Positions 1 to 64,000 of a stretch of 64,000 nt of DNA are shown piece by piece. Numbering within the stretch: position 1 is the stretch's first letter; every line of letters begins with the position of its first letter. The stretch is from Halorubrum lacusprofundi ATCC 49239 (GTDB lineage Archaea > Halobacteriota > Halobacteria > Halobacteriales > Haloferacaceae), in the NCBI RefSeq assembly GCF_000022205.1, contig NC_012029.1, forward strand, positions 2,418,001-2,482,000, read 5' to 3'. Made by a program: the position numbers and the translations under genes. The notes beneath the pieces were generated by a model that did no database searches, had not been told where the DNA came from, and was given only the letters and a program-made list of their open reading frames with translations.

Positions 1-366
1 TCCTTCCTGTACTGCGAACGTCTTGTTGCCGGGCGTCGCCGTGTTGAGCCCGATGTCGAGGACGGCCTCGTCGAGGCCGGCGTCGACGGCGCGAGCGCCT
101 GCGAGGTACCCGGTGAGGTACGCGCTGGGGAGATTGCCCGTGGGGGCGTCCCAGCCGTACTCGCCGAGCTCCTCGCTGGAGGCGGCCGCGTGGGTCTCGT
201 CGCCGTCAGATCCGGGAGTCACCAGCTGCGCCCTGACGTGAGCGTTGCTCACCCGGGCGACCAGGCGAGGCTTGCCCGATTTCAGCAGGCGCAACCTCTG
301 ATGGTAATCCGTCCGGACCTCGCGGCGGCGCCGCATCGGCACCTTGTATCGTGGTCCTGTGGCCAT
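1..366 (-). CDS. rpl18: 50S ribosomal protein L18 (uL18), partial at left edge
   Basis: Large-subunit protein that binds 5S rRNA together with L5. The first 122 residues are present, starting [20 protein letters not shown], with the family's basic N-terminus and the segment RLRLLKSGKPRLVARVSN. The reading frame stays open to base 1, so the C-terminus lies outside the window. The ATG overlaps the stop of the L19e gene (TAATG), so the two are translationally coupled at the distal end of the operon. S5, L30, L15 and SecY would be expected next, from known haloarchaeal gene order. Confidence 0.95.
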   Translation of the reverse strand, partial: MATGPRYKVPMRRRREVRTDYHQRLRLLKSGKPRLVARVSNAHVRAQLVTPGSDGDETHAAASSEELGEYGWDAPTGNLPSAYLTGYLAGARAVDAGLDEAVLDIGLNTATPGNKTFAVQEG

Positions 367-827
367 TAGTCCGTCACCTCGTAACCGTACTGCGTCTGGA
401 TGTACGCCTCCAGCCGCGCGACGTCCTCGAACTCGCCACCGCTCGACTTGTTGTAGAGCGTGCGGTATTCGCTGGCGTCGAGAACGTCTTCCTCGTCGCG
501 AAGCTCCTTCAGGCGGGCGCGCTGCGCGCGGATCCGCGCCTTCCAGTCATCTTTCGTGTTCTGTCGTGCGCCGGACTTCCCTTTCCGGGTGCCGGCGCCC
601 GACTGGTGACCGTACGAGCGCTTCTCTGCGCGCTCGCGGGCCCGACCGCGGGAGTTCGTCTTCGCATCCTTCGCGCGGATCGTACCCTGGTCGATGAGGT
701 CGCGGACGTCCTCTCGCGTGATGGCGTCCTCGATCTCCTCCTGTGCCTCGGGGTCGAGCCAGATGCGGCCCTTGCCGACGTCGAGCTCGTCCGCTGCGAG
801 CCGTTTTTGCGCCTTCAGATCACTCAT
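366..827 (-). CDS. rpl19e: 50S ribosomal protein L19e (eL19)
   Basis: Archaeal/eukaryotic-type large-subunit protein of 153 residues, the usual size. It begins [20 protein letters not shown] and has the conserved segment [22 protein letters not shown] strongly basic middle ([19 protein letters not shown], then [11 protein letters not shown]) is the rRNA-contacting part. The start overlaps the end of the L32e gene by 8 bases and the stop abuts L18, so it is an internal gene of the spc-type operon. Absence of a bacterial counterpart supports an archaeal source. Confidence 0.97.
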
Positions 828-1530
828 CGTTGACCTCCACTTCGACGTAGGTCGGGTTCAGCACGCGGATTCCGCGCTCCTCCGCCTCGTCTTCGATCAG
901 TTCGCGCTTGCGACCGCCGACCTTCGAGGCGATCCGCACCGCCTGCGTGTCGCCGTCGACGCCCTCAAGATCGTCCGTGTTGTGCACGCGGACCTCCTTG
1001 AAGCCGCTCGGATGTAGGTCGCGCGACGCCTTCGGCGAACGGAATCCCGCCTCGACGACGGGGCCTTTCGCCTTCATGCGGCGGCGCTGCTTGGAGAGCC
1101 CGCCGCGCGGCTTGCGCCACGACGTCGGGATGCGCTTCTTCTTGTGGTAGTCCTGCCGGTTGAACTGCGGTTTCCCCTCGCGGTGCTTCTGTGCGAGCGC
1201 GCGAGCGGTCTCGTCGTCCAGTTCCGGCGTCTTATCGGCGTGACCGCGGGGGCGAAGCTCCGTCTCGACGTCCTCGTCGGTGTCAGCCTCGTCGGCCTCC
1301 TCCTCCTCGTCCGTCTCGTCTTCGATCTCCGCGTCCGCCTCCTCGTCGACCTCCAGCCCGCCGACATCGGCTTTGATACGCGCTGCGAGCGCGTTACCGA
1401 CGCCGTCGACCTGGGAGAGTTCCGACTGGGAGGCGGCCTTCACGTCTTCGACCGTCTCGTAGCCGGCCGCGCGAAGGGGGTCCGCCTTCGAGGGACCGAC
1501 ACCGCTGATGTCTTCGAGTTCTTCGGCCAT
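820..1530 (-). CDS. rpl32e: 50S ribosomal protein L32e (eL32) with N-terminal helix-hairpin-helix extension
   Basis: The C-terminal ~130 residues are the eL32 core: [21 protein letters not shown], then [12 protein letters not shown]. The first ~60 residues ([20 protein letters not shown] and the second [10 protein letters not shown]) form a helix-hairpin-helix unit like those of DNA/RNA-binding proteins. A run of about 30 mostly acidic residues joins them. At 236 residues it is nearly twice the length of eukaryotic eL32. The extension is common in haloarchaea as far as I know. The gene lies between L6 and L19e, with overlap of the latter. Confidence 0.95.
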
Positions 1531-1533
1531 TGG

Positions 1534-2067
1534 TTAGGCACCTCCGGTGGGCTTCTCGACGATGTACACGCCGTCTTGGAAGACACGCGTGTCCTTGTCG
1601 GTCACCTTCGTCAGCTGTTCGATGTCGGCGGCGGTCTGCCCGACGGCCTCCTTGTCGGAGCCCGAAAGCGTGACCGTCTCGCCGTCGATCTGTACGTCCG
1701 TGTCCCCGCGGATCGGGGTGCGTCGCTGTGCTCGCTCGCCGAGGAAGTTCTCGATGACGACCTCGTCGCCCTCCACGGTCACCTGCATCGGGAAGTGGGC
1801 GTAGTACACTTCCATCGTGTACTCCCATCCGTCGGTGACACCGTGGATCATGTTGGCGACGTGGCTCTCGAAGGTGCCAACCGTGGCGTTCGTCTTCGCG
1901 TCCTCGTTCTCGGAAGCGATCGCGACGACACCGTCCTCGACCGTGACCTCGACGTCGGGGTACCAGAGGCGTCGCGTAACGCTCCCGTTGGGACCCTCGA
2001 CGGTAAGTTCGAGGTGGTCGGTCTCGGCGGAGACGTCGTCCGGAATCTCGATTTCGACTCTGTTCAT
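1534..2067 (-). CDS. rpl6: 50S ribosomal protein L6 (uL6)
   Basis: Large-subunit protein near the sarcin-ricin loop and factor-binding site; 177 residues, normal length. It starts MNRVEIEIPDDVSAETDHLE and has the two-repeat uL6 fold, with VEGPNGSVTRRLWYPDVEV in the first half and the C-terminal segment RRTPIRGDTDVQIDGETVTL. The first codons follow the S8 stop by two bases, so it is translated as part of the operon. Confidence 0.97.
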   Translation of the reverse strand: MNRVEIEIPDDVSAETDHLELTVEGPNGSVTRRLWYPDVEVTVEDGVVAIASENEDAKTNATVGTFESHVANMIHGVTDGWEYTMEVYYAHFPMQVTVEGDEVVIENFLGERAQRRTPIRGDTDVQIDGETVTLSGSDKEAVGQTAADIEQLTKVTDKDTRVFQDGVYIVEKPTGGA

Positions 2068-2069
2068 TG

Positions 2070-2462
2070 TTAGTAGACGTATGCGATCACTTGGCCGCCG
2101 ATGCCCTCTTCGCGGGCCTCGTAGTGGCTCATAACGCCGTGGCTCGTCGTGACGATGAGCGTCCCGTAGTCACGGGCGGGGAGGTATCGCTTCTCCCACT
2201 TCTCGAACTCGTCGGCACCCGCGGAGTAGCGGGGCTTGACGGCGCCACACTCGTTGATCGCTCCTTTCAGTTCGACCTCAAACTTCCCGGCTTTCCCGTC
2301 GTCGACGTACTCGAAGCCGTCGACGTACCCGCGGTCGTAGAGGACCTCGAGGACGGAGCCGATGATGTTGGAGGCGGGCTCAACCGTGTACGACAGGTGG
2401 CCAACGCTCTCGGCGTTGTCCATGCCGGCCAGCGCGTTGGTGAATGGATCGTTTCCCGTCAT
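2070..2462 (-). CDS. rps8: 30S ribosomal protein S8 (uS8)
   Basis: Small-subunit primary 16S rRNA binder, 130 residues. The ATG at 2462 was chosen because MTGNDPFTNALAGMDNAE matches the family N-terminus and sits just after the S14 stop; a longer frame would run back into S14. The C-terminal signature is visible as GTLIVTTSHGVMSHYEARE, followed by GIGGQVIAYVY at the extreme end. Confidence 0.97.
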   Translation of the reverse strand: MTGNDPFTNALAGMDNAESVGHLSYTVEPASNIIGSVLEVLYDRGYVDGFEYVDDGKAGKFEVELKGAINECGAVKPRYSAGADEFEKWEKRYLPARDYGTLIVTTSHGVMSHYEAREEGIGGQVIAYVY

Positions 2463-2464
2463 GA

Positions 2465-2638
2465 TCAGCTGTACTTCTCGAATCCCATGTCTCGGGCGAC
2501 CTCGCGGAAACACTGCCGGCAGAGGTTAATGTCGTACTTGCCGACGAGTCCCTGCTCGCGGTCGCACCGTCGGCACGTGTGCCGGGAGTCGGTGCGTTTC
2601 GACGCGTGCTCGCCCGTGTCGTTGTTCGCTTCGCTCAT
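2465..2638 (-). CDS. rps14: 30S ribosomal protein S14, zinc-binding short form (uS14)
   Basis: A 57-residue protein found by translating the gap between L5 and S8. It begins [20 protein letters not shown] and has four cysteines in two pairs (CRRC at 22-25, CRQC at 40-43) that form the zinc ribbon of the short S14 type, ending DMGFEKYS. The ATG overlaps the L5 stop as ATGA, indicating coupled translation. It binds the 16S 3' domain in the small-subunit head. Its size makes it easy to miss. Confidence 0.97.
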
Positions 2639-3159
2639 TCCGTTACCTCAACGTCGAAGTTCGTTTCGAGGAACGCGGTCGCGTCCTCGGCGGTCATCCG
2701 GTGTTTGGACGGGATCGAGGCGGTTGCCTTGTCCCGCTTCGACACGCGGTAGCCGGGACGGACGATTGTCGTCGTCACGTCGAGGCCGTAGATGCCGATG
2801 TTCGGGTCGTATTCCTGGCTCGGGAAGTCGGTATGGTCCTCGACCCCGAAACTCAGGTTCCCCGTGTCGTCGAACTGGCTCTTGGAGATATCGGCCAGTT
2901 CCAACGCGGTGTCGAGGAACGCGTGCGCGTCCTCGCCCCGCAGCGTCACCTTGACGCCGATCGGGTCGCCCTTGCGGATCCCGAACTCGGCGATGGTGCG
3001 CTTCGAGGTGGTCCGTACCGACTGCTGGTCCGTGATCTCCTCGATGATCTCCTCGGCGTCGGCGAGCGGCTCACCGCCCTGCCCGACGCCCATGTGGACG
3101 ACGACCTTCTCGAGGTACGGCTCGCGCATCTCGTGGGACGCGCTCTCGGATTCACTCAT
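2635..3159 (-). CDS. rpl5: 50S ribosomal protein L5 (uL5)
   Basis: 5S rRNA-binding protein of the central protuberance, 174 residues. After a short acidic leader ([20 protein letters not shown]) comes the conserved [20 protein letters not shown], then [17 protein letters not shown] and [20 protein letters not shown]. It overlaps S4e upstream by 8 bases and S14 downstream by 4 bases, so it is tightly packed in the operon. Confidence 0.97.
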
Positions 3160-3874
3160 CCGAATCCACCTCGTCGGCGTCGTCGCCAGTGAAGTTCTCG
3201 TCGATGACGACGAGGTACTCCTCGACCGTCTCGTAGCCGTCCTCGTCGTCGCCGACGAAGACCGTGTTCGAGCCGGAGCCGAGCGTCACGTCGATGTCGG
3301 CCACCTCGCCGATGCGGCCGGCGTGTTGGCCGGCGACGGCGGTGACCAAGGCGCCCTCTTCGTACTCGAAGTGGGCGACGACATCCTTCGACTCGTTGTC
3401 AACGACGATCGAGTCTTTCGTGTCGTACTCGGTGTCGGCGTCCACGAGGACATTCGTCCCGTCGTGGAGTGTTAGCTGAGCGTCGCCACCGGGGACGACG
3501 GACTTGTTCGTGATCTTTCCGAGCCGGCTGCCGGCGGCTTCCTCGTCGACGGAGGTCAGCGCGAGCCGACCGCCCTCGTCGGGGAAGACGCGGAAGAACT
3601 CCCCGCGCTCGGGGAACGCCAGGATGTCGAACATCCCGATCGGACGCTGCTCGTCCGAGATGGCGTCCCCGTTGACGAGGACCGAGTCGTTGTTCAGCGC
3701 GTAGCGCGCCTCCTTCGTCGAGTCGACGTAGCCGAGCACGTCCCGCAGCAGGACGACGAGCGGAACGCCCGCCTCACCGTGCGGGCCGGCGCCGGCCTTG
3801 ACGGTGAACGTGTTCGTCTTTCGCTCGACCGGCCAGGAGTTCGGTACTGCCAGTCGCTTCTGATGTCGCGTCAT
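3152..3874 (-). CDS. rps4e: 30S ribosomal protein S4e (eS4)
   Basis: Archaeal/eukaryotic small-subunit protein, 240 residues. The N-terminus [19 protein letters not shown] is diagnostic. An S4-type RNA-binding segment follows ([20 protein letters not shown]), then the central S4e domain ([17 protein letters not shown]) and a C-terminal KOW-like part around [15 protein letters not shown]. It overlaps L24 and L5 at its two ends by 4 and 8 bases. The tail is acidic, as usual for a halophile. Confidence 0.97.
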
Positions 3875-4227
3875 TCGTTATCCTCCTGGAGCCGCGCCTC
3901 CCGGCGCTCGTCTTCCAGGTCCAGTTCGGCCACCCGGACGTTGCTCGCCGGGATGGGACGGGGAACTTCCTCCCCGTCCGCCTTCTCGACGGTGACGTCC
4001 TCGACGGTGATCCGTTCTGCGGACAGGTCGACCGAGATGACCTCGGCCTCCGTGCCGGCCGCGTCGCCGCGAAGTACCTCGACGGTATCTCCGGCGTTGA
4101 CGCGGACGTTCCGCTGGCCGTACTCCTCACGGAGCTCGTCCGTGAGGGTGGCCCGGACCTGATTCTGCCGCTCGTGGAGCGGCGCGGTCTCCGACCGTTT
4201 TCGCTGTTTACGTGGCTGTTTCGTCAT
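3871..4227 (-). CDS. rpl24: 50S ribosomal protein L24 (uL24)
   Basis: Assembly-initiating large-subunit protein, 118 residues. It opens with the basic stretch [20 protein letters not shown] and carries the KOW motif [20 protein letters not shown]. It ends in an acidic, charged tail ([17 protein letters not shown]). The gene lies two bases after L14 and overlaps S4e by ATGA. Confidence 0.97.
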
Positions 4228-4229
4228 GA

Positions 4230-4628
4230 TTAGACGATCATCGTCGCGGTCGAGGCGATGCTCCCGAATCGTTCGGCGACCTCACGAGCGACGGGGCCTT
4301 TGATTTCCGTGCCCCGCGGCTCATCGAGGTCGTCGATGATGACGGCCGCGTTATCCTCGAACTTCACGCGCGTGCCGTTCGGACGGCGGATCGGCTTGCG
4401 CTGGCGGACGACGACCGCCTCCAGCACCTGCCGCCGCATCTCCGGGGTCCCTTTGGTGACCGAGACGGTCACCTTGTCGCCGATACCTGCCTTCGGGTGG
4501 CGATTCTTGGTGCCGGAGTAGCCGGCCACCGAGATCACCTTCAGCTCACGGGCGCCGGTGTTGTCGGCGCACGTGATGAGCGAGCCCTTCGAGAGCCCCT
4601 GCGTGACATCGGCCTTGAGTGCCTCCAT
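4230..4628 (-). CDS. rpl14: 50S ribosomal protein L14 (uL14)
   Basis: Large-subunit protein at the subunit interface, 132 residues. [18 protein letters not shown] is followed by the signature [23 protein letters not shown] codon lies directly before the ATG, but the ATG at 4628 is preferred because it overlaps the S17 stop as TGATG, the usual arrangement here. A later segment, [20 protein letters not shown], is also diagnostic. Confidence 0.97.
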
Positions 4629-4972
4629 CACTGATCACCCGACAGGTTCTCGACGACGACGTGGGACTTCGTCTTCGAGAGCGGTCGCGTCTCCGCGATT
4701 TTCACTTCGTCACCAACTTCGAGCGAGTCGAGCACGCCCGGCACGTGGGCCGGGATGCGCGACCGACGCTTCATGTACCGATCGTATTTCGGTACGAACA
4801 CGTCGTATTCTCGCTCGACGATGACGGTCTTTTCCATATCCGTCGACACGACCGTTCCCTCACGGGTCTGGCCGCGGACGGAGAGCTGCCCGTAAAACGG
4901 GCACTTCTCGTAGTCGTAATCCTCCGGGTTGTCTGGCTCCGGAGGCGTGGGTACGTCGATTCCTATCGCCAT
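4628..4972 (-). CDS. rps17: 30S ribosomal protein S17 (uS17)
   Basis: Small-subunit 16S-binding protein with an OB fold, 114 residues. The ATG at 4972 was chosen because [20 protein letters not shown] is the family N-terminus, whereas the longer frame reads back through Rnp1. The core contains [20 protein letters not shown] and [19 protein letters not shown]. It overlaps the end of the Rnp1 gene by 10 bases. Confidence 0.96.
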
Positions 4973-5421
4973 TGTGTGACACCTCGTTCGGTGCGTTCGG
5001 CGGGTCGATACCGCAACCGCTCGCCATCCACCGTCGCGTAGACCACGTCTTTGCACTCGCCGTGTTGGCTCGCCGGGCCCGCGCCGTCACCGGTGACGAC
5101 ACTTGTGGACCCGGACGGGCTAGACTGACGGGGGCGAACCCCCGTAGTATCCGACCCGAGTTGGGACGTAGACCCCGACGACTGGCCGTCGTCGGCGGCT
5201 TCATCTGTGCGAGCGGTCGGCGTCTCGACGACGCCGAACTCGAACGTCGCGCCCGACTTGGGCACGCGTTTGTCCCCCGACCTCGTTCGCACCACAAGGG
5301 TGCCGAACGTCTCGGACAGCACGCGACCCGCGATACCCACGTGGGCATCGCTGTCGGCATCAGCCACCCGAACCGGGAGGCCGATGAGTTCGTGCCGGAC
5401 GAGTGTGTCGGGGGAGATCAT
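4963..5421 (-). CDS. rnp1: Ribonuclease P protein component 1 (Rnp1/Rpp29 family) with a central insert
   Basis: Protein subunit of RNase P, which trims the 5' leader of tRNA precursors. Residues ~1-66 (LVRHELIGLPVRVADADS, then GRVLSETFGTLVVRTRSGDK) and the last ~25 (VVYATVDGERLRYRPAERTE) are the Sm-like Rpp29 fold. Between them is a low-complexity insert of about 50 residues rich in S, T, G, Q and D, so the protein is 152 residues against roughly 90-100 in many archaea. Its place between L29 and S17 is the conserved archaeal position. The RNA partner is at 30.0-30.4 kb. Confidence 0.93.
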   Translation of the reverse strand: MISPDTLVRHELIGLPVRVADADSDAHVGIAGRVLSETFGTLVVRTRSGDKRVPKSGATFEFGVVETPTARTDEAADDGQSSGSTSQLGSDTTGVRPRQSSPSGSTSVVTGDGAGPASQHGECKDVVYATVDGERLRYRPAERTERGVTQWR

Positions 5422-5423
5422 CG

Positions 5424-5633
5424 TTATTCGTCGAAGTCGCCTTCTTCCGCTTGGATCGTCTTGATCCGCGCGATCGTCTTCTTCATCTCCTTGACACGGC
5501 CGGGACTCTCCGGCATACCACCGGCGGCTCGCTGCGCTTTCGAGTTGAGCAGCTCGGTCTCGAGCTCCTCAAGTTCGACCTGACGCTCGGCCGCGGTCAT
5601 GTCGCGAATCTCGTCGGTGTAGAGGATCGCCAT
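5424..5633 (-). CDS. rpl29: 50S ribosomal protein L29 (uL29)
   Basis: Small two-helix protein near the exit tunnel and signal-recognition-particle docking site; 69 residues. It starts [20 protein letters not shown] and has the family core [17 protein letters not shown] and [17 protein letters not shown]. Its start codon is immediately next to the S3 stop, and Rnp1 begins two bases after its own stop. Confidence 0.96.
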
Positions 5634-6572
5634 TTATTCGTCCTCCTCGTCTTCGTCTGCCGCTTCCATCTCTGCGACGAGGTCGGCCGCCTCCGATTCG
5701 ATCTCCTCGTCGAGCTCGTCGATGTCGTCCGCCTCGGCGTCGCCGACAGGTTCTTCGGCGGCGACGTCGGTCGCCTCCGTAGCCGTATCCTGCGTTTCCT
5801 CGACGACCTCCTCGACAACCTCCTCGTCGATGGCCTCGGCCGGGTCCTCGTCGGGGATCTCGACATCGTCGTCGGCGCCCACGTCGGGCACCTCCTCGGG
5901 TTCCTCTTCGAGGAGCGACTCAACGCCCTCGTCGGCGTCGACATCGACCGCTGCCTGCTCAACCTCCGGGACATCGGCGTCCTCGCGAATGTCGAAGTCG
6001 TCCGGGAGCTGCGCGCCCGGCGGGATGATCTTCACGTTGACGCCGATCGTCCCGAGCTTCATCACTGCGACGCCCTGGCCGTGGTCGACGACCTCCTGTG
6101 CGGGCTCGCCGTTGTGCTTGATGTAGCCGCGATTGAACTTCTCGACGCGCGATCGCGCGCCGGTAACCTTTCCAGAGAGGACGATCTCGGCCCCCAGCGC
6201 GCCCGCGTCCATGATACGGTCGATCGTCGTGTGACCGGCCTTCCGGAAGTACCAGCCGCGCTCCAGTGCGTTCGCGAGACGGTCCGCGACGATCTGGGCG
6301 TTCAGGTCGGGCTCGTCGACCTCCTGAACGTCGATCTGCGGGTCGTCCATATCGAAGCGGTCCTCAAGCTCGGTGGTGATCTTACGGATGTTCTTCCCGC
6401 CCTTCCCGATCACCATGCCGGGCTTTTCGGCCTTCAGGACGATCTGCGTGCCCATCGGCGTCTTGGCGACATCCATGCCGCCGTAGCCGGCGCGACCGAG
6501 TTCGTCTGCGAAGAACTCGTTGATCTGTGAACGGCGCAGGCCGTCCTCGATGAATTGGTGTTCGTCAGCCAT
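5634..6572 (-). CDS. rps3: 30S ribosomal protein S3 (uS3) with long acidic C-terminal tail
   Basis: Small-subunit protein at the mRNA entry site. The KH domain is clear (GMVIGKGGKNIRKITTELED) and the C-terminal domain has VTGARSRVEKFNRGYIKHNG and GVNVKIIPPGAQLPDDFD, ending near residue 205. About 100 further residues are almost all D, E, A and V. At 312 residues it is much longer than the ~210-230 of non-halophilic homologues; acidic tails of this kind are typical of haloarchaea. Start overlaps the L22 stop (TAATG). Confidence 0.96.
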   Translation of the reverse strand: MADEHQFIEDGLRRSQINEFFADELGRAGYGGMDVAKTPMGTQIVLKAEKPGMVIGKGGKNIRKITTELEDRFDMDDPQIDVQEVDEPDLNAQIVADRLANALERGWYFRKAGHTTIDRIMDAGALGAEIVLSGKVTGARSRVEKFNRGYIKHNGEPAQEVVDHGQGVAVMKLGTIGVNVKIIPPGAQLPDDFDIREDADVPEVEQAAVDVDADEGVESLLEEEPEEVPDVGADDDVEIPDEDPAEAIDEEVVEEVVEETQDTATEATDVAAEEPVGDAEADDIDELDEEIESEAADLVAEMEAADEDEEDE

Positions 6573-7036
6573 TATTCGTCAGCCTCCGGGTCCTCGATAA
6601 TGAGCTCGACGTCGGCGAGAGTGGTGTTCCACTGGGTGGCGCCCGCAGCTCGCGGGTTCCGCCCGGGTCGCTCACCGACCTTGTGGGGGGCGACGTGTTT
6701 GATGACCATCTCGTCGCCGTCGAATCCCTGTTCGTCCGCGTTGTTCTTGACATTCTCCAGGAGCTTCAGGAAGTCCTTGGCGGCCTTCTCGGGGTAGCGC
6801 CCCGCGTCCCAGCCGTCGATGTCGGAGCGGTGGCCCGCGCCCGCGCTGTGCTGGCGCATCGGCACCGAGGTCTCCTCGTCGATGACTTCTTGGAGGAACT
6901 CCTCGGCGTCGGCGACCGTCTCGCCTTTGATCTCCCGGGAGATCTCCTTGCTGTCCTTCACGCTGATGGGCCGGTCGCGGAGCATTCCCTTGGCGGTGGT
7001 CTCCGGGTCGGCCTCGACGCTGTAGTTGATTCCCAT
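6572..7036 (-). CDS. rpl22: 50S ribosomal protein L22 (uL22)
   Basis: Exit-tunnel protein, 154 residues. MGINYSVEADPETTAKGM is the archaeal-type N-terminus, followed by LRDRPISVKDSKEISREIKG. The long hairpin that lines the tunnel is represented by VAPHKVGERPGRNPRAAGAT. It sits between S19 (3-base gap) and S3 (1-base overlap). Confidence 0.97.
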   Translation of the reverse strand: MGINYSVEADPETTAKGMLRDRPISVKDSKEISREIKGETVADAEEFLQEVIDEETSVPMRQHSAGAGHRSDIDGWDAGRYPEKAAKDFLKLLENVKNNADEQGFDGDEMVIKHVAPHKVGERPGRNPRAAGATQWNTTLADVELIIEDPEADE

Positions 7037-7039
7037 GGG

Positions 7040-7465
7040 TTACTTGAGGGGCACGAACTTCGAGGACCGGGTCGCGCCGATGCCGGCCTGACCGTGTTCG
7101 ACGGTGCTTCGTGTGAGGTGGAACTCGCCGAGGAAGTGACCGATCATCTCGGGCTCGACCTGCACGCGCTCGAAGCTGTGTCCGTTGTACACGGAGAAGG
7201 TAACGCCGACGAACTCCGGAAGGATCGGCATGTCGCGCAGATGCGTCCGGATTGGGTTGTCCGCCGTCGTCTCCTTGTCGCGGCTCCGAACTTTCTCCAA
7301 CAGCTTCTGCTGTTCGGTGCCGAGGCCGCGAACGATGCTTCGCCGCTGGCGTGCGGGGAGCAGTTCCGCGACTTCGTCTACGTCCATCTCCTGCAGCTCG
7401 TCGAGCGAGTGACCGCGGTAGGCAAACTCCTTGCCCTCGCGGCCGGTGCGGTAGTCAGAACTCAT
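7040..7465 (-). CDS. rps19: 30S ribosomal protein S19 (uS19)
   Basis: Head protein of the small subunit, 141 residues. It contains [20 protein letters not shown] and the signature [20 protein letters not shown], ending [12 protein letters not shown]. The N-terminal ~50 residues, including [20 protein letters not shown], are the archaeal/eukaryotic-type extension. Its start overlaps the L2 stop by ATGA. Confidence 0.97.
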
Positions 7466-8184
7466 TTGTTGCTACCTCGTCCGGTGCGCTTGGATGCGAT
7501 GTCACCGACCTTTCGTCCCGGCGGGGCGTCCCGCGAGACCGACTTCGGCTGGCCGGGGTGTTGGCGACCGCCCCCACCGAAGGGGTGGTCGACGGCGTTC
7601 ATCGCGACGCCGCGCACGCGCGGGTATTTGGTCCCGCGCGCTTTCATCTTGTGGTACTTGTTACCGGCCTTGACGAAGGGCTTCTCCGTCCGACCGCCGC
7701 CAGCAACCACGCCGATCGTGGCGCGGCACTGCGGGTCGAGCCGCTTTACTTCCCCGCTGGGAAGCTGGACGACCGCGACGTCGCGGTCGTGGGTGAGAAG
7801 CGTCGCCGACACGCCGGAGGCGCGCGCGAACTTCCCGCCGTCCCCGCGGTTACTCTCGACGTTACAGACCGGGACACCCTCGGGGATCTCGGCCAGCGGG
7901 AGCGTGTTCCCGGGCTTGATCTCCGCCGAGACGCCGACCTGAATCGTGTCGCCCACGCGCACGCCTTCCGGCGCGAGCACGAGCCGACGGTCGTCGTCCT
8001 CGAACTCGATCTCCGCGAGCGGAGCCGAGCGGGCAGGGTCGTGTTCGATCCCGACGATCTCGCCGGTGATCGTGTCCACGTCTTCGAGCTTCTTGTGCGA
8101 CAGTTCCGCCTTGTAGCGGTGCGAGGGGGCCCGGAACGTCGGGCCGCCACGTCCACGCCGCTGTCCTTGAATTCGTCGTCCCAT
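7462..8184 (-). CDS. rpl2: 50S ribosomal protein L2 (uL2)
   Basis: Large-subunit protein needed for subunit joining and the peptidyl-transferase region; 240 residues. [20 protein letters not shown] opens the protein. The conserved C-terminal signature is [19 protein letters not shown], including the histidine linked to peptidyl transfer. It begins one base after the L23 stop and overlaps S19. Confidence 0.98.
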
Positions 8185-8185
8185 C

Positions 8186-8440
8186 TTAGAACACCCCGAT
8201 GCGCGATGCGATCTCGGTCGCGTCGTCGTCCTCGGAGAGCGTGACGATGGCCTTCTTACCGCCCTGCGGGGTCACCTGCGTGTTCACGTCGACGACGGAG
8301 ACGTCGTACCGGTCCTGCACTTCCTCGCGGACCTCGGGTTTGGTCGCGTCGATGTCGACGAGGAACAGCAGCTTGTTCTTGAAGTCCATCTCGTTCATCG
8401 CCTGCTCAGTGACGATCGGATGCTCGATGATGGAGTTCAT
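8186..8440 (-). CDS. rpl23: 50S ribosomal protein L23 (uL23)
   Basis: Exit-site protein that docks the signal recognition particle; 84 residues. The ATG at 8440 was chosen because MNSIIEHPIVTEQAMNEMDF matches the family and overlaps the L4 stop by ATGA; an earlier ATG reads back into L4. The core KNKLLFLVDIDATKPEVREE is clear. Confidence 0.96.
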   Translation of the reverse strand: MNSIIEHPIVTEQAMNEMDFKNKLLFLVDIDATKPEVREEVQDRYDVSVVDVNTQVTPQGGKKAIVTLSEDDDATEIASRIGVF

Positions 8441-9183
8441 CGGTCGGCCACCTCCTCGATGGCGCTTTCGGTCCACAGCGTGAGTCGGCCCGGGTGCGCG
8501 CCCGGCGCGAGGTCTTCTGCGTTGACCTCTCGCGCGGTCGCGACGTCGACGCCCGAAAGGTTGCGGGCGGCGCGGGACGGCTCCTCGCTGGTGACGACGA
8601 GTACGGACTTCGGCTGGCTGTACTTGCGACCGCGGGTCTTCCCGCGGCCGGCTCGGACCGAGCGACCCTCCTCGGCGCGCTCGATGTCGGCGTCGGCGCC
8701 GACGGCTTCGAGCACACCCAGGGCCTCCTGGGTCTTGTTGAGGTCCTCGAACTCGTCGCTCACGACGAGCGGTAGGTCGAGGTCCTCGTCGAACGCGTGA
8801 CCGCGTTCGGCGACGGTCTCGGCGTCCGCGGTGGCCGCGATGGCCGAACGGATGGCGAGCTGTCGTTCCTTGTCGTTGAGGCTCTTCGTCTGGTCCTTCT
8901 CGGCCTTCGGCGGGTGCGCGGCGCGGCCCGAAACGGCGTTCGGGACGCGACGGGCGACGTTCTCGGAGCGCGGGATGTGCGCGAGCCCGCGCCCGGAGCC
9001 GAATGACTCCGCGGGGGTTCGCAGCCCGGCGAACTCGTCGGCACCGTAGGCCTGTTTCCGGTTAGCCTGTGCGGCGGAGACCGCCCGACCGATAAGGTCC
9101 GGTCGGAACGCGGTCTCGAAGATCGCCGGCAGCTCGACGCTGCCTGCGTCCCCGCCGTCCAGGTCGTGTACTGTTGCGTTCAT
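8437..9183 (-). CDS. rpl4: 50S ribosomal protein L4 (uL4)
   Basis: Tunnel-lining large-subunit protein, 248 residues. It has IFETAFRPDLIGRAVSAAQA, then the loop GSGRGLAHIPRSENVARRVP that projects into the tunnel, and LPLVVSDEFEDLNKTQEALG in the second half. Spacing is three bases after L3 and a 4-base overlap with L23. Confidence 0.97.
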   Translation of the reverse strand: MNATVHDLDGGDAGSVELPAIFETAFRPDLIGRAVSAAQANRKQAYGADEFAGLRTPAESFGSGRGLAHIPRSENVARRVPNAVSGRAAHPPKAEKDQTKSLNDKERQLAIRSAIAATADAETVAERGHAFDEDLDLPLVVSDEFEDLNKTQEALGVLEAVGADADIERAEEGRSVRAGRGKTRGRKYSQPKSVLVVTSEEPSRAARNLSGVDVATAREVNAEDLAPGAHPGRLTLWTESAIEEVADR

Positions 9184-9186
9184 GGA

Positions 9187-10203
9187 TTATCCCTGGTTGG
9201 ATGCGGTGGATACGTACCGGACCTCGGGATCGAGGCGCGGCTGGTCGTTCGGCCGGATGGCCGGGCGGAACCGAATCAGGCGCTTGTCCGGACCGGGCAG
9301 CGAGCCCTTGATGAGCGCGTACTCACCGTCGACTTCGCCGTAGTTGACGAAGCCGCCGTCGACGGAGGCGTCGTCGCCCTCGCCGAAGTCGATGAGGCGC
9401 TTGTTGAGCTCGGTGCGCTGGTGGTAGCCGGTCTGCCCCTGCTGGGGAACGGTAGAGCGAACGCGGGAGGGGTTCCACGGACCGAGGTTGCCGATCCGGC
9501 GCCGCCATCCCTGGCGGGCGTGTTTGCCCTTCCGCTTTTGAACGCCCCAGCGTTTGACGGGACCCTGAGTCCCTTTCCCCTTCGTGATACCCGATACGTC
9601 GGTGTACTGACCCGCGCGGAAGACGTCGCCAAACTCGTGGGCGCCGCCCTCGGCAACGAGGTCGAGCCCGAAGTCGACGCGCTCCTCGAGGGAGCCGCCG
9701 CCGACTCGGGTCTCCATCACGTCGGGCTTCTTCTTGGGTACATTCGCGAGCTCCGAGGGGACGGTGTGCGTGATGACGCGGACGTCGTCGACCGCGCCCT
9801 CGTCGAGCAGCGCACGCAGTTCGTCGGCGTCTTCCTCGAAGGTATCTTCCGCCGGGAGGTCGAGCGCGCGGTCGAGCTCCTCGTGGAACTCGGTCGCCCA
9901 AACCTCTTCGACCGGCTTCTTTCCGTACGGCGTCTGTTCGTAGGCACGCAGGGCCACCGCGTACATCGGCGGCGTCTCGACGACAGTGACGGGAACGGAC
10001 GTTTCCATCCCCTCACGCGGCGAGTTGGCCTCGTCGTTGACCATAACGACGTGCGTCATTCCGGCTTTGTAGCCGGCGAACCCCTGCAATGCGGGGGCTC
10101 CGTCGTCGTCGGGCCACGATCGAATGCGCGGGACCTCTCGGTCTGCGCGGGTACGCGGGCCGTAGCCCAGCGAGCCTTTTCGTGGTCGGCTTGGTTGTGG
10201 CAT
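9187..10203 (-). CDS. rpl3: 50S ribosomal protein L3 (uL3)
   Basis: Large-subunit assembly initiator, 338 residues as usual for archaea. It begins MPQPSRPRKGSLGYGPRTRA and includes GFAGYKAGMTHVVMVNDEA. The long finger that reaches the peptidyl-transferase centre is represented by KGKGTQGPVKRWGVQKRKG. It lies four bases after the SPOUT methylase-like gene and is the first ribosomal gene of the operon. Confidence 0.98.
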   Translation of the reverse strand: MPQPSRPRKGSLGYGPRTRADREVPRIRSWPDDDGAPALQGFAGYKAGMTHVVMVNDEANSPREGMETSVPVTVVETPPMYAVALRAYEQTPYGKKPVEEVWATEFHEELDRALDLPAEDTFEEDADELRALLDEGAVDDVRVITHTVPSELANVPKKKPDVMETRVGGGSLEERVDFGLDLVAEGGAHEFGDVFRAGQYTDVSGITKGKGTQGPVKRWGVQKRKGKHARQGWRRRIGNLGPWNPSRVRSTVPQQGQTGYHQRTELNKRLIDFGEGDDASVDGGFVNYGEVDGEYALIKGSLPGPDKRLIRFRPAIRPNDQPRLDPEVRYVSTASNQG

Positions 10204-10207
10204 TTGT

Positions 10208-11074
10208 TTACTCCGTGAGTGTGAGCGAGCCGAGAGTCACGAACAGAGCCTCCTCCGTTCGGACGACCTCGCTCGCCTGTGCCGGGATCGTGTTCAGCCA
10301 GAGGTCGAACCCCGGATCGGGTTCGACCGAGCGGCCGTCGGCAACGGCCGCCCGAATGCCGTCGGGCGAAAGCCCGAGCATCTCCGGAAGCCCTCGTTCG
10401 GGCGAGCCGAAGGCGACGGTGTAGCCGCCGGCCTTCCGCGCGTCCGAGACGATGTCGCCGAGCCGCGAGACGGAGAGTTCCTCTCCGTGTCGCGACGTCG
10501 CGACGGCCAAGCCGTCGCCGGCGAGCGCTTCCGACAGGTCCGCTTCCACGACCTGGAAACCCTCCTCGGGCTTCCCGGTGATGCGGGCGCGGACCGGTTC
10601 TCTCGAAGAGACCCTGATGGTGACGCGCTCCCCCTGCTCGACCTCCATTCCGGAGGGGACGAGCAGGGAGATCGGGTGTTCCCGCAGCGGGGAATTGACC
10701 CGGACGCGGCCTTCAGGTCCGACCTCGGTCACGAGTCCCTGTGTTTTCGACTCTTCCCCGCTAGGGGTCGAGCCGGTCCGCCACGGCACGCGGAGCGGCG
10801 GGAGCACACCGACGTACCGGAGTTCGTCGCGCTCCCCCCAGAGATCCTTCCGGAGCTCCGGCGGGGTCGCAGCGTACCCCAGTACGGTTCGGACGTACTC
10901 ACCGCCCCGTCGCCGCTCGCCTTCCCTGTCGGGGAAGACGACCAGTCGATCCGCCCGGAACACCGCCGCCGCACGGGCGACGTAGCCGAGTTTGCGAGTC
11001 GCCTCGCGAGCATCTTCGGCCTCCCGGACGACCGAAGAGGGAACGCAGATCGTGAGTCCATCTTCGGTACGCAT
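10208..11074 (-). CDS. SPOUT-class RNA methyltransferase-like protein, operon leader
   Basis: A 288-residue protein with the conserved N-terminal core REATRKLGYVARAAAVFRAD, a central OB-like segment (RVRVNSPLREHPISLLVPSG) and a C-terminal SPOUT-type knot signature, TVAFGSPERGLPEMLGL. Families of this type are predicted RNA uridine methyltransferases. The ATG at 11074 is preferred over 11110, since the likely TATA box at 11112-11119 puts the transcript start near 11090. Its location directly before L3 is conserved in haloarchaea as far as I recall, which suggests an rRNA-related job. Substrate is not known from sequence. Confidence 0.8.
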   Translation of the reverse strand: MRTEDGLTICVPSSVVREAEDAREATRKLGYVARAAAVFRADRLVVFPDREGERRRGGEYVRTVLGYAATPPELRKDLWGERDELRYVGVLPPLRVPWRTGSTPSGEESKTQGLVTEVGPEGRVRVNSPLREHPISLLVPSGMEVEQGERVTIRVSSREPVRARITGKPEEGFQVVEADLSEALAGDGLAVATSRHGEELSVSRLGDIVSDARKAGGYTVAFGSPERGLPEMLGLSPDGIRAAVADGRSVEPDPGFDLWLNTIPAQASEVVRTEEALFVTLGSLTLTE

Positions 11075-11111
11075 CGTGGCGAGACTGTACCTCTCGATTT
11101 CGGACGGCACC

Positions 11112-11119
11112 GTAAAAGG
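11112..11119 (-). promoter_or_regulatory. Likely promoter of the ribosomal operon
   Basis: On the minus strand this reads CCTTTTAC, a TATA-like box about 40 bases upstream of the chosen ATG at 11074. No comparable box lies between the genes downstream, and most of those genes overlap or nearly touch, so this is the best candidate for the main operon promoter. Weak single-motif evidence. Confidence 0.5.
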
Positions 11120-11275
11120 ATAGCGGTCCCGTTTCCGGGCTGTGGCGCGTTCACACGCGGTTTGGCGGGGGTTTGGGTCAGTCGATCGAGAGACAGAGTC
11201 ACACGATCCGGGACGGGATCGACTGTCCGAGGGTGGGAATCTCCTCAGATCGGATCGATCCGTGCGATCGCGGGC

Positions 11276-12496
11276 TCAGACCGGAACGATCCGTGCGATC
11301 GGCGCATCCGCGTCGTCGACGGCGACGTAGAGGTGGCCCGTGGCCGGTTCGACCGCGAGTGACCGGATCCGCCAGTCGCGGTCGGCGAGGAGGGAGTCGC
11401 GTTCGGTCACCGCGGTGTCGGTAGCACCTGCACCCTCGACTGTGAACCGCCCGAGATACCGCCCGGCGAGCGTCCCCGCGAACAGGTCACCGCGCCAGTC
11501 GGGGAAGGCGTCGCCATCGTAGAAGACGGCCCCGCTCGGGGGGAAGCCGCCGGAGCCGCATGGCCAGTAGTGAACGGGGGCGACGACATCGCTGCGCTCG
11601 CGGTGGCTCGGGGCGACGCGCTCGTCGGTGCCGTACCGACACGCCTCACTGGCGACCGGCCAGCCATAGTTGCCGCCGCGCTCGATCACGTTGATCTCGT
11701 CGCCGTCCTCCTCACCGTGCTCGCACTGCCAGATCGCACCCGTCTCAGGGCGCACCGCCATCGCCTGCGGGTTCCGGTGCCCGTAGCTGTAGATCGCGTC
11801 CGCCGCCTCCGCGTCGTCGACGAACAGATTATCGGGGTGGGCATCTCCATCGGAAGTGAGCCGAAGAGTCGAGCCGAGCTCCACAGATCGGTCCTGCGAG
11901 ACGTGGTCCGGGCTGAAATTGGTGTCGCGCCGATCCCCGACTGTGACGAACAGCGCGCCGTCCGGGCCGAACGTCGCCCGCGAGCCGAAGTGGAGATCAG
12001 AGTCGACGAACGGCTCCGCGACGTGGAGCGCCTCAAACCCGTCGAGCGCGGGAGAGTCGTCGGCGGCGAGAGAGAGTTGCCCGCTTCCAACGTGCGTCGC
12101 CGACTCGCCCGCGTCGTTCGTCGCGGCGTACGTGAGGTACACGCGCGCGCCGCCCGGGAACTCGGGGTGGACCGCGACGTCGAGGAGCCCGCCCTGTCCG
12201 GCGGCGTGGACCTCGGGAATCCCCTGGACGGTCGAGCGCGTCCCGTCCTCGGGGTCGACGAGCGAGAGCCGACCGGGGCGTTCGGTGACCAGCAGCCGCC
12301 CGTCGTCCGGGAGGAACGCGAGTCCCCATGGGTTCTCGAACCCGTCCGCAACACGCTCCACGGAATACCCGACGTCTTCGTCGTCGATCGCTCCGCCGCT
12401 GCCGAGACAGCCGGCAAGCGAGAGCGCCGTGAGGCTACCGGTGGCTCGGAGCACGGTGCGTCTATCGGCGGCGGGATGTGTGACGTGACGCGCCAT
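11276..12496 (-). CDS. PQQ-dependent sugar dehydrogenase-like Tat lipoprotein
   Basis: A 406-residue six-bladed beta-propeller of the soluble glucose/sorbosone dehydrogenase type. Family features are ENPWGLAFLPDDGRLLVTER near the start, GHRNPQAMAVRPETGAIWQC in the middle, and HGEEDGDEINVIERGGNYGW near the catalytic/PQQ side. The N-terminus has a twin-arginine motif (RRTVLR) and a lipobox (LAGC), so it should be exported folded and anchored outside the cell. Such proteins oxidise aldoses with PQQ, but the exact sugar cannot be read from sequence. It stands alone, convergent to nothing obvious. Confidence 0.85.
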   Translation of the reverse strand: MARHVTHPAADRRTVLRATGSLTALSLAGCLGSGGAIDDEDVGYSVERVADGFENPWGLAFLPDDGRLLVTERPGRLSLVDPEDGTRSTVQGIPEVHAAGQGGLLDVAVHPEFPGGARVYLTYAATNDAGESATHVGSGQLSLAADDSPALDGFEALHVAEPFVDSDLHFGSRATFGPDGALFVTVGDRRDTNFSPDHVSQDRSVELGSTLRLTSDGDAHPDNLFVDDAEAADAIYSYGHRNPQAMAVRPETGAIWQCEHGEEDGDEINVIERGGNYGWPVASEACRYGTDERVAPSHRERSDVVAPVHYWPCGSGGFPPSGAVFYDGDAFPDWRGDLFAGTLAGRYLGRFTVEGAGATDTAVTERDSLLADRDWRIRSLAVEPATGHLYVAVDDADAPIARIVPV

Positions 12497-12647
12497 GGGA
12501 GGGAGTGTCTCTATGTCGAGATTGGTCGCGAGGCCGATGACGCTTCCGGCGACTGAGGTAGGAGTTGGCGGGAACCGACGCCACCACGACGACCGTCGTT
12601 CGGAACCCTTATATCTTCGACTCGGGCTATGTAGAAATGCGAAGCAC

Positions 12648-12718
12648 GCACCGGTAGTGTAGTGGTATCACGCAACCTTGCCATGGTTGCAACCCGAGTT
12701 CAAATCTCGGCCGGTGCA
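12648..12718 (+). tRNA. tRNA-Gly (anticodon GCC)
   Basis: A 71-base cloverleaf. The acceptor arm GCACCGG pairs with CCGGTGC, followed by discriminator A at 12718. The anticodon arm CAACC-TTGCCAT-GGTTG places GCC at 12680-12682. The T arm contains GTTCAAATC. CCA is not encoded, as is normal in archaea. The last 23 bases recur downstream, as described separately. Confidence 0.97.
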
Positions 12719-12952
12719 TTTTGCGAACGAAGCGAGCAAAATCACCGAGAGGAATTTGAACGCAATCAGCCGCGCGCAGCGAACAGAGTGAGCGAGCACG
12801 TCTGATTCTGAGTTCAAATCTCGGCCGGTGCACTTCCGACTGACTTCGTCAGTCGACGTTTACTTCACTTCGTTCAGTAAACTCCTTTCAGTCGTGCACC
12901 GCCCTGACTCCCCGCTCGTTTCATTCGCGGGGAGTCTCGGCCGGTGCATTTT
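12696..12952 (+). repeat. tRNA-Gly 3'-end direct repeats (possible att scars)
   Basis: The last 23 bases of the tRNA (12696-12718) recur exactly at 12810-12832. An 18-base part of the tRNA end plus its next four bases recurs at 12935-12952. The copies are ~115-125 bases apart. Repeats of a tRNA 3' end are the usual footprint of tyrosine-integrase elements. No integrase is present between them, so these look like scars of past integration and loss, or decayed tandem tRNA genes. Confidence 0.7.
12837..12936 (+). repeat. Three hairpins between the tRNA-end repeats
   Basis: A perfect hairpin CGACTGA-CTTCG-TCAGTCG lies at 12837-12855. A second has a 7-base stem (GTTTACT/AGTAAAC, 12858-12882). A third has a 10-base stem (GACTCCCCGC/GCGGGGAGTC, 12906-12936) that runs into the last tRNA-end repeat. 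No gene is evident in 12719-13020; this ~300-base stretch holds only the repeats and hairpins. Confidence 0.6.
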
Positions 12953-13020
12953 CTATTGCCTCTGCCAGGTAGCCTTCGCTTCAACTTCGTTCGACAAACG
13001 TCAGAACGACGTGAGCGAGA

Positions 13021-13548
13021 TCACCACGGTCCGTCGTAGTTCACGCGCGGGCGGTCGACGTCGACCCCGATCTCGTGAAGCGCCGCGGTCGCGTTCTGGA
13101 CGGGCGAGGGCGCCGGGCGGTCGAGCGCGTCCGTCGTCGCCTCGGCGAACCGCACCGTCCAGTCGCCAGCGATGACGACGACCGCCCGGCGCGGAATGTC
13201 CGAGTGGCCCTCCCACGAGTCGGCCAGCAGGTCGTACGATTCGGCGATCCCGCCGTGGAAGTCGGAAACGATCGGGAAGGGGAGATCGAACTGATCGGCG
13301 TACGCGAACCCCGCGTACAGCGAGTCGCCGGTGAGCGCGACGACGGCAAGGTCGGCCCGATCGTGCCACCCGGCGTCGCGGATCGCGGCGAACGCGGCGG
13401 TGCAGGTCGGGACGAACGTCGCGGGCGCGAAACAGAGGACGACCGCCTCGTGTCGGTCGACGAGCCGGAACAGCTCCAGCTCGGTCGCCGTCCCACCGGC
13501 GACCGCGGGAGCGATGAAGTCGGGCGCTTTGACGCCGGTGTCGATCAT
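13021..13548 (-). CDS. Peroxiredoxin-like (AhpC/TSA) protein with altered active-site motif
   Basis: A 175-residue thioredoxin-fold protein, MIDTGVKAPDFIAPAVAGG onward. The peroxidatic site reads PATFVPTC: Pro42 and Cys49 match the PxxxTxxC motif, but the Thr that helps position peroxide is Val46. Arg in the later part (VVVIAGDWTVRFAE region) fits the fold. The start at 13548 is chosen over 13611 because a TATA-like box (GTATTTATC, minus strand) near 13576 would give a leaderless transcript there. Expected role is reduction of H2O2 or organic peroxides, with activity less certain because of the substitution. Confidence 0.85.
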   Translation of the reverse strand: MIDTGVKAPDFIAPAVAGGTATELELFRLVDRHEAVVLCFAPATFVPTCTAAFAAIRDAGWHDRADLAVVALTGDSLYAGFAYADQFDLPFPIVSDFHGGIAESYDLLADSWEGHSDIPRRAVVVIAGDWTVRFAEATTDALDRPAPSPVQNATAALHEIGVDVDRPRVNYDGPW

Positions 13549-13736
13549 CGGCGGCATCTGCGTGTGCGGCCGATAAATACCCACCCCAACCGATCGTCGC
13601 CGGGGGTGCACAGAGAGGGCGGCTCGACGGCGCGAGTCGCTGGTGAGAACAGAATAAGCGGTTTAGCTTCCGCTATGACTCTTGAGAGCATTGTTCATAG
13701 TGTAAGAGCTTTACGCATCCGCGACCGAGGTGAGGC

Positions 13737-14285
13737 GTGTTTGACCCGTCCGTCGCGACCGCGCTCGCCCTCGTCGAGAGCTACGGCGCCGTCGCGGTCT
13801 TCGTCGTGTTCGCGCTGGAGGGCGCGCTCGTCGGGAAGGTGCTCCCGGCGCGGACGCTGTTCGTCGCGTCGGTCGTCGCCGTCGGCGTCGAGGCGGTCGC
13901 GGTGCTGCCGGTGTTCGCCGCGGCGGTAATCGGCGCGACCGTGGGCCAGTCGGTCGTCTTCGTTGCCGTCCGTCGGTTCGACGCGGATCCCACGTCGCTT
14001 GCGGTGGTCCCGGTCGGCAAGGAGCGGCTCGACGGCGCGAGTCGCTGGTTCGACCGATGGGGCCTCCCCGCGGTGGCGGCCTCGAACGCGGTCCCCGGCA
14101 CGCGCGGGTGGCTCGCCGTCCCCACCGCGAACGCCTCGTCCGTCTCCGCACCGCGGTTCGCCGCCGCGTCGCTGGTCGGATCCGCCGCGTACGTCGGCGC
14201 GCTGCTGGCGGTCGGTATCGCGGTGGCCCTCGGGTTCGGGGGCGCTCTCGGGCTGCTCGGCCCCGAGTGGGCTACGGCGCTATAG
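13737..14285 (+). CDS. DedA/VTT-family membrane protein
   Basis: A 182-residue membrane protein starting at GTG. Hydrophobic segments lie at roughly residues 7-30, 40-78 and 135-170. The middle contains FDRWGLPAVAASNAVPGTRGW, like the re-entrant helix region of SNARE-associated/DedA (VTT) proteins, which are linked to lipid flipping and membrane homeostasis. A TATA-like GCTTTACG about 25 bases upstream supports leaderless initiation at the GTG. Family assignment is moderate because similarity is in short stretches only. Confidence 0.65.
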   Translation: MFDPSVATALALVESYGAVAVFVVFALEGALVGKVLPARTLFVASVVAVGVEAVAVLPVFAAAVIGATVGQSVVFVAVRRFDADPTSLAVVPVGKERLDGASRWFDRWGLPAVAASNAVPGTRGWLAVPTANASSVSAPRFAAASLVGSAAYVGALLAVGIAVALGFGGALGLLGPEWATAL

Positions 14286-14294
14286 TCCGGAGAG

Positions 14295-16094
14295 TCAGAG
14301 GATCGTCCCGTGTTTCTTGTCCGGCAGGTCCTTCTCCACGTCCTCGTAGAACGCGAAGCGGGCAGCCAGTTCCTCGCGGAGCGTCGAGGGCGGGACGATC
14401 TCGTCGATGACGACCTCGCTCGCCATCCGGTGAATGTCGATATCCTCGCGGTACTCCTCACGCAGGCGCACCTCGGTCTCGGCGCGCTCCTCGGGGTCGT
14501 CGATTGCGGCGAGCTTCCGGGCGTACACCGCGTTGATCGCGGCCTCTGGCCCCATGATCCCGATCTCGCCGGAGGGGAGCCCGATCACGCTCTCGGGGTC
14601 GTAGGCGGGTCCGCCCATCGCGTAGATCCCCGCACCGTACGCCTTCCGGGTCACGACGGTCTGTTTCGGGACCGTCGCGGAGGAGGTGGCGTAGATCATC
14701 TTCTTGCCCTTCTCCAAGATGGCGTCTTTCTCGACCTGCGAGCCGGCCATGAAGCCGGGCGTGTCACAGAGGTACAGCAGGGGGATCTCGTAGGCGTCAC
14801 AGGTCCAGATGAACTCGGCGGCCTTCTCGGCCGCGTCCGGGAAGATGGCGCCCGAGCGGACGGTCGGATCGTTGGCGACGACGCCCACGGGGCGGCCGTC
14901 GATCCGACAAAACGCCGTGACGATCTCCTCGCCGTACCCCCCCTTCAGCTCGAACACCGACTCCGCGTCCGCGATCCGGTCGAGCAGGTCGCGCACGTCG
15001 TAGGGGCGGTTCGGCGATTCCGGGATCAGTTCGTCGATCCCGTCAGGCGAGAATTTCGGCGGCTTCGTCTCCCGTTGCGGGGGCTTCTCGCCGGCCTGAT
15101 CGGGGAGGTAGCCGATCAGGCCGGCCACGAGCTCCCGGGCGTGTTCCTCGTCGCGGGCGACAAGATCGGCGGAGCCGGACTCCTCGGCGTGGACGCGGGG
15201 GCCGCCCAGATCCGCCATCTCGATCTCCTCGCCGGTGACCATCTTCACCATCCGCGGGGAGGCGATCGCCATCGCGGACATCCCCTCGACCATCACGGTG
15301 AAATCGGCGAAGACGGGCGTGTAGGCGGCGCCGGCGATACAGGGGCCGTACAGCACGCAGATCTGCGGGACTGCGCCGGAGAGCATCGAGTGGTTGTAGT
15401 AGTACTTCCCGATCCCCTCACGGTTGGCGAAGAACCCGGACTGCTGGTCGATCCGGCCACCAGAGGAGTCCATCAGGTAGAGCACGGGCTTGCCCGTCTT
15501 CAGGGCGCGCTGTTGCATCCGGAGGAACTTCTCGACGCCCTTCGCCGCCATCGACCCCGCCTTCACGGTGAAGTCGTTTGCCATGAAGTGCACGTCGCGC
15601 CCCTCGAACTCGGCCGCGCCGGTGAGGAGGCCGTCGCCGGGGAGGCGGTCGTTCTCGTCGTGCGCGTCGCTGTCAGGTGCGTTCGGGTGCCAGTCGTCGA
15701 ACGCGGCGAACTTCCCGTCCTCGAAGTGGAGGCCGGCAGGGTCGCCGTCAGCCGCGCTCGCGTCGCCCGCGCCGCGCGTCCCGCCCTCACCGCCGAACCA
15801 GAGGTCGAGCCGATCGCGGACGAACAGTTTCCCCTGCTCGGGAAGTCGGTCGCGGTACTTCTCCGGGCCGCCTTCCAGAATGTCGTCGATCTCGGCCTGA
15901 AGGTCGCGCTCCCGATCAGTCGGGCCGAGGTCGTCGTCGAGGGGGTACTCGATCGCCGGCGGTTCGGCGCTCGCGGCGGGCTCCGCGCTCTCTCCGACGT
16001 GGACGTCGACATCGACGCCGAGATGCTCCGCGAGCGATTTCGCTATCGCCTCGGCCTCCTCCGGCGTCGCCGCCGCGCCGACGTGAACGTTCAT
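14295..16094 (-). CDS. Acyl-CoA carboxylase, carboxyltransferase subunit
   Basis: A 599-residue biotin-dependent carboxyltransferase (PccB/MmdA family). Two crotonase-like halves are visible: VLYLMDSSGGRIDQQSGFF and CVLYGPCIAGAAYTPVFADF in the first, and PLLYLCDTPGFMAGSQVEKD and GAGIYAMGGPAYDPESVIGL in the second. The family transfers CO2 from carboxybiotin to propionyl- or acetyl-CoA. The first ~80 residues are an extra acidic segment (HVGAAATPEEAEAIAKSLAE), so it is longer than standard ~515-residue PccB. No biotin-carboxylase subunit is adjacent. The ATG at 16094 is used since MNVHVGA opens the extension; an earlier in-frame ATG at 16133 is possible. Confidence 0.88.
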   Translation of the reverse strand: MNVHVGAAATPEEAEAIAKSLAEHLGVDVDVHVGESAEPAASAEPPAIEYPLDDDLGPTDRERDLQAEIDDILEGGPEKYRDRLPEQGKLFVRDRLDLWFGGEGGTRGAGDASAADGDPAGLHFEDGKFAAFDDWHPNAPDSDAHDENDRLPGDGLLTGAAEFEGRDVHFMANDFTVKAGSMAAKGVEKFLRMQQRALKTGKPVLYLMDSSGGRIDQQSGFFANREGIGKYYYNHSMLSGAVPQICVLYGPCIAGAAYTPVFADFTVMVEGMSAMAIASPRMVKMVTGEEIEMADLGGPRVHAEESGSADLVARDEEHARELVAGLIGYLPDQAGEKPPQRETKPPKFSPDGIDELIPESPNRPYDVRDLLDRIADAESVFELKGGYGEEIVTAFCRIDGRPVGVVANDPTVRSGAIFPDAAEKAAEFIWTCDAYEIPLLYLCDTPGFMAGSQVEKDAILEKGKKMIYATSSATVPKQTVVTRKAYGAGIYAMGGPAYDPESVIGLPSGEIGIMGPEAAINAVYARKLAAIDDPEERAETEVRLREEYREDIDIHRMASEVVIDEIVPPSTLREELAARFAFYEDVEKDLPDKKHGTIL

Positions 16095-16189
16095 GGGCGC
16101 AAGATTTGCGGTAGATCCTAAACAGTTTTCCATGTAGGTTCCGGCGGGGACCGAGGTGCGATGTCGGTCACCCCCGATCAGCAGTCCGG

Positions 16190-16927
16190 TCAGCGGTCCG
16201 CCTCGCCAAGCAGCGCGTCAAGCTGCTCGGCGACCGAGTCGAGGTGGTGGCGGCCGACGACGGCGACGACATCGCCGTCGTCGCGGAACTCGGCGAGGCG
16301 GTCGGCCATGTGCGTCTCGCGCACGTCGTCACCGAACGAAGTCGCCCGAGAGGGCTCGAACGCGTCCATCACGGCGCGAGCGCGGGCGATCTGGTGGCGT
16401 TCGTTCTCGGCCTGCCGCCCGGGGCTATCAACTCGATCGATCGCGTACGTGACCGGCGAGTCGACCTCCAGCCGGATCGAGGTCATCGCGGCGAGTGAGC
16501 CCGCGAGACGGCATCGGAGCGTGTTCTTCGTCACCGATACGAGGCCGTCGAAGACGCCACGAACCGTCTCGATCGACCCACCCTCGTGATACAGCGTCGC
16601 GGCGAGCCGGCGGAGGAAGGGGAGGGTCGGCCCGTCGATCCCGACGACGTGGTCCGCGGTCGACGCCTGGATCGCGGCGCTCGCCTCCCCTCCGAACACC
16701 GGCGGAGTGCGAGTATCCTCGGCATACCGCTCGAAAAGCGGGAGCGAGAGCGGCGGCAGTTCGAGCGCAAGGATGTCGGGATCCCGGTCCGTGACCACGG
16801 TTCGAACTCGGAAGGCGCTGGCGGGGTGATCGTGGACGACGCCGACCAACGTAACGGTTCCCGTAGGGGTGTCGATCGAACGGAGGTGCTCGCCCGTTAT
16901 CCGAGGGTCGTCGTAGTGCGCGTCCAT
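16190..16927 (-). CDS. TraB/GumN-like protein
   Basis: A 245-residue protein with the two features of the TraB/PrgY/GumN group: an N-terminal glycine-histidine motif (TLVGVVHDHPAS) and a matching C-terminal one (VVAVVGRHHLDSV), with ILALELPPLSLPLFERYAED between. Members are proposed metal-dependent peptidases or pheromone-processing factors, but activity in archaea is not established. No long membrane segment is obvious in this copy. Start at 16927 is preferred because a TATA-like box (CTTATATTA, minus strand) near 16985 puts transcription start around 16960, after the alternative ATG at 16969. Confidence 0.7.
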   Translation of the reverse strand: MDAHYDDPRITGEHLRSIDTPTGTVTLVGVVHDHPASAFRVRTVVTDRDPDILALELPPLSLPLFERYAEDTRTPPVFGGEASAAIQASTADHVVGIDGPTLPFLRRLAATLYHEGGSIETVRGVFDGLVSVTKNTLRCRLAGSLAAMTSIRLEVDSPVTYAIDRVDSPGRQAENERHQIARARAVMDAFEPSRATSFGDDVRETHMADRLAEFRDDGDVVAVVGRHHLDSVAEQLDALLGEADR

Positions 16928-17238
16928 GTGGTGGCCGGTAGTAGGCGCATACCGGACTGTACCGACCATCAGGATCCGCTTAATATAAGGATTTCTGTTA
17001 GTAACACTACAAATAATTCAGATTATCAGTGAGAGACTTTAAAATTATATGAAATTGGGAGAGATATCTGCACGACTTTTCGATCTTGTTCCAGAATATC
17101 CGGAATCAGGTTGTTTCGAGGGTCATGTATTCGTAACACAAAAACGAGCCGCGTTCGGGTGTCGAAGCCGGGTTCCAGTCAGGACAGAGCCGAACTCGTT
17201 CGAGACGGAGCTGAGCTATCGGCCGGAGCAGAACGGTC
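16928..17238. other. Intergenic stretch, AT-rich, no supported gene
   Basis: This ~310-base gap separates the TraB-like gene from the PRC-barrel gene. It contains the TraB promoter at 16981-16990 and a notably AT-rich patch around 17000-17060 compared with its surroundings. A 66-codon open frame at 17049-17249 has no recognisable features and overlaps the PRC gene's end, so I do not call it. Confidence 0.6.
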
Positions 17239-17469
17239 CTATCGGTTGAGTTTGATCTCGTCGTCGTCCATCGACTCGATGTCCGACTCGTCGACGGGAT
17301 ACGTGTCCTCGTCGGCGTCGCCCCAGCCGAGTTTCGATTTGATCGTGTCGGTGATTCCCGGATCCGGATCAACGTAGGCGTGGTTGCCTTCGACTCGGGA
17401 CACCATTCCAATCTTCTTTCCTGCCTTGTTGACGACGTGTTTGCCTTCGTCTTTGTCTGAGAGTCTCAT
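17239..17469 (-). CDS. PRC-barrel domain small protein
   Basis: A 76-residue acidic protein with an N-terminal PRC-barrel-like segment, KDEGKHVVNKAGKKIGMVSR, and a tail with YPVDESDIESMDDDEIKL. PRC-barrel proteins bind RNA or proteins, and in haloarchaea single-domain members are abundant; some act with the cell-division protein CdpB group. No neighbour indicates function. A purine-rich GGAGG element lies ~10 bases before the ATG at 17469, a likely Shine-Dalgarno site, which is unusual in this window. Confidence 0.8.
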   Translation of the reverse strand: MRLSDKDEGKHVVNKAGKKIGMVSRVEGNHAYVDPDPGITDTIKSKLGWGDADEDTYPVDESDIESMDDDEIKLNR

Positions 17470-17673
17470 GTGTGGTTTCCTCCGCACTCGACACTCCGCC
17501 GAGACTGGACATTGTAATCAGGTACATAGCCAAGTGTAAGCCCGGTCAAATTCCGGTAACTGCAGCCGACGGGTCGACCCCGTCTCGTTACCGTCGGGTA
17601 CGGACGGCTTACGGCGTCAGCACGGCTGGGGGATTCGCGGACCGCTTATTCGTCCCGCACCCGAATACCGCTT

Positions 17674-18573
17674 ATGACCGTCCTGCTCACCGGTGCACAC
17701 GGCACCGTTGGTACCGCGGTAACCGCGACCTCGGCGTACGACCACGTCCTGCTCGATCGGGAGCCGGCCCCCGACGAACTCGGTGACGGGAGCCCGCACC
17801 CACACCGCGATCGCGAGACTGTCGTCGTCGACGTGGGCGCAGACGGCGCAGTCGAGGCCCTCACGGACGCCATGACGGAACACGAGGTGGCGGCGATCGT
17901 CCACCTGGCCGGCGACCCGACCCTCTCCGCGACGTACGCGAGCGTCGAGCGAAACAACGTCCGCGGGACGCGGAACGTCCTCGAGGCCGCGTCGCGTGCC
18001 GGGGTCGGAACCGTCGTCTTCGCCTCCTCGAACCACGTCGTCGGGATGTACGAGACGGAGCACGCGCCTGCGCTGTACGCCCCCGATGAGGGCCCGACCG
18101 TCGACCACCGAAGCCCGATCCGTCCCGACTCCGACTACGGCGCGTCGAAGGCGGCCGGCGAGGCGTGGTGCCGGCTGTACGCCGAGCGGGAGGGGATCGA
18201 CTGCTACGCCCTCCGGATCGGCTCGGTCAGGGGCCCGGCGTTCGACCACCCGTTCGGCGACGCCGAGCGTGCGGTCGCCGCGGGCGACTGCGAGCGCGGC
18301 GACGACGACTACGAGACGGCCGTCGCCCGGATGCGCTGTACGTGGCTCTCGCGGCGCGATTGCGCCGCGCTCGTCGACGCGTGCCTCGACGACGGAACCG
18401 ACGGCGACAACACGTGTGGACCGAACCCCGACACCGTCGCTGGCGGCGCATTCGAAGTGTTCTACGGGGTCAGCGACAACCCGAACGGGTGGTTCGACCG
18501 CACCCACGCTCGCGAGCGGGTGGGCTACGAGCCGGCCGACTCCGGGAACGCGATGACCGAGCCGCCGCGATAA
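17674..18573 (+). CDS. NAD-dependent epimerase/dehydratase-family protein, Azf-like
   Basis: A 299-residue short-chain-type reductase. It has the Rossmann motif TGAHGTVGTA at residues 6-15, the segment HLAGDPTLSATYASVERNNV, a catalytic Ser region (VVFASSNHVVGMYE) and the YxxxK motif YGASKAAGE. The pattern resembles haloarchaeal glucose-6-phosphate dehydrogenase (Azf) and its uronate-dehydrogenase relatives. It lies next to fructose-1,6-bisphosphatase and aldolase, though on the opposite strand, which suits a hexose-phosphate role. The exact substrate is uncertain. A TATA-like GCTTATTCG ~28 bases upstream supports the start. Confidence 0.75.
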   Translation: MTVLLTGAHGTVGTAVTATSAYDHVLLDREPAPDELGDGSPHPHRDRETVVVDVGADGAVEALTDAMTEHEVAAIVHLAGDPTLSATYASVERNNVRGTRNVLEAASRAGVGTVVFASSNHVVGMYETEHAPALYAPDEGPTVDHRSPIRPDSDYGASKAAGEAWCRLYAEREGIDCYALRIGSVRGPAFDHPFGDAERAVAAGDCERGDDDYETAVARMRCTWLSRRDCAALVDACLDDGTDGDNTCGPNPDTVAGGAFEVFYGVSDNPNGWFDRTHARERVGYEPADSGNAMTEPPR

Positions 18574-18630
18574 CCCGACAAAGACGCGGCGAAGTCCCAG
18601 AATCGCTGCCGTCTCGGGACCGTCGCCGGG

Positions 18631-19518
18631 TCACTCGTTTGCGAGCGCGTCCTCAAGCCGCTCGACCAGCGCCTCGTTACCGACGTAGAGCGGGATGCGG
18701 TCGTGGACGCCCTCGGACTCGACGTCGAGAATGTCGGTCTCACCGTTCGAGGCCGCCCCGCCCGCTTTCTCGACGATGTACGCGATCGGGTTCGCCTCGA
18801 AGGAGAGCCGGAGTTTCCCGTCCGGCGCGTCGACGAGGGCGGGGTACGCGAAGATTCCGCCGTAGGTGAGCACTTGGTTCACGTCTCCGACCATGGCGCC
18901 GCCGTAGCGGAGCTTCAGCTCGTCTTCGATCTCACGGGCGTAGGCGGTGAAGTCGTCCGGCCAGTCGGGGACGCGCCCGCCGAACCCGTACACGAGGGGG
19001 TCCTCGGGGAGCCGCAGGTCGTCCTCGACGACCGAACGGGAGACGCCGCCGTCACCGTCACCCTCAACTACCTCCTCGCGCACGCCGTCGTCGTCGGCGA
19101 CGATCATCGTCGTGATGGGGCCGTAGAGCACGTAGCCGGCGGCGACGAGGTCGCGTCCGGTCGCAGGGAGCGGCGCGTCGTATACCCCGACGACGGTCCC
19201 CATCGCGTTGTTCGACCGGAGATTCGAGGAGCCGTCGAGGGGATCGATCGCGACCGCGTACGCGTCCTCGCCGACTCCGCCGCCGGCGTCGACGGCGGCC
19301 TCGCGCTCCTCACTGACGAACGAGCCGACGCCGTCGACCGCGGTCAGCGCGTCTGCGAGCAGTTCGTCCGCGTAGAGGTCGCCGGCCATGACGCTCTCGC
19401 CGGAGGGGTTGTCCGTCCCGCTCTCGACGCGTCGACCGGGGAGCGCGGCGCGGATCTCGGGGGCCGTGACCGCGACCGCGTCGAAGATCGCCTCGACGAT
19501 CGGGTCAGTCTCTGTCAT
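18631..19518 (-). CDS. fbp: Fructose-1,6-bisphosphatase (class I, FBPase/IMPase fold)
   Basis: Gluconeogenic enzyme that removes the C1 phosphate from fructose-1,6-bisphosphate; 295 residues. The metal-binding motif DPLDGSSNL is at about residues 92-100. Other class I features are [13 protein letters not shown] and [12 protein letters not shown] in the first half, and [20 protein letters not shown] and [20 protein letters not shown] in the second. Start overlaps the aldolase stop by one base (TGATG), so the two gluconeogenic enzymes are co-translated. Confidence 0.92.
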
Positions 19519-20318
19519 CAGTCGTCGTCGGCGATCGCGATCGCCTCGTCCAGCTCGACCTCCTCGAAGACCACGGCTTCGAGCGCGTCGAGGATACGCT
19601 CGGGGTCGTCGCGCTGGAAGACGTTCCGACCGACCGCGAGCCCGGTCGCACCCGCGTCGATCGCGTCTGCGACGTTCCGGAGGAACGCCTTGTCGTCGCG
19701 CATCGTGCCGCCGGACATCACAACTTTCGTGGGGCCGGCCATCCGGACGGCCTCGCCCATCGCCTCAGCGGAGCCGGGGTACTTCACCTTCACCACGTCG
19801 GCACCGAGCTCTAACCCGAGCCGGGCCGCGTACGAGATGGTGTCGGGGCTCGTGTCGTTTTTGACGCCCTGCCCGCGCGGGTACGACCACATGACGACGC
19901 CCATGTCGTGTTCACGGGCGCCCTCCTGAGCTGCCTTGAACTCCTCGGCCATCTCGACCTCGTGGTTCGAGCCGCCGTAGAGGGTGAAGCCGATCGCGTC
20001 GGCGCCGAGGTCGGCGGCGTACTCGGCCGAGCAGTTGACGGGGCTGTCGGGTTCGCCCATCCAGAGGCTCGAGGTACCGTTCAGCTTCAACAGGAGGTTC
20101 ACGTCCTCCTCGTAGTCGGGGTAGTACGCCTCGGCGATCCCCTTCTGTACGGCCAGCGCGGTGACCGCGTCGTGGCTGGCGAGCTCGAACAACCGTTCCG
20201 GGTCCGCGGTCGACGGATTCGGGTCGAAATCGACCGGACCGTGTTCGAGCCCGTGGTCGTACGCGAGGATAAGCGACTTACCGTCCCGTGAGATGGCGTC
20301 GTCGGCGTGAGGAAGCAT
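19518..20318 (-). CDS. Class I fructose-bisphosphate aldolase, archaeal type
   Basis: A 266-residue archaeal class I aldolase that interconverts fructose-1,6-bisphosphate with two triose phosphates. Signatures are [19 protein letters not shown] near the start, [20 protein letters not shown], and the Schiff-base region [10 protein letters not shown] (Lys177 or Lys179). The phosphate-binding end is [15 protein letters not shown] and [14 protein letters not shown] related enzyme in aromatic amino-acid synthesis (ADTH synthase) shares this fold, but the operon with FBPase argues for sugar metabolism. A T-run TATA-like box lies ~27 bases upstream, so the transcript is probably leaderless. Confidence 0.88.
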
Positions 20319-20540
20319 CAGTTCATACTCCAGTTACATCCGTAAAAAAGACTAGGGTCATTCGAGTGGTAGTGACGAACGTTAAACGGGGCTTACCATG
20401 CGTCTTTTCCGCACCAAAGGCCAATTCAGTCGTGAACACAATTACTACTCAGATAGTTAATTACCGGCAGCCATCACAGATCGCGGCTCTCCGTTCTCGG
20501 AGTCACAATACTTACCACCTCCGGCGCGACAGCCTCCCGC

Positions 20541-21398
20541 ATGCGGGAGCTATCTGACATCGGCGTCGTCGGCGTGGTCGGGGCCGGCACGATGGGCAAC
20601 GGGATCGCACAGGTCGCGGCGACCGCCGGCTACGAGGTTGTGATGCGCGACATCGAGTCGGAGTACGTCGAGCGCGGGCTCGACAGCATCGACGACAGCC
20701 TCGCCCGGCTCGACGAGAAAGGCCGGCTCGACGAGGACCCAGCGGCGATCCGCGACCGGATCGAGGGGACCACTGACCTCGACGCCCTCGCGGCCGCGGA
20801 CGTGGTCGTCGAGGCCGCCGTCGAGAACCTCGACGTAAAGAAAGACATCTTCGCCGACCTCGACGGGGTGACCGACGACGACGTGGTGCTCGCGACCAAC
20901 ACCTCGACGCTGTCGATCACGACCATCGCGAGCGCCACCGACCGCGCGAGCGACGTGATCGGGCTCCACTTCATGAACCCGGTCCCGATCATGGACGGCG
21001 TGGAGGTTGTCGTCGGGGAGCGCACCGCCGACCCCGTCGTCGACTTCGCGCACGCCTTTGCCGAGGACCTCGGCAAGGAGACGTGGGAGGCCGACGACAA
21101 GCCCGGCTTCGTCACGAACCGGATCCTGATGCCGTGGATCAACGAGGGCGTCCGCGCGTACGACGAGGGCGTCGCCGACAGGGAGGACATCGACCGCGGG
21201 ATGACACTCGGCACGAACGTCCCGATGGGACCCCTCGAACTCGCCGACCACATCGGGCTCGACGTGGTGTTGGACGCCAGCGAGACGCTCCATACCGAGC
21301 TCGGCGACCGGTACAAGCCGGCGTACCTCGTCAAGCGCAAGGTGGAGGCCGGTGACCTCGGCAAGAAGACCGGGAAAGGGTTCTACGAGTACGAGTAA
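20541..21398 (+). CDS. 3-hydroxyacyl-CoA (3-hydroxybutyryl-CoA) dehydrogenase
   Basis: A 285-residue NAD-dependent enzyme of fatty-acid beta-oxidation or acetoacetyl-CoA reduction. The N-terminal NAD motif is VGAGTMGNGIAQVAATAGYE. The catalytic-domain signature is VIGLHFMNPVPIMDGVEVV, followed by DDKPGFVTNRILMPWINEG and the C-terminal MTLGTNVPMGPLELADHIGL. This matches the ~280-residue Hbd type rather than the long fused beta-oxidation enzymes. It is divergent from the aldolase gene and shares a ~220-base intergenic region with it. Confidence 0.93.
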   Translation: MRELSDIGVVGVVGAGTMGNGIAQVAATAGYEVVMRDIESEYVERGLDSIDDSLARLDEKGRLDEDPAAIRDRIEGTTDLDALAAADVVVEAAVENLDVKKDIFADLDGVTDDDVVLATNTSTLSITTIASATDRASDVIGLHFMNPVPIMDGVEVVVGERTADPVVDFAHAFAEDLGKETWEADDKPGFVTNRILMPWINEGVRAYDEGVADREDIDRGMTLGTNVPMGPLELADHIGLDVVLDASETLHTELGDRYKPAYLVKRKVEAGDLGKKTGKGFYEYE

Positions 21399-21404
21399 GC
21401 GCGA

Positions 21405-22088
21405 TCAGGCTCCCTTAGCGCCCTCGGCGTCCTTGTCGTTGCTCGCGGTCCACCGACGCGCGCCGGGAAGCAGGCCGACGAGTTTCGTCACGTAGCCGAA
21501 CTTGAAGAGGCCGAACTGAGAGAGCGCACCGAGCGCGAACACGGCGAGGAACGCGGGCGCGGTCACGTCGAACAGCAGCGGTTCGACCGACGTTTGCGCG
21601 GTGGCCGCGTCCAGCGTTGCGGGCGTGATCGACCGCGACGCGAACGCCGCGCCGATGAAGGCCGTCGAGACGACGAGCGTCGTCCGGCTCAACACGAACC
21701 CGAACAGCGCGCCGACCGCGACGCCCGCCAGCGTAGCGCCGACGAGGAGGAGGGTCCCCTCGATCCCGGCCGCGTCGGCCGCGTACATCGGGCCGACCGC
21801 GAACCGCCCGGCGAAGCCGCCGACGAGCCCACCGATGGCAACGACCGCGAAGGAGAGCCCGGCGTACGCCAGGAAGCCGCCGACTGCGGCGCCGACCGCG
21901 ACCGCCGCGCCGGTGAGGACCAGCCCGTCGACCGCGATCAGTCCGGCGAGGTTCGGCGCGGCGAGGTAGCCCGCACCGGCGCCGACGAGGACCCCGGTCA
22001 GCGCAACGGCGTAGACGGAGACCGCGGCGCCGACGAACGCGAGGAGCAGTCCCGCGACGACGAGTCCGGCAGTGAGTGGCGTAAGCAT
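21405..22088 (-). CDS. Polytopic membrane protein, Gly/Ala-rich, function unknown
   Basis: A 227-residue protein that is almost entirely hydrophobic up to residue ~205, with about six or seven predicted membrane segments rich in Ala, Gly and Val, then a short basic and acidic tail (GARRWTASNDKDAEG). The arrangement resembles small multi-pass TMEM198/DUF4203-like families, but I cannot assign one. It is convergent with the hydroxyacyl-CoA dehydrogenase gene, six bases apart. A TATA-like TTTTAAGTC lies about 27 bases before the ATG. Confidence 0.7.
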   Translation of the reverse strand: MLTPLTAGLVVAGLLLAFVGAAVSVYAVALTGVLVGAGAGYLAAPNLAGLIAVDGLVLTGAAVAVGAAVGGFLAYAGLSFAVVAIGGLVGGFAGRFAVGPMYAADAAGIEGTLLLVGATLAGVAVGALFGFVLSRTTLVVSTAFIGAAFASRSITPATLDAATAQTSVEPLLFDVTAPAFLAVFALGALSQFGLFKFGYVTKLVGLLPGARRWTASNDKDAEGAKGA

Positions 22089-22167
22089 GTCACCACGTGG
22101 AGACCCGTCCGACTTAAAAGGTCGCGGGACTGGACGACGGCGACGCGGGGCCGTCCGTCGGACGCGC

Positions 22168-22446
22168 TCACCGCCCCCGACGCCCGGCCTGCCGATCGAC
22201 GTATCGGGTGTAGCCGCCGACGGCGAGGCCGAACCCGACCACGATCAGCCCGAGCCCGAGCATGCGGGTCGTTCCCAGCGTCATGAGTGCGAGGATCACG
22301 CCGAAGACGAAGGCGAACACGCCGGCGACGACGACGCCGACGTCGAGGAGCGGCGACGGTTGGACGGTCTCGCAGTGGGGACAGATCTGCGCGTCGCTCG
22401 GGATCGGCTCCCGGCAGTCGACGCAGTGGACGCGATCGCGGGACAC
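22168..22446 (-). CDS. Zinc-ribbon membrane protein with GTG start
   Basis: A 92-residue protein. Two CxxC pairs (CVDC and CPHC, residues ~8-26) form a small zinc ribbon. Two membrane segments follow (LLDVGVVVAGVFAFVFGVI and LGLGLIVVGFGLAVGG), and a basic end. The GTG at 22446 was chosen over the upstream ATG because a TATA-like box (CTTATAAGTC on the minus strand, near 22474) is ~28 bases away, which gives a leaderless GTG transcript, and because the upstream residues look random. Typical of haloarchaeal zinc-ribbon membrane proteins of unknown role. Confidence 0.75.
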   Translation of the reverse strand: MSRDRVHCVDCREPIPSDAQICPHCETVQPSPLLDVGVVVAGVFAFVFGVILALMTLGTTRMLGLGLIVVGFGLAVGGYTRYVDRQAGRRGR

Positions 22447-22551
22447 GCAAGGGCGTTTGCGAGTCACCGACTTATAAGCGATCAAGTACTCGGGAGCGAG
22501 CGCTTCCACAGACGCAGCCGGTGTTTTATGAGAAGGAGACCGCGGATCGAC

Positions 22552-22700
22552 GGCGGCTACCTCCAAAGCCCGCACCGCGACCGCACCTCAGGCCTCCCCA
22601 GCCTCGGCGGACGGGTCAGCGCGGCGCCGCCCGCGCTGACCCGCCGCCTCCCTCGCGGGCCCCTCGCGGCCGCCAGAGGCGGCCGCTCGGAGGCGCGCCA
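22552..22700 (+). ncRNA. Putative structured RNA element, copy C (short form)
   Basis: Non-coding element in a ~315-base gap. A TATA-like TTTTATG near 22527 is 32 bases before box 1 (ACCTCCAAAGCCC, 22559). Unlike the copies at 29.5 and 62.1 kb it goes straight from box 1 to box 3 (CCTCCCCAGCCTCG, 22593-22606). Box 3 is followed by a hairpin with a perfect 12-base inner stem (22612-22623 with 22632-22643), box 4 (CTCCCTCG, 22648), a perfect 9-base terminal hairpin (22666-22686) and the shared end GGCGCGCCA (22692-22700). Transcription is not proven. Confidence 0.65.
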
Positions 22701-22760
22701 CGAGGTACGGATCTCATAAATCGCGATCGACGGTCGATCGGTGCGCTGCTCAGCCCGCCC

Positions 22761-24077
22761 TCAGTCCGCCGTCGCCGCGGCCGCGGCGTCCTCGCCCGCG
22801 CCGAGCGTCTCCTCGACCTGCGTCACGACAGTCACGAGTGCGACGACGGCGAGCGCGGCGCCGACCGCGAAGGGCACGACGAAGCCGAAGCCGACGAGCC
22901 AGCCGGACGCGAGCGGCCCGACCGCGACGCCGAAGCCGAACCCCATCGTGAGCACCGACAGCGTCGTGCCGGACTCGCCCTCCCGCGCGAGGTCGCCCGC
23001 GAGCGCCAGCGACGGCGCGAACACGCACGCGACGGCGACCCCCTGCGCCAGCCGGACGAGCGTCATCACCAGCGGGTCGGTGACGATTCCCTGCAGGAGC
23101 GTCGTGGGGGCGAGCAGCACGAACCCGGCCAGCAGAAAGGGCCGGCGCCCGATCCGGTCGCTGGCCTGCCCGACGGGCACCTGAAACAGGACGTTCGCGA
23201 TGGTGACCGCCGCGAACTGGAGGCCGAACCACACCGGCGGCTGGTCGAGTCGGGCGTTCACCTGCGTCTGGAGCGTCGCGTACAGCGCGATACAGATCCC
23301 CATCGCGACCGTCGCCAAGCCGAGCGCGAACACCGGGTCGAGCAGGCGGCCCTCACCGCGGACCCGGATCGAGAGGTCGTCGCTCGCCTCGCTCGACTTG
23401 GCGGCGTCGCGCACGAGGAGGAAGACGAGGGCGAAGCTGAGATACGCGCCGGCGCAGGCGGCCGCGAACGCGGCGTCGAACCCGTCGAGGACCGGGAGCC
23501 CGATCGCGGAGAGGTCGTACGGGCCGCGCTCGACGACGACGCCGGCGAGGACCGGACCGAAGCCGAAACCGATCAGCCGGAACGTGTTGTACACGCCGAA
23601 GTTCCCGCCGCGGTCGGCGTCGCTCGCGGCGTACTCGTTGACCAGCGCGACCGTCGCCGGGATGATGAGCGCCGCGCCGAATCCCTGGGCGGCGCGGAGC
23701 GCGATCAGCTGCCAGTAGGCGTCCGCGATCATGTAGAGCCCGCTGGCGGTTCCCAAAAGCAGGATTCCGGCCAACACGAAGGGCCGGCGCACGCCCATCC
23801 GGTCCGAGAGCCGACCCGTCAGGGGCTGTGAGAAGCTGTTGAGAAAGCCGAACAGCGAGAGTACGACCCCGATGAGCAGCGGCTCGGTTAGGGTCACCGA
23901 CGCCGCGCCGACCCCGACCGCTGTTCCGAGAAGCGACTCAATATCGATCAGGTCGCTCGCGATATACAGCGGCAGGACGACGATGAGAAAGGAGTTGCCG
24001 GCGGCGCCGACCATCCGGGCGAGCGCGAGCACGATCACCCGGCGATCGGTGTCGGCGACGCCCGAGAGCAGTCCCAT
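22761..24077 (-). CDS. MFS transporter
   Basis: A major-facilitator permease of 438 residues from the ATG at 24077. Twelve hydrophobic segments are visible. The MFS loop motif is QPLTGRLSDRMGVRRPFVLAG after the second helix and VGQASDRIGRRPFLLAG in the second half. This layout suits a multidrug or small-solute exporter, but the substrate cannot be told. A TATA-like CGCCTTTG lies ~27 bases upstream of 24077, which argues against the earlier ATG at 24104. A repeat-element copy lies just past its end. Confidence 0.85.
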   Translation of the reverse strand: MGLLSGVADTDRRVIVLALARMVGAAGNSFLIVVLPLYIASDLIDIESLLGTAVGVGAASVTLTEPLLIGVVLSLFGFLNSFSQPLTGRLSDRMGVRRPFVLAGILLLGTASGLYMIADAYWQLIALRAAQGFGAALIIPATVALVNEYAASDADRGGNFGVYNTFRLIGFGFGPVLAGVVVERGPYDLSAIGLPVLDGFDAAFAAACAGAYLSFALVFLLVRDAAKSSEASDDLSIRVRGEGRLLDPVFALGLATVAMGICIALYATLQTQVNARLDQPPVWFGLQFAAVTIANVLFQVPVGQASDRIGRRPFLLAGFVLLAPTTLLQGIVTDPLVMTLVRLAQGVAVACVFAPSLALAGDLAREGESGTTLSVLTMGFGFGVAVGPLASGWLVGFGFVVPFAVGAALAVVALVTVVTQVEETLGAGEDAAAAATAD

Positions 24078-24191
24078 CGGTCGGGAGTTCGCCCGCGAGG
24101 ACAAAGGCGTTTGCGAACGGCGGGGATCGATCCGGTTCCGGCGGCGGAGTGCGGTCCCGCAACGACCGATTCCGGTTCCGGCGGCGAGACG

Positions 24192-25535
24192 CTACTCCGC
24201 CGACGCCGGGCGTCTGATCCCCCGGATCTCGAACCGCGCCCCGCCGTCGGCCGCGTCGACCGCCTCGACGGTCCACCCGTGGGCGGTGGCGATCTCTTTG
24301 ACGATCGCCAGCCCGAACCCGGTGTTCCCGGAGACCGCGCTCGCGCCGGGCTCGAAGAGGTTCTCGCGGACCGTGTCGGGAATTCCGGACCCGTCGTCCT
24401 CGACGAAGAACCCGTCCGAGAGGTCACCGACACGGATCTGTACGTCGTCGCCGGCGTGTTCCACGCCATTACGAATGAGGTTCTCGAACAGGTTGCGGAG
24501 TCGGTCCGGGTCGGCCAGCGCCTCGCCGTCGACCTCGACTGACAGCGAGGCCGGGCCGGTGTCGACCGTCTCCCAGCTGTCGGCGACAACCTCGGCGACG
24601 GCGACCGGCTCCGGGTCGCCGACGGTCTCGCCCTCGCGGGCGAGCGTGAGGGTGTGTTCGACGATCGACTCGATCCGATCGAGCGCGTCGGCCGCGGCGT
24701 CGAGATGCGATGAGTCATCGGCCAGCTCCCGCGCGAGCTCGACGCGGCCCTGCGCGACGTTGAGTGGGTTCCGAAGGTCGTGCGAGACGATGCCCGCGAA
24801 GGAGTCGAGCCGATCGTTCTGGCGTTCGAGCGCCGCCTCGCGGTCCTTGAACGCCGTGATATTCTCCTGGAAGCCGACCCACTCCGAGACGGACCCGTCG
24901 CCGGCGCGGATCGGCGCGACGCTGACCCGGTTCCAGAACGGCGTGCCTTCCTTCCGGTAGTTCAACAGCTCGACGCTTTCCGGCTCCTCGGCGTCGATCG
25001 CCTCCCGGAGCCGGGCGACCGGCCTCTCGTCGGTGTCTTCTCCCTGCAGGAACCGGCAGTTGACGCCGACCGCGTCGTCACGGTCGTAGCCGGTCATCTC
25101 GACGAACCGGTCGTTGACGTACACCATCGGGTTGTCCGACAGGGCCGGGTCGGAGATCGTGATGCCGACGGGGGCCTCGTCGAGCGCCCGCGTCTTCGTC
25201 TCCAGTTCCTCGCGGCGCGCGCGCTCGTCGGAGACGTCTCGGAGGATGCCGACGCTCCCCTCGAACTCCTCGCTCTCGTACGGGAGCGCGGCCATGTGGT
25301 CTCGACAGGGGATCGGCTCGCCCGCCTTCGGAACGATATCTACCGAGAAGTGCACCACCTCGGGCCCAGTACTCGAAAGGACCCGACCCAGCCGGTCCTC
25401 GGCCTCGTCGACCGCCGCGTCGTCCTTTATCAGTCCCGGGGTGCTGCCGATTATCTCTTCGCGGTCGTAGCCGGTCAGCTCCGCGAACGGCTCGTTGACG
25501 AAGCGGAAGACGCCGGTCTCGTCGACGACGTACAC
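24192..25535 (-). CDS. PAS-PAS histidine kinase, downstream part of an amber-split gene
   Basis: This 447-residue part holds PAS 1 (GVFRFVNEPFAELTGYDREE), PAS 2 (VYVNDRFVEMTGYDRDDAVG), the H-box with His252 (IVSHDLRNPLNV) and an intact ATPase domain (N box FENLIRNGVEHAG, G1 VEDDGSGIPD, G2 GFGLAIVKE). It is in the same frame as the receiver gene at 25656-25973, separated by an amber codon. The 120 bases after the amber (KGGPEQLRRLANRVEQAVEE) encode a linker of the type normally found inside one protein. The first ATG after it is used here as the start, but no promoter or ribosome site is evident, so expression is doubtful. Confidence 0.75.
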   Translation of the reverse strand: MYVVDETGVFRFVNEPFAELTGYDREEIIGSTPGLIKDDAAVDEAEDRLGRVLSSTGPEVVHFSVDIVPKAGEPIPCRDHMAALPYESEEFEGSVGILRDVSDERARREELETKTRALDEAPVGITISDPALSDNPMVYVNDRFVEMTGYDRDDAVGVNCRFLQGEDTDERPVARLREAIDAEEPESVELLNYRKEGTPFWNRVSVAPIRAGDGSVSEWVGFQENITAFKDREAALERQNDRLDSFAGIVSHDLRNPLNVAQGRVELARELADDSSHLDAAADALDRIESIVEHTLTLAREGETVGDPEPVAVAEVVADSWETVDTGPASLSVEVDGEALADPDRLRNLFENLIRNGVEHAGDDVQIRVGDLSDGFFVEDDGSGIPDTVRENLFEPGASAVSGNTGFGLAIVKEIATAHGWTVEAVDAADGGARFEIRGIRRPASAE

Positions 25536-25655
25536 GGGGTACCCGAGCGCGTCGATGATCGTCGAGTAGCGGTCGGCGATCTCGCGGGTCCGGTGCTCTT
25601 CGACCGCCTGCTCGACCCGGTTCGCGAGCCGGCGGAGCTGCTCGGGACCGCCCTT

Positions 25656-25973
25656 CTAGAAGTACCCGGTGACTCCCGCGTTAAGCGCTTGGCTGGCGAT
25701 CTCCTCGGACCCCTTCCCGGTGTAGAGAACGAACGGGAGCCGGCGGTGTGCCGCGTGAACGGCCTCGAACAGCTCCAGCCCGTCCATGCCGGGCATGTCG
25801 TAGTCGCTGACGACGCAGTCGAACTCGCCCTCGTCGAGCGCGTCGGCCGCGGCCGACGGCTCGGTGACGCTCGTCACCGCGACGGACGCCAGCTCGCGTT
25901 CGAGGAACGCCTCCGTGAGGTCCAGCACGGACGGGTCGTCGTCGACGTGTAACACGTCGATCCGTTCGGACAT
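25656..25973 (-). CDS. Response-regulator receiver, upstream part of an amber-split gene
   Basis: A 105-residue receiver domain: acidic pocket VDDD (10-13), phospho-acceptor Asp57 (CVVSDYDMPGMDG) and the conserved Lys (VLYTGKGSEEI). It ends GVTGYF, then TAG at 25656-25658, then an open frame into the PAS/histidine-kinase region. In related haloarchaeal proteins a Gln or similar residue is usual at this spot and the receiver continues into the kinase, so CAG to TAG is the simplest explanation. A TATA-like GTTTATCTG box ~27 bases upstream of the ATG shows the gene has a proper promoter. The last helix of the receiver fold is probably missing. Confidence 0.8.
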   Translation of the reverse strand: MSERIDVLHVDDDPSVLDLTEAFLERELASVAVTSVTEPSAAADALDEGEFDCVVSDYDMPGMDGLELFEAVHAAHRRLPFVLYTGKGSEEIASQALNAGVTGYF

Positions 25974-26144
25974 GGCGCGGTCTTCGGGCCGTCCAGATAA
26001 ACGGATATCGGCTCAGCTATCAGTTCTGAGGATCGTCGGGCGTCGACGGCCGCGGTCGGAGGCGTTCCGTCCACGAGCGAGGGTCGTTTCACTATCGCCG
26101 CGCGTGGCTGGTTCTTAAGGCCGCCCGGCGCGGAGCCTCGGGCG

Positions 26145-35092: not shown

Positions 35093-35668
35093 ATGGAACT
35101 CTCTCGACGCGGCATGCTCGGCGGGGTCGGGGTCGCGCTCGCAGTCGGGGGCGTCGGGTTCGCCGGCGCCGCCTCGGTGACCGACGGCGAGGCTATCGAC
35201 GGCGGAACCGGTCCCGACGAAGGTGCGATCGGTGGGGATGCGATCGGCGGGGACGAGCCCGGAAACGACGAAGACGGCCAGACCGGGTCCGTCCCCGTCG
35301 ATCCGGACGCCCCGTTCGAGGCGCGGCTGCTCCGCGACGGCGACGACGACCGGCGGCTCTTCGGCACCGGCGACTTAGACCGCGTCCAGGGCGTGATCAC
35401 CGAGGACGACGAACACCTCGTGTACGTCTCGCTCGGCGACGCGGGGATCGACGCGCTACAGACGGGGCTGACGGACGCCGGCGCGACGGACGACCCGGAG
35501 GGGTTCACGGTGTCGATGACGCTCGACGAGACCGAGGTCAGGCGGGTCGATCTGGACGAGGCGACCGTGTCGGCGCTGACCGACGAGGAGTGGGGCGGGG
35601 TGTTGACGCTCCCGTTCGGCGAGGAGTCGGTCGCGGCGTCGGTGTACGACTCGCTGGCCGACGCCTAA
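35093..35668 (+). CDS. Small secreted protein with Tat-type signal, function unknown
   Basis: A 191-residue acidic protein. The N-terminus SRRGMLGGVGVALAVGG is a twin-arginine signal without an obvious lipobox Cys. Next comes a low-complexity linker (IDGGTGPDEGAIGGDAIGG). The C-terminal ~110 residues (DAPFEARLLRDGDDDRRLFG, then VIRTEDDEHLVYVSLGD-like stretch) look like a compact exported domain. I do not recognise its family. It is followed by the repeat-bearing zinc-finger gene on the same strand. Confidence 0.65.
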   Translation: MELSRRGMLGGVGVALAVGGVGFAGAASVTDGEAIDGGTGPDEGAIGGDAIGGDEPGNDEDGQTGSVPVDPDAPFEARLLRDGDDDRRLFGTGDLDRVQGVITEDDEHLVYVSLGDAGIDALQTGLTDAGATDDPEGFTVSMTLDETEVRRVDLDEATVSALTDEEWGGVLTLPFGEESVAASVYDSLADA

Positions 35669-35726
35669 CCGGCGCGCCGCTCCGTCGAGGAGAGCGGTTA
35701 TGTCGACCCAGTCCGTTCGAGGCGAT

Positions 35727-35996
35727 ATGAGCGACGCCGAGGGGTGTGTGGACGACGCCGAGGGGGGTATGGACGACGCCGAGGGGGGTATGGACGACGC
35801 CGAGGGGGGTATGGACGACGCCGAGGGGGGTATGGACGACGCCGAGGGGGGTGTGGACGACGCCGAAGACGAGGCGGCGATCGGCTCCGGCGGGCGGCCC
35901 TGCCCCCTGTGCGAGACGCCGATGTACCACCGCCACTGCAAGTACGTCTGTCCCGCACACGGGGTCGTGTACGACTGCTCGGACACCTTCTACTGA
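35727..35996 (+). CDS. HVO-type zinc-finger small protein with 21-base in-frame repeats
   Basis: An 89-residue protein. The first part is repeated DDAEGGM heptads (residues ~3-45), encoded by five near-identical 21-base units. The last ~35 residues are a conserved zinc-binding module, CPLCETPMYHRHCKYVCP plus HGVVYDC. Because the repeat is a multiple of three, unit gain or loss keeps the frame. The module is a known small zinc-finger type before phytoene synthase in haloarchaea. ATG at 35727 is used since the TATA-like GGTTATG is ~30 bases upstream; 35700 also has an ATG. Role unknown. Confidence 0.8.
   Translation: MSDAEGCVDDAEGGMDDAEGGMDDAEGGMDDAEGGMDDAEGGVDDAEDEAAIGSGGRPCPLCETPMYHRHCKYVCPAHGVVYDCSDTFY
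35751..35855. repeat. 21-base tandem repeat inside the zinc-finger gene
   Basis: Five consecutive 21-base units, each GACGACGCCGAGGGGGGTAT plus G (the fifth has GTGTG at its end), flanked by a diverged unit on each side. The near-identity implies recent expansion by slippage. The repeated residues are DDAEGGM, acidic and probably disordered. Confidence 0.95.
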
Positions 35997-36181
35997 CGCC
36001 GGCAATCGCGACCCGTGAGCCCGATCGTCGGCGATCGGCGAGCCCGTTCACTTGCGCTCGGCGAGCGCGTTTACCGGGTACCAAACCACGCTGTGCGAAC
36101 TGTTATGTTCTTGCAGTTCGACTCGTATGTTATGATCGGCGACCCGCTCTCGATCCTCCCTGCCGACTACCAGAGGTCAGC

Positions 36182-37147
36182 ATGGTAGACAAGACGCAGG
36201 TTGCCCGAGGAAAGCGGATCCAGCGTCGGACCGGGAAGACGTTCCACGTCGCGACCCGGCTGCTCCCGGAGCGGATCCGGCACCCGACGTACGTGCTGTA
36301 CGGCTTCTTCCGTGTCGCCGACGAGGTCGTCGACGCTGCGGAGACTGCGCCGCCAGACGAACAGCGGGCGGAGCTCGATCGACTCCGTCGGGCCGCGCTG
36401 GCTGAGAGAGACACCGACGACCCAGTGTTGGAGGCGTTCGCCGCGGTCTGTGACGAACACGAGATCCCGGACGAAGACGTGCACGCGTTCGTCGACGCGA
36501 TGGCGAGCGACATCGAAACCGACCGGTACGAGACCTACGACCAGCTTGAGTCGTACATGGACGGCTCCGCGGCCGCCGTCGGCCGGATGATGACGGCGAT
36601 CATGGAGCTCGACGAGGAGGCCGAGGTGAAGGCGCTCCCCCACGCGACGAAGCTCGGCGAGGCGTTTCAGATGACGAATTTCATCCGCGACGTGCGTGAG
36701 GACGTGGCCGAACGCGACCGGGTCTACCTCCCGCTGGAAACACTTCGGCGGCACGGCGTGAGCGAGGATCAGATCCTGAATCTGGAGTTCGACGACGACG
36801 TGGCGGCAGCGATCCGCGAGGAACTCGTCCGGACCGAGCGGCTCTACGAGGAGGGCGTCGCCGGGATCAAGTACCTCCCGGAGGACTGCCAGCTCGCGGT
36901 GTTGCTCGCGGCGGTGCTGTACGCGGACCACCATCGGCTGATCCGCGATCTGGGGTACGACACGGTGTCGACGACGCCGGAACTGTCGTTCGTCCGCAAG
37001 ATCTCGCTGCTCGTCCGGACCCGCTGGAAGTGGCAGTGGAACAGAGACCCCGAAGCGGTGTTTTACGAGATGTGCGGCGGCTTCGACGCCGCCCGCGAAC
37101 ACCGCGAACACGGATCGCACGGACCGGGTATCGCCCAGTCCGACTGA
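36182..37147 (+). CDS. crtB: Phytoene/squalene synthase family protein, probably phytoene synthase
   Basis: A 321-residue trans-isoprenyl synthase. Both Asp-rich motifs are visible: DEVVD in YGFFRVADEVVDAAE and DVRED in MTNFIRDVREDVAERDRVYL. The latter region matches phytoene synthase, which joins two geranylgeranyl diphosphates for carotenoids such as bacterioruberin, though squalene synthase is a close relative. MVDKTQVARGKRIQRRTGKT is a typical haloarchaeal opening. Upstream is the small zinc-finger gene, and downstream a tiny membrane protein starts 12 bases later. Confidence 0.9.
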   Translation: MVDKTQVARGKRIQRRTGKTFHVATRLLPERIRHPTYVLYGFFRVADEVVDAAETAPPDEQRAELDRLRRAALAERDTDDPVLEAFAAVCDEHEIPDEDVHAFVDAMASDIETDRYETYDQLESYMDGSAAAVGRMMTAIMELDEEAEVKALPHATKLGEAFQMTNFIRDVREDVAERDRVYLPLETLRRHGVSEDQILNLEFDDDVAAAIREELVRTERLYEEGVAGIKYLPEDCQLAVLLAAVLYADHHRLIRDLGYDTVSTTPELSFVRKISLLVRTRWKWQWNRDPEAVFYEMCGGFDAAREHREHGSHGPGIAQSD

Positions 37148-37159
37148 CCCGGGGGCATC

Positions 37160-37369
37160 GTGAACAGATCCCGGTTTGTCGGCCTCGCACTCGCCGCGTT
37201 CGGGCTGGTTTTCCTCTCGTTCGTCGTCCGCGGCACGACCCGCCTTGTCGCGCCCTACGAGGTCGCCGTAGCGCTTTCGGCGCCAATTCTCTTCGTCGCC
37301 GCCGCGCTGTTGGTCGCGCTGGTCGCGCTCGCGACGCTGGACGTGATTGGGATCCGCCGGTTGGAGTAA
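37160..37369 (+). CDS. Small two-helix membrane protein with GTG start
   Basis: A 69-residue protein with two hydrophobic segments (FVGLALAAFGLVFLSFVV and VAVALSAPILFVAAALLVAL) and a short basic end. Starts at GTG 12 bases after phytoene synthase, so it is probably co-transcribed. I do not recognise a family; such proteins often sit near carotenoid genes, but no role is claimed. Confidence 0.6.
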   Translation: MNRSRFVGLALAAFGLVFLSFVVRGTTRLVAPYEVAVALSAPILFVAAALLVALVALATLDVIGIRRLE

Positions 37370-37412
37370 GCAAAGTCGGAACGCCCTTTTGACCGCGGCC
37401 CCGAGAGCGCGT

Positions 37413-38690
37413 ATGGACGTACGAACCGTCGCTGACCTCTCGCCGGCCGAGCGCCTCGCCTTCTTCGAGCGCGACGCCGGCGTCGACGCGGTCCGCGACG
37501 ACGTGAGCGAGATCGTCGATCGAGTCCGGACGGAGGGCGACGTCGCGCTCCGAGAGTTCTCCGAGGAGTTCGACGGCGTGGCCGTCGGCAACATCGACAT
37601 CACCGACGACGCCGAGCGCGCCCACGCCGAATTCGACGACGCAAACGATCCGGTCCTCGACGCGGTCCGCGACGCGGCCGCCAACATCCGCGAGTTCCAC
37701 GAGCGACAGCACCCCGAGGACTGGCGCGATGAGTTCGGCGACCGCGAACTCGGCCGCCGGTTCCGCCCGATCGACCGCGCCGGGGTGTACGTGCCCGGCG
37801 GCGCGGCGGCGTACCCCTCCAGCGCACTGATGGGCGTGATCCCGGCGGCAGTGGCGGGCGTCGACCACGTCTCGGTCGCGACGCCGCCGGCCGAGGAGAT
37901 CAACCCCGTCACGCTCGCGGCGATCCACGAGGCCGGCGCCGACGCGGTGTATCAGGTCGGCGGCGCGCAGGCGATCGCCGCGCTCGCGTACGGCACGGAG
38001 ACCGTCACGAACGCCCAGAAGGTGGTCGGGCCCGGCAATAAGTGGGTCACCGCCGCGAAGGCGATCGTGCAGGGCGACGTGGAGATCGACTTCCTCGCCG
38101 GGCCGAGCGAGGTGCTCGTCCTCGCCGACGAGACCGCCGACCCCGACCTCGTCGCGAGCGACCTGATCGCGCAGGCCGAACACGACCCGAACGCCTCCGT
38201 GGTCGCCGTCACCGACGACGCCGCCCTCGCCGAGGCGGTCGCAGAGGCGGTCGACGAGCAGGTCGCGGGCCGTAAACGCGAGGAGACGATACGAGCCGCC
38301 CTCGACAACGACGCCTCCGGGGTCCTTCACGCCAGATCGATGCCCGAGGCGGTGTTGTTCACCGAGGAGTACGCGGCCGAACACCTCTCGATCGCGGCCG
38401 ACGACGACGAGGCGCTGCTCGCCCGGATCTCGAACGCTGGCTCGGTGTTCCTCGGGGCGTACTCCCCCGTCGCCGCCGGCGACTACGCAACCGGGACGAA
38501 CCACGTGCTGCCGACGAACGGCGGCGCAAAGCGCTACGGCGGGCTCTCCGTCGACACCTTCCTCCGGTCGTCGACGGTTCAGCGACTCGACCGCGACGCG
38601 CTCGACGGGCTCTCAGAGACGATCACGACGCTCGCGGAGGCCGAGGGGCTGGAGGCGCACGCCGAGAGCGTTCGGAAGAGGTTCGAGTAG
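37413..38690 (+). CDS. hisD: Histidinol dehydrogenase
   Basis: Last enzyme of histidine biosynthesis; oxidises histidinol to histidine with NAD. 425 residues from the ATG at 37413. Features are RPIDRAGVYVPGGAAAYPSS, YGTETVTNAQKVVGPGNKWV, ASDLIAQAEHDPNASVVAVT and the C-terminal GTNHVLPTNGGAKRYGGLSV. A TATA-like CCCTTTTGA ~27 bases upstream points to leaderless initiation. The stop codon TAG is part of a short tandem repeat downstream. Confidence 0.95.
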   Translation: MDVRTVADLSPAERLAFFERDAGVDAVRDDVSEIVDRVRTEGDVALREFSEEFDGVAVGNIDITDDAERAHAEFDDANDPVLDAVRDAAANIREFHERQHPEDWRDEFGDRELGRRFRPIDRAGVYVPGGAAAYPSSALMGVIPAAVAGVDHVSVATPPAEEINPVTLAAIHEAGADAVYQVGGAQAIAALAYGTETVTNAQKVVGPGNKWVTAAKAIVQGDVEIDFLAGPSEVLVLADETADPDLVASDLIAQAEHDPNASVVAVTDDAALAEAVAEAVDEQVAGRKREETIRAALDNDASGVLHARSMPEAVLFTEEYAAEHLSIAADDDEALLARISNAGSVFLGAYSPVAAGDYATGTNHVLPTNGGAKRYGGLSVDTFLRSSTVQRLDRDALDGLSETITTLAEAEGLEAHAESVRKRFE

Positions 38691-38692
38691 CT

Positions 38693-38734
38693 GCGGTTTG
38701 AGTAGCGCGGTTTGAGTAGCGCGGTTCGAATGAC
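38693..38734. repeat. 14-base tandem repeat after hisD
   Basis: Two exact copies of GCGGTTTGAGTAGC (38693-38706, 38707-38720) and a diverged third (38721-38734). Each carries a GAGTAG or GAATGA resembling the end of hisD (GAG TAG at 38685-38690), as though the gene end was duplicated in tandem. Confidence 0.8.
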
Positions 38735-38810
38735 CGCGGTTCGGTAGATTCGGTCGCCGACTGCCGCCCGCCGTAGAAACGGTTATCTCGCGGAGTCGCA
38801 TCGAGACGGT

Positions 38811-39962
38811 ATGATCCCGTCGCTGTCCGCGCTGTTCGAAGGACTCTCAGCGGTCGAGGCGACGGTCGCAGTTCTCGTGGTCTCCGTTATCGCCGCCGTG
38901 GGGATGGAGTTCATCGTCCTGCGAGTCGCCCGCCGGTATGTCTCGACCACCGACTCCGCGTACGACGACATCGTCATCTCCTCGCTTCGCGCCCCGCTCG
39001 TCGTCACCGCCGCGCTCGCCGGCGTCTACGTGCTCACGCAGGTCCCGGCGGTTCGATCGTCCGTGCTCTTGGACCCGCAGCTGCTCGACGCTGTCTTCGG
39101 TCGGCCGTCGCTTTCGGTCATCATCCTCGTGTGGGCACATGCCGCCAATACCGTCGTGAATCGGCTCGTCGCCGCCGTCAACGAGGAAGGCACCCGGTTC
39201 GACTTCGCGCCCGTGTTCTCGAACGTCTGGACGCTCGCGGTACTTATCGGGAGCGTCGGGACGCTGCTGTGGCTGTGGGGCATCGAGATTACGCCGCTCC
39301 TCGGCGCGGCCGGGGTCGCCGGCATCGCGGTCGGTTTCGCCGCGAAAGACACGGTCGCGAACTTCTTCGGCGGCATTGCGTTGTACTTCGACGACACCTA
39401 CAAAATAAGCGACTACATCGTTCTCGACGACGGTACCGCGGGAACCGTGATCAAGGTCGGCGTGCGCTCGACGACGCTGCTCACCCGCGATGAGGTGCTG
39501 GTGACGGTCCCTAACGCGGCGCTCAACGCCGCGAAGGTGACGAACGAGTCCGCTCCACAGAGCCGGCGTCGCGTCCGGGTCCCGATCGGCGTCGCCTACG
39601 GGACCGACATCGACGAATTCGAGGCGCTCGCGGTCGAGGCCGCGCTGGCCGAGCCGCTCGTCCTTGATTCGCCGAAGCCGCGGGCCCGGCTCCGGTCGTT
39701 CGGGGACTCGGCACTCCAGTACGAGATCCTCTGTTGGGTCAACGGCCCGACGCGTCGCCGGCGCGCGCAACATACACTCAACCGCGCGCTGTACAAGACG
39801 CTGTCCGCGGCCGATATCGAGATTCCGTACCCCAAACGCGACGTGACGGTCACCGCGGCGGACGGATCTGCCACCGATGCCGCTAGCGGACAAATGGACA
39901 CCCCGTCATCCACCGACGACGGGACTGCCGCAGCGACGCGCAACGGCGACCGGGGCCGGTAA
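38811..39962 (+). CDS. MscS-family mechanosensitive channel
   Basis: A 383-residue membrane protein. Four or so hydrophobic segments precede the pore-lining helix LLGAAGVAGIAVGFAAKDTV. The beta domain (GDD, KISDYIVLDDGTAGTVIKVG, VPNAALNAAKVTN) and a C-terminal alpha/beta domain follow. MscS channels release solutes when turgor rises, a need in a fluctuating brine. The C-terminal ~35 residues are low-complexity. A TATA-like GGTTATCTC is ~28 bases upstream. Confidence 0.92.
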   Translation: MIPSLSALFEGLSAVEATVAVLVVSVIAAVGMEFIVLRVARRYVSTTDSAYDDIVISSLRAPLVVTAALAGVYVLTQVPAVRSSVLLDPQLLDAVFGRPSLSVIILVWAHAANTVVNRLVAAVNEEGTRFDFAPVFSNVWTLAVLIGSVGTLLWLWGIEITPLLGAAGVAGIAVGFAAKDTVANFFGGIALYFDDTYKISDYIVLDDGTAGTVIKVGVRSTTLLTRDEVLVTVPNAALNAAKVTNESAPQSRRRVRVPIGVAYGTDIDEFEALAVEAALAEPLVLDSPKPRARLRSFGDSALQYEILCWVNGPTRRRRAQHTLNRALYKTLSAADIEIPYPKRDVTVTAADGSATDAASGQMDTPSSTDDGTAAATRNGDRGR

Positions 39963-40046
39963 ACGAGCGCGGTGATCGGACGTCGGTCGGTGGTGCTTCC
40001 GGTTCGCCGGCGACCAGAAAGCAGACCCAGCGGCACCGGAACGACC

Positions 40047-41090
40047 TCAGGATCGGTCGGCGAAGACGACAGCGTCGCAGTCGGCGCAGGCGCGAACGGC
40101 ACGCTCAGGATTCCCGCTGACGCCGCCCGGCCCACCACAGCAGTTCCGCAGGGTCGTGTCGCGGACCGAACCGTCACAGGCGGGACACGTATCGAGGAAC
40201 GCGCGGAGCGGTCGCGCCGCCCCTCGGGCGACGCCGTCGTCGACGCCGCGCTCGCGAAGCGTCTCCGCGGCGGCCGTCTCCGCCAGCGCGATCGGTCGGC
40301 TCAGCCACGCGTCGCGCTGACCGGCGAGTAGTATCCGTCCGTCGTGGACCTGGCCGTCGGTGTCGGGACCGGCGACCGCTGCTGCACGCTCGGCGAGCGT
40401 CTCGTCGGAGCCGCGACGGAGCGCGGCGATCCGGTCGTACATCGCCGTCCGGAACGACTCGTCGAGGCGGAGCGTCTCACCGTCGTCGACGAGGGCACCC
40501 GCGTCGATAAGCGTCGCCATGAGCGTCTTCGGGTCGACGGCGTCGCCGTCTCCATCGTCCTCCCCGCCCGCGGCTCCATCGCTCGGCGCGATGCCGGCGT
40601 CGTGCCCGGGATCGGAGTCGGTGGCGCGTTCGGGGTCGGCGTCGCGTTCGGGAGGGGTGTCCGGCTCGTCCGCCTCCGGGTCGTCCGTCTCTGCTTGGAC
40701 CGTCCTCGCGTCGTCTCCAGCCGTTTCGACCGTCCTCGCGTCGTCTTCATCTGCTTCGAGCGTGACCGCGTCGTCGGCGAGCGACCCGGAATCGAGCCCC
40801 GCCCGGTGATCGAGACCGATGTCGATCGGGAGCGGAGCGACGAGCCGCGGGGCGAACCGCGGGGTTCCGGGGACGACATAGCCGCGGAGCCAGATCGCCG
40901 CGCCGCCGAGGACGCTGGCGAGGAGCCCGAGCGATCGGCGACGGCGCGAGAGCAGGCCGGCGACGACCGCGACGCCGACCGCGTTAACGAGGGTGCACGG
41001 GAGACACCGGTTCTCGCCGGTGTGCTCAGGATCGACGAGCGCCGCGGCCGAGTCGCGCAGCACATCGAACGTCGACCGGTCGCCGCTCAT
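40047..41090 (-). CDS. Two-helix membrane protein with C-terminal zinc-ribbon-like domain
   Basis: A 347-residue haloarchaeal protein of unknown function. Near the N-terminus it has CLPCTLVNAVGVAVVAGLLS and one more hydrophobic segment (LGLLASVLGGAAIWLRGYVV). A ~100-residue acidic linker of T, D, E and P follows. The C-terminal ~150 residues include a cysteine-rich motif, CPACDGSVRDTTLRNCCGG, and CADCD near the end, probably a zinc site. The start overlaps the upstream gene's stop by ATGA. Confidence 0.7.
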   Translation of the reverse strand: MSGDRSTFDVLRDSAAALVDPEHTGENRCLPCTLVNAVGVAVVAGLLSRRRRSLGLLASVLGGAAIWLRGYVVPGTPRFAPRLVAPLPIDIGLDHRAGLDSGSLADDAVTLEADEDDARTVETAGDDARTVQAETDDPEADEPDTPPERDADPERATDSDPGHDAGIAPSDGAAGGEDDGDGDAVDPKTLMATLIDAGALVDDGETLRLDESFRTAMYDRIAALRRGSDETLAERAAAVAGPDTDGQVHDGRILLAGQRDAWLSRPIALAETAAAETLRERGVDDGVARGAARPLRAFLDTCPACDGSVRDTTLRNCCGGPGGVSGNPERAVRACADCDAVVFADRS

Positions 41091-41548
41091 AGCTTGGCGG
41101 CCGGGGTGTGCTGGAGCGGTTCACCGTGGACGGCGCGGTAGACGCTGGGGAACGCCGCGAGCCCGAGAGGTTGGACGACGCCGCCGAGCAGGGCGAGCCA
41201 CAGCGACCCGGCCGCCGTCGCTGCCACCGCGATCCCGACGGTCGCAAGCAGAAAGAGGGCGCTGAAGTAGCCGACCCGTAGGGGGAGTGTCGCCAGCTCA
41301 CCGCGGCGGGGCCACGCGCCGACATCGAGGGCTTTCGCCCGAAACAGGGCGATCGAGACGCTCCCGAGACCGATCGCGAGGAGACCAGCGATCGGGACTG
41401 CGTCGGGGTACCGCGTCTGGAGAATGAGTACCGCCACGAACGCGGGCGACGACAGCAGCGAGAGCTCCGCGCCGCCGAAGAACACTCGTTCGAGCCACTG
41501 AACCGTCTCGTCTCGTAGTCGTCCCGCGACCGTGCCGGTTGAACCCAT
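41087..41548 (-). CDS. Small polytopic membrane protein
   Basis: A 153-residue protein with four hydrophobic segments (LSLLSSPAFVAVLILQTRYP, IAGLLAIGLGSVSIALF, VGYFSALFLLATVGIAVAA, and one more). It forms a two-gene operon with the following cysteine-containing gene through an ATGA overlap, so the two are likely partners. No family assigned. ATG at 41548 chosen because earlier in-frame Met codons lie in the divergent promoter region. Confidence 0.65.
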   Translation of the reverse strand: MGSTGTVAGRLRDETVQWLERVFFGGAELSLLSSPAFVAVLILQTRYPDAVPIAGLLAIGLGSVSIALFRAKALDVGAWPRRGELATLPLRVGYFSALFLLATVGIAVAATAAGSLWLALLGGVVQPLGLAAFPSVYRAVHGEPLQHTPAAKL

Positions 41549-41732
41549 GACTGGCACCCACTCGATGCTCGGGGCCCATAGCCGTTCCGACGATATTGGA
41601 GGAAGGTACGGCCCGCTTCGAGGACCCCGGATCGCGCGGCTAATCCGATTCTCGCGCGAGCGCGTGCGCCCTATCATGATGAGTGTTAGCATCAATAATT
41701 ATATACGGGTGTATTTTGTAACAACAGCTGTA

Positions 41733-43213
41733 ATGGTCGACAGCGAATCCGATCGCGAGAGCGGACGTGTGGGGGTATCGCGGCGACAGTTCTTGGAGGT
41801 GACGGGCGCAACGGGGGCAGCCGTCGGGCTCGCCGGCTGTTCCGGCGGTGGCGGCGGCGGCGACGGTCCGATCCAGATCACGATGGATGCCGAGTGGGGA
41901 GGCATCTCTGACGCCCTCACTCAGAGCCTGTACGACGCGGGTCTCGACGAGTCGATCGAAATCGAGATCCTGCCGGGCGACTTCGAGTCGGGGGCGCGCC
42001 GGTCGGAGTTCACGTCGGCGCTCGACGCCGGGCGGGCGAGCCCGGACATCTTCATGATGGACTCAGGGTGGACGATCCCGTTTATCGCGCGCGGTCAGCT
42101 CGTGAACCTGAGCGACGAGCTCTCCTCCGAGACGCTCGATTACGTCCAGAACGACTACCTGCCGAGCGCGGTAAACACCGCGAGCGACCCAGAGAGCGGC
42201 GACCTGTTCGGACTGCCGCTGTTCCCGGACTACCCGGTGATGCACTATCGAAAGGACCTGGTCGAGGACGCCGGCTACGACCCGGACGGCGAGAACTGGG
42301 CGACCGAGCCGATGAGCTGGCAGGAGTTCGCCGAGATGGCCGCCGACGTGTGGGAGCAGAACGGCGGCCCCGGTGGCGACTTCGATTACGGATTCACGAC
42401 TCAGGGCGACAACTACGTCGGGCTCGCCTGCTGTACGTTCAACGAGACGATGACTTCCTTCGGTGGCGCGTACTTCGGCGACCACGAGAACCTCTTCGGC
42501 CCGATCGGCGATCGGCCGATCACGGTCAACGAGGAGCCCGTTCACGACACGATCCGCATGATGCGGTCGTTCATGGAGGGGCCCGACGCCGAGTACGCTC
42601 ACCCGGACTTCCCGCAGATTTCGACGACAGATCTGCTCTCGTTCACCGAGGAGCCGTCCCGTGAGCCGTTCACGTCCGGGAACGCGATTTTCCACCGGAA
42701 CTGGCCGTACGCGATCCCGCTCAACCTCGACTCCGAGGAGTTCAGCGCGGAGGATTACGACGTGATGCCGCTTCCGTACGGCATCGAGGCAGGCGAGGGC
42801 GAGTACGAGGGCACCGGCGGCGCCGCGGCGCCGCGGCGGCGCTCGGCGGCTGGCACCTCACGATCAACCCGAACACCCCGCGGCTCGACGACTGCGTTCA
42901 GGTGCTCGAGGCGTTCGCCAACGAGGAGGTCATGACGACGAACTTCGCCGAGGGAGGGTACCTGCCGCCGGATCCGTCGGTCACCGAGTCGGTTGACCCC
43001 GACGACGTAGGCGCGCTGGGCGACTTCCTCGACACGCTGGCAGTCGCCGGCCAGAACACGGTTCCGCGTCCCGTCACTGTGGCGTGGCCCGATCAGAGCC
43101 CGCAGGTCGCTTCCGAGGTCTCGGCCGCCTACCAGGGCGAGAAGTCGCCCGAACAGGCCATGTCCGACCTTGAGAGCTCGCTCGGATCGATCGAGTCCGA
43201 CCTAGCTGAATAA
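41733..43213 (+). pseudogene. Sugar ABC transporter binding protein, frameshifted near C-terminus
   Basis: A Tat-exported solute-binding lipoprotein of the extracellular family 1 (maltose/sugar) type: SRRQFLEVTG, then lipobox LAGC. IFMMDSGWTIPFIARGQLV and DLFGLPLFPDYPVMHYRKDL are diagnostic. The first frame is clean to ~42830, then runs into unrelated sequence and stops at 42935. The expected C-terminus (GGWHLTINPNTPRLDDCVQV, then ANEEVMTTNFAEGGYLPP) continues in another frame to 43213. The shift lies in the GC-rich GGCGCCGCGGCGCCGCGG-type tract at ~42825-42850 and corresponds to two extra bases or one missing one. With it corrected the protein is ~492 residues. A TATA-like ATTATATAC ~30 bases upstream supports the start. 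Confidence 0.85.
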
Positions 43214-43225
43214 CGAGGACCGAGC

Positions 43226-44233
43226 ATGTCAACCGACACGCGAGCGGACAGGGGCGGTTCGCTGCTCGCCCGACCGCTCAACTGGCTGGAGACGCAGAGC
43301 GAGGAGGTGTACGCCTACGTCCTGTTAGCTCCTGCATTCCTGCTGCTTGCGCTCGTCGCCTTCTACCCGCTGATAGAGACGTTCCGATTCTCGTTGCTCG
43401 CGGACGCCGTCGCGTCAGCCGATCCGTTCGGCGAGTTCATCGGCCTCGACAACTACGTCGACCTGTTGACCGGTGATACGACGTTCACCCAGCAGTTCAT
43501 CTCGGTATCGACCACGGACTCGTTCCCGTTCGTCGGGTTCGACGCGCCCTTCCTCCAGCAGGCGTTGTTCGTCACGCTGGCGTTCGCAATCTTGAGCGTC
43601 CTGTTCGAGACGCTGATCGGGTTCGGACAGGCTCTCGTGCTCGATCAGGACTTCTACGGCCGCCGATGGGTCCGGGTGTCGATCATCATTCCGTGGGCCA
43701 TCCCCATCGTCATCCAGGGGATGATCTTCTTCCTGCTGTTCAACCCGACCATCGGCTTCGGGACGGAGTTCATGCAGTGGCTCGGCGTGTTCGGCGACAA
43801 TCCGCTGTCGAGCAGCACGGACTCGTTTATGATCGTGCTCGTCGCCGATATCTGGAAGACGACGGCGTTCATGGCGCTGCTGATACTGGCGGGGCTCCAG
43901 AGCATCGACCGCGGACTCTACGACGTCGCGAAGGTGTCGGGCGCCTCGCCGTGGCAGCGATTCCGGTACATCACCCTGCCGCTCGTGGCGCCGGCGCTGC
44001 TCGTCGCGATGCTGTTCCGCACGATGGACGCGATGCGGATTTACGGGCTCATCGACGCCACGGCGGGGTGTGAGACCGTGCCGTCGCTGACCTGTCTCGT
44101 GATCATTGCGCTCCAGAACAGTCGGCGCTGGGCGACCGCCTCCGCGGTGGCGTTCCTGACCGCGATCGTCATCAGCGGGTTCGTGGTCGTGTACCTGCTT
44201 GCGCTGCGCGGAAACGACGGGGGTGTCGCATGA
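43226..44233 (+). CDS. Sugar ABC transporter permease, MalF-like
   Basis: A 335-residue inner-membrane subunit with six or seven helices. The permease EAA-type loop is YDVAKVSGASPWQRFRYITLP. Preceded by a short hydrophilic N-terminus (MSTDTRADRGGSLLARPLNW). It starts 12 bases after the binding-protein gene and overlaps the next permease by ATGA, forming a single importer operon. Confidence 0.9.
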   Translation: MSTDTRADRGGSLLARPLNWLETQSEEVYAYVLLAPAFLLLALVAFYPLIETFRFSLLADAVASADPFGEFIGLDNYVDLLTGDTTFTQQFISVSTTDSFPFVGFDAPFLQQALFVTLAFAILSVLFETLIGFGQALVLDQDFYGRRWVRVSIIIPWAIPIVIQGMIFFLLFNPTIGFGTEFMQWLGVFGDNPLSSSTDSFMIVLVADIWKTTAFMALLILAGLQSIDRGLYDVAKVSGASPWQRFRYITLPLVAPALLVAMLFRTMDAMRIYGLIDATAGCETVPSLTCLVIIALQNSRRWATASAVAFLTAIVISGFVVVYLLALRGNDGGVA

Positions 44234-45228
44234 GTACCGACCCCGCCGGCGGCGAGTCGGCCGACGAAGCCGATCCGACCGTCGAGATGGCCGAGCAGGC
44301 GGCCCTCGACGAGCCGGAGCTCGACCGCGGCCTCATCGAGGCGTGGGCCGCGAAGATGATCTCCAACCCGGATCGGGCGTACAGGGCGACGTTCTACGTC
44401 GCGACGATATTCTTCCTCGTTACGACGCTGTTCCCGTTCTACTGGCTGCTCGTGGTTGCACTGACGCCGCGGAACAACCTCTCCGAGGTCGGCGTGTTCC
44501 TTCCGGCGGGGTTCAACCCGGCGGCGTTCATCGAGATCTTCCAGACGCTGCCGTTCCATCGGTACGTGTTCAACAGCTTCCTGATCGCCACGGTTGCGAC
44601 CGTGGCGGTGCTGCTCGTCGGGAGCCTCGCCGGCTACGTGTTCGGCCGGCTCCAGTTCCGAGGGCGCAACGCGATGCTCCTCTTAGTACTCGTCACGTCC
44701 TTCTTCCCGCCAGCCGCGTTCTTCATCCCGCTGAACCGGCTGTTCAACACCAACATCGAGGTGTTGCGGCCGCTGATCTCGGCCGGGTCGCTGTACAACA
44801 CCCCGTACGCGATCTTCATCCCGCTGTCGGCGATCTTCCTGCCGCTGTCGATATTCATCCTGATGACGTTCTACTCGCAGATCCCCGACGGGTTGGAGGA
44901 CGCAGCTCGCGTGGAGGGGACGACCCGGCTCGGCGCGCTGTTCCGCGTCATCGTCCCGCTGTCGGCGCCCGGCGTCGCGACCGCCGGCGTGTTGACGTTC
45001 ATCTCGGTGTACAACGAGTACTTCTTCAGCTCGCTGATGACCGACGGGCAGCCGGGAAGCTGGGCCCCGATGCTCGAAGGGATACTGCGGTTCCAGGGCG
45101 AGTTCGAGGTGCTGTACAACCTCATGGCCGCCGCCAGCATCGTCGCGGTGCTGCCGGTCGCCATCCTCGTCGTCGTCGCACAGGAGAAAATCGTGAGCGG
45201 ACTCACCACGGGGGCGGTCAAGGAGTAA
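44230..45228 (+). CDS. Sugar ABC transporter permease, MalG-like
   Basis: A 332-residue second permease. The EAA loop is LEDAARVEGTTRLGALFRVI. N-terminal ~60 residues are acidic and cytoplasmic (ADEADPTVEMAEQAALDEPE), then six helices. Its start overlaps the MalF-like gene by ATGA. The MalF/MalG pairing matches carbohydrate (CUT1) importers. Confidence 0.9.
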   Translation: MSTDPAGGESADEADPTVEMAEQAALDEPELDRGLIEAWAAKMISNPDRAYRATFYVATIFFLVTTLFPFYWLLVVALTPRNNLSEVGVFLPAGFNPAAFIEIFQTLPFHRYVFNSFLIATVATVAVLLVGSLAGYVFGRLQFRGRNAMLLLVLVTSFFPPAAFFIPLNRLFNTNIEVLRPLISAGSLYNTPYAIFIPLSAIFLPLSIFILMTFYSQIPDGLEDAARVEGTTRLGALFRVIVPLSAPGVATAGVLTFISVYNEYFFSSLMTDGQPGSWAPMLEGILRFQGEFEVLYNLMAAASIVAVLPVAILVVVAQEKIVSGLTTGAVKE

Positions 45229-45230
45229 TC

Positions 45231-46358
45231 ATGGCATCAGTCAACTTAGAGGGAATTACGAAACGGTACGAGGACGTAACGGCAGTCGACGACATGACCC
45301 TGGATATCGAGGACGGTGAGTTCGTCACCTTCGTCGGTCCCTCCGGGTGCGGAAAGTCGACCACGATGGAGACGATCGCCGGGCTCACGCTGCCCACCGA
45401 GGGCACCATCGAGATCGGCGGGCGCGACGTGACCAACCTCCCGCCGAAAGACCGGGGGATCTCCATGGTGTTCCAGAACATCGCGCTGTTCCCGCACATG
45501 GACGTGTACGACAACATCTCCTTCGGGCTCCGGCTCCGGAAGTACGACCAGGAGGAGGTGGACCGGCGCGTCGAGGAGGCCGCCGACATCGTCCAGCTGG
45601 AGGGAATGATGGACCGGATGCCCAAGGAGATGTCAGGGGGGCAGCGCCAGCGCGTTGCCATCGCCCGTGCCATCGTCCGCAACCCGGGCGCGTTCCTGAT
45701 GGACGAGCCGCTGGCGAACCTCGACGCGGAGCTTCGGGTCCACATGCGCACCCAGCTCCAGCGGCTCCACCGCGAGCTCGACACGACGATCATCTACGTC
45801 ACCCACGACCAGGCGCAGGCGATGACGATGTCCGACCGCATCGCGGTGATAAACAGCGGCGTGCTCCAACAGGTGGCGCCGCCGCTGGAGTGTTACAACG
45901 AGCCGAAGAATCTGTTCGTCGCCGGCTTCATCGGCTCGCCCGCGATGAACTTCATCGCGGGCGAGGTCGTCGACGACGGGTTCGTCTCGACGTACGCAAA
46001 CGTCGATTTCGACCCGGCGACGCAGGGCGTAACGGCCGGGCAAGAGATCACCGTCGGGATTCGACCCGAAGACATCTACCTGGCAGAAAACGCCGAGAAG
46101 GCGGCCTCGCCGACGAAGGCGTTCGACGCCGTCGTCGACGTGATCGAACCGGTGGGCAAGGAGGTCAACGCCTACCTGCTGTTCGACCGCGACGTCGAGG
46201 CGAGCGCCGAGGGGCGCGGTGAGGGACAGCTGCTCATCAACCTCGCGCCGGATACCGAGATCGACGAGGGCGACGATATCCAGATCGTGATGGACCGCGA
46301 GAACATCCACCTGTTCGACCAGTCGAGCGGCGAAGCGATCACGCACTCGCTGGAGTAG
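45231..46358 (+). CDS. Sugar ABC transporter ATPase, MsmX/MalK-like
   Basis: A 375-residue ATP-binding subunit. Walker A GPSGCGKST, Q-loop VFQNIALFPH, signature MSGGQRQRVAIARAIVRNPG, Walker B AFLMDEPLANLDAELR and the H-loop THDQAQAMTMSDRI. A C-terminal OB-like (TOBE) regulatory domain follows (VGIRPEDIYLAENAEKAAS). Starts 2 bases after the MalG-like stop, so the operon is binding protein, two permeases, ATPase. Confidence 0.95.
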   Translation: MASVNLEGITKRYEDVTAVDDMTLDIEDGEFVTFVGPSGCGKSTTMETIAGLTLPTEGTIEIGGRDVTNLPPKDRGISMVFQNIALFPHMDVYDNISFGLRLRKYDQEEVDRRVEEAADIVQLEGMMDRMPKEMSGGQRQRVAIARAIVRNPGAFLMDEPLANLDAELRVHMRTQLQRLHRELDTTIIYVTHDQAQAMTMSDRIAVINSGVLQQVAPPLECYNEPKNLFVAGFIGSPAMNFIAGEVVDDGFVSTYANVDFDPATQGVTAGQEITVGIRPEDIYLAENAEKAASPTKAFDAVVDVIEPVGKEVNAYLLFDRDVEASAEGRGEGQLLINLAPDTEIDEGDDIQIVMDRENIHLFDQSSGEAITHSLE

Positions 46359-46443
46359 GTGACGCGGTCGCTCGCTCGTGAGAGCGAGCGACTCGGATCC
46401 CTTCTTCGACCGACACGCTACGACGAGCGTCGCCTCCGTAAAG

Positions 46444-47517
46444 TTACTCCACGTCGACGACCGTGATCCGGTGGGCCTCGACGGCCTCGACCATTGCCCC
46501 CCAGCCGCCGACTTCGACGGGGCCGTCGTCGGTCTCGACCACGAGAGCGACCCGGCCGCCGTAGCTCGCGATACTCTCGGCGGCCACGTCGCCGTCGCCG
46601 GTGACGATGACCTCGGAGAGGGGTCCTTCGACGACACGGTCGGTGCCGGTGTCGGTGTCGGTCCCCTCGATCCGCACCCGGACGGTCGCCCCGTCTCGGA
46701 GGAGCGGGGTCACATCACGGACACAGTACCGGATGTCGATGTAGTCGATCGGCGGCTCGTCGTTGTCGAGAGACGTGTAGATCGGCTCCCACGTGTCCCA
46801 CTGGGTCGTCAGGAAGTACCAGTGGAACACGTAGGTGTGGGTACGGTCATCGACGAGCACGCCGTACTCGTTGGTCGAGCCGGCGTGGGGCGCAAAGCAG
46901 GTCCGCGTCCGGTCGACGATCACCACGAACGGGGAGGGGAGCCGCCGGTGGCGCGCCTCCGAACAGACACCCTCGAGGTCTTCGGGGTCGGGCAGCGATT
47001 CGGTGTCGCCGTCCGGCGTGTGGATAGAGAGATTGACCCGGACGCCGCGCTCGGTCGCGGCCTGCAACGCGGGACGAAGCCGCTCGAAGTGCTCGGCGCC
47101 GACGGAGACGTTCACCTGCGTCTCGGCGTCGCGGATGAACTCGTCGGCGTTCTTGATCACCGTCTCGAAACGGGTGACGATGCTGACGGTGGACTGCTCG
47201 ACGGACGGCTCGTTCCAGCGGCGCTCGATCTCCTCGGTCGCCTCGGTGAACCGGTTCGCTCTCGTCCGGAGGTCGTCGGTGAGCGCGTCGAGGCTGTTGG
47301 CGCGGGCGTACAGCGACTCCTGCTCGTACGTTTCGATGTAGCCGGCGCTCTCCAAGTCGCGCAACACGTCGTATATCCGGGGATCGGGGACCCCGCTGGC
47401 GTCAGCGACCCGGGTGACGGGCGCCGCGCCGAGTTCGAGCACGGTCACGTAGGCGTCCGCCTGATACGGCGAAAGTCCGGCGTCCTCCAGCGTCTCTGTG
47501 AGATCTGCACGCTCCAC
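46444..47517 (-). CDS. TrmB-family sugar-responsive transcriptional regulator
   Basis: A 357-residue regulator. An N-terminal winged helix (LEDAGLSPYQADAYVTVLEL, then GVPDPRIYDVLRDLESAGYI) is followed by a helical linker and a C-terminal sugar-binding-type domain. In haloarchaea TrmB proteins bind DNA and control sugar uptake and central metabolism. It is convergent with the ABC operon and divergent from the GH68 gene, so these are likely targets. Effector unknown. Confidence 0.9.
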   Translation of the reverse strand: MERADLTETLEDAGLSPYQADAYVTVLELGAAPVTRVADASGVPDPRIYDVLRDLESAGYIETYEQESLYARANSLDALTDDLRTRANRFTEATEEIERRWNEPSVEQSTVSIVTRFETVIKNADEFIRDAETQVNVSVGAEHFERLRPALQAATERGVRVNLSIHTPDGDTESLPDPEDLEGVCSEARHRRLPSPFVVIVDRTRTCFAPHAGSTNEYGVLVDDRTHTYVFHWYFLTTQWDTWEPIYTSLDNDEPPIDYIDIRYCVRDVTPLLRDGATVRVRIEGTDTDTGTDRVVEGPLSEVIVTGDGDVAAESIASYGGRVALVVETDDGPVEVGGWGAMVEAVEAHRITVVDVE

Positions 47518-47660
47518 GTTTATCCCCCGCGTTCGATCGCGCGGTGGTAGATGTGGTCACGGCAACCCGTGCGATCGCGGTGAGCCGTCGCAGTTCGACC
47601 GGTAGGGCCGCCTATCATTCGGTTTCGTCTGATACGTGCTTTTGCCATGGTTTGAACTAC

Positions 47661-47684
47661 CACGGCCGTGATAAAATATTTTAT
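47661..47684. promoter_or_regulatory. Two adjacent palindromes upstream of GH68/trmB genes
   Basis: CACGGCCGTG (47661-47670, perfect) is followed directly by ATAAAATATTTTAT (47671-47684, perfect). They lie in the 244-base divergent region. The AT-rich one could be a core promoter and the GC one a regulator site, perhaps for TrmB. Inference only. Confidence 0.4.
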
Positions 47685-47761
47685 TTCTGTGGCGGGGAGC
47701 GCTCGGCGACCCTCTCGTTCCGACTGAAAAAGCTTTATTCGGTCGATGGCGGAGGAGACGT

Positions 47762-49177
47762 ATGCACGAGACGCCGGAGAGCGACGGCGGTCGATCGCGC
47801 TCGCGGTGGACTAGAGAGCAGGCCGCGTCGATCGAGCGCCGCCGCGGGAACATCGCCCCGCCGGCGGGTGCCCCCGAGCTCGACCCCTTCCCGGATCTCC
47901 ACGTCTGGGACACGTGGCTGCTCCGCGACCGACACGGCGAGATTGCCGACGTGAACGGGTACCGACTGGCGTTCTCGCTGACTGCCCCGGCTGACCTGCT
48001 CCCCGGAAAACGCCACGATGTGGCCGAGATCCGGTGTTTCTACTCCGCTGACGGGAAGCGATGGCACGACGCCGGACCGGTCTTCGACGGCGGCGCGCTC
48101 GGCCAGCGCCAGTGGGCCGGCTCCGCGCTGTACGACGACGGCGAGGTCTACCTCTACTACACCGCCGCCGGCGACGAGGCCGCCGACGAGATGACGTACA
48201 CTCAGCGGATCGCGGTCGCGCACGGCGGAACGGCGAGCGCCGACGAGGACGGGATCGAACTCTCCGGTCCGTGGACTCACGAGACGCTACTGACGCCGGA
48301 CGGCGAGTGGTACGAGACCGAGGCACAGTCGCGCGGGATGACCTACACCTTCCGGGACCCGTGGTTCTTCGAGGACTCGGCGACCGGCGAGACGCACCTG
48401 CTGTTCGAGGCGAACGCGCCCGCGCCGGAGCGACCGGGCGACGACGAGGCGACCGCCCACCGCCGGGAGTTCAACGGCTGCGTCGGCGTCGCCGTCTCGG
48501 AGTCGGGCGACCCGCTCTCGTGGGAGCTTCGCCCGCCCCTGCTGGACGCGGTCGAAGTCAATCAGGAACTGGAGCGCCCGCACGTCGTCGTCGCCGACGG
48601 GCGCTACTACCTGTTCGTCTGCAGCCACGTCCACACGTTCGCGCCGGGCGTGACCGGGCCGGACGGGCTCTACGGCTTCGTCGCCGACGCGCTCGACGGC
48701 GAGTACCGCCCCCTGAACGGCTCCGGGCTCGTCGCCACGAACCCGCCCGAAGCGCCGTTTCAGGCGTACTCGTGGATGGCGTTCGCCCACGACGAGGAGG
48801 TGCTCGTCCAGAGCTTCCTCAACTACTACGACTTCGCGGGCGACTCGCTCGACGCGATCGCCGACCTCCCCGAGGCCGAGCAGCGCGAGCGGTTCGGCGG
48901 GACGCTCGCCCCGACCCTCCGACTCGCGCTCGACGGCGACAGCACCCGGCTGCGCGGAACGCTCGACGCGTGGCGTATTCCCACCCCGGACGAGCCGCTA
49001 CCGCCGGCCGACGATTCGGAACTCCCGGGCGGCGACGCGCTCAGCGGTCGGCTCCGAGAAGGCGGGAGCGGCGGCGGGTACGCCGGGGGACCGAGCGGCG
49101 CGGTCGACAGCGAAGGCGATAACTCGCTCGGCGACGCCGAAACGGGAGACGACGGCGGCTCTCACGGCGCTATTTAA
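47762..49177 (+). CDS. GH68 family fructosyltransferase (levansucrase-like)
   Basis: A 471-residue glycoside hydrolase family 68 protein that acts on sucrose, either building levan or hydrolysing it. The three catalytic residues are in their motifs: nucleophile Asp50 (HVWDTWLLRD), stabiliser Asp199 (FRDPWFF), and acid/base Glu271 (QELERPHVV). No signal peptide is visible, so secretion would need another route, and the enzyme may be cytoplasmic. The last ~60 residues are Gly/Ser/Asp-rich and disordered. A TATA-like GCTTTATT ~28 bases upstream supports the start. Confidence 0.9.
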   Translation: MHETPESDGGRSRSRWTREQAASIERRRGNIAPPAGAPELDPFPDLHVWDTWLLRDRHGEIADVNGYRLAFSLTAPADLLPGKRHDVAEIRCFYSADGKRWHDAGPVFDGGALGQRQWAGSALYDDGEVYLYYTAAGDEAADEMTYTQRIAVAHGGTASADEDGIELSGPWTHETLLTPDGEWYETEAQSRGMTYTFRDPWFFEDSATGETHLLFEANAPAPERPGDDEATAHRREFNGCVGVAVSESGDPLSWELRPPLLDAVEVNQELERPHVVVADGRYYLFVCSHVHTFAPGVTGPDGLYGFVADALDGEYRPLNGSGLVATNPPEAPFQAYSWMAFAHDEEVLVQSFLNYYDFAGDSLDAIADLPEAEQRERFGGTLAPTLRLALDGDSTRLRGTLDAWRIPTPDEPLPPADDSELPGGDALSGRLREGGSGGGYAGGPSGAVDSEGDNSLGDAETGDDGGSHGAI

Positions 49178-49348
49178 ATATCGAGCCGCCCGAGAACTCG
49201 CGAGTCGGACGCCGCTGGCGAGCGAAGTGACCGATCAGTCAGTCGGGGGTTCGGGGGAGCTGAATCCGATCGGCTCCGACGCGTGGACCGAAACGTCCGG
49301 ATGCCGAGTGGTAGAAGGCTTATACCTGATCGACCGATAAGTTCGGGT

Positions 49349-49804
49349 ATGCAGCGATCGACCTCGCAGAAGCGGCCCTGGCTCGCGGCCCTTCTCGGAG
49401 CGCTCGTGACCGGGTTCGGTCACCTCTACCTGCGTCGGTGGCGCCGCGCGGTCGGCTGGCTCGCGGTGCTGTTCGCGGTGAGCTACGTCTTCGTCGAGCC
49501 GGCGGCCATCGAAGCGCTCGCGGCCGGGGGGCCGGTCGATCCGCTGAGCATCGCCCCGACCCTGCTCGTGGGCGGCGCCAGCGTCGTCGACGCGTACGTC
49601 CTCGCCCGCGCGCAGAACGCGCTCACGCGGACGAGCGGCGCGGCTGAGTCGGCGAAGAATCCGGGAGAGCCGATCGACAGCTGTCCGAACTGCGGCAGGG
49701 AGGTCGATCCGGCGCTCGACTTCTGTCACTGGTGTTCGGCCGATCTGCCGGGCGGTGCGGAGGCCAGATCCCGGGGCGGTGAGCCAGAACGGTCGGAACG
49801 CTAA
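49349..49804 (+). CDS. Membrane protein with C-terminal zinc ribbon
   Basis: A 151-residue protein. Two or three hydrophobic segments precede a zinc ribbon made of CPNC and CHWC (residues ~115-140). The N-terminus SQKRPWLAALLGALVTGFGH with YLRRWRRA is typical of TM2-like haloarchaeal membrane proteins. Its end overlaps the convergent TetR gene. ATG at 49349 chosen from the promoter position. Unknown role. Confidence 0.7.
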   Translation: MQRSTSQKRPWLAALLGALVTGFGHLYLRRWRRAVGWLAVLFAVSYVFVEPAAIEALAAGGPVDPLSIAPTLLVGGASVVDAYVLARAQNALTRTSGAAESAKNPGEPIDSCPNCGREVDPALDFCHWCSADLPGGAEARSRGGEPERSER

Positions 49805-50403
49805 GCGTCGCCCTCACGGAGCGTCGCGTCGACGTACTCCGCCGCGGTCGCCCGCGCCCTCTCGTACTCGCCGACGTCGTCGAACACCACCGATCGGGTG
49901 CGGGCGCCGTCGACGATCGTCAACAGCGACCGCGTGACGCGGTCGGCGTCGACGTCCGCGAACGCGCCCTCGTCGATGCCGTGGTTGATGACGGCCTTGA
50001 CCAGGTAACGGACGTACTCGTCGTTCTGGCGGAACCGCTCGGCGAACGCCTCGTTGTAGGGCGCTTGACTCCGCATTTCCAGTAGGGCGACGGACAGGTC
50101 CGGGTTCTCCTGCGGCGCGACGAGCAGCTTGTCGAGCAGAACCGTCAGGCGCGCTTCGGGGTCGGTCGTCTCGACCTCGCGGATGGAGGCGACGAACCGG
50201 TTCAGGATGTAGTCGAGAAACGCCGCCAGCAGCTCCTCCTTCGTGTCGTAGTGGTAGTGTATCGCGGCGGTCGACTTGCCGTACTCCGCCGCGATCCGCT
50301 TGATCGTAAGGTCGGCGTACCCGTACTCGCGGAGCGCGCGGTAGGTCGCCCGCATGATCTCCTCGTCCGCGTCCGAGAAGGTCCGCCCCGATGGTTCGGC
50401 CAT
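49801..50403 (-). CDS. TetR/AcrR-family repressor
   Basis: A 200-residue regulator. The N-terminal helix-turn-helix is YADLTIKRIAAEYGKSTAAI followed by HYHYDTKEELLAAFLDYIL. The C-terminal half is a ligand-binding helical domain. It is divergent from a MATE exporter, with a palindrome between them (50554-50567), so it probably represses the exporter and itself until a compound binds. ATG at 50403 is set by a TATA-like GTTATTCG ~25 bases upstream. Confidence 0.9.
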   Translation of the reverse strand: MAEPSGRTFSDADEEIMRATYRALREYGYADLTIKRIAAEYGKSTAAIHYHYDTKEELLAAFLDYILNRFVASIREVETTDPEARLTVLLDKLLVAPQENPDLSVALLEMRSQAPYNEAFAERFRQNDEYVRYLVKAVINHGIDEGAFADVDADRVTRSLLTIVDGARTRSVVFDDVGEYERARATAAEYVDATLREGDA

Positions 50404-50553
50404 GTCACGACGGTTCCGGCCACGGGCGAATAACGATTGCGGCCGAGATCGCCGTCCGTCTGCAGTATCTGACCGAGAGATCACCGGTGGAAAACGACTA
50501 TGACCACCCAAAGACCGTACATGGATATCTACTCCGCCTCCAGAAAGTTTTTG

Positions 50554-50567
50554 ACTAACTAGTTAGT
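50554..50567. promoter_or_regulatory. Palindromic operator, probable TetR-family site
   Basis: ACTAACTAGTTAGT is a perfect 14-base palindrome in the divergent TetR/MATE intergenic region, about 20 bases before the small leader frame. TetR-family operators often have this TNACTAACTAGTTAGTNA form. It would overlap the exporter promoter, which suits repression. Confidence 0.7.
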
Positions 50568-50586
50568 AAGTTCGACAACGACCACG

Positions 50587-50706
50587 ATGGAAGACGGAGC
50601 CACAGTGATCTCGAAAGTGACGGTCCGTACCGACAGCGAGCGCGGAGGATCGGGAGTCAGTCTCCCGGTCGACGGGCCGAAAAAGCGCGCGGAGGCGTCC
50701 CGCTGA
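50587..50706 (+). CDS. Possible 39-residue leader peptide before MATE
   Basis: An open frame (MEDGATVISKVTVRTDSERG and 19 more residues) whose TGA overlaps the MATE ATG (TGATG). It lies just after the palindrome, near the expected transcript start. It may be a translated leader that couples to MATE, or a chance frame; no homology claimed. Confidence 0.4.
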   Translation: MEDGATVISKVTVRTDSERGGSGVSLPVDGPKKRAEASR

Positions 50707-52163
50707 TGGGGCTCCTCGACCGCGTCGACGCCCTGTTCAAGGGCCCCGATGAGTTCGACCTCACGTCGGGCGGGATCGCGAAGCCGCTCTTTTTCCTCTC
50801 GATGCCGATCGTCGTCACGAACCTCTTTCAGACGGCGTACAACCTCGCGGACACGTTCTGGCTGGGGCAGTACAGCACGGACGCGCTGGCGGCGATCAGC
50901 TTCGCGTTCCCGATGGTGTTCCTGCTGATCTCGCTCGGGATGGGGATCTCCGTCGCGGGGAGCGTGCTCGTCGCGCAGTACACCGGCGCGGGCGAGGCCC
51001 GGGAGGCGGAGTACGCCGCCTCGCAGACGGTGACGTTCGCGGTGATCGCCTCGGTGGTCCTCGGCGGCGTCGGCTACTTCTTCGTCGGCGAGTTCCTCGA
51101 GTTGATGGGCGCGTCGGCGGACGTGTTGCCCCTCGCGGCGAGCTACATGGAGGTCATCTCGCTCGGGCTCGTGGCCATGTTCGGCTTCGCGGTGTTCATC
51201 GCGCTCATGCGCGGGTACGGCGACACGATCACCCCCATGCTCGTGATGTTCGGCTCCGTCGTCCTCAACATCGCGCTCGACCCGTTCCTCATCTTCGGCT
51301 GGGGGCCGTTCCCCGCGCTTGGGATCGAGGGTGCGGCGATCGCGACCGTGTTCTCTCGGGCGCTGGCGCTTGTCGTCGGGCTGGCGATCATGTTCCGCGG
51401 GGTGCGCGGGGTCCGGATCAACGTCGCCGACATGGTCCCCGACGCGAGCTACCTGCGCCGGCTCCTCCGCATCGGCCTGCCGGCCTCGATCGAGGGGACC
51501 GGGCGGGCGGTCTCGATGAACCTCCTGCTTTTCATCGTCGCGCTGTTCCCCGACCCGGTCGTCGCCGCCTACGGGATCGGTACGCGGGTGTTCTCCGTGA
51601 TTTTCCTCCCGGCGATCGCGGTCGCCCGCGGCGTCGAGACGATGACCGGCCAGAACATCGGGTCGGACAAGCCCGACCGGGCCGAACGGGCCGCGAACCT
51701 GGCGGCCAAGACGCTATTCGCGGTTCTCTCGGTCGCCGGCGTCGCCGTCTTCCTCGTCCCCGAGCCGATCGTCTCGGTGTTCGTCGGCGCGGATCAGGCC
51801 GACGCCGGCCGGGTGGTCGCGGTCGGCTCGCAGTTCCTCCGGATCGTCGCGCTGACCTTCGGCTTCATCGGCATCATGCGCGCGTACACCGGGAGCTTCC
51901 GCGGCGCGGGGAAGACGCTCACCGCCGCGGCCATCTCGGTGCTGATGCTCGGCGTCGTCCGGTTCCCGATCGCGTGGGTCGCCGCCGGTCGGATCGGCGA
52001 GACCGGCATCTGGCTGTCGTTCGCGGTCTCGAACGTCATCGGTGCCGTCGTCGCGTACGCGTGGTACCGCCGGGGAACCTGGCGGAGCGGCGACCTCACT
52101 GACCGGAGCGCCGCCGGCGACGTCGACGAGCCGGTGGTGGCCGCGGAGTCGACGGACGATTGA
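50706..52163 (+). CDS. MATE-family multidrug exporter
   Basis: A 485-residue polytopic protein with about twelve helices. Family features: FFLSMPIVVTNLFQTAYNLA in helix 1, ISFAFPMVFLLISLGMGISV, and FRGAGKTLTAAAISVLMLG in the second half. These proteins expel cationic compounds using Na+ or H+. Regulated probably by the divergent TetR. The C-terminal ~25 residues are acidic. Confidence 0.93.
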   Translation: MGLLDRVDALFKGPDEFDLTSGGIAKPLFFLSMPIVVTNLFQTAYNLADTFWLGQYSTDALAAISFAFPMVFLLISLGMGISVAGSVLVAQYTGAGEAREAEYAASQTVTFAVIASVVLGGVGYFFVGEFLELMGASADVLPLAASYMEVISLGLVAMFGFAVFIALMRGYGDTITPMLVMFGSVVLNIALDPFLIFGWGPFPALGIEGAAIATVFSRALALVVGLAIMFRGVRGVRINVADMVPDASYLRRLLRIGLPASIEGTGRAVSMNLLLFIVALFPDPVVAAYGIGTRVFSVIFLPAIAVARGVETMTGQNIGSDKPDRAERAANLAAKTLFAVLSVAGVAVFLVPEPIVSVFVGADQADAGRVVAVGSQFLRIVALTFGFIGIMRAYTGSFRGAGKTLTAAAISVLMLGVVRFPIAWVAAGRIGETGIWLSFAVSNVIGAVVAYAWYRRGTWRSGDLTDRSAAGDVDEPVVAAESTDD

Positions 52164-52183
52164 TCGACCGCCGTCTGGACCGC

Positions 52184-54547
52184 TCAGTCGCCGTCCGTCG
52201 GCATCGCCTCGCCGAGTTCCCACGCCGACAGCGACGCGATCTCCGCGCGCCCGCCCTCGGCCCGCGCGGAGACGCCGACCGCGTCGTCGCGGGTCGGGTA
52301 CACCCGGCTCGTGAGACAGTGGCGACCGTTGGCGTAGATCTCGATCACGGAGCGGTCGAGGAAGACGCGCAGCGAGAGGGGCTCGTCGTAGGGAGGAACC
52401 GCCATCGATTGCGCGTCGGCAAACGCGCGCGGGTCTCGGCTCGACGGGGTGCGATCGATCGACAGAGTCCCGTCGCGCGCGTAGCGGATCGGGGTGTGTT
52501 CGGCGCGGTCGGGCGTCTCGAACACGGATATCTCGACCGCCTCGGCATCGTCAAGTGCGATCTCTATCTCTATCTCGATCGCCGCACCCGAGACGTCGAG
52601 GCGGCGCTGGTCGTCGGGCGCGAGCGCGACCGTTTCGCCGTCGGCGAGCCGCTCGGTCCGGAGGTCGGTCGCCTCGTCGGCCGGACGCTGGCGGAGGTCG
52701 CCGTCGGGGGCGGTCTCGATCACCCGGGGGAGCGAGAGCGCGCCCGACCAGCCGGCGTCCCACTGTGCGTCCACGTCGCGGGCCTCGGGGAGCCACCCCC
52801 ACGTGAGCGAGCGCTCCGTATCAGTCTCATCTTCGGCACCTCGGTTCGAGTCCGAGAGGGACTGCGGCGCGTAGAAGTCGCCGTGGTCGAGCACCCCTTC
52901 GGAGTCGACCACGAACTCGCCGTCCTCGACGGTCCCGAGGAAGTAGACGACGTTCTCGTAGTCTGAGACGTGGAGGAGTCGGCGGTCGCCCAGATCGAGC
53001 AGTTCGGGGCACTCCCACACCGCGCCGGCGTCCGGCCCACCGGCGAGCAAGGGGCCCTCGTAGGTCCACTCGGTGAGCGTCTCTCCGGTGTACAGCAGGG
53101 CCGCGCCGCCGCCGTCGACGAGCCCGGTACCGACGAGGTGGTGCCAGCGCCCGTCCTCGCGCCAGACGTTGTGGTCGCGGAACTCGGCGCGCCAGTGCTC
53201 CGTTTCGAGCACGTCGAGGTCGGCCGGCGGCGACTCGATGACTGGGTTCCCCTCGTACTTCTCCCACGACCGGAGGTCGGGGTCGTCAGTCGTCGCGAGA
53301 CAGGGGAGCTGATCACGGCCGTTTCCGCCGGTGTACAGAAGCGTTGGGGTACCGTCGTCGTCGACCGCACAGCCCGACCAGCAGCCGTCGCGGTCGGGGC
53401 CGTCCGGGGAGGGTGAGAGCGCGACCGGCTCGTCGCGCCACGTCACGAGGTCGTCGCTGACGGCGTGGCCCCAGTGGATCGTGTTGTGGAACGGGCCGCC
53501 GGGGTTGTACTGGTAGAAGACGTGGTACCGCCCGTCCCATCGGATCAGCCCGTTCGGGTCGTTCAGCCAGTTAGCGGGTGGCGTGAGGTGGTACTTGGGA
53601 CGGCCGCCGGGGCCGTCCTCGCCGGCGTCATCGATCCGATCGCGGAGCCGGCGCATGTCGTCGGCGTCGGTCGGGCGAGCGGGCGTCCCGTCGTCGACGG
53701 CGAGGCTTCGGAGGCAGCCGGCAACGAGGCAGTCGCGCGTCCCGGCAAGCCCCGGGGCGTCGGGATCGTGGACCTCCAGATCGTGGGCGTGATCGTCGAT
53801 ACCCGGCGGATCGGCGAACAAGACGGGCGCGCCGAGTCCGACGACTGCACCCCCCGGCCCGCCGCGCTCGTCGCCCTCCCCGACTCGCCACGAGACCGCC
53901 GTCACCTCGTCCGGGATCGCGGTGTCGCCGCGGAGCGTGGAGGCGAGCGGTTCACCGCGCTCGGGGAGCACGCGCTCGTACCGGACCGTCGGGACCGTGC
54001 CGCGCTCCCGGACGTGGTGTCGGAGTCCCTCCAGCGACGCCATCGCCGGGTGGTCGGCGTACAGCGACCGCCACAGCACGCCGGTCGGCTCCCCGAGCGA
54101 GTCCTCGCCGACCCGGTCGGGCGGGACCGACTCGACGGAGAGGCGGTCGACCGACGCCATCGCGCGGAGCGTCAGGAGGAGACCACCGCCGGCAGCGAGG
54201 TATCGATCGATCCCTTCGGCCGCGTCGGCGAGGGGATCGCTCTCGGCGATCGGGGCAGCGCGATGCCACCAGAGCGCGTCGAACCGGCGAAGCGGGTCGG
54301 TTCGGGATCTGCGGTCACCGACACCTAGGCCAGGATACGACTCGTCCGGGGACGGGTGGGACGACTCTGCGGACACTTCCGTGGATGATTCCGAGGACGC
54401 ATCCGAGATCGGTGCGGCGAGATCGTCGAACGCGACTCTCTCGATCGCGATCCCGTCGCGCGCGGCCAGCCAGTCGGCCGCGGCGCGCTGCTCCTCGGAG
54501 AAGTCCCCGTCGGTGAGAATCCCGACACGGGACGGCGACGCCGTCAT
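52184..54547 (-). CDS. GH32 family fructan hydrolase with N-terminal extra domain
   Basis: A 787-residue enzyme. From ~320 on it is GH32: nucleophile motif WLNDPNG (Asp330), FYQYNPGGPFHNTIHWGHAV, a stabiliser motif that reads FRDHNVW instead of the usual FRDP, and acid/base motif WECPEL (Glu512). A beta-sandwich C-terminus follows (LRVFLDRSVIEIYANG). The first ~280 residues are separate and resemble a ThuA/glutamine-amidotransferase-like fold (VGILTDGDFSEEQRAAADWL, LWWHRAAPIAESD). Substrate is likely a fructan or sucrose; no signal peptide is seen. Oriented convergent to MATE. ATG at 54547 (MTASPSRV) used. Confidence 0.87.
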   Translation of the reverse strand: MTASPSRVGILTDGDFSEEQRAAADWLAARDGIAIERVAFDDLAAPISDASSESSTEVSAESSHPSPDESYPGLGVGDRRSRTDPLRRFDALWWHRAAPIAESDPLADAAEGIDRYLAAGGGLLLTLRAMASVDRLSVESVPPDRVGEDSLGEPTGVLWRSLYADHPAMASLEGLRHHVRERGTVPTVRYERVLPERGEPLASTLRGDTAIPDEVTAVSWRVGEGDERGGPGGAVVGLGAPVLFADPPGIDDHAHDLEVHDPDAPGLAGTRDCLVAGCLRSLAVDDGTPARPTDADDMRRLRDRIDDAGEDGPGGRPKYHLTPPANWLNDPNGLIRWDGRYHVFYQYNPGGPFHNTIHWGHAVSDDLVTWRDEPVALSPSPDGPDRDGCWSGCAVDDDGTPTLLYTGGNGRDQLPCLATTDDPDLRSWEKYEGNPVIESPPADLDVLETEHWRAEFRDHNVWREDGRWHHLVGTGLVDGGGAALLYTGETLTEWTYEGPLLAGGPDAGAVWECPELLDLGDRRLLHVSDYENVVYFLGTVEDGEFVVDSEGVLDHGDFYAPQSLSDSNRGAEDETDTERSLTWGWLPEARDVDAQWDAGWSGALSLPRVIETAPDGDLRQRPADEATDLRTERLADGETVALAPDDQRRLDVSGAAIEIEIEIALDDAEAVEISVFETPDRAEHTPIRYARDGTLSIDRTPSSRDPRAFADAQSMAVPPYDEPLSLRVFLDRSVIEIYANGRHCLTSRVYPTRDDAVGVSARAEGGRAEIASLSAWELGEAMPTDGD

Positions 54548-54637
54548 ACTCCGGTTCACTCGCTACCGAGTCAAAACCGTATCGCCCGGGCCGCCGGCGC
54601 CGGCAGGGTTTTTATCGTTCGGACGAAACATGTTCGC

Positions 54638-55003
54638 ATGAGCACCGAAACGGTCGATACGGGAAGCAACCCGGCGATCGAGGTGACCGCAGACGCCGCG
54701 ACAGAGGCGCTCTCGCTTTTGGAGGATGAGGGCCTCGACACGGAGGTGGCCGGGCTTCGACTGTTCGTCCAGCAGGGCGGCTGCGCAGGCCTCTCGTACG
54801 GGATGCGGTTCGACACGGAACCGGAAGACGACGACCTCGTTGTCGAACACCACGGGCTGCGCGTGTTCGTCGACCCGGCGAGCCGGAACTACATCGGCGG
54901 GAGCAAACTCGACTACGAGCACGGCCTGCAGGCCGCCGGCTTCGAGGTCGAGAACCCGAACGTGGTCTCCGAGTGCGGCTGCGGCGAATCGTTCCGAACG
55001 TAA
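54638..55003 (+). CDS. HesB/IscA-family Fe-S cluster assembly protein
   Basis: A 121-residue A-type Fe-S carrier. The three family cysteines are present: one in FVQQGGCAGLSYGMRFDTEP, two in the C-terminal ECGCGESF. These bind and pass iron-sulfur clusters. A TATA-like GTTTTTATC ~26 bases before the ATG suggests leaderless translation. Confidence 0.93.
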   Translation: MSTETVDTGSNPAIEVTADAATEALSLLEDEGLDTEVAGLRLFVQQGGCAGLSYGMRFDTEPEDDDLVVEHHGLRVFVDPASRNYIGGSKLDYEHGLQAAGFEVENPNVVSECGCGESFRT

Positions 55004-55105
55004 CCGGGCTGTCGGACCGAGTTCCGAATTGTCCCGGCCGCAACCCGGCCGGCGGTCCTGCGGTCGAGTCATCCTTTTAAACGGTTCCGACCGATACGGA
55101 CGAGT

Positions 55106-55351
55106 ATGAGTCTTGACGCGTCGACGACGGCCGACGGCGAGCGGGTGTACACCGACCGGACACAGGTCGAGCGGGGCGCCGAGGGCCCCTTCTACGTCGT
55201 GTTCGCCGACGCCGACGGGTCCTCGCGGTGGGGGTACCGCTGCGGCAACTGCGGCTCGTTCGACACCGCGATGGACACGATGGGACGGATCCAGTGTACG
55301 GAGTGCGGCAACCTTCGGAAGCCGGACGAGTGGGACGCCGCCCACGAGTAG
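55106..55351 (+). CDS. Small zinc-ribbon protein (DUF5816-like)
   Basis: An 81-residue conserved haloarchaeal protein. It has CGNC (50-53) and CTEC (70-73), a short zinc ribbon, and RTQVERGAEGPFYVVFADAD before it. The family name is from memory; function unknown. TATA-like CTTTTAAAC is ~28 bases upstream. Confidence 0.75.
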   Translation: MSLDASTTADGERVYTDRTQVERGAEGPFYVVFADADGSSRWGYRCGNCGSFDTAMDTMGRIQCTECGNLRKPDEWDAAHE

Positions 55352-55546
55352 CGGGACGCCCACAAGCGAGCGAGACAGCAGCGAGAGGGTGAGATCGAAG
55401 GCGAGAGGTGGTAGAGCAGTCGGAATCGCAGACGGGACCGTGGGCAAAATCGCCGACACGATCACGGCGACACGATCAGGGTTGGGATCGCGGGAAACCG
55501 AAATCGTGAGAAAGTTTATCACGGAAGCCGGCCAACGTCGAGGTAG

Positions 55547-55885
55547 ATGGCCACTGCGAGCATCCCACCGACGACGGAGGCCAGAGACGTCTTTCGTGAA
55601 CTCGGGTACACCGTCTCCGAGGGCGGACAGGAGTTCGTCGCGGAGCGAAAATGGCGGCGTGTGCTCGTAACCGTGTTGTGTATGGAGAACGACGATATCG
55701 GTCGGTATCTGGCTGACGGCGGCGACACCCCGCGCCTCCGCTGTTTCGTCACGTGGCGCAACCGGGCGGGAGATCTTCGGGACCGCCTCGTCTCCAAGAA
55801 ACCACCGTACGACTGGGCGGTGATCGGCATCAACGCCGACGGCAAGGACTTCGCGGTGATGGAAGGCGCACCCGGCAGTCCCTGA
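55547..55885 (+). CDS. Conserved haloarchaeal protein, function unknown
   Basis: A 112-residue soluble protein with a basic, aromatic core: DVFRELGYTVSEGGQEFVAE, RKWRRVLVTVLCMENDDIGR and RCFVTWRNRAGDLRDRLVSK. Ends with DWAVIGINADGKDFAVMEGA. No membrane segment or motif for a known enzyme. A TATA-like GTTTATCAC is ~32 bases upstream. Confidence 0.75.
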   Translation: MATASIPPTTEARDVFRELGYTVSEGGQEFVAERKWRRVLVTVLCMENDDIGRYLADGGDTPRLRCFVTWRNRAGDLRDRLVSKKPPYDWAVIGINADGKDFAVMEGAPGSP

Positions 55886-55963
55886 CCGGTCCCTCGTCCC
55901 CATCGCCCTCTTTCGTTCCCATCGCCCCCTTTTATATCGGTGTGTGTCCAACTAGCGCGTGAC

Positions 55964-56164
55964 ATGGTGTTTAAGAAAATCACGCTGATCGGGACGAGCG
56001 AGGAGAGCTTCGATGCCGCCGCCGACGAGGCGATCGACCGCGCCGAGGACACGCTGGAGAACGTCTACTGGGTGGAGGTAGAGGAGTTCGGCGTCGAACT
56101 GAAGGGCGCGGCCGATCGGGAGTATCAGGCGGAAGTCGAGGTCGCGTTCGAGCTCGAAGGCTGA
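55964..56164 (+). CDS. Dodecin
   Basis: A 66-residue flavin-binding protein that assembles as a hollow dodecamer and stores riboflavin or lumichrome in haloarchaea. The sequence [20 protein letters not shown] and [16 protein letters not shown] contains the Trp used in flavin stacking. ATG at 55964 was chosen over the earlier one because [10 protein letters not shown] is the family start, with a TATA-like CTTTTATATC ~32 bases upstream. Confidence 0.95.
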
Positions 56165-56240
56165 GATCGATCCGCGTCTCGTCGAGCGGCGGTTTCGGTT
56201 TTTTAAGTGTTCGTGTGGATCGTGAAGTGTCCAGCCGCTC

Positions 56241-56290
56241 GTTTATAAGTGATAATTGCAGATCGGCGGTGACCACCTCCAAAGCCGCAG
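56241..56290 (+). ncRNA. Short element copy D: TATA plus box 1 only
   Basis: A TATA-like GTTTATAAGT (56241-56250) is 30 bases before box 1 (ACCTCCAAAGCCGCAG, 56275-56290), with GATCGGCGG just before it, as in the long copies. No boxes 2-4 follow. A second TATA-like AGTTATAAGTGAT and a third TATTTATCC lie between here and the AlaX-like gene. May be a truncated copy or a promoter module. Confidence 0.5.
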
Positions 56291-56355
56291 TCGCTCAGTT
56301 ATAAGTGATCGCCGAGCCGCCCACCTATTTATCCGACCGCCACCACGAACCGCCA

Positions 56356-57654
56356 ATGACTGCGTCACGCGCGCCGGCGGAACCCGAGGTGCGGGAGTTC
56401 GAGGCGACGGTCGAATCGGTCGACGACCGGGCGATCGTCCTCGACGAGACGTACTTCTACGCCGAGTCGGGCGGTCAGCCAGCGGATCGGGGAACGATCG
56501 ACGGGATCCTCCTCGCAGACGTGATCGAGCGCGACGGCCGAGTCGTCCACATCCTCGACCAAGACGCCGAGACGCTTCCCGAGGCCGGCGAGACGGTCTC
56601 GGCGGTCGTCGACGACGCGTTCCGGACCTACTGCACCCGCGCGCACACCGCCTCACACGTCCTGTACGGCGCGGCACGCCGGACCTGCGATGACCTCGGC
56701 TACGCCGGCTTCGACATCTCGGCGACGAAGGTTCGCGTCGACCTGACGACCGCGGAGCCGCTCGACGACGCGGACCTCGTCGAGTTAGAGCGGCTCGCCA
56801 ACCGGGCCGTCTGGGACTCGCTCCCGGTGTCGTGGGAGGCGCTCCCCGAGGACGAGGCCCGCGCGGTCGACGGGATCGCGTTCAACACGAAGACCGAGGA
56901 GGGTGCCATGAGCGGCAGCGAGGCGGTTCGCGTCGTGACGGTCGGCGAGCGGGGCGGCGAGCGCGACGGGGAACACGGCGGAGAGAACGCGCCGACGTGG
57001 GACGTGGCCGCCTGCGGCGGGACCCACGTCCGGAACACGAGCGAGATCGGCCCGATATCCGTGCTCGACCGGTCGAACCCCGGCGAGGGCGTGACCCGCG
57101 TGGAGTTCGCGGTGGGGCCGACAGCGATCGACCGCGAGGCCGCGGTCCACGCGGCAGCGCTCGACGCGGCGACGGCCCTCGACGCGCAGATCGGGGACCT
57201 CCCGGACGCGGTCGACCGGCTCCGAGAGCGAGCCGACCGGCTCGAAGCCGATCTGCAGGCCGCCACGGCCGACCTGCTCGCCGCGCGCCTGCGCGAGTTC
57301 CCGGTCAACAACGTCGACGCCGACGGCGACGATGGCGCGACGTGGGCGGTCGGAACGGTCGACGACGCGGACCCGAACGACCTGCGCGAGCCGGCCCAGC
57401 GCGTCCTCGCGGAGGCGGACGCCCCCGACGCGATTGCGGCGGTCGGGACCGGCGACTCGCCGTTCGTAGTCGCCGCGGTCGCGGAGGAGGCGGTCGGTGG
57501 GGGAGATGACGACAACGCACCCAATGCCGGCGCAGTCGTGGACGCCGTCACCGACGAGTTCGGCGGCGGAGGCGGCGGCGGCCCGACGTTCGCACAGGGC
57601 GGCGGGCTCGACGCCGACCCGGACGCCGTCGTCGCGTGGCTCCGCGACCGATGA
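56356..57654 (+). CDS. AlaX-type trans-editing protein with DHHA1-like domain
   Basis: A 432-residue alanyl-tRNA-synthetase-like protein without a catalytic aminoacylation domain. Editing-site metal ligands are HTASH (RAHTASHVLYGA) and CGGTH (AACGGTHVRN). A coiled coil (AVDRLRERADRLEADLQAAT) and a Gly-rich DHHA1-like end follow (GGGGGGPTFAQGGGLD). It would hydrolyse mischarged Ser- or Gly-tRNA(Ala). ATG at 56356. Stop overlaps the next gene by ATGA. Confidence 0.9.
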   Translation: MTASRAPAEPEVREFEATVESVDDRAIVLDETYFYAESGGQPADRGTIDGILLADVIERDGRVVHILDQDAETLPEAGETVSAVVDDAFRTYCTRAHTASHVLYGAARRTCDDLGYAGFDISATKVRVDLTTAEPLDDADLVELERLANRAVWDSLPVSWEALPEDEARAVDGIAFNTKTEEGAMSGSEAVRVVTVGERGGERDGEHGGENAPTWDVAACGGTHVRNTSEIGPISVLDRSNPGEGVTRVEFAVGPTAIDREAAVHAAALDAATALDAQIGDLPDAVDRLRERADRLEADLQAATADLLAARLREFPVNNVDADGDDGATWAVGTVDDADPNDLREPAQRVLAEADAPDAIAAVGTGDSPFVVAAVAEEAVGGGDDDNAPNAGAVVDAVTDEFGGGGGGGPTFAQGGGLDADPDAVVAWLRDR

Positions 57655-58643
57655 CCGGCAAGCTCGGTCCCGATGCGCTCGCAGAGGTGCTCGCGGCGAC
57701 CGGCGCCGACGATGCCGCGGTCGACATGGGGCCCGCCTACGGCGAGGACGCGGCCGCGATCGACTTAGCGGGCACAGAGTCCACCCTCGTCGTCGCCGCG
57801 GATCCGCTGTCGCTGGCGGCGGACGCGGTCGGAGAGCTAGCGGTCCACGTCGCCTGCAACGACGTGGCCGCGAGCGGCGCGGACCCGCGGTGGCTCACCC
57901 ACACGCTCTTTCTCCCCGACGACGACGCGACACGCCGGCGGACAGTCACGCAACAGGTCGACGCGACCGCCCGCGACCTGGGCGTCGCGATCGTCGGCGG
58001 TCACACAGAGGTGTTGCCGTCGCTGGAGCGCCCGCTCTGCTCGATGACGGCACTCGGCACCACGGACCGATTCGTGTCGAGCGGCGGAGCCGAGCCGGGC
58101 GACCGGCTCCTGCTCACGAAGGGCGCCGGCATCGAGGCGACCGCGATCCTCGCGACCGACTTCCGCGAGGCGTGCGCCGAAGCGGGCGTGTCGGCCGCGA
58201 CGCTCGACGCGGCCGCGGGCTTCCTCGACGAAGTGAGCGTCGTCCCCGACGCGGCCGCCGTGCGCGACGCCGCGACCGCCATGCACGATCCCACCGAGGG
58301 CGGCCTGCTGACCGCGCTGGTCGAGACCGCGAGCGCGAGCGGGACCGTCCTGTCCGTGGAGCGCGACCGGGTCCCGGTTCGACCCGAAACGCGGGCCTGC
58401 TGTGACGCGCTCGGCGTCGACCCGCTGGCGACGTTCGGCTCCGGCGCGCTGCTGGCGGCGGTTCCCCCTGAGCGAGTCGACGCGGTGACTGACGCGCTGG
58501 CGGCCGCCGGAATCGATGTCGGCGAGATCGGAGAGGTGCGGGCGGTAGACGACAGCGAGGGTTCCGACGACGGACACCTCCTCCTCGACGGCGACCGGAT
58601 CGACGAAGCGCCGCGCGACGAGCTGTACCCGTTCTGGGAGTAG
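57651..58643 (+). CDS. AIR synthase-related (PurM/HypE/ThiL-like) protein
   Basis: A 330-residue protein of the PurM ATP-binding fold. Motifs: GEDAAAIDLAGTESTLVVAA, HVACNDVAASGADPRWLTHT, MHDPTEGGLLTALVETASAS. Members use ATP to activate small substrates, including in purine, thiamine and hydrogenase maturation; this branch is unassigned. Overlaps AlaX by ATGA, which suggests joint expression. Confidence 0.85.
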   Translation: MTGKLGPDALAEVLAATGADDAAVDMGPAYGEDAAAIDLAGTESTLVVAADPLSLAADAVGELAVHVACNDVAASGADPRWLTHTLFLPDDDATRRRTVTQQVDATARDLGVAIVGGHTEVLPSLERPLCSMTALGTTDRFVSSGGAEPGDRLLLTKGAGIEATAILATDFREACAEAGVSAATLDAAAGFLDEVSVVPDAAAVRDAATAMHDPTEGGLLTALVETASASGTVLSVERDRVPVRPETRACCDALGVDPLATFGSGALLAAVPPERVDAVTDALAAAGIDVGEIGEVRAVDDSEGSDDGHLLLDGDRIDEAPRDELYPFWE

Positions 58644-58718
58644 CGAGCGGAGAAGACGACGCGCGGGCCCCCACCCCCGATCGCTCACCTTTTTCCGTGT
58701 GAGATCGAACCGGAAGGC

Positions 58719-59879
58719 ATGACTGGCGCACGCGTCGGCTCGTCGCTCACCGACGAACAGGAGGCGATTCGCGACCTCGTCCGCGAGTTCGCGGCCGAGG
58801 AGGTCCGGCCCGGGGCCGGCGAGGCCGACGAGGCCGAGTCGTTCCCGGAGGAGGTGTGGGACGGGCTCGCCGAACTCGACCTGACCGGGCTGACGGTCCC
58901 GGAGGAGTACGGCGGCTTCGACGCCGACGAGACGACCTACGCGGTCGTCAACGAGGAGCTCGCGTACGGCCACCTCGCGGTCGCGACCGCGCTCTCCGTC
59001 CACTGTCTCGCTACCTCCTGTATCGCCGAGTTCGGCAGCGAGGCCCAACGGGAACGCTGGCTCCCGGAGATGGCGGCCGAGGGGCGACCCGTCGGGATGT
59101 TCTGTCTCTCCGAGCCGCACGCCGGGTCGAACCCGGCGGAGATGTCGACGACCGCGGAGTACGACCCGGAAGCCGACGAGTACGTCCTCAACGGTGAGAA
59201 GCAGTGGATCACGAACGGGCAGCGGGGCGGCGTCGCGATCGTCTTCGCGAAGACCGACGGCGACGATGAGCGGTCGATCACCCAGTTCCTCGTCCCCGCC
59301 GACACCGAGGGGTTCGCAGTCGGCAAGAAGGAGGAGAAGCTCGGTCTGCGCGCCTCGGACACGACCGGCATCTCCTTCGACGACTGTCGGATCCCGGCCG
59401 AAAACCGGCTCACTGAGGAGGGGAAGGGGCTCTCGGCCGCCTTCCGGACGCTCACCGGCGGCCGGATCGGAATCGCGTCGCAGGCGGTCGGACTCGCGCA
59501 GGCGGCCTTCGACGAGGCGAAGGCGTACGCCGCGGAGCGCGAGCAGTTCGGCGGGCCGATCGACGACATCCAGACGATCCAGCACACGTTCGCGGAGATG
59601 GCGACTGACATCTCGGCGGCCCGCCTGCTCGTCCGCGAGGCGTGTCGGCAGGCGGAGGCGGGAGAGGACAACCGCGTCGCGGCCTCGAAGGCGAAGTACC
59701 GAGCCAGCGAAACCGCGATGTCGGTGACCAACGAGGCCGTCCAGATCCACGGCGGCTACGGCTACACGACCGATTTCGACGTCGAGCGGTTCTACCGGGA
59801 CGCGAAGATCACGGAGATCTACGAGGGGACGACGGAGATTCAAAAGACGATCATCGCTCGGGGGGTGTTGGGCAAATGA
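58719..59879 (+). CDS. Acyl-CoA dehydrogenase
   Basis: A 386-residue flavoprotein of beta-oxidation. Features: MFCLSEPHAGSNPAEMSTTA, the FAD/substrate segment NGEKQWITNGQRGGVAIVFA, YAAEREQFGGPIDDIQTIQH and QIHGGYGYTTDFDVERFYRD with the Glu-bearing end KITEIYEGTTEIQKTIIARG, where the catalytic Glu lies. Electron-transfer flavoprotein is the likely partner. Next gene overlaps by ATGA. Confidence 0.95.
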   Translation: MTGARVGSSLTDEQEAIRDLVREFAAEEVRPGAGEADEAESFPEEVWDGLAELDLTGLTVPEEYGGFDADETTYAVVNEELAYGHLAVATALSVHCLATSCIAEFGSEAQRERWLPEMAAEGRPVGMFCLSEPHAGSNPAEMSTTAEYDPEADEYVLNGEKQWITNGQRGGVAIVFAKTDGDDERSITQFLVPADTEGFAVGKKEEKLGLRASDTTGISFDDCRIPAENRLTEEGKGLSAAFRTLTGGRIGIASQAVGLAQAAFDEAKAYAAEREQFGGPIDDIQTIQHTFAEMATDISAARLLVREACRQAEAGEDNRVAASKAKYRASETAMSVTNEAVQIHGGYGYTTDFDVERFYRDAKITEIYEGTTEIQKTIIARGVLGK

Positions 59880-60529
59880 CGGCGGACGACGGGCGAACGG
59901 TCGAGACAGGCGGAGACGCCCCCAAAAGCGCCGCCGGTACCGTCCCGAGCGTCGACCGACCGATCGACCTCGCCGCGTACGACGCCGTCGTCTACGATCT
60001 GGACGGCACCCTCGTCGAGCTCGCGGTCGACTGGGGCGCGGTCGCGGAGTCGGTCCTCGAGGTGTACGCCGAGCACGCGATGATACCCCCGACCGACGAG
60101 CTGTGGGGTCTGCTCGAAGCCGCCGGGGACTACGGGATCCGCGACCCGGTCGAGGAGGCCATCGCGGTTCACGAGCGGTCCGGCGCGCGCGAATCGGTGT
60201 TGCTCCCGCTCGGTGGGCGGCTGATCGAGAGCGTCGAAGACGGTCGAGAGAGCCCCCCTGCGGGCGTCTGTTCCCTCAACTGCGAAGAGGCCTGCCGGGT
60301 CGCCGTAGAAACCCACGGGCTCGGCGACGCGCTCGACCCGGACGCGATCGTCGGGCGCGACACGGTCGACACGCACAAGCCGGACCCGGAGTCAGTGCTC
60401 GCGGCGGTCGAGCGGCTCGGCGCCGACCCGGCGCGAGCGTTGTTCGTCGGCGACTCGCGACGCGACGCCGTGGCGGCGAAACGCGCGGGCGTCCCGTTCG
60501 CGTGGGCGGCGGATCTGATCGATCGGTAA
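59876..60529 (+). CDS. HAD-superfamily hydrolase
   Basis: A 217-residue phosphatase-like protein. Motif I is VVYDLDGTLVELAVDW, motif II the Ser/Thr-type region CSLNCEEACRVAVETHG, motif III DTHKPDPESV and motif IV FVGDSRRDAVAAKRAGV. These match phosphoglycolate-type HAD enzymes. Translationally coupled to the acyl-CoA dehydrogenase (ATGA overlap). The first ~35 residues are a disordered extension. Confidence 0.88.
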   Translation: MTADDGRTVETGGDAPKSAAGTVPSVDRPIDLAAYDAVVYDLDGTLVELAVDWGAVAESVLEVYAEHAMIPPTDELWGLLEAAGDYGIRDPVEEAIAVHERSGARESVLLPLGGRLIESVEDGRESPPAGVCSLNCEEACRVAVETHGLGDALDPDAIVGRDTVDTHKPDPESVLAAVERLGADPARALFVGDSRRDAVAAKRAGVPFAWAADLIDR

Positions 60530-60547
60530 GTCCGGTCGGTCAGCGAG

Positions 60548-60871
60548 TCAGGCGTCTCCGGCGTCCTCGTCGACCTTCTCAGCGCCTCCAGGGTCGTCGG
60601 CGGCATCGGGATCGTCGTCCGCCTCCGCCACCCCACCGTCGCCGGCGTCGGTACGTCGCGCGTAGACCGCGACGGCGACGGCGGTGGCGAACCAGATCGG
60701 AGCGCCGACCCGGACGGCGAAGGCCGCGCGGGCCGGCCACGAGTCGAGGGTGACGAACACGGAGAGGACGGCGACGACCGGCGCGCCCACGAGGATGGTG
60801 ACGACGAACGTCGTCTGCATCACCCAAGCGTAGTCGATTCCCTCGTACTCGGCCCGCTCGACAGGTTGCAC
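60548..60871 (-). CDS. Two-helix membrane protein (DUF5822-like)
   Basis: A ~107-residue protein. EGIDYAWVMQTTFVVTILVG and FAVRVGAPIWFATAVAVAVY are two membrane segments, followed by an acidic tail rich in D, G and E. It resembles the DUF5822 haloarchaeal type. The GTG at 60871 is my choice; an ATG at 60898 is possible. Convergent with the HAD gene. Confidence 0.7.
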   Translation of the reverse strand: MQPVERAEYEGIDYAWVMQTTFVVTILVGAPVVAVLSVFVTLDSWPARAAFAVRVGAPIWFATAVAVAVYARRTDAGDGGVAEADDDPDAADDPGGAEKVDEDAGDA

Positions 60872-61005
60872 GACGAGCCCTCGGTGGCGGACGTGCAAAT
60901 CGGTGACGGTCCACGCGAGCGGCAGAAGGGAGCTTCGAGGGCCGAGAGACGACCGAACTTCCGGATTCCGGCCATTTTAACCGGTCGCCCGGGTGTGTTC
61001 GAGGT

Positions 61006-61812
61006 ATGACCACGACGCGGGGACTCCGGGATAGCGACGAGCCGATCACGATGCTGACCGCCTACGACGCCCCGACAGCGGCGGTCGTCGACGAGGCCGG
61101 GATCGACATCGTCCTCGTCGGCGACAGCATGGGCAACGCCGCCTTGGGCTACGACTCGACGCTACCCGTAACGTTCGAGGAGGTCGCGAGCCGGACCGCG
61201 GCGGTCGCCCGCGCGACCGAGGACGCGCTGGTCGTCGCCGACATGCCCTTCCTCTCGTTCGGCGTCGACGAGGCGGAGTCGGTGCGCAACGCGGGGCGAC
61301 TCTTAAAGGAAGCCGACGCCGACGCGGTGAAGATCGAGAGCGGTCCGCACACCGTCGAGATGACGCGGCGGATGACCGACATCGGGATCCCGGTGATGGC
61401 GCATCTCGGGCTGACGCCCCAACACGTCAACCGACTCGGCGGGTACACCCGACAGGGAACCGATCAGGCCGCCGCCGAGGAGATCATCGACCTCGCCGGC
61501 GAGCACGTCGAGGCCGGCGCGTTCGCGCTCGTGTTGGAGCACGTCCCCGCGAACCTCGCGGGCGCGGTGACGGAGGCGCTGGAGATTCCGACGATCGGTA
61601 TCGGCGCCGGCTCGGACTGTGACGGACAGGTGCTCGTGATCAACGACGTCGTCGGTCTGGGGGAGTGGTCGCCACCCTTTGCCCGGCAGTTCGGCGACGT
61701 GCGCGGCGAGATGCTCGACGCCGTCGAGGCGTACAAGGAGGCGGTGACGGGCGGCGAGTTCCCGGCCGAGGAACACTCGCACGTCGAGGAGGACCTCGAC
61801 GACCTGTACTGA
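61006..61812 (+). CDS. panB: 3-methyl-2-oxobutanoate hydroxymethyltransferase
   Basis: First enzyme of pantothenate (hence CoA) synthesis. 268 residues with PanB motifs: LTAYDAPTAAVVDEAGIDIV, VGDSMGNAALGYDSTLPVT (metal site), GIPVMAHLGLTPQHVNRLGG and IGIGAGSDCDGQVLVINDVV. TATA-like CATTTTAACC is ~30 bases before the ATG. Confidence 0.95.
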   Translation: MTTTRGLRDSDEPITMLTAYDAPTAAVVDEAGIDIVLVGDSMGNAALGYDSTLPVTFEEVASRTAAVARATEDALVVADMPFLSFGVDEAESVRNAGRLLKEADADAVKIESGPHTVEMTRRMTDIGIPVMAHLGLTPQHVNRLGGYTRQGTDQAAAEEIIDLAGEHVEAGAFALVLEHVPANLAGAVTEALEIPTIGIGAGSDCDGQVLVINDVVGLGEWSPPFARQFGDVRGEMLDAVEAYKEAVTGGEFPAEEHSHVEEDLDDLY

Positions 61813-62075
61813 TAGGGATTCTCGTCGAAATTCATAGCTTCGAGACGACCGGCGCCGCTCAAACGCTTGGCAGGGGACGCGTTCCGGATCGATCCGGTCA
61901 GTACGGACACGGCGACGATCGATGCCGGGAGTGAATCTCGCACGGTGGTAGAGCGGTTGTTTATACGTGATCGAGTGGTGTTGCTGTCGGATGTTTATAC
62001 GTGATCGACGGCTCTGGGGTGACGGCCTCCAAAGCCCCAGCCGCTCGCTTATAAATAGCTGACCGGAGATCGACG

Positions 62076-62320
62076 GCGAGGACCTCCAAAGCCCCAGCCG
62101 TGAGGCGTCCAGACACTCGCTGCGCTCCTCGTCACTCGTTCGACTCGTTCCTGCGGTGCTTGCGTCGTCTCTGGGCGCCTCACGGTTGCCCCTTTGAGTC
62201 CCGCCCCGCACAGCGACCGCAGCCTCACGCCTCCCCAGCCTCGTCGCTGGCGGCGATCGCCGCCAGCGACTCCCTCGCGCGTGCTACTCGGCCGCGAGGC
62301 GGCCTCGCAGGCACGCGCCA
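62076..62320 (+). ncRNA. Putative structured RNA element, copy B (long form)
   Basis: A TATA-like GCTTATAAAT (62047-62056) is 30 bases before box 1 (62082-62097). Then a 16-base stem (62098-62113 with 62170-62185, one wobble pair), a 56-base loop resembling copy A's, box 2 (62189-62203), box 3 (62230-62243), a perfect 28-base palindrome (62243-62270), box 4 (62268-62277), an 8-base outer plus 6-base inner terminal hairpin (62277-62318) and the end GGCACGCGCCA (62310-62320). A second TATA/box 1 unit lies upstream (TATA ~61996, box ~62025). The rest of 61813-62556 holds no supported gene. Confidence 0.7.
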
Positions 62321-62556
62321 ACCGCATTCATTTATAAATGGCCGTCGCTCAACCTCTCGTTTAAATATGCTCTCGTCGCCACCGATCTGCAATACCCACT
62401 CCCGTCATCGATCAGAGAACACGCTCGGTGGCCGACCGCTTCGAACGAGAATCCGCTCGAAGAATCGGATTCCAACGGCACTACCGAGCCGGAGCTAGCG
62501 CCGAAACCGCCACACCCGGCGTGGGGTATATACGCTCCAACGGCCTACGTGAATAC

Positions 62557-64000
62557 GTGACAACCCGGACCATCCGCGCCCGCGACCGGCCGGTGTTCGG
62601 CGTCGACGTCCACAGCGGCGACGTCCGCGGCGACGACCCCTCCTACGCCCTCGTGATCTTGGATCCCGTCGACGACGACGATCCGGACGCGCCCGACACG
62701 GACGAGCCGATGGCGCGGGTGACCCGCGACGTGGTGTCGTTCCGGAAGCTCTGCCGATTGATCGACGACCGCAAACCGCTGTACGTCGCCACCGACAACG
62801 CCTACGAGCTGGCGGCGAACAAAAACGATCTCGTGGGCTTCCTCCGATCGCTTCCCGACGGCACGCGGCTGGTGCAGGTGACCGGCGCGGAGCGCCCGGA
62901 GCCGCTCTCGCGGGTCGCCTCCAGACACGGGATCCCGTACGGGAAAGAGCCGATGAAGGAGGCTGAGGCGTCGGCCCGGCTCGCGGCCGCCAACGTCGGC
63001 CACGAGGTGACCGCCTTCACCGACGAGACGCAGGTGAAGGTGTCCCGCGGGCGCTCGACCGGGAAGGGCGGCTGGAGTCAGGACCGCTACACCCGGCGGA
63101 TCCACGGGAACGTCCGGAAGCGGACCCGACAGGTCCAGTCGAAGCTGAAGGAGGCGAACCTCGACTTCGAGCGCGACGTGACCGAGAAGTACGGCGGCTA
63201 CGCGAACGCGACGTTCGCGGTCGAAGCGCGCCCGGAGGACATCCCGGTGTCGAACTCGCGGGCGGGCGACGTGCGCGTCGAGGTCGAGCGCGAGCGCCGC
63301 GACGGGATCGAGTACGAGCCGCTCGTGAAGCGACGCGACCGGGTGATCGTCGGGATCGATCCGGGGACGACCACCGCGGCCGCCGTGGTCGGGCTCGACG
63401 GCACCGTCCACGCCCTCTACTCTTCGCGAACGTCCGACACGGCCGACGTGACGGAGTGGATCATCGAGCAGGGCCGCCCGATCATCGTCGCCGCCGACGT
63501 GGAGCCGATGCCGGAGACCGTCGAGAAGTTCCGGCGTTCGTTCGACGCCGCGGGCTGGCGACCGACCACGGACCTGCCCGTCGACGAGAAACTCCATCGG
63601 ACCCGCGAGACCAACTACGACAACGATCACGAGCGCGACGCGCTGGCGGCCGCGCTGTACGCCTACGACGACCACGAGGACCAGTTCGAGCGCATCGCGG
63701 CGAAGACCCCGCCTCGGCTCGACCGCGAGGCGGTGATCGCGGGCGTCGTCGCGGGCGGGTCATCCGTCGAGGCCGTCATCGAGGGGCTGAGCGAGGACGA
63801 CGGGAGCGGCGGTGGTGACGGGGGTGGCGACGGCGGCGCGGAGGAGACGGACCCCACCGAGCCCGAGCGCACCGAAGAGGAGGAGACGATCCGGCGGCTC
63901 CGCGAGCGCGTCGGCCGGCTGGAGTCGCACGCGGAGTCGCTGGAAGCGGACCTCACAGAGCGCGACGAGCGGATCGCGGAGCTAGAGGGCGAACTGGAGG
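62557..64000 (+). CDS. DUF460 RuvC-like (RNase H fold) protein, partial
   Basis: At least 481 residues, cut by the right edge. The second part has VIVGIDPGTTTAAAVVGLDG, an RNase H/RuvC-like core, and DNDHERDALAAALYAYDDHE. Then a Gly/Asp linker and a coiled coil (IRRLRERVGRLESHAESLEA). GTG at 62557 follows a TATATA box (~62529) by ~28 bases, supporting leaderless GTG initiation. Predicted nuclease, function untested as far as I know. Confidence 0.85.
   Translation, partial: MTTRTIRARDRPVFGVDVHSGDVRGDDPSYALVILDPVDDDDPDAPDTDEPMARVTRDVVSFRKLCRLIDDRKPLYVATDNAYELAANKNDLVGFLRSLPDGTRLVQVTGAERPEPLSRVASRHGIPYGKEPMKEAEASARLAAANVGHEVTAFTDETQVKVSRGRSTGKGGWSQDRYTRRIHGNVRKRTRQVQSKLKEANLDFERDVTEKYGGYANATFAVEARPEDIPVSNSRAGDVRVEVERERRDGIEYEPLVKRRDRVIVGIDPGTTTAAAVVGLDGTVHALYSSRTSDTADVTEWIIEQGRPIIVAADVEPMPETVEKFRRSFDAAGWRPTTDLPVDEKLHRTRETNYDNDHERDALAAALYAYDDHEDQFERIAAKTPPRLDREAVIAGVVAGGSSVEAVIEGLSEDDGSGGGDGGGDGGAEETDPTEPERTEEEETIRRLRERVGRLESHAESLEADLTERDERIAELEGELE

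Follow-up and report, generated by a model that had tools for sequence, protein, structure and literature searches.

A private amber codon interrupts a probable blue-light receptor kinase gene in Halorubrum lacusprofundi

Among solved structures, the best match to the sensor domain at the locus described here is the LOV domain of Bacillus subtilis YtvA, a blue-light photoreceptor whose output domain is a STAS domain, unlike the kinase output of the H. lacusprofundi gene. LOV histidine kinases have also been described in haloarchaea from Lake Diamante (PMC12202551). These proteins carry a receiver and a PAS domain at the N-terminus and a histidine kinase at the C-terminus, a receiver-PAS-LOV-kinase type of architecture, and their LOV domain is scored as PAS by Pfam. 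The H. lacusprofundi gene is alike in each of these respects, and its FWN followed by Arg resembles group A of that paper, the main text of which makes no mention of Halorubrum. Unlike the kinases reported there, the H. lacusprofundi copy has a nonsense codon after residue 105. Its receiver belongs to the same family as those of FixJ and CheY, with the acidic pocket, D57, T85 and K107 aligned or conserved, but the H. lacusprofundi ORF terminates ahead of K107. In its single premature stop, the undamaged remainder of the frame and its privacy to one genome, the gene is like the point-nonsense pseudogenes of other prokaryotes, and we see no difference in kind from them.

The genome of H. lacusprofundi, a salt-loving archaeon from Antarctica (3 contigs, 3,692,576 bases), carries the gene on its chromosome of 2,735,295 bases, within the stretch of 64,000 nucleotides analysed here, which we call the window (Table 1). 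A first-pass annotation of the window had described an amber codon splitting a receiver/PAS/histidine-kinase gene, with the same frame continuing into two PAS domains and a complete kinase and with all other motifs undamaged. This description is confirmed, with the gene on the minus strand. The coding strand across the premature stop reads TAC TTC TAG AAG GGC (GYF*KGG); 487 open codons follow before the terminator, and there is no other stop within the 593 codons. The upstream ORF matches the Pfam Response_reg model (2.7e-20), while the downstream frame of 487 amino acids matches PAS, PAS, HisKA and HATPase_c in that order. The receiver acidic pocket (D11-D13), the phosphoacceptor D57, T85, C306, H398, N502 and the glycines of the DxGxG and GFGL motifs are all kept in the broken copy, as they are in 41 of 41 other orthologues.

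Table 1. Features of the interrupted gene, in window coordinates
Feature	Position	Strand	Remark
Whole interrupted gene, receiver-PAS-LOV-HisKA-HATPase_c	24192..25973	-	593 codons ahead of its own TAG terminator
Premature amber codon, codon 106	25656..25658	-	Gln codon in 41/41 other distinct orthologues
Truncated receiver ORF, 105 aa, from ATG 25973	25656..25973	-	stops short of conserved K107
Codon 107 (Lys), at the conserved lysine position of receivers	25653..25655	-	Lys in 42/42 orthologues
PAS1, residues 135-247	25233..25571	-	Pfam
GTG codon 147, within PAS1	25533..25535	-	lone ATG/GTG/TTG in codons 107-199
PAS2 = LOV domain, residues 269-374	24852..25169	-	photoactive Cys306 in NCRFLQ (305-310)
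HisKA (390-448, H398) and HATPase_c (488-584)	24222..24806	-	motifs intact
Natural terminator	24192..24194	-	also TAG
CGTTTAT, TATA-like element	25997..26003	-	about 28 nt 5' of the ATG

What the first-pass annotation missed is that the second PAS domain is a LOV domain. Residues 262-391 match the model of the YtvA blue-light photoreceptor, with an E-value of 4.6e-49 for the whole protein, although the score falls below the curated cut-off of that family, as is expected when only a single domain is shared. Compared with the Protein Data Bank, the same stretch matches LOV structures of YtvA, phototropin and a blue-light kinase with E-values down to 7.5e-33, the best being 2mwg and 2pr5, which we take to be the YtvA LOV domain of B. 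subtilis. The GxNCRFLQ motif is present as GVNCRFLQ (residues 303-310) and was also found with a DNA pattern. In the structure-match alignment NCRFLQ, two Asn and one Gln are identical to YtvA, and these Asn, Asn and Gln are presumably the flavin-contacting residues. Judged from the structure matches and from GVNCRFLQ with its Cys, the gene encoded a receiver-PAS-LOV-histidine kinase, probably for blue-light sensing.

The comparison with relatives drew on 107 loci (L011-L117) plus L001, among which copies of the same genomes overlap. Codons were counted in 42 distinct sequences of >66% identity and near full length, from H. lacusprofundi, other Halorubrum and one genome named Halobellus captivus; left out were one frameshifted locus (L070), two more distant ones (L069 and L081) and a remainder of paralogues or partial copies. 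Codon 106 is CAG in 40 of these sequences, CAA in one and TAG in H. lacusprofundi only. All 41 others have a single open frame, and a Gln codon had likewise been found in 29 of 29 members of the first set of relatives. The frame read through the stop aligns with the orthologues over the full length at 68-89% identity. Since the stop is found in H. lacusprofundi alone among the genomes compared, the two halves are one ancestral gene, which bears out the proposed CAG to TAG change; the opposite outcome, relatives with two separate genes, was seen in 0 of the 41. The additional stops in two relatives (G026 and G014) turned out to be natural terminators. Nor do two of the three flagged paralogues (L003 and L006; the third is on contig C3) point to a wider habit of broken kinases in this genome, as their stops lie outside the aligned stretch. 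In Halorubrum tebenquichense DSM 14210 (L070:5148-5224) the same gene is spread over two overlapping frames; the break, close to residues 382-410, is apparently an independent frameshift or a draft-assembly error.

Of the three explanations the annotation had left side by side, namely a recent mutation, a sequencing error and real read-through, we favour the first. We put at roughly 80% the probability that a recent C-to-T nonsense change of Gln codon 106 to amber inactivated the LOV kinase in the ATCC 49239/ACAM 34 lineage, and the premature stop most likely reflects a recent and unremarkable loss of a single gene. Broken genes are nothing unusual in this organism, for which 105 pseudogenes among 3725 genes are given in the genome report (PMC5018182).

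An error in the Sanger-based JGI assembly, made in sequencing or in cloning, would mean that the true codon is CAG and the gene intact. This is unlikely, even though the remaining frame is intact with an omega well below 1, the difference is a single base, and the coverage is stated as only about 12-14x (PMC5018182). The same report gives the finished sequence an error rate of less than 1 in 50,000 bases, which puts the expected number of errors in the gene, whatever their type, below 0.04. When two stocks of ACAM 34 were resequenced with PacBio, chromosome 1 proved to be 99.99% and 99.999% identical (PMC10544981). The higher figure belongs to ACAM34_UNSW, for which the one minor change named on chromosome 1 is an intergenic gap of 23 nt, with the proviso that single-base differences are perhaps unlisted; the available text of the report does not mention the codon 106 site. 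It is the finishing quality, together with this near-identical resequencing, that makes a real and recent nonsense mutation likelier than an error. Literature on stop codon readthrough in Halorubrum, on blue light or LOV in H. lacusprofundi and on candidate Hlac locus tags yielded nothing on the site. The phylogeny of a moss paper includes two H. lacusprofundi accessions, neither of which could be linked to the broken gene.

The substitution pattern bears on the age of the stop. With H. salsamenti, the nearest relative, as sister and six outgroups, omega behind the stop is 0.28 on the H. lacusprofundi branch (bootstrap 0.20-0.40), far under 1, and 0.18 (0.11-0.29) on the sister branch. Purifying selection thus acted on the frame behind the stop over most of the branch, so the stop is either young or an error; the pattern fits both and is by itself compatible with read-through. 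The difference between the two branches (own minus sister, -0.01 to 0.23) spans zero and is not significant. Ahead of the stop, where sites are few, omega is 0.17 on the H. lacusprofundi branch and 0.27 on the sister branch. A mild relaxation behind the stop is possible, and the loss may go further back than "recent" implies, because the value behind the stop somewhat exceeds that of the sister, whereas in the adjacent MFS gene the order is inverted (0.11 own vs 0.17 sister).

It is quite improbable that the amber codon is kept in natural populations, with low-level decoding or restart supplying a little LOV kinase, either full-length or receiver-free. If it were so, the decoding would amount to read-through of a stop codon in the light sensor of a haloarchaeon. 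Genuine translational read-through, with some full-length kinase made, is a still fainter prospect. The downstream frame is intact and under constraint, as read-through would have it, but the stop is absent from 41 of 41 other orthologues; TAG in one sequence of 42 is unlike a programmed amber or pyrrolysine site, where a conserved stop would be looked for. The terminator of the gene is itself TAG, so suppression would join the kinase and the transporter downstream of it into one in-frame product. The amber suppressor that the first-pass annotation proposed to look for did not appear: no CUA anticodon is present among 48 Rfam tRNA hits, with anticodons assigned by ARAGORN (one only with an intron allowed), an inventory that is incomplete because a Trp tRNA, for which an intron is expected, is not among the 48. 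A PylS N-terminal model gave no match in the genome and did match the positive control, Methanosarcina. Two working pieces, a receiver fragment and a PAS-LOV-kinase started separately at GTG 147 with LOV, HisKA and HATPase_c whole, are hardly credible, since a start there would leave PAS1 12 residues short at its N-terminus, no Shine-Dalgarno-like (GGAGG-like) sequence is visible just upstream of it (CGCGCTCGGGTACCCC), the GTG is merely a valine codon, written GTG in 16 of 42 orthologues, and the receiver would be without its lysine.

If the nonsense mutation is real, as we favour, translation would end at residue 105. The stop lies one codon ahead of K107, the position aligned with the lysine of the FixJ and DctD receivers, so the 105-residue product lacks both this conserved lysine, at the end of beta-5, and the last helix, alpha-5. 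The first-pass annotation did not remark on the missing lysine. As predicted from these losses, the receiver should be dead and is probably unstable. The PAS-LOV-kinase part would not be produced in a useful amount because it has no well-placed start, and light signalling through this kinase would be lost, while the second LOV kinase of the genome would stay intact.

This second NCRFLQ LOV histidine kinase is an open frame of 605 codons on another contig (C3; L167:247-2061), in which no receiver match was found. The open frame rules out a loss of all LOV sensing, and blue-light sensing therefore need not vanish altogether. A search of 52 genomes of the genus, H. lacusprofundi included, gave an orthologous match in 44 others and distant paralogues alone in 7. 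The type-strain sequence thus has only a broken version of a LOV kinase found in 44 of the 51 other Halorubrum genomes searched, and blue-light experiments in this model archaeon should not assume this kinase. While the event is ordinary, in that one photoreceptor of a familiar type carries one nonsense codon, a mutation that is real and fixed would make the strain a natural knock-out, open to comparison with relatives whose gene is whole and with the second LOV kinase.

The neighbourhood of the gene is the same in most orthologue loci. Among 9 aligned upstream regions, the TATA-like element of Table 1 appears as TTTAT in 7 cases and as TTTAC in the other 2. An element of this kind is consistent with a leaderless haloarchaeal promoter, and its conservation agrees with the earlier suggestion that the truncated receiver keeps its promoter. 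Next to it and divergent from it lies a gene for a DNA polymerase of the Y family (dinB-like; 26145-27575, plus strand), and an MFS transporter gene follows downstream; among 34 named orthologue loci, 29 have a divergent dinB no more than about 500 bp away and 31 have the MFS gene downstream. No paper on a link between LOV and dinB was found in the literature on LOV, dinB, archaea and blue light; a tie between light sensing and translesion repair is possible. The LOV-kinase gene and the dinB-like gene share about 170 bp (25973-26145).

Two features of the local sequence may be added. The premature stop created a CTAG (TTCTAGAA), a tetranucleotide seen 15 times in the whole window against 37 expected from trinucleotides. 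The C-to-T change sits at a CC dipyrimidine, and ultraviolet C-to-T changes are common at dipyrimidines.

Follow-up and report, generated by a model that had tools for sequence, protein, structure and literature searches.

Dispersed hairpin repeats of Halorubrum lacusprofundi and other haloarchaea, probably spread as MITE-borne mobile DNA

The element in the window and in other genomes

The window, a stretch of 64,000 nucleotides of the Halorubrum lacusprofundi ATCC 49239 genome (NC_012029.1, positions 2,418,001 to 2,482,000), carries three copies of one element, near 62, 29.5 and 22.6 kb (Table 1). The order common to the 54 copies of this genome is a TATA-like box, box 1, a variable stem-loop, box 2 and a short linker in the first half, and box 3, a variable palindrome, box 4, a second hairpin, the end box and a further TATA-like box in the second half, with parts missing from some copies (box 2 from that at 22.6 kb). 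The TATA-like box and box 1 are a portion of a 57-base unit that is repeated in tandem in some copies, the 62 kb copy among them, and TWTAWA lies within 20 bases of the end box in 27 of 45 copies. Short palindromic modules (e.g. CAGCCGGCGGCAAAGCCGCCGGCGAC) were seen by eye within the hairpins or in place of the middle part in L010, L022, L027, L030, L045, L173 and L175, as if small hairpins accumulate.

Table 1. Features of the 62 kb copy and its relatives, in window coordinates
Feature	Position	Strand	Basis or remark
MITE 'B' end remnant (GGTCAGTACGGACACGGCGAC)	61896..61916	+	Outside the cassette; B end with 4 mismatches in L110 (the 62 kb locus)
Cassette left inner inverted repeat, imperfect	61917..61948	+	
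TATA-like / box-1 module region	61960..62056	+	TATA-like at 61960, 61994 and 62049; sequence and module consensus
Box 1, first copy	62026..62040	+	Exact
Domain 1	62083..62203	+	Box 1 (62083-62097), variable stem-loop, box 2 (62189-62203); pairing analyses
Domain 2	62230..62320	+	Box 3 (62230-62243), palindrome A (62244-62269), box 4, hairpin B, end box (62310-62320)
Downstream TATA-like motif	62331..62338	+	Sequence
Cassette right inner inverted repeat	62379..62413	-	Match at C2:2480387-2480409 (window 62387-62409), 2 mismatches
MITE 'A' end, degenerate, tentative	62414..62437	-	By eye; not called by the automatic end test
Second copy, domains 1 and 2	29476..29815	-	Downstream of the RNase P RNA (30035-30394, -)
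Third copy	22560..22700	+	Box-1 fragment and domain 2, without box 2; orthologous sites read

Pattern matching in the window and the genome confirmed the boxes where the first-pass annotation had placed them. Exact matches were found for box 1 at 62083-62097(+), 62026-62040(+) and 29801-29815(-), for box 2 at 62189-62203(+) and 29693-29707(-), for box 3 at 62230(+), 29605(-) and 22593(+), and for the end box at 62310-62320(+), with a one-mismatch end box at 29476-29486(-). Box 1 was also matched at 22560-22574(+) with three mismatches and at 56276 with one, where no element was seen around it. When up to three mismatches were allowed, the five box 1 matches in the window were reached by 1 of 100 window shuffles and the 32 box 3 matches by none of 100; box 2 (2 matches, shuffle mean 2.5) and the end box (8 matches, shuffle mean 12.8) were not above chance at the loose setting. 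The observation therefore stands on the exact copies and on the genome-wide count of box 3, 54 exact copies vs 2 of the reversed pattern. A simple codon-usage caller made for this analysis called no gene over any of the 54 copies, and no Rfam 15 covariance model reached its gathering score on the 62 kb copy, the only two matches being far below theirs, which agrees with the earlier statements that the copies hold no protein frame and match no known RNA family. A tRNA-like end suggested by GCGCGCCA was dropped because no tRNA is present there.

The genome has 3,692,576 bases on three replicons, of which C2 is the largest (2,735,295 bases, 74% of the genome). All 54 exact copies of box 3 lie on C2, a distribution with a random chance of about 1e-7 by arithmetic; with up to one mismatch allowed there are 80 places vs 10 for the reversed pattern, and all 80 listed places are again on C2. 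Searching the boxes across haloarchaeal genomes, the check proposed with the first annotation, revealed copies well beyond this genome. Every one of the 52 genus genomes has box 3, with between 7 and 176 copies (0 to 2 for the reversed control), as have 74 of 292 genomes of the haloarchaeal class; high counts outside Halorubrum are limited to a few genera (for instance G178, 76; G225, 90; G196, 14; G206, 13). Box 2 in a relaxed form (GCCCCTTTSAGTCCCRCC) was found in 182 of the 292 haloarchaeal genomes with a reversed control of 0, and domain 1 is widespread in haloarchaea. When a collection with one genome per species was scanned, 78 of the 80 matches listed were haloarchaeal, and the two others (Peptococcaceae and a Bacteroidales MAG) had no box 1 in the 120 bases examined. 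Distant genera have the order GAAAGCCCC, a variable stem and GCCCCTTTCAGTCCCACC, with some copies arranged as close inverted pairs. No element match was obtained in the phage collection at E 0.01, and at E 10 there were only chance-level matches, mostly to bacteriophages. Ten records of the plasmid collection had partial matches; one of them is a Halorubrum salinarum plasmid, so the element is not restricted to chromosomes in every species.

Some further arrangements were noted among these loci. L312, L328, L329 and L332-L334 hold domain 1 as close convergent inverted pairs of similar spacing. In L434-L444, from a genome of another family, several copies have, by eye, a further box-1 module before domain 1 and short tandem modules of about 25 bases after it.

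Orthologous sites, invertible cassette and transposon ends

Three orthologous places were examined in the 30 best loci of the 52, 51 and 52 genomes with a match. The site after the RNase P RNA is occupied in 24 of the 30 loci, 12 in each orientation; for three of the 24 a single box is the evidence, and one of these three lies at a contig end. The site that follows the gene at 61006 is occupied in 11 loci, with one copy inverted, and that next to the gene at 22764 in 7, an eighth locus having a weak box 1 by itself. All three sites are thus occupied in some genomes and empty in others, two of them in both orientations, and some seem by eye to hold decayed remnants.

The fullest Halorubrum copies contain a cassette of about 440 bases with an imperfect inverted repeat on either side, and inner repeats of this kind are carried by a subset of copies. 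The inner repeat pattern (GATMGCGGGAGTGRGTRTTGCAG) was found in 24 of the 52 genus genomes (control 0), and 22 of 29 loci had an inverted partner, with up to 6 mismatches allowed, so that a stretch of 244-557 bases with one or more boxes lies between the two repeats; three of the seven unpaired loci are near contig ends. Comparison of the interval after the 61006 gene between G014 and G036 revealed an inversion: the outer sides align plus/plus (1-108, 404-449 and 475-620) and the interior (87-432, in two pieces) aligns minus, plus pieces overlapping the interior only at the inverted repeats. The same picture was obtained with G000 and G036, where the left flank is weak (43 bases, E 0.002) with short plus/plus matches of 28 and 36 bases. 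The segment between the inner repeats is therefore inverted at one site between species. To the eye, palindrome A at the 22764 site looks in G000 and G018 like one palindrome with its centre reversed. Invertible DNA switches are segments bounded by inverted repeats, and the present element is like them in having inverted repeats around a segment seen in both orientations at one fixed locus; unlike them, the inversion here was seen between species rather than within a culture, and the copies number in the dozens.

Outer conserved ends, A or B, were recognised in 23 of 187 distinct copies vs 0 of 187 in the control, a set which includes 29 loci fetched by the inner repeat and some same-site copies and hence gives no genome-wide rate. 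The core occurs in both orientations relative to these ends (15 copies with A on the left, 7 with B on the left and one with A at either side). Judged by eye, A and B form the opposite ends of MITE-like elements whose terminal repeat is GGCTCTGTTGARATCC. The genome contains 41 occurrences of this repeat (control 0), of which C1 and C3 hold 33, and in L419 the repeat flanks (as GGCTTTGTTGAAATCC at one end) a 273-aa transposase gene of the IS5 family (NF033579, 5.1e-66; PF01609, 9.1e-19), which rules out our IS6-like candidate assignment of the terminal repeat. It also ends a 462-base MITE without boxes inside (L425), which has a perfect 8-base duplication; the same MITE (L422/L425) shows by eye the kind of 'B' end found at 62 kb. 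Eight bases is the target duplication length for the IS5-type group and also the length seen in L425. A perfect 8-base duplication was found in 1 of 8 distinct end pairs of the genome, the rest matching at 6, 3, 3, 3, 2, 2 and 1 of 8 positions.

Three box-elements with both ends were found in other Halorubrum genomes (L399, with 0 and 0 mismatches in its ends, L397 and L401). Their lengths, in order of size, are 588, 589 and 678 bases; they hold no transposase, and their 8-base flanks match at 7, 6 and 6 of 8 positions (6 for L401). The element thus shares terminal repeats with a transposase-coding element as IS5-type MITEs do, yet ends do not bound every copy, and copies without recognised ends are taken as eroded or of other origin. 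The first-pass annotation had named a known insertion sequence end as the finding that would speak against an RNA family; the fullest form, with transposon ends and its interior in both orientations, comes close to that. In L433 (1500-2690), two IS5-type ends 1190 bases apart surround a 236-aa ORF, possibly a transposon-carried gene, whose product we take to resemble universal stress protein.

Stem pairing, folded strand and gene context

The stems of both domains pair far better than expected from their arms. In the first 8 pairs of 98 distinct domain 1 helices, 95.5% are Watson-Crick vs 52% with random right arms (maximum 58%), and in 58 helices of palindrome A 95.3% vs 64% with random arms; only helices long enough were kept, which raises the observed pairing, and the point is the gap to shuffles of the same arms. 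The named loci gave 95.0% vs 48.5% when shuffled (65 arms), 17 of 85 box-2 sites without such a helix being set aside. The stems covary, their sequence changing while pairing is kept. The base before AAAG of box 1 and that after CTTT of box 2 are C/G in 36 copies and G/C in 31, with one exception, and G/C in 31 of 32 copies of the non-Halorubrum subset; this swap between Halorubrum and the rest is a compensatory exchange, which a single event could explain.

In a strand that folds, G.T (or G.U) mismatches are better tolerated than A.C. Three helices gave A.C vs G.T counts of 31 v 15, 15 v 6 and 14 v 5 (nominal p values of 0.03, 0.08 and 0.06; total 60 v 26) for the C-rich strand, which the first-pass annotation had taken as transcribed; the counts on this strand were 26 v 5 in the named loci (p 0.0002), 11 v 1 in their non-Halorubrum subset (p 0.006) and 7 v 3, not significant, in further class loci, all p-values being too small because the copies are partly related. 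A laxer helix rule left the direction unchanged (33 v 19 and 14 v 6). This excess of A.C over G.T makes the opposite, G-rich strand the more likely folded one, be it RNA or single-stranded DNA. The strands are not told apart by folding energy, because the 62 kb copy folds better than shuffles on the + strand (z -5.2) and likewise on the - strand (z -4.0). A low G.U count was not kept as proof that folding occurs at the DNA level, since an RNase P sequence from the genus likewise has only 2 G.U in 64 standard pairs.

These data could be explained by a folded RNA or RNA-processing signal on the G-rich strand, made from read-through transcripts or from the far end. The A.C excess would be G.U on that strand, the C-G to G-C exchange between boxes 1 and 2 and the folding of the - strand would fit, and so would the gene on the box-5 side, which ends towards the element in 38 of the 54 own copies. 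However, a folded single DNA strand would give the same asymmetry, one of the three asymmetry sets (7 v 3) is not significant, and no promoter shared among the genera came to light on that strand; we regard such an RNA as unlikely.

Box conservation and the gene order around the copies were compared as well. At the RNase P loci, the 68 box columns are 93.7% pairwise identical vs 62.8% in the 495 other columns, in an alignment of 8 of the 12 same-orientation loci (L080, L085, L091 and L092, incomplete or divergent, were omitted); the former value is biased upward as the loci were found via the boxes, and concerted evolution among copies could contribute. The palindromes at these loci differ in sequence and remain palindromic. 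The 54 own copies lie between convergent genes in 25 cases, same-direction genes in 24 and divergent genes in 4, with one unresolved neighbour, vs 8 convergent (every one below 100 bases), 36 same-direction and 10 divergent among 54 intergenic regions of the window. This bias, together with the occupied site after the RNase P RNA, would fit a MITE-derived bidirectional 3'-end boundary between genes, terminator-like or insulating. But domain 1 shows no convergent bias in other genera (4 of 34 places convergent, 8 divergent) or in another family (5 of 20 and 6 of 20), for which reason a 3'-end function remains only a rival; many orthologous sites lack the element, and purging of copies that landed in promoters would yield the same pattern. 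A boundary function seems rather improbable to us.

The first-pass annotation had also seen a TATA-like box before box 1 in every copy, and this generality failed. Among the 51 own copies in which box 1 was found, strict TWTAWA starts 28-38 bases before it in 29, vs 0 to 14 copies in other non-overlapping 11-base windows, and the 22.6 kb copy has TTTTATGAG at that place. The TATA-like box precedes box 1 in 14 of 37 copies of other named Halorubrum records, and it was at its place in 0 of 34 named non-Halorubrum copies and 0 of 48 further class loci (82 of 82 copies without it, nearly all from other genera). What had been described as a dispersed promoter-bearing structured RNA family is thus dispersed, structured and non-coding, has no real Rfam match, and occurs in many genomes with covarying stems, but 'promoter-bearing' does not hold as a property of the family; TATA-driven RNA may come from some Halorubrum copies without being shared by the wider family. 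In the 22.6 kb copy, the outermost TATA-like motif (window 22449-22475) coincides by eye with the promoter-like TATA of the neighbour gene in species without the element.

The remaining alternative is a set of small RNA genes with TATA promoters of their own, read from the C-rich strand. It would agree with the placement of TATA in the own copies, the folding of the 62 kb copy on the + strand, the conserved boxes and the strong transcription reported for a PATE, a different non-coding mobile element of the same host (as described in the accessible part of PMC10544981), which makes transcripts from mobile repeats plausible. We consider it improbable, given the 82 copies without the box, the A.C excess on that strand (60 v 26 over three helices; 26 v 5) and presence/absence and inversion at orthologous sites.

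Interpretation and relation to known systems

On balance, we favour the reading that the element is dispersed mobile-type DNA, MITE-borne REP-like hairpin repeats rather than a set of RNA genes. Its fullest Halorubrum copies have the terminal repeat of an IS5-family transposon at both ends and the cassette in both orientations, and its core consists of two hairpin domains whose boxes are conserved and whose stems change in sequence yet keep pairing. The reading is based on copy number with controls, presence/absence at three sites and both orientations at two; on the paired inner repeats (22 of 29), the A/B ends (23 of 187 vs 0 of 187) and the inversion at one locus; on the terminal repeat common to the IS5-family transposase element and the 462-base MITE with its 8-base duplication; and on the near-matching flanks of the box-elements (7, 6 and 6 of 8), the strand asymmetry and the constraint on the boxes. 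An IS5-type transposase would spread the MITE in trans, and the cassette would flip through recombination between its inverted repeats. A protein may recognise the hairpins in a REP-like manner, with the G-rich strand as the folded one that acts. In most copies the transposon ends would have disappeared, with the boxes remaining constrained.

Several results speak against mobile DNA. Ends were recognised in no more than 23 of 187 copies, and loci with inner repeats are over-represented among these 187; the own box-3 copies are all on C2, but 33 of the 41 terminal repeats are on C1 and C3; and only one of the 8 distinct end pairs has a perfect 8-base duplication. Other families have domain 1 but lack the TATA module and, among the loci read, show no evident transposon ends; the boxes are conserved at an orthologous site, which is unexpected for a dead, purely selfish repeat, and the inversion was seen at one locus only, between species.

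The available parts of the literature describe comparable elements. Haloquadratum walsbyi has MITEs, PATEs and SMRs, as well as 'SwitchRepeats', in which the same element has opposite orientation at one position (PMC3119063, as far as its accessible text goes). Like these MITEs, PATEs and SMRs, the present element is non-coding, without transposase and in many copies, and like haloarchaeal MITEs it has terminal repeats in common with a transposon (PMC3119063). It differs from the latter, as judged by description, in its inner inverted-repeat cassette and in a hairpin core that is class-wide and occurs also without ends, and from PATEs, described there as lacking terminal inverted repeats, in having two nested inverted-repeat sets. 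REPs are described in the accessible part of PMC3733652 as extragenic palindromes of 20-40 bases that carry a conserved unpaired motif at one of their ends, frequently form closely spaced opposite pairs and lie mostly between unidirectional or convergent genes. Domain 1 resembles REP/BIME in its close opposite pairs, and the own-genome copies in their placement between genes; unlike REPs, domain 1 is longer (110-130 bases in most measured copies) and its stem sequence is not conserved. The Y1 transposase (PF01797) was missing in three (G001, G071 and G183) of 12 genomes chosen as repeat-rich, for which reason membership of the RAYT-mobilised REPs is not claimed; it was present in 7 of 8 repeat-poor genomes. 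No description of this element or of a recognition system for it was found among the open-access papers searched; unassigned small RNAs are reported in PMC7002113.

More tentatively, and as a possibility that we rate below an even chance, domain 1 could be an unrecognised haloarchaeal hairpin site or RNA, built on one strand from a short outer helix, an internal loop that is symmetric and G-rich, and a stem whose sequence is free to change, which is selected in many haloarchaea, read by a dedicated protein and, in Halorubrum, captured by an invertible transposon cassette to give dozens of flippable hairpin cassettes per genome. Were domain 1 such a functional hairpin, many haloarchaea would share a DNA or RNA recognition system. 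The nested architecture clearly combines conserved hairpins and an invertible cassette with the ends of a transposon, and for annotation one element explains dozens of intergenic regions per Halorubrum genome. Strong covariation alone should not count as proof of RNA genes.

Two structured RNAs of the window were noted besides. The RNase P RNA (30035-30394, -) is 360 bases long with a GC-rich insertion, matches in the genus spanning about 310 to 420 bases, and positions 10614-10716 (-) match the L4-Archaeoglobi ribosomal leader family at 74.4 bits vs a cut-off of 34.5.
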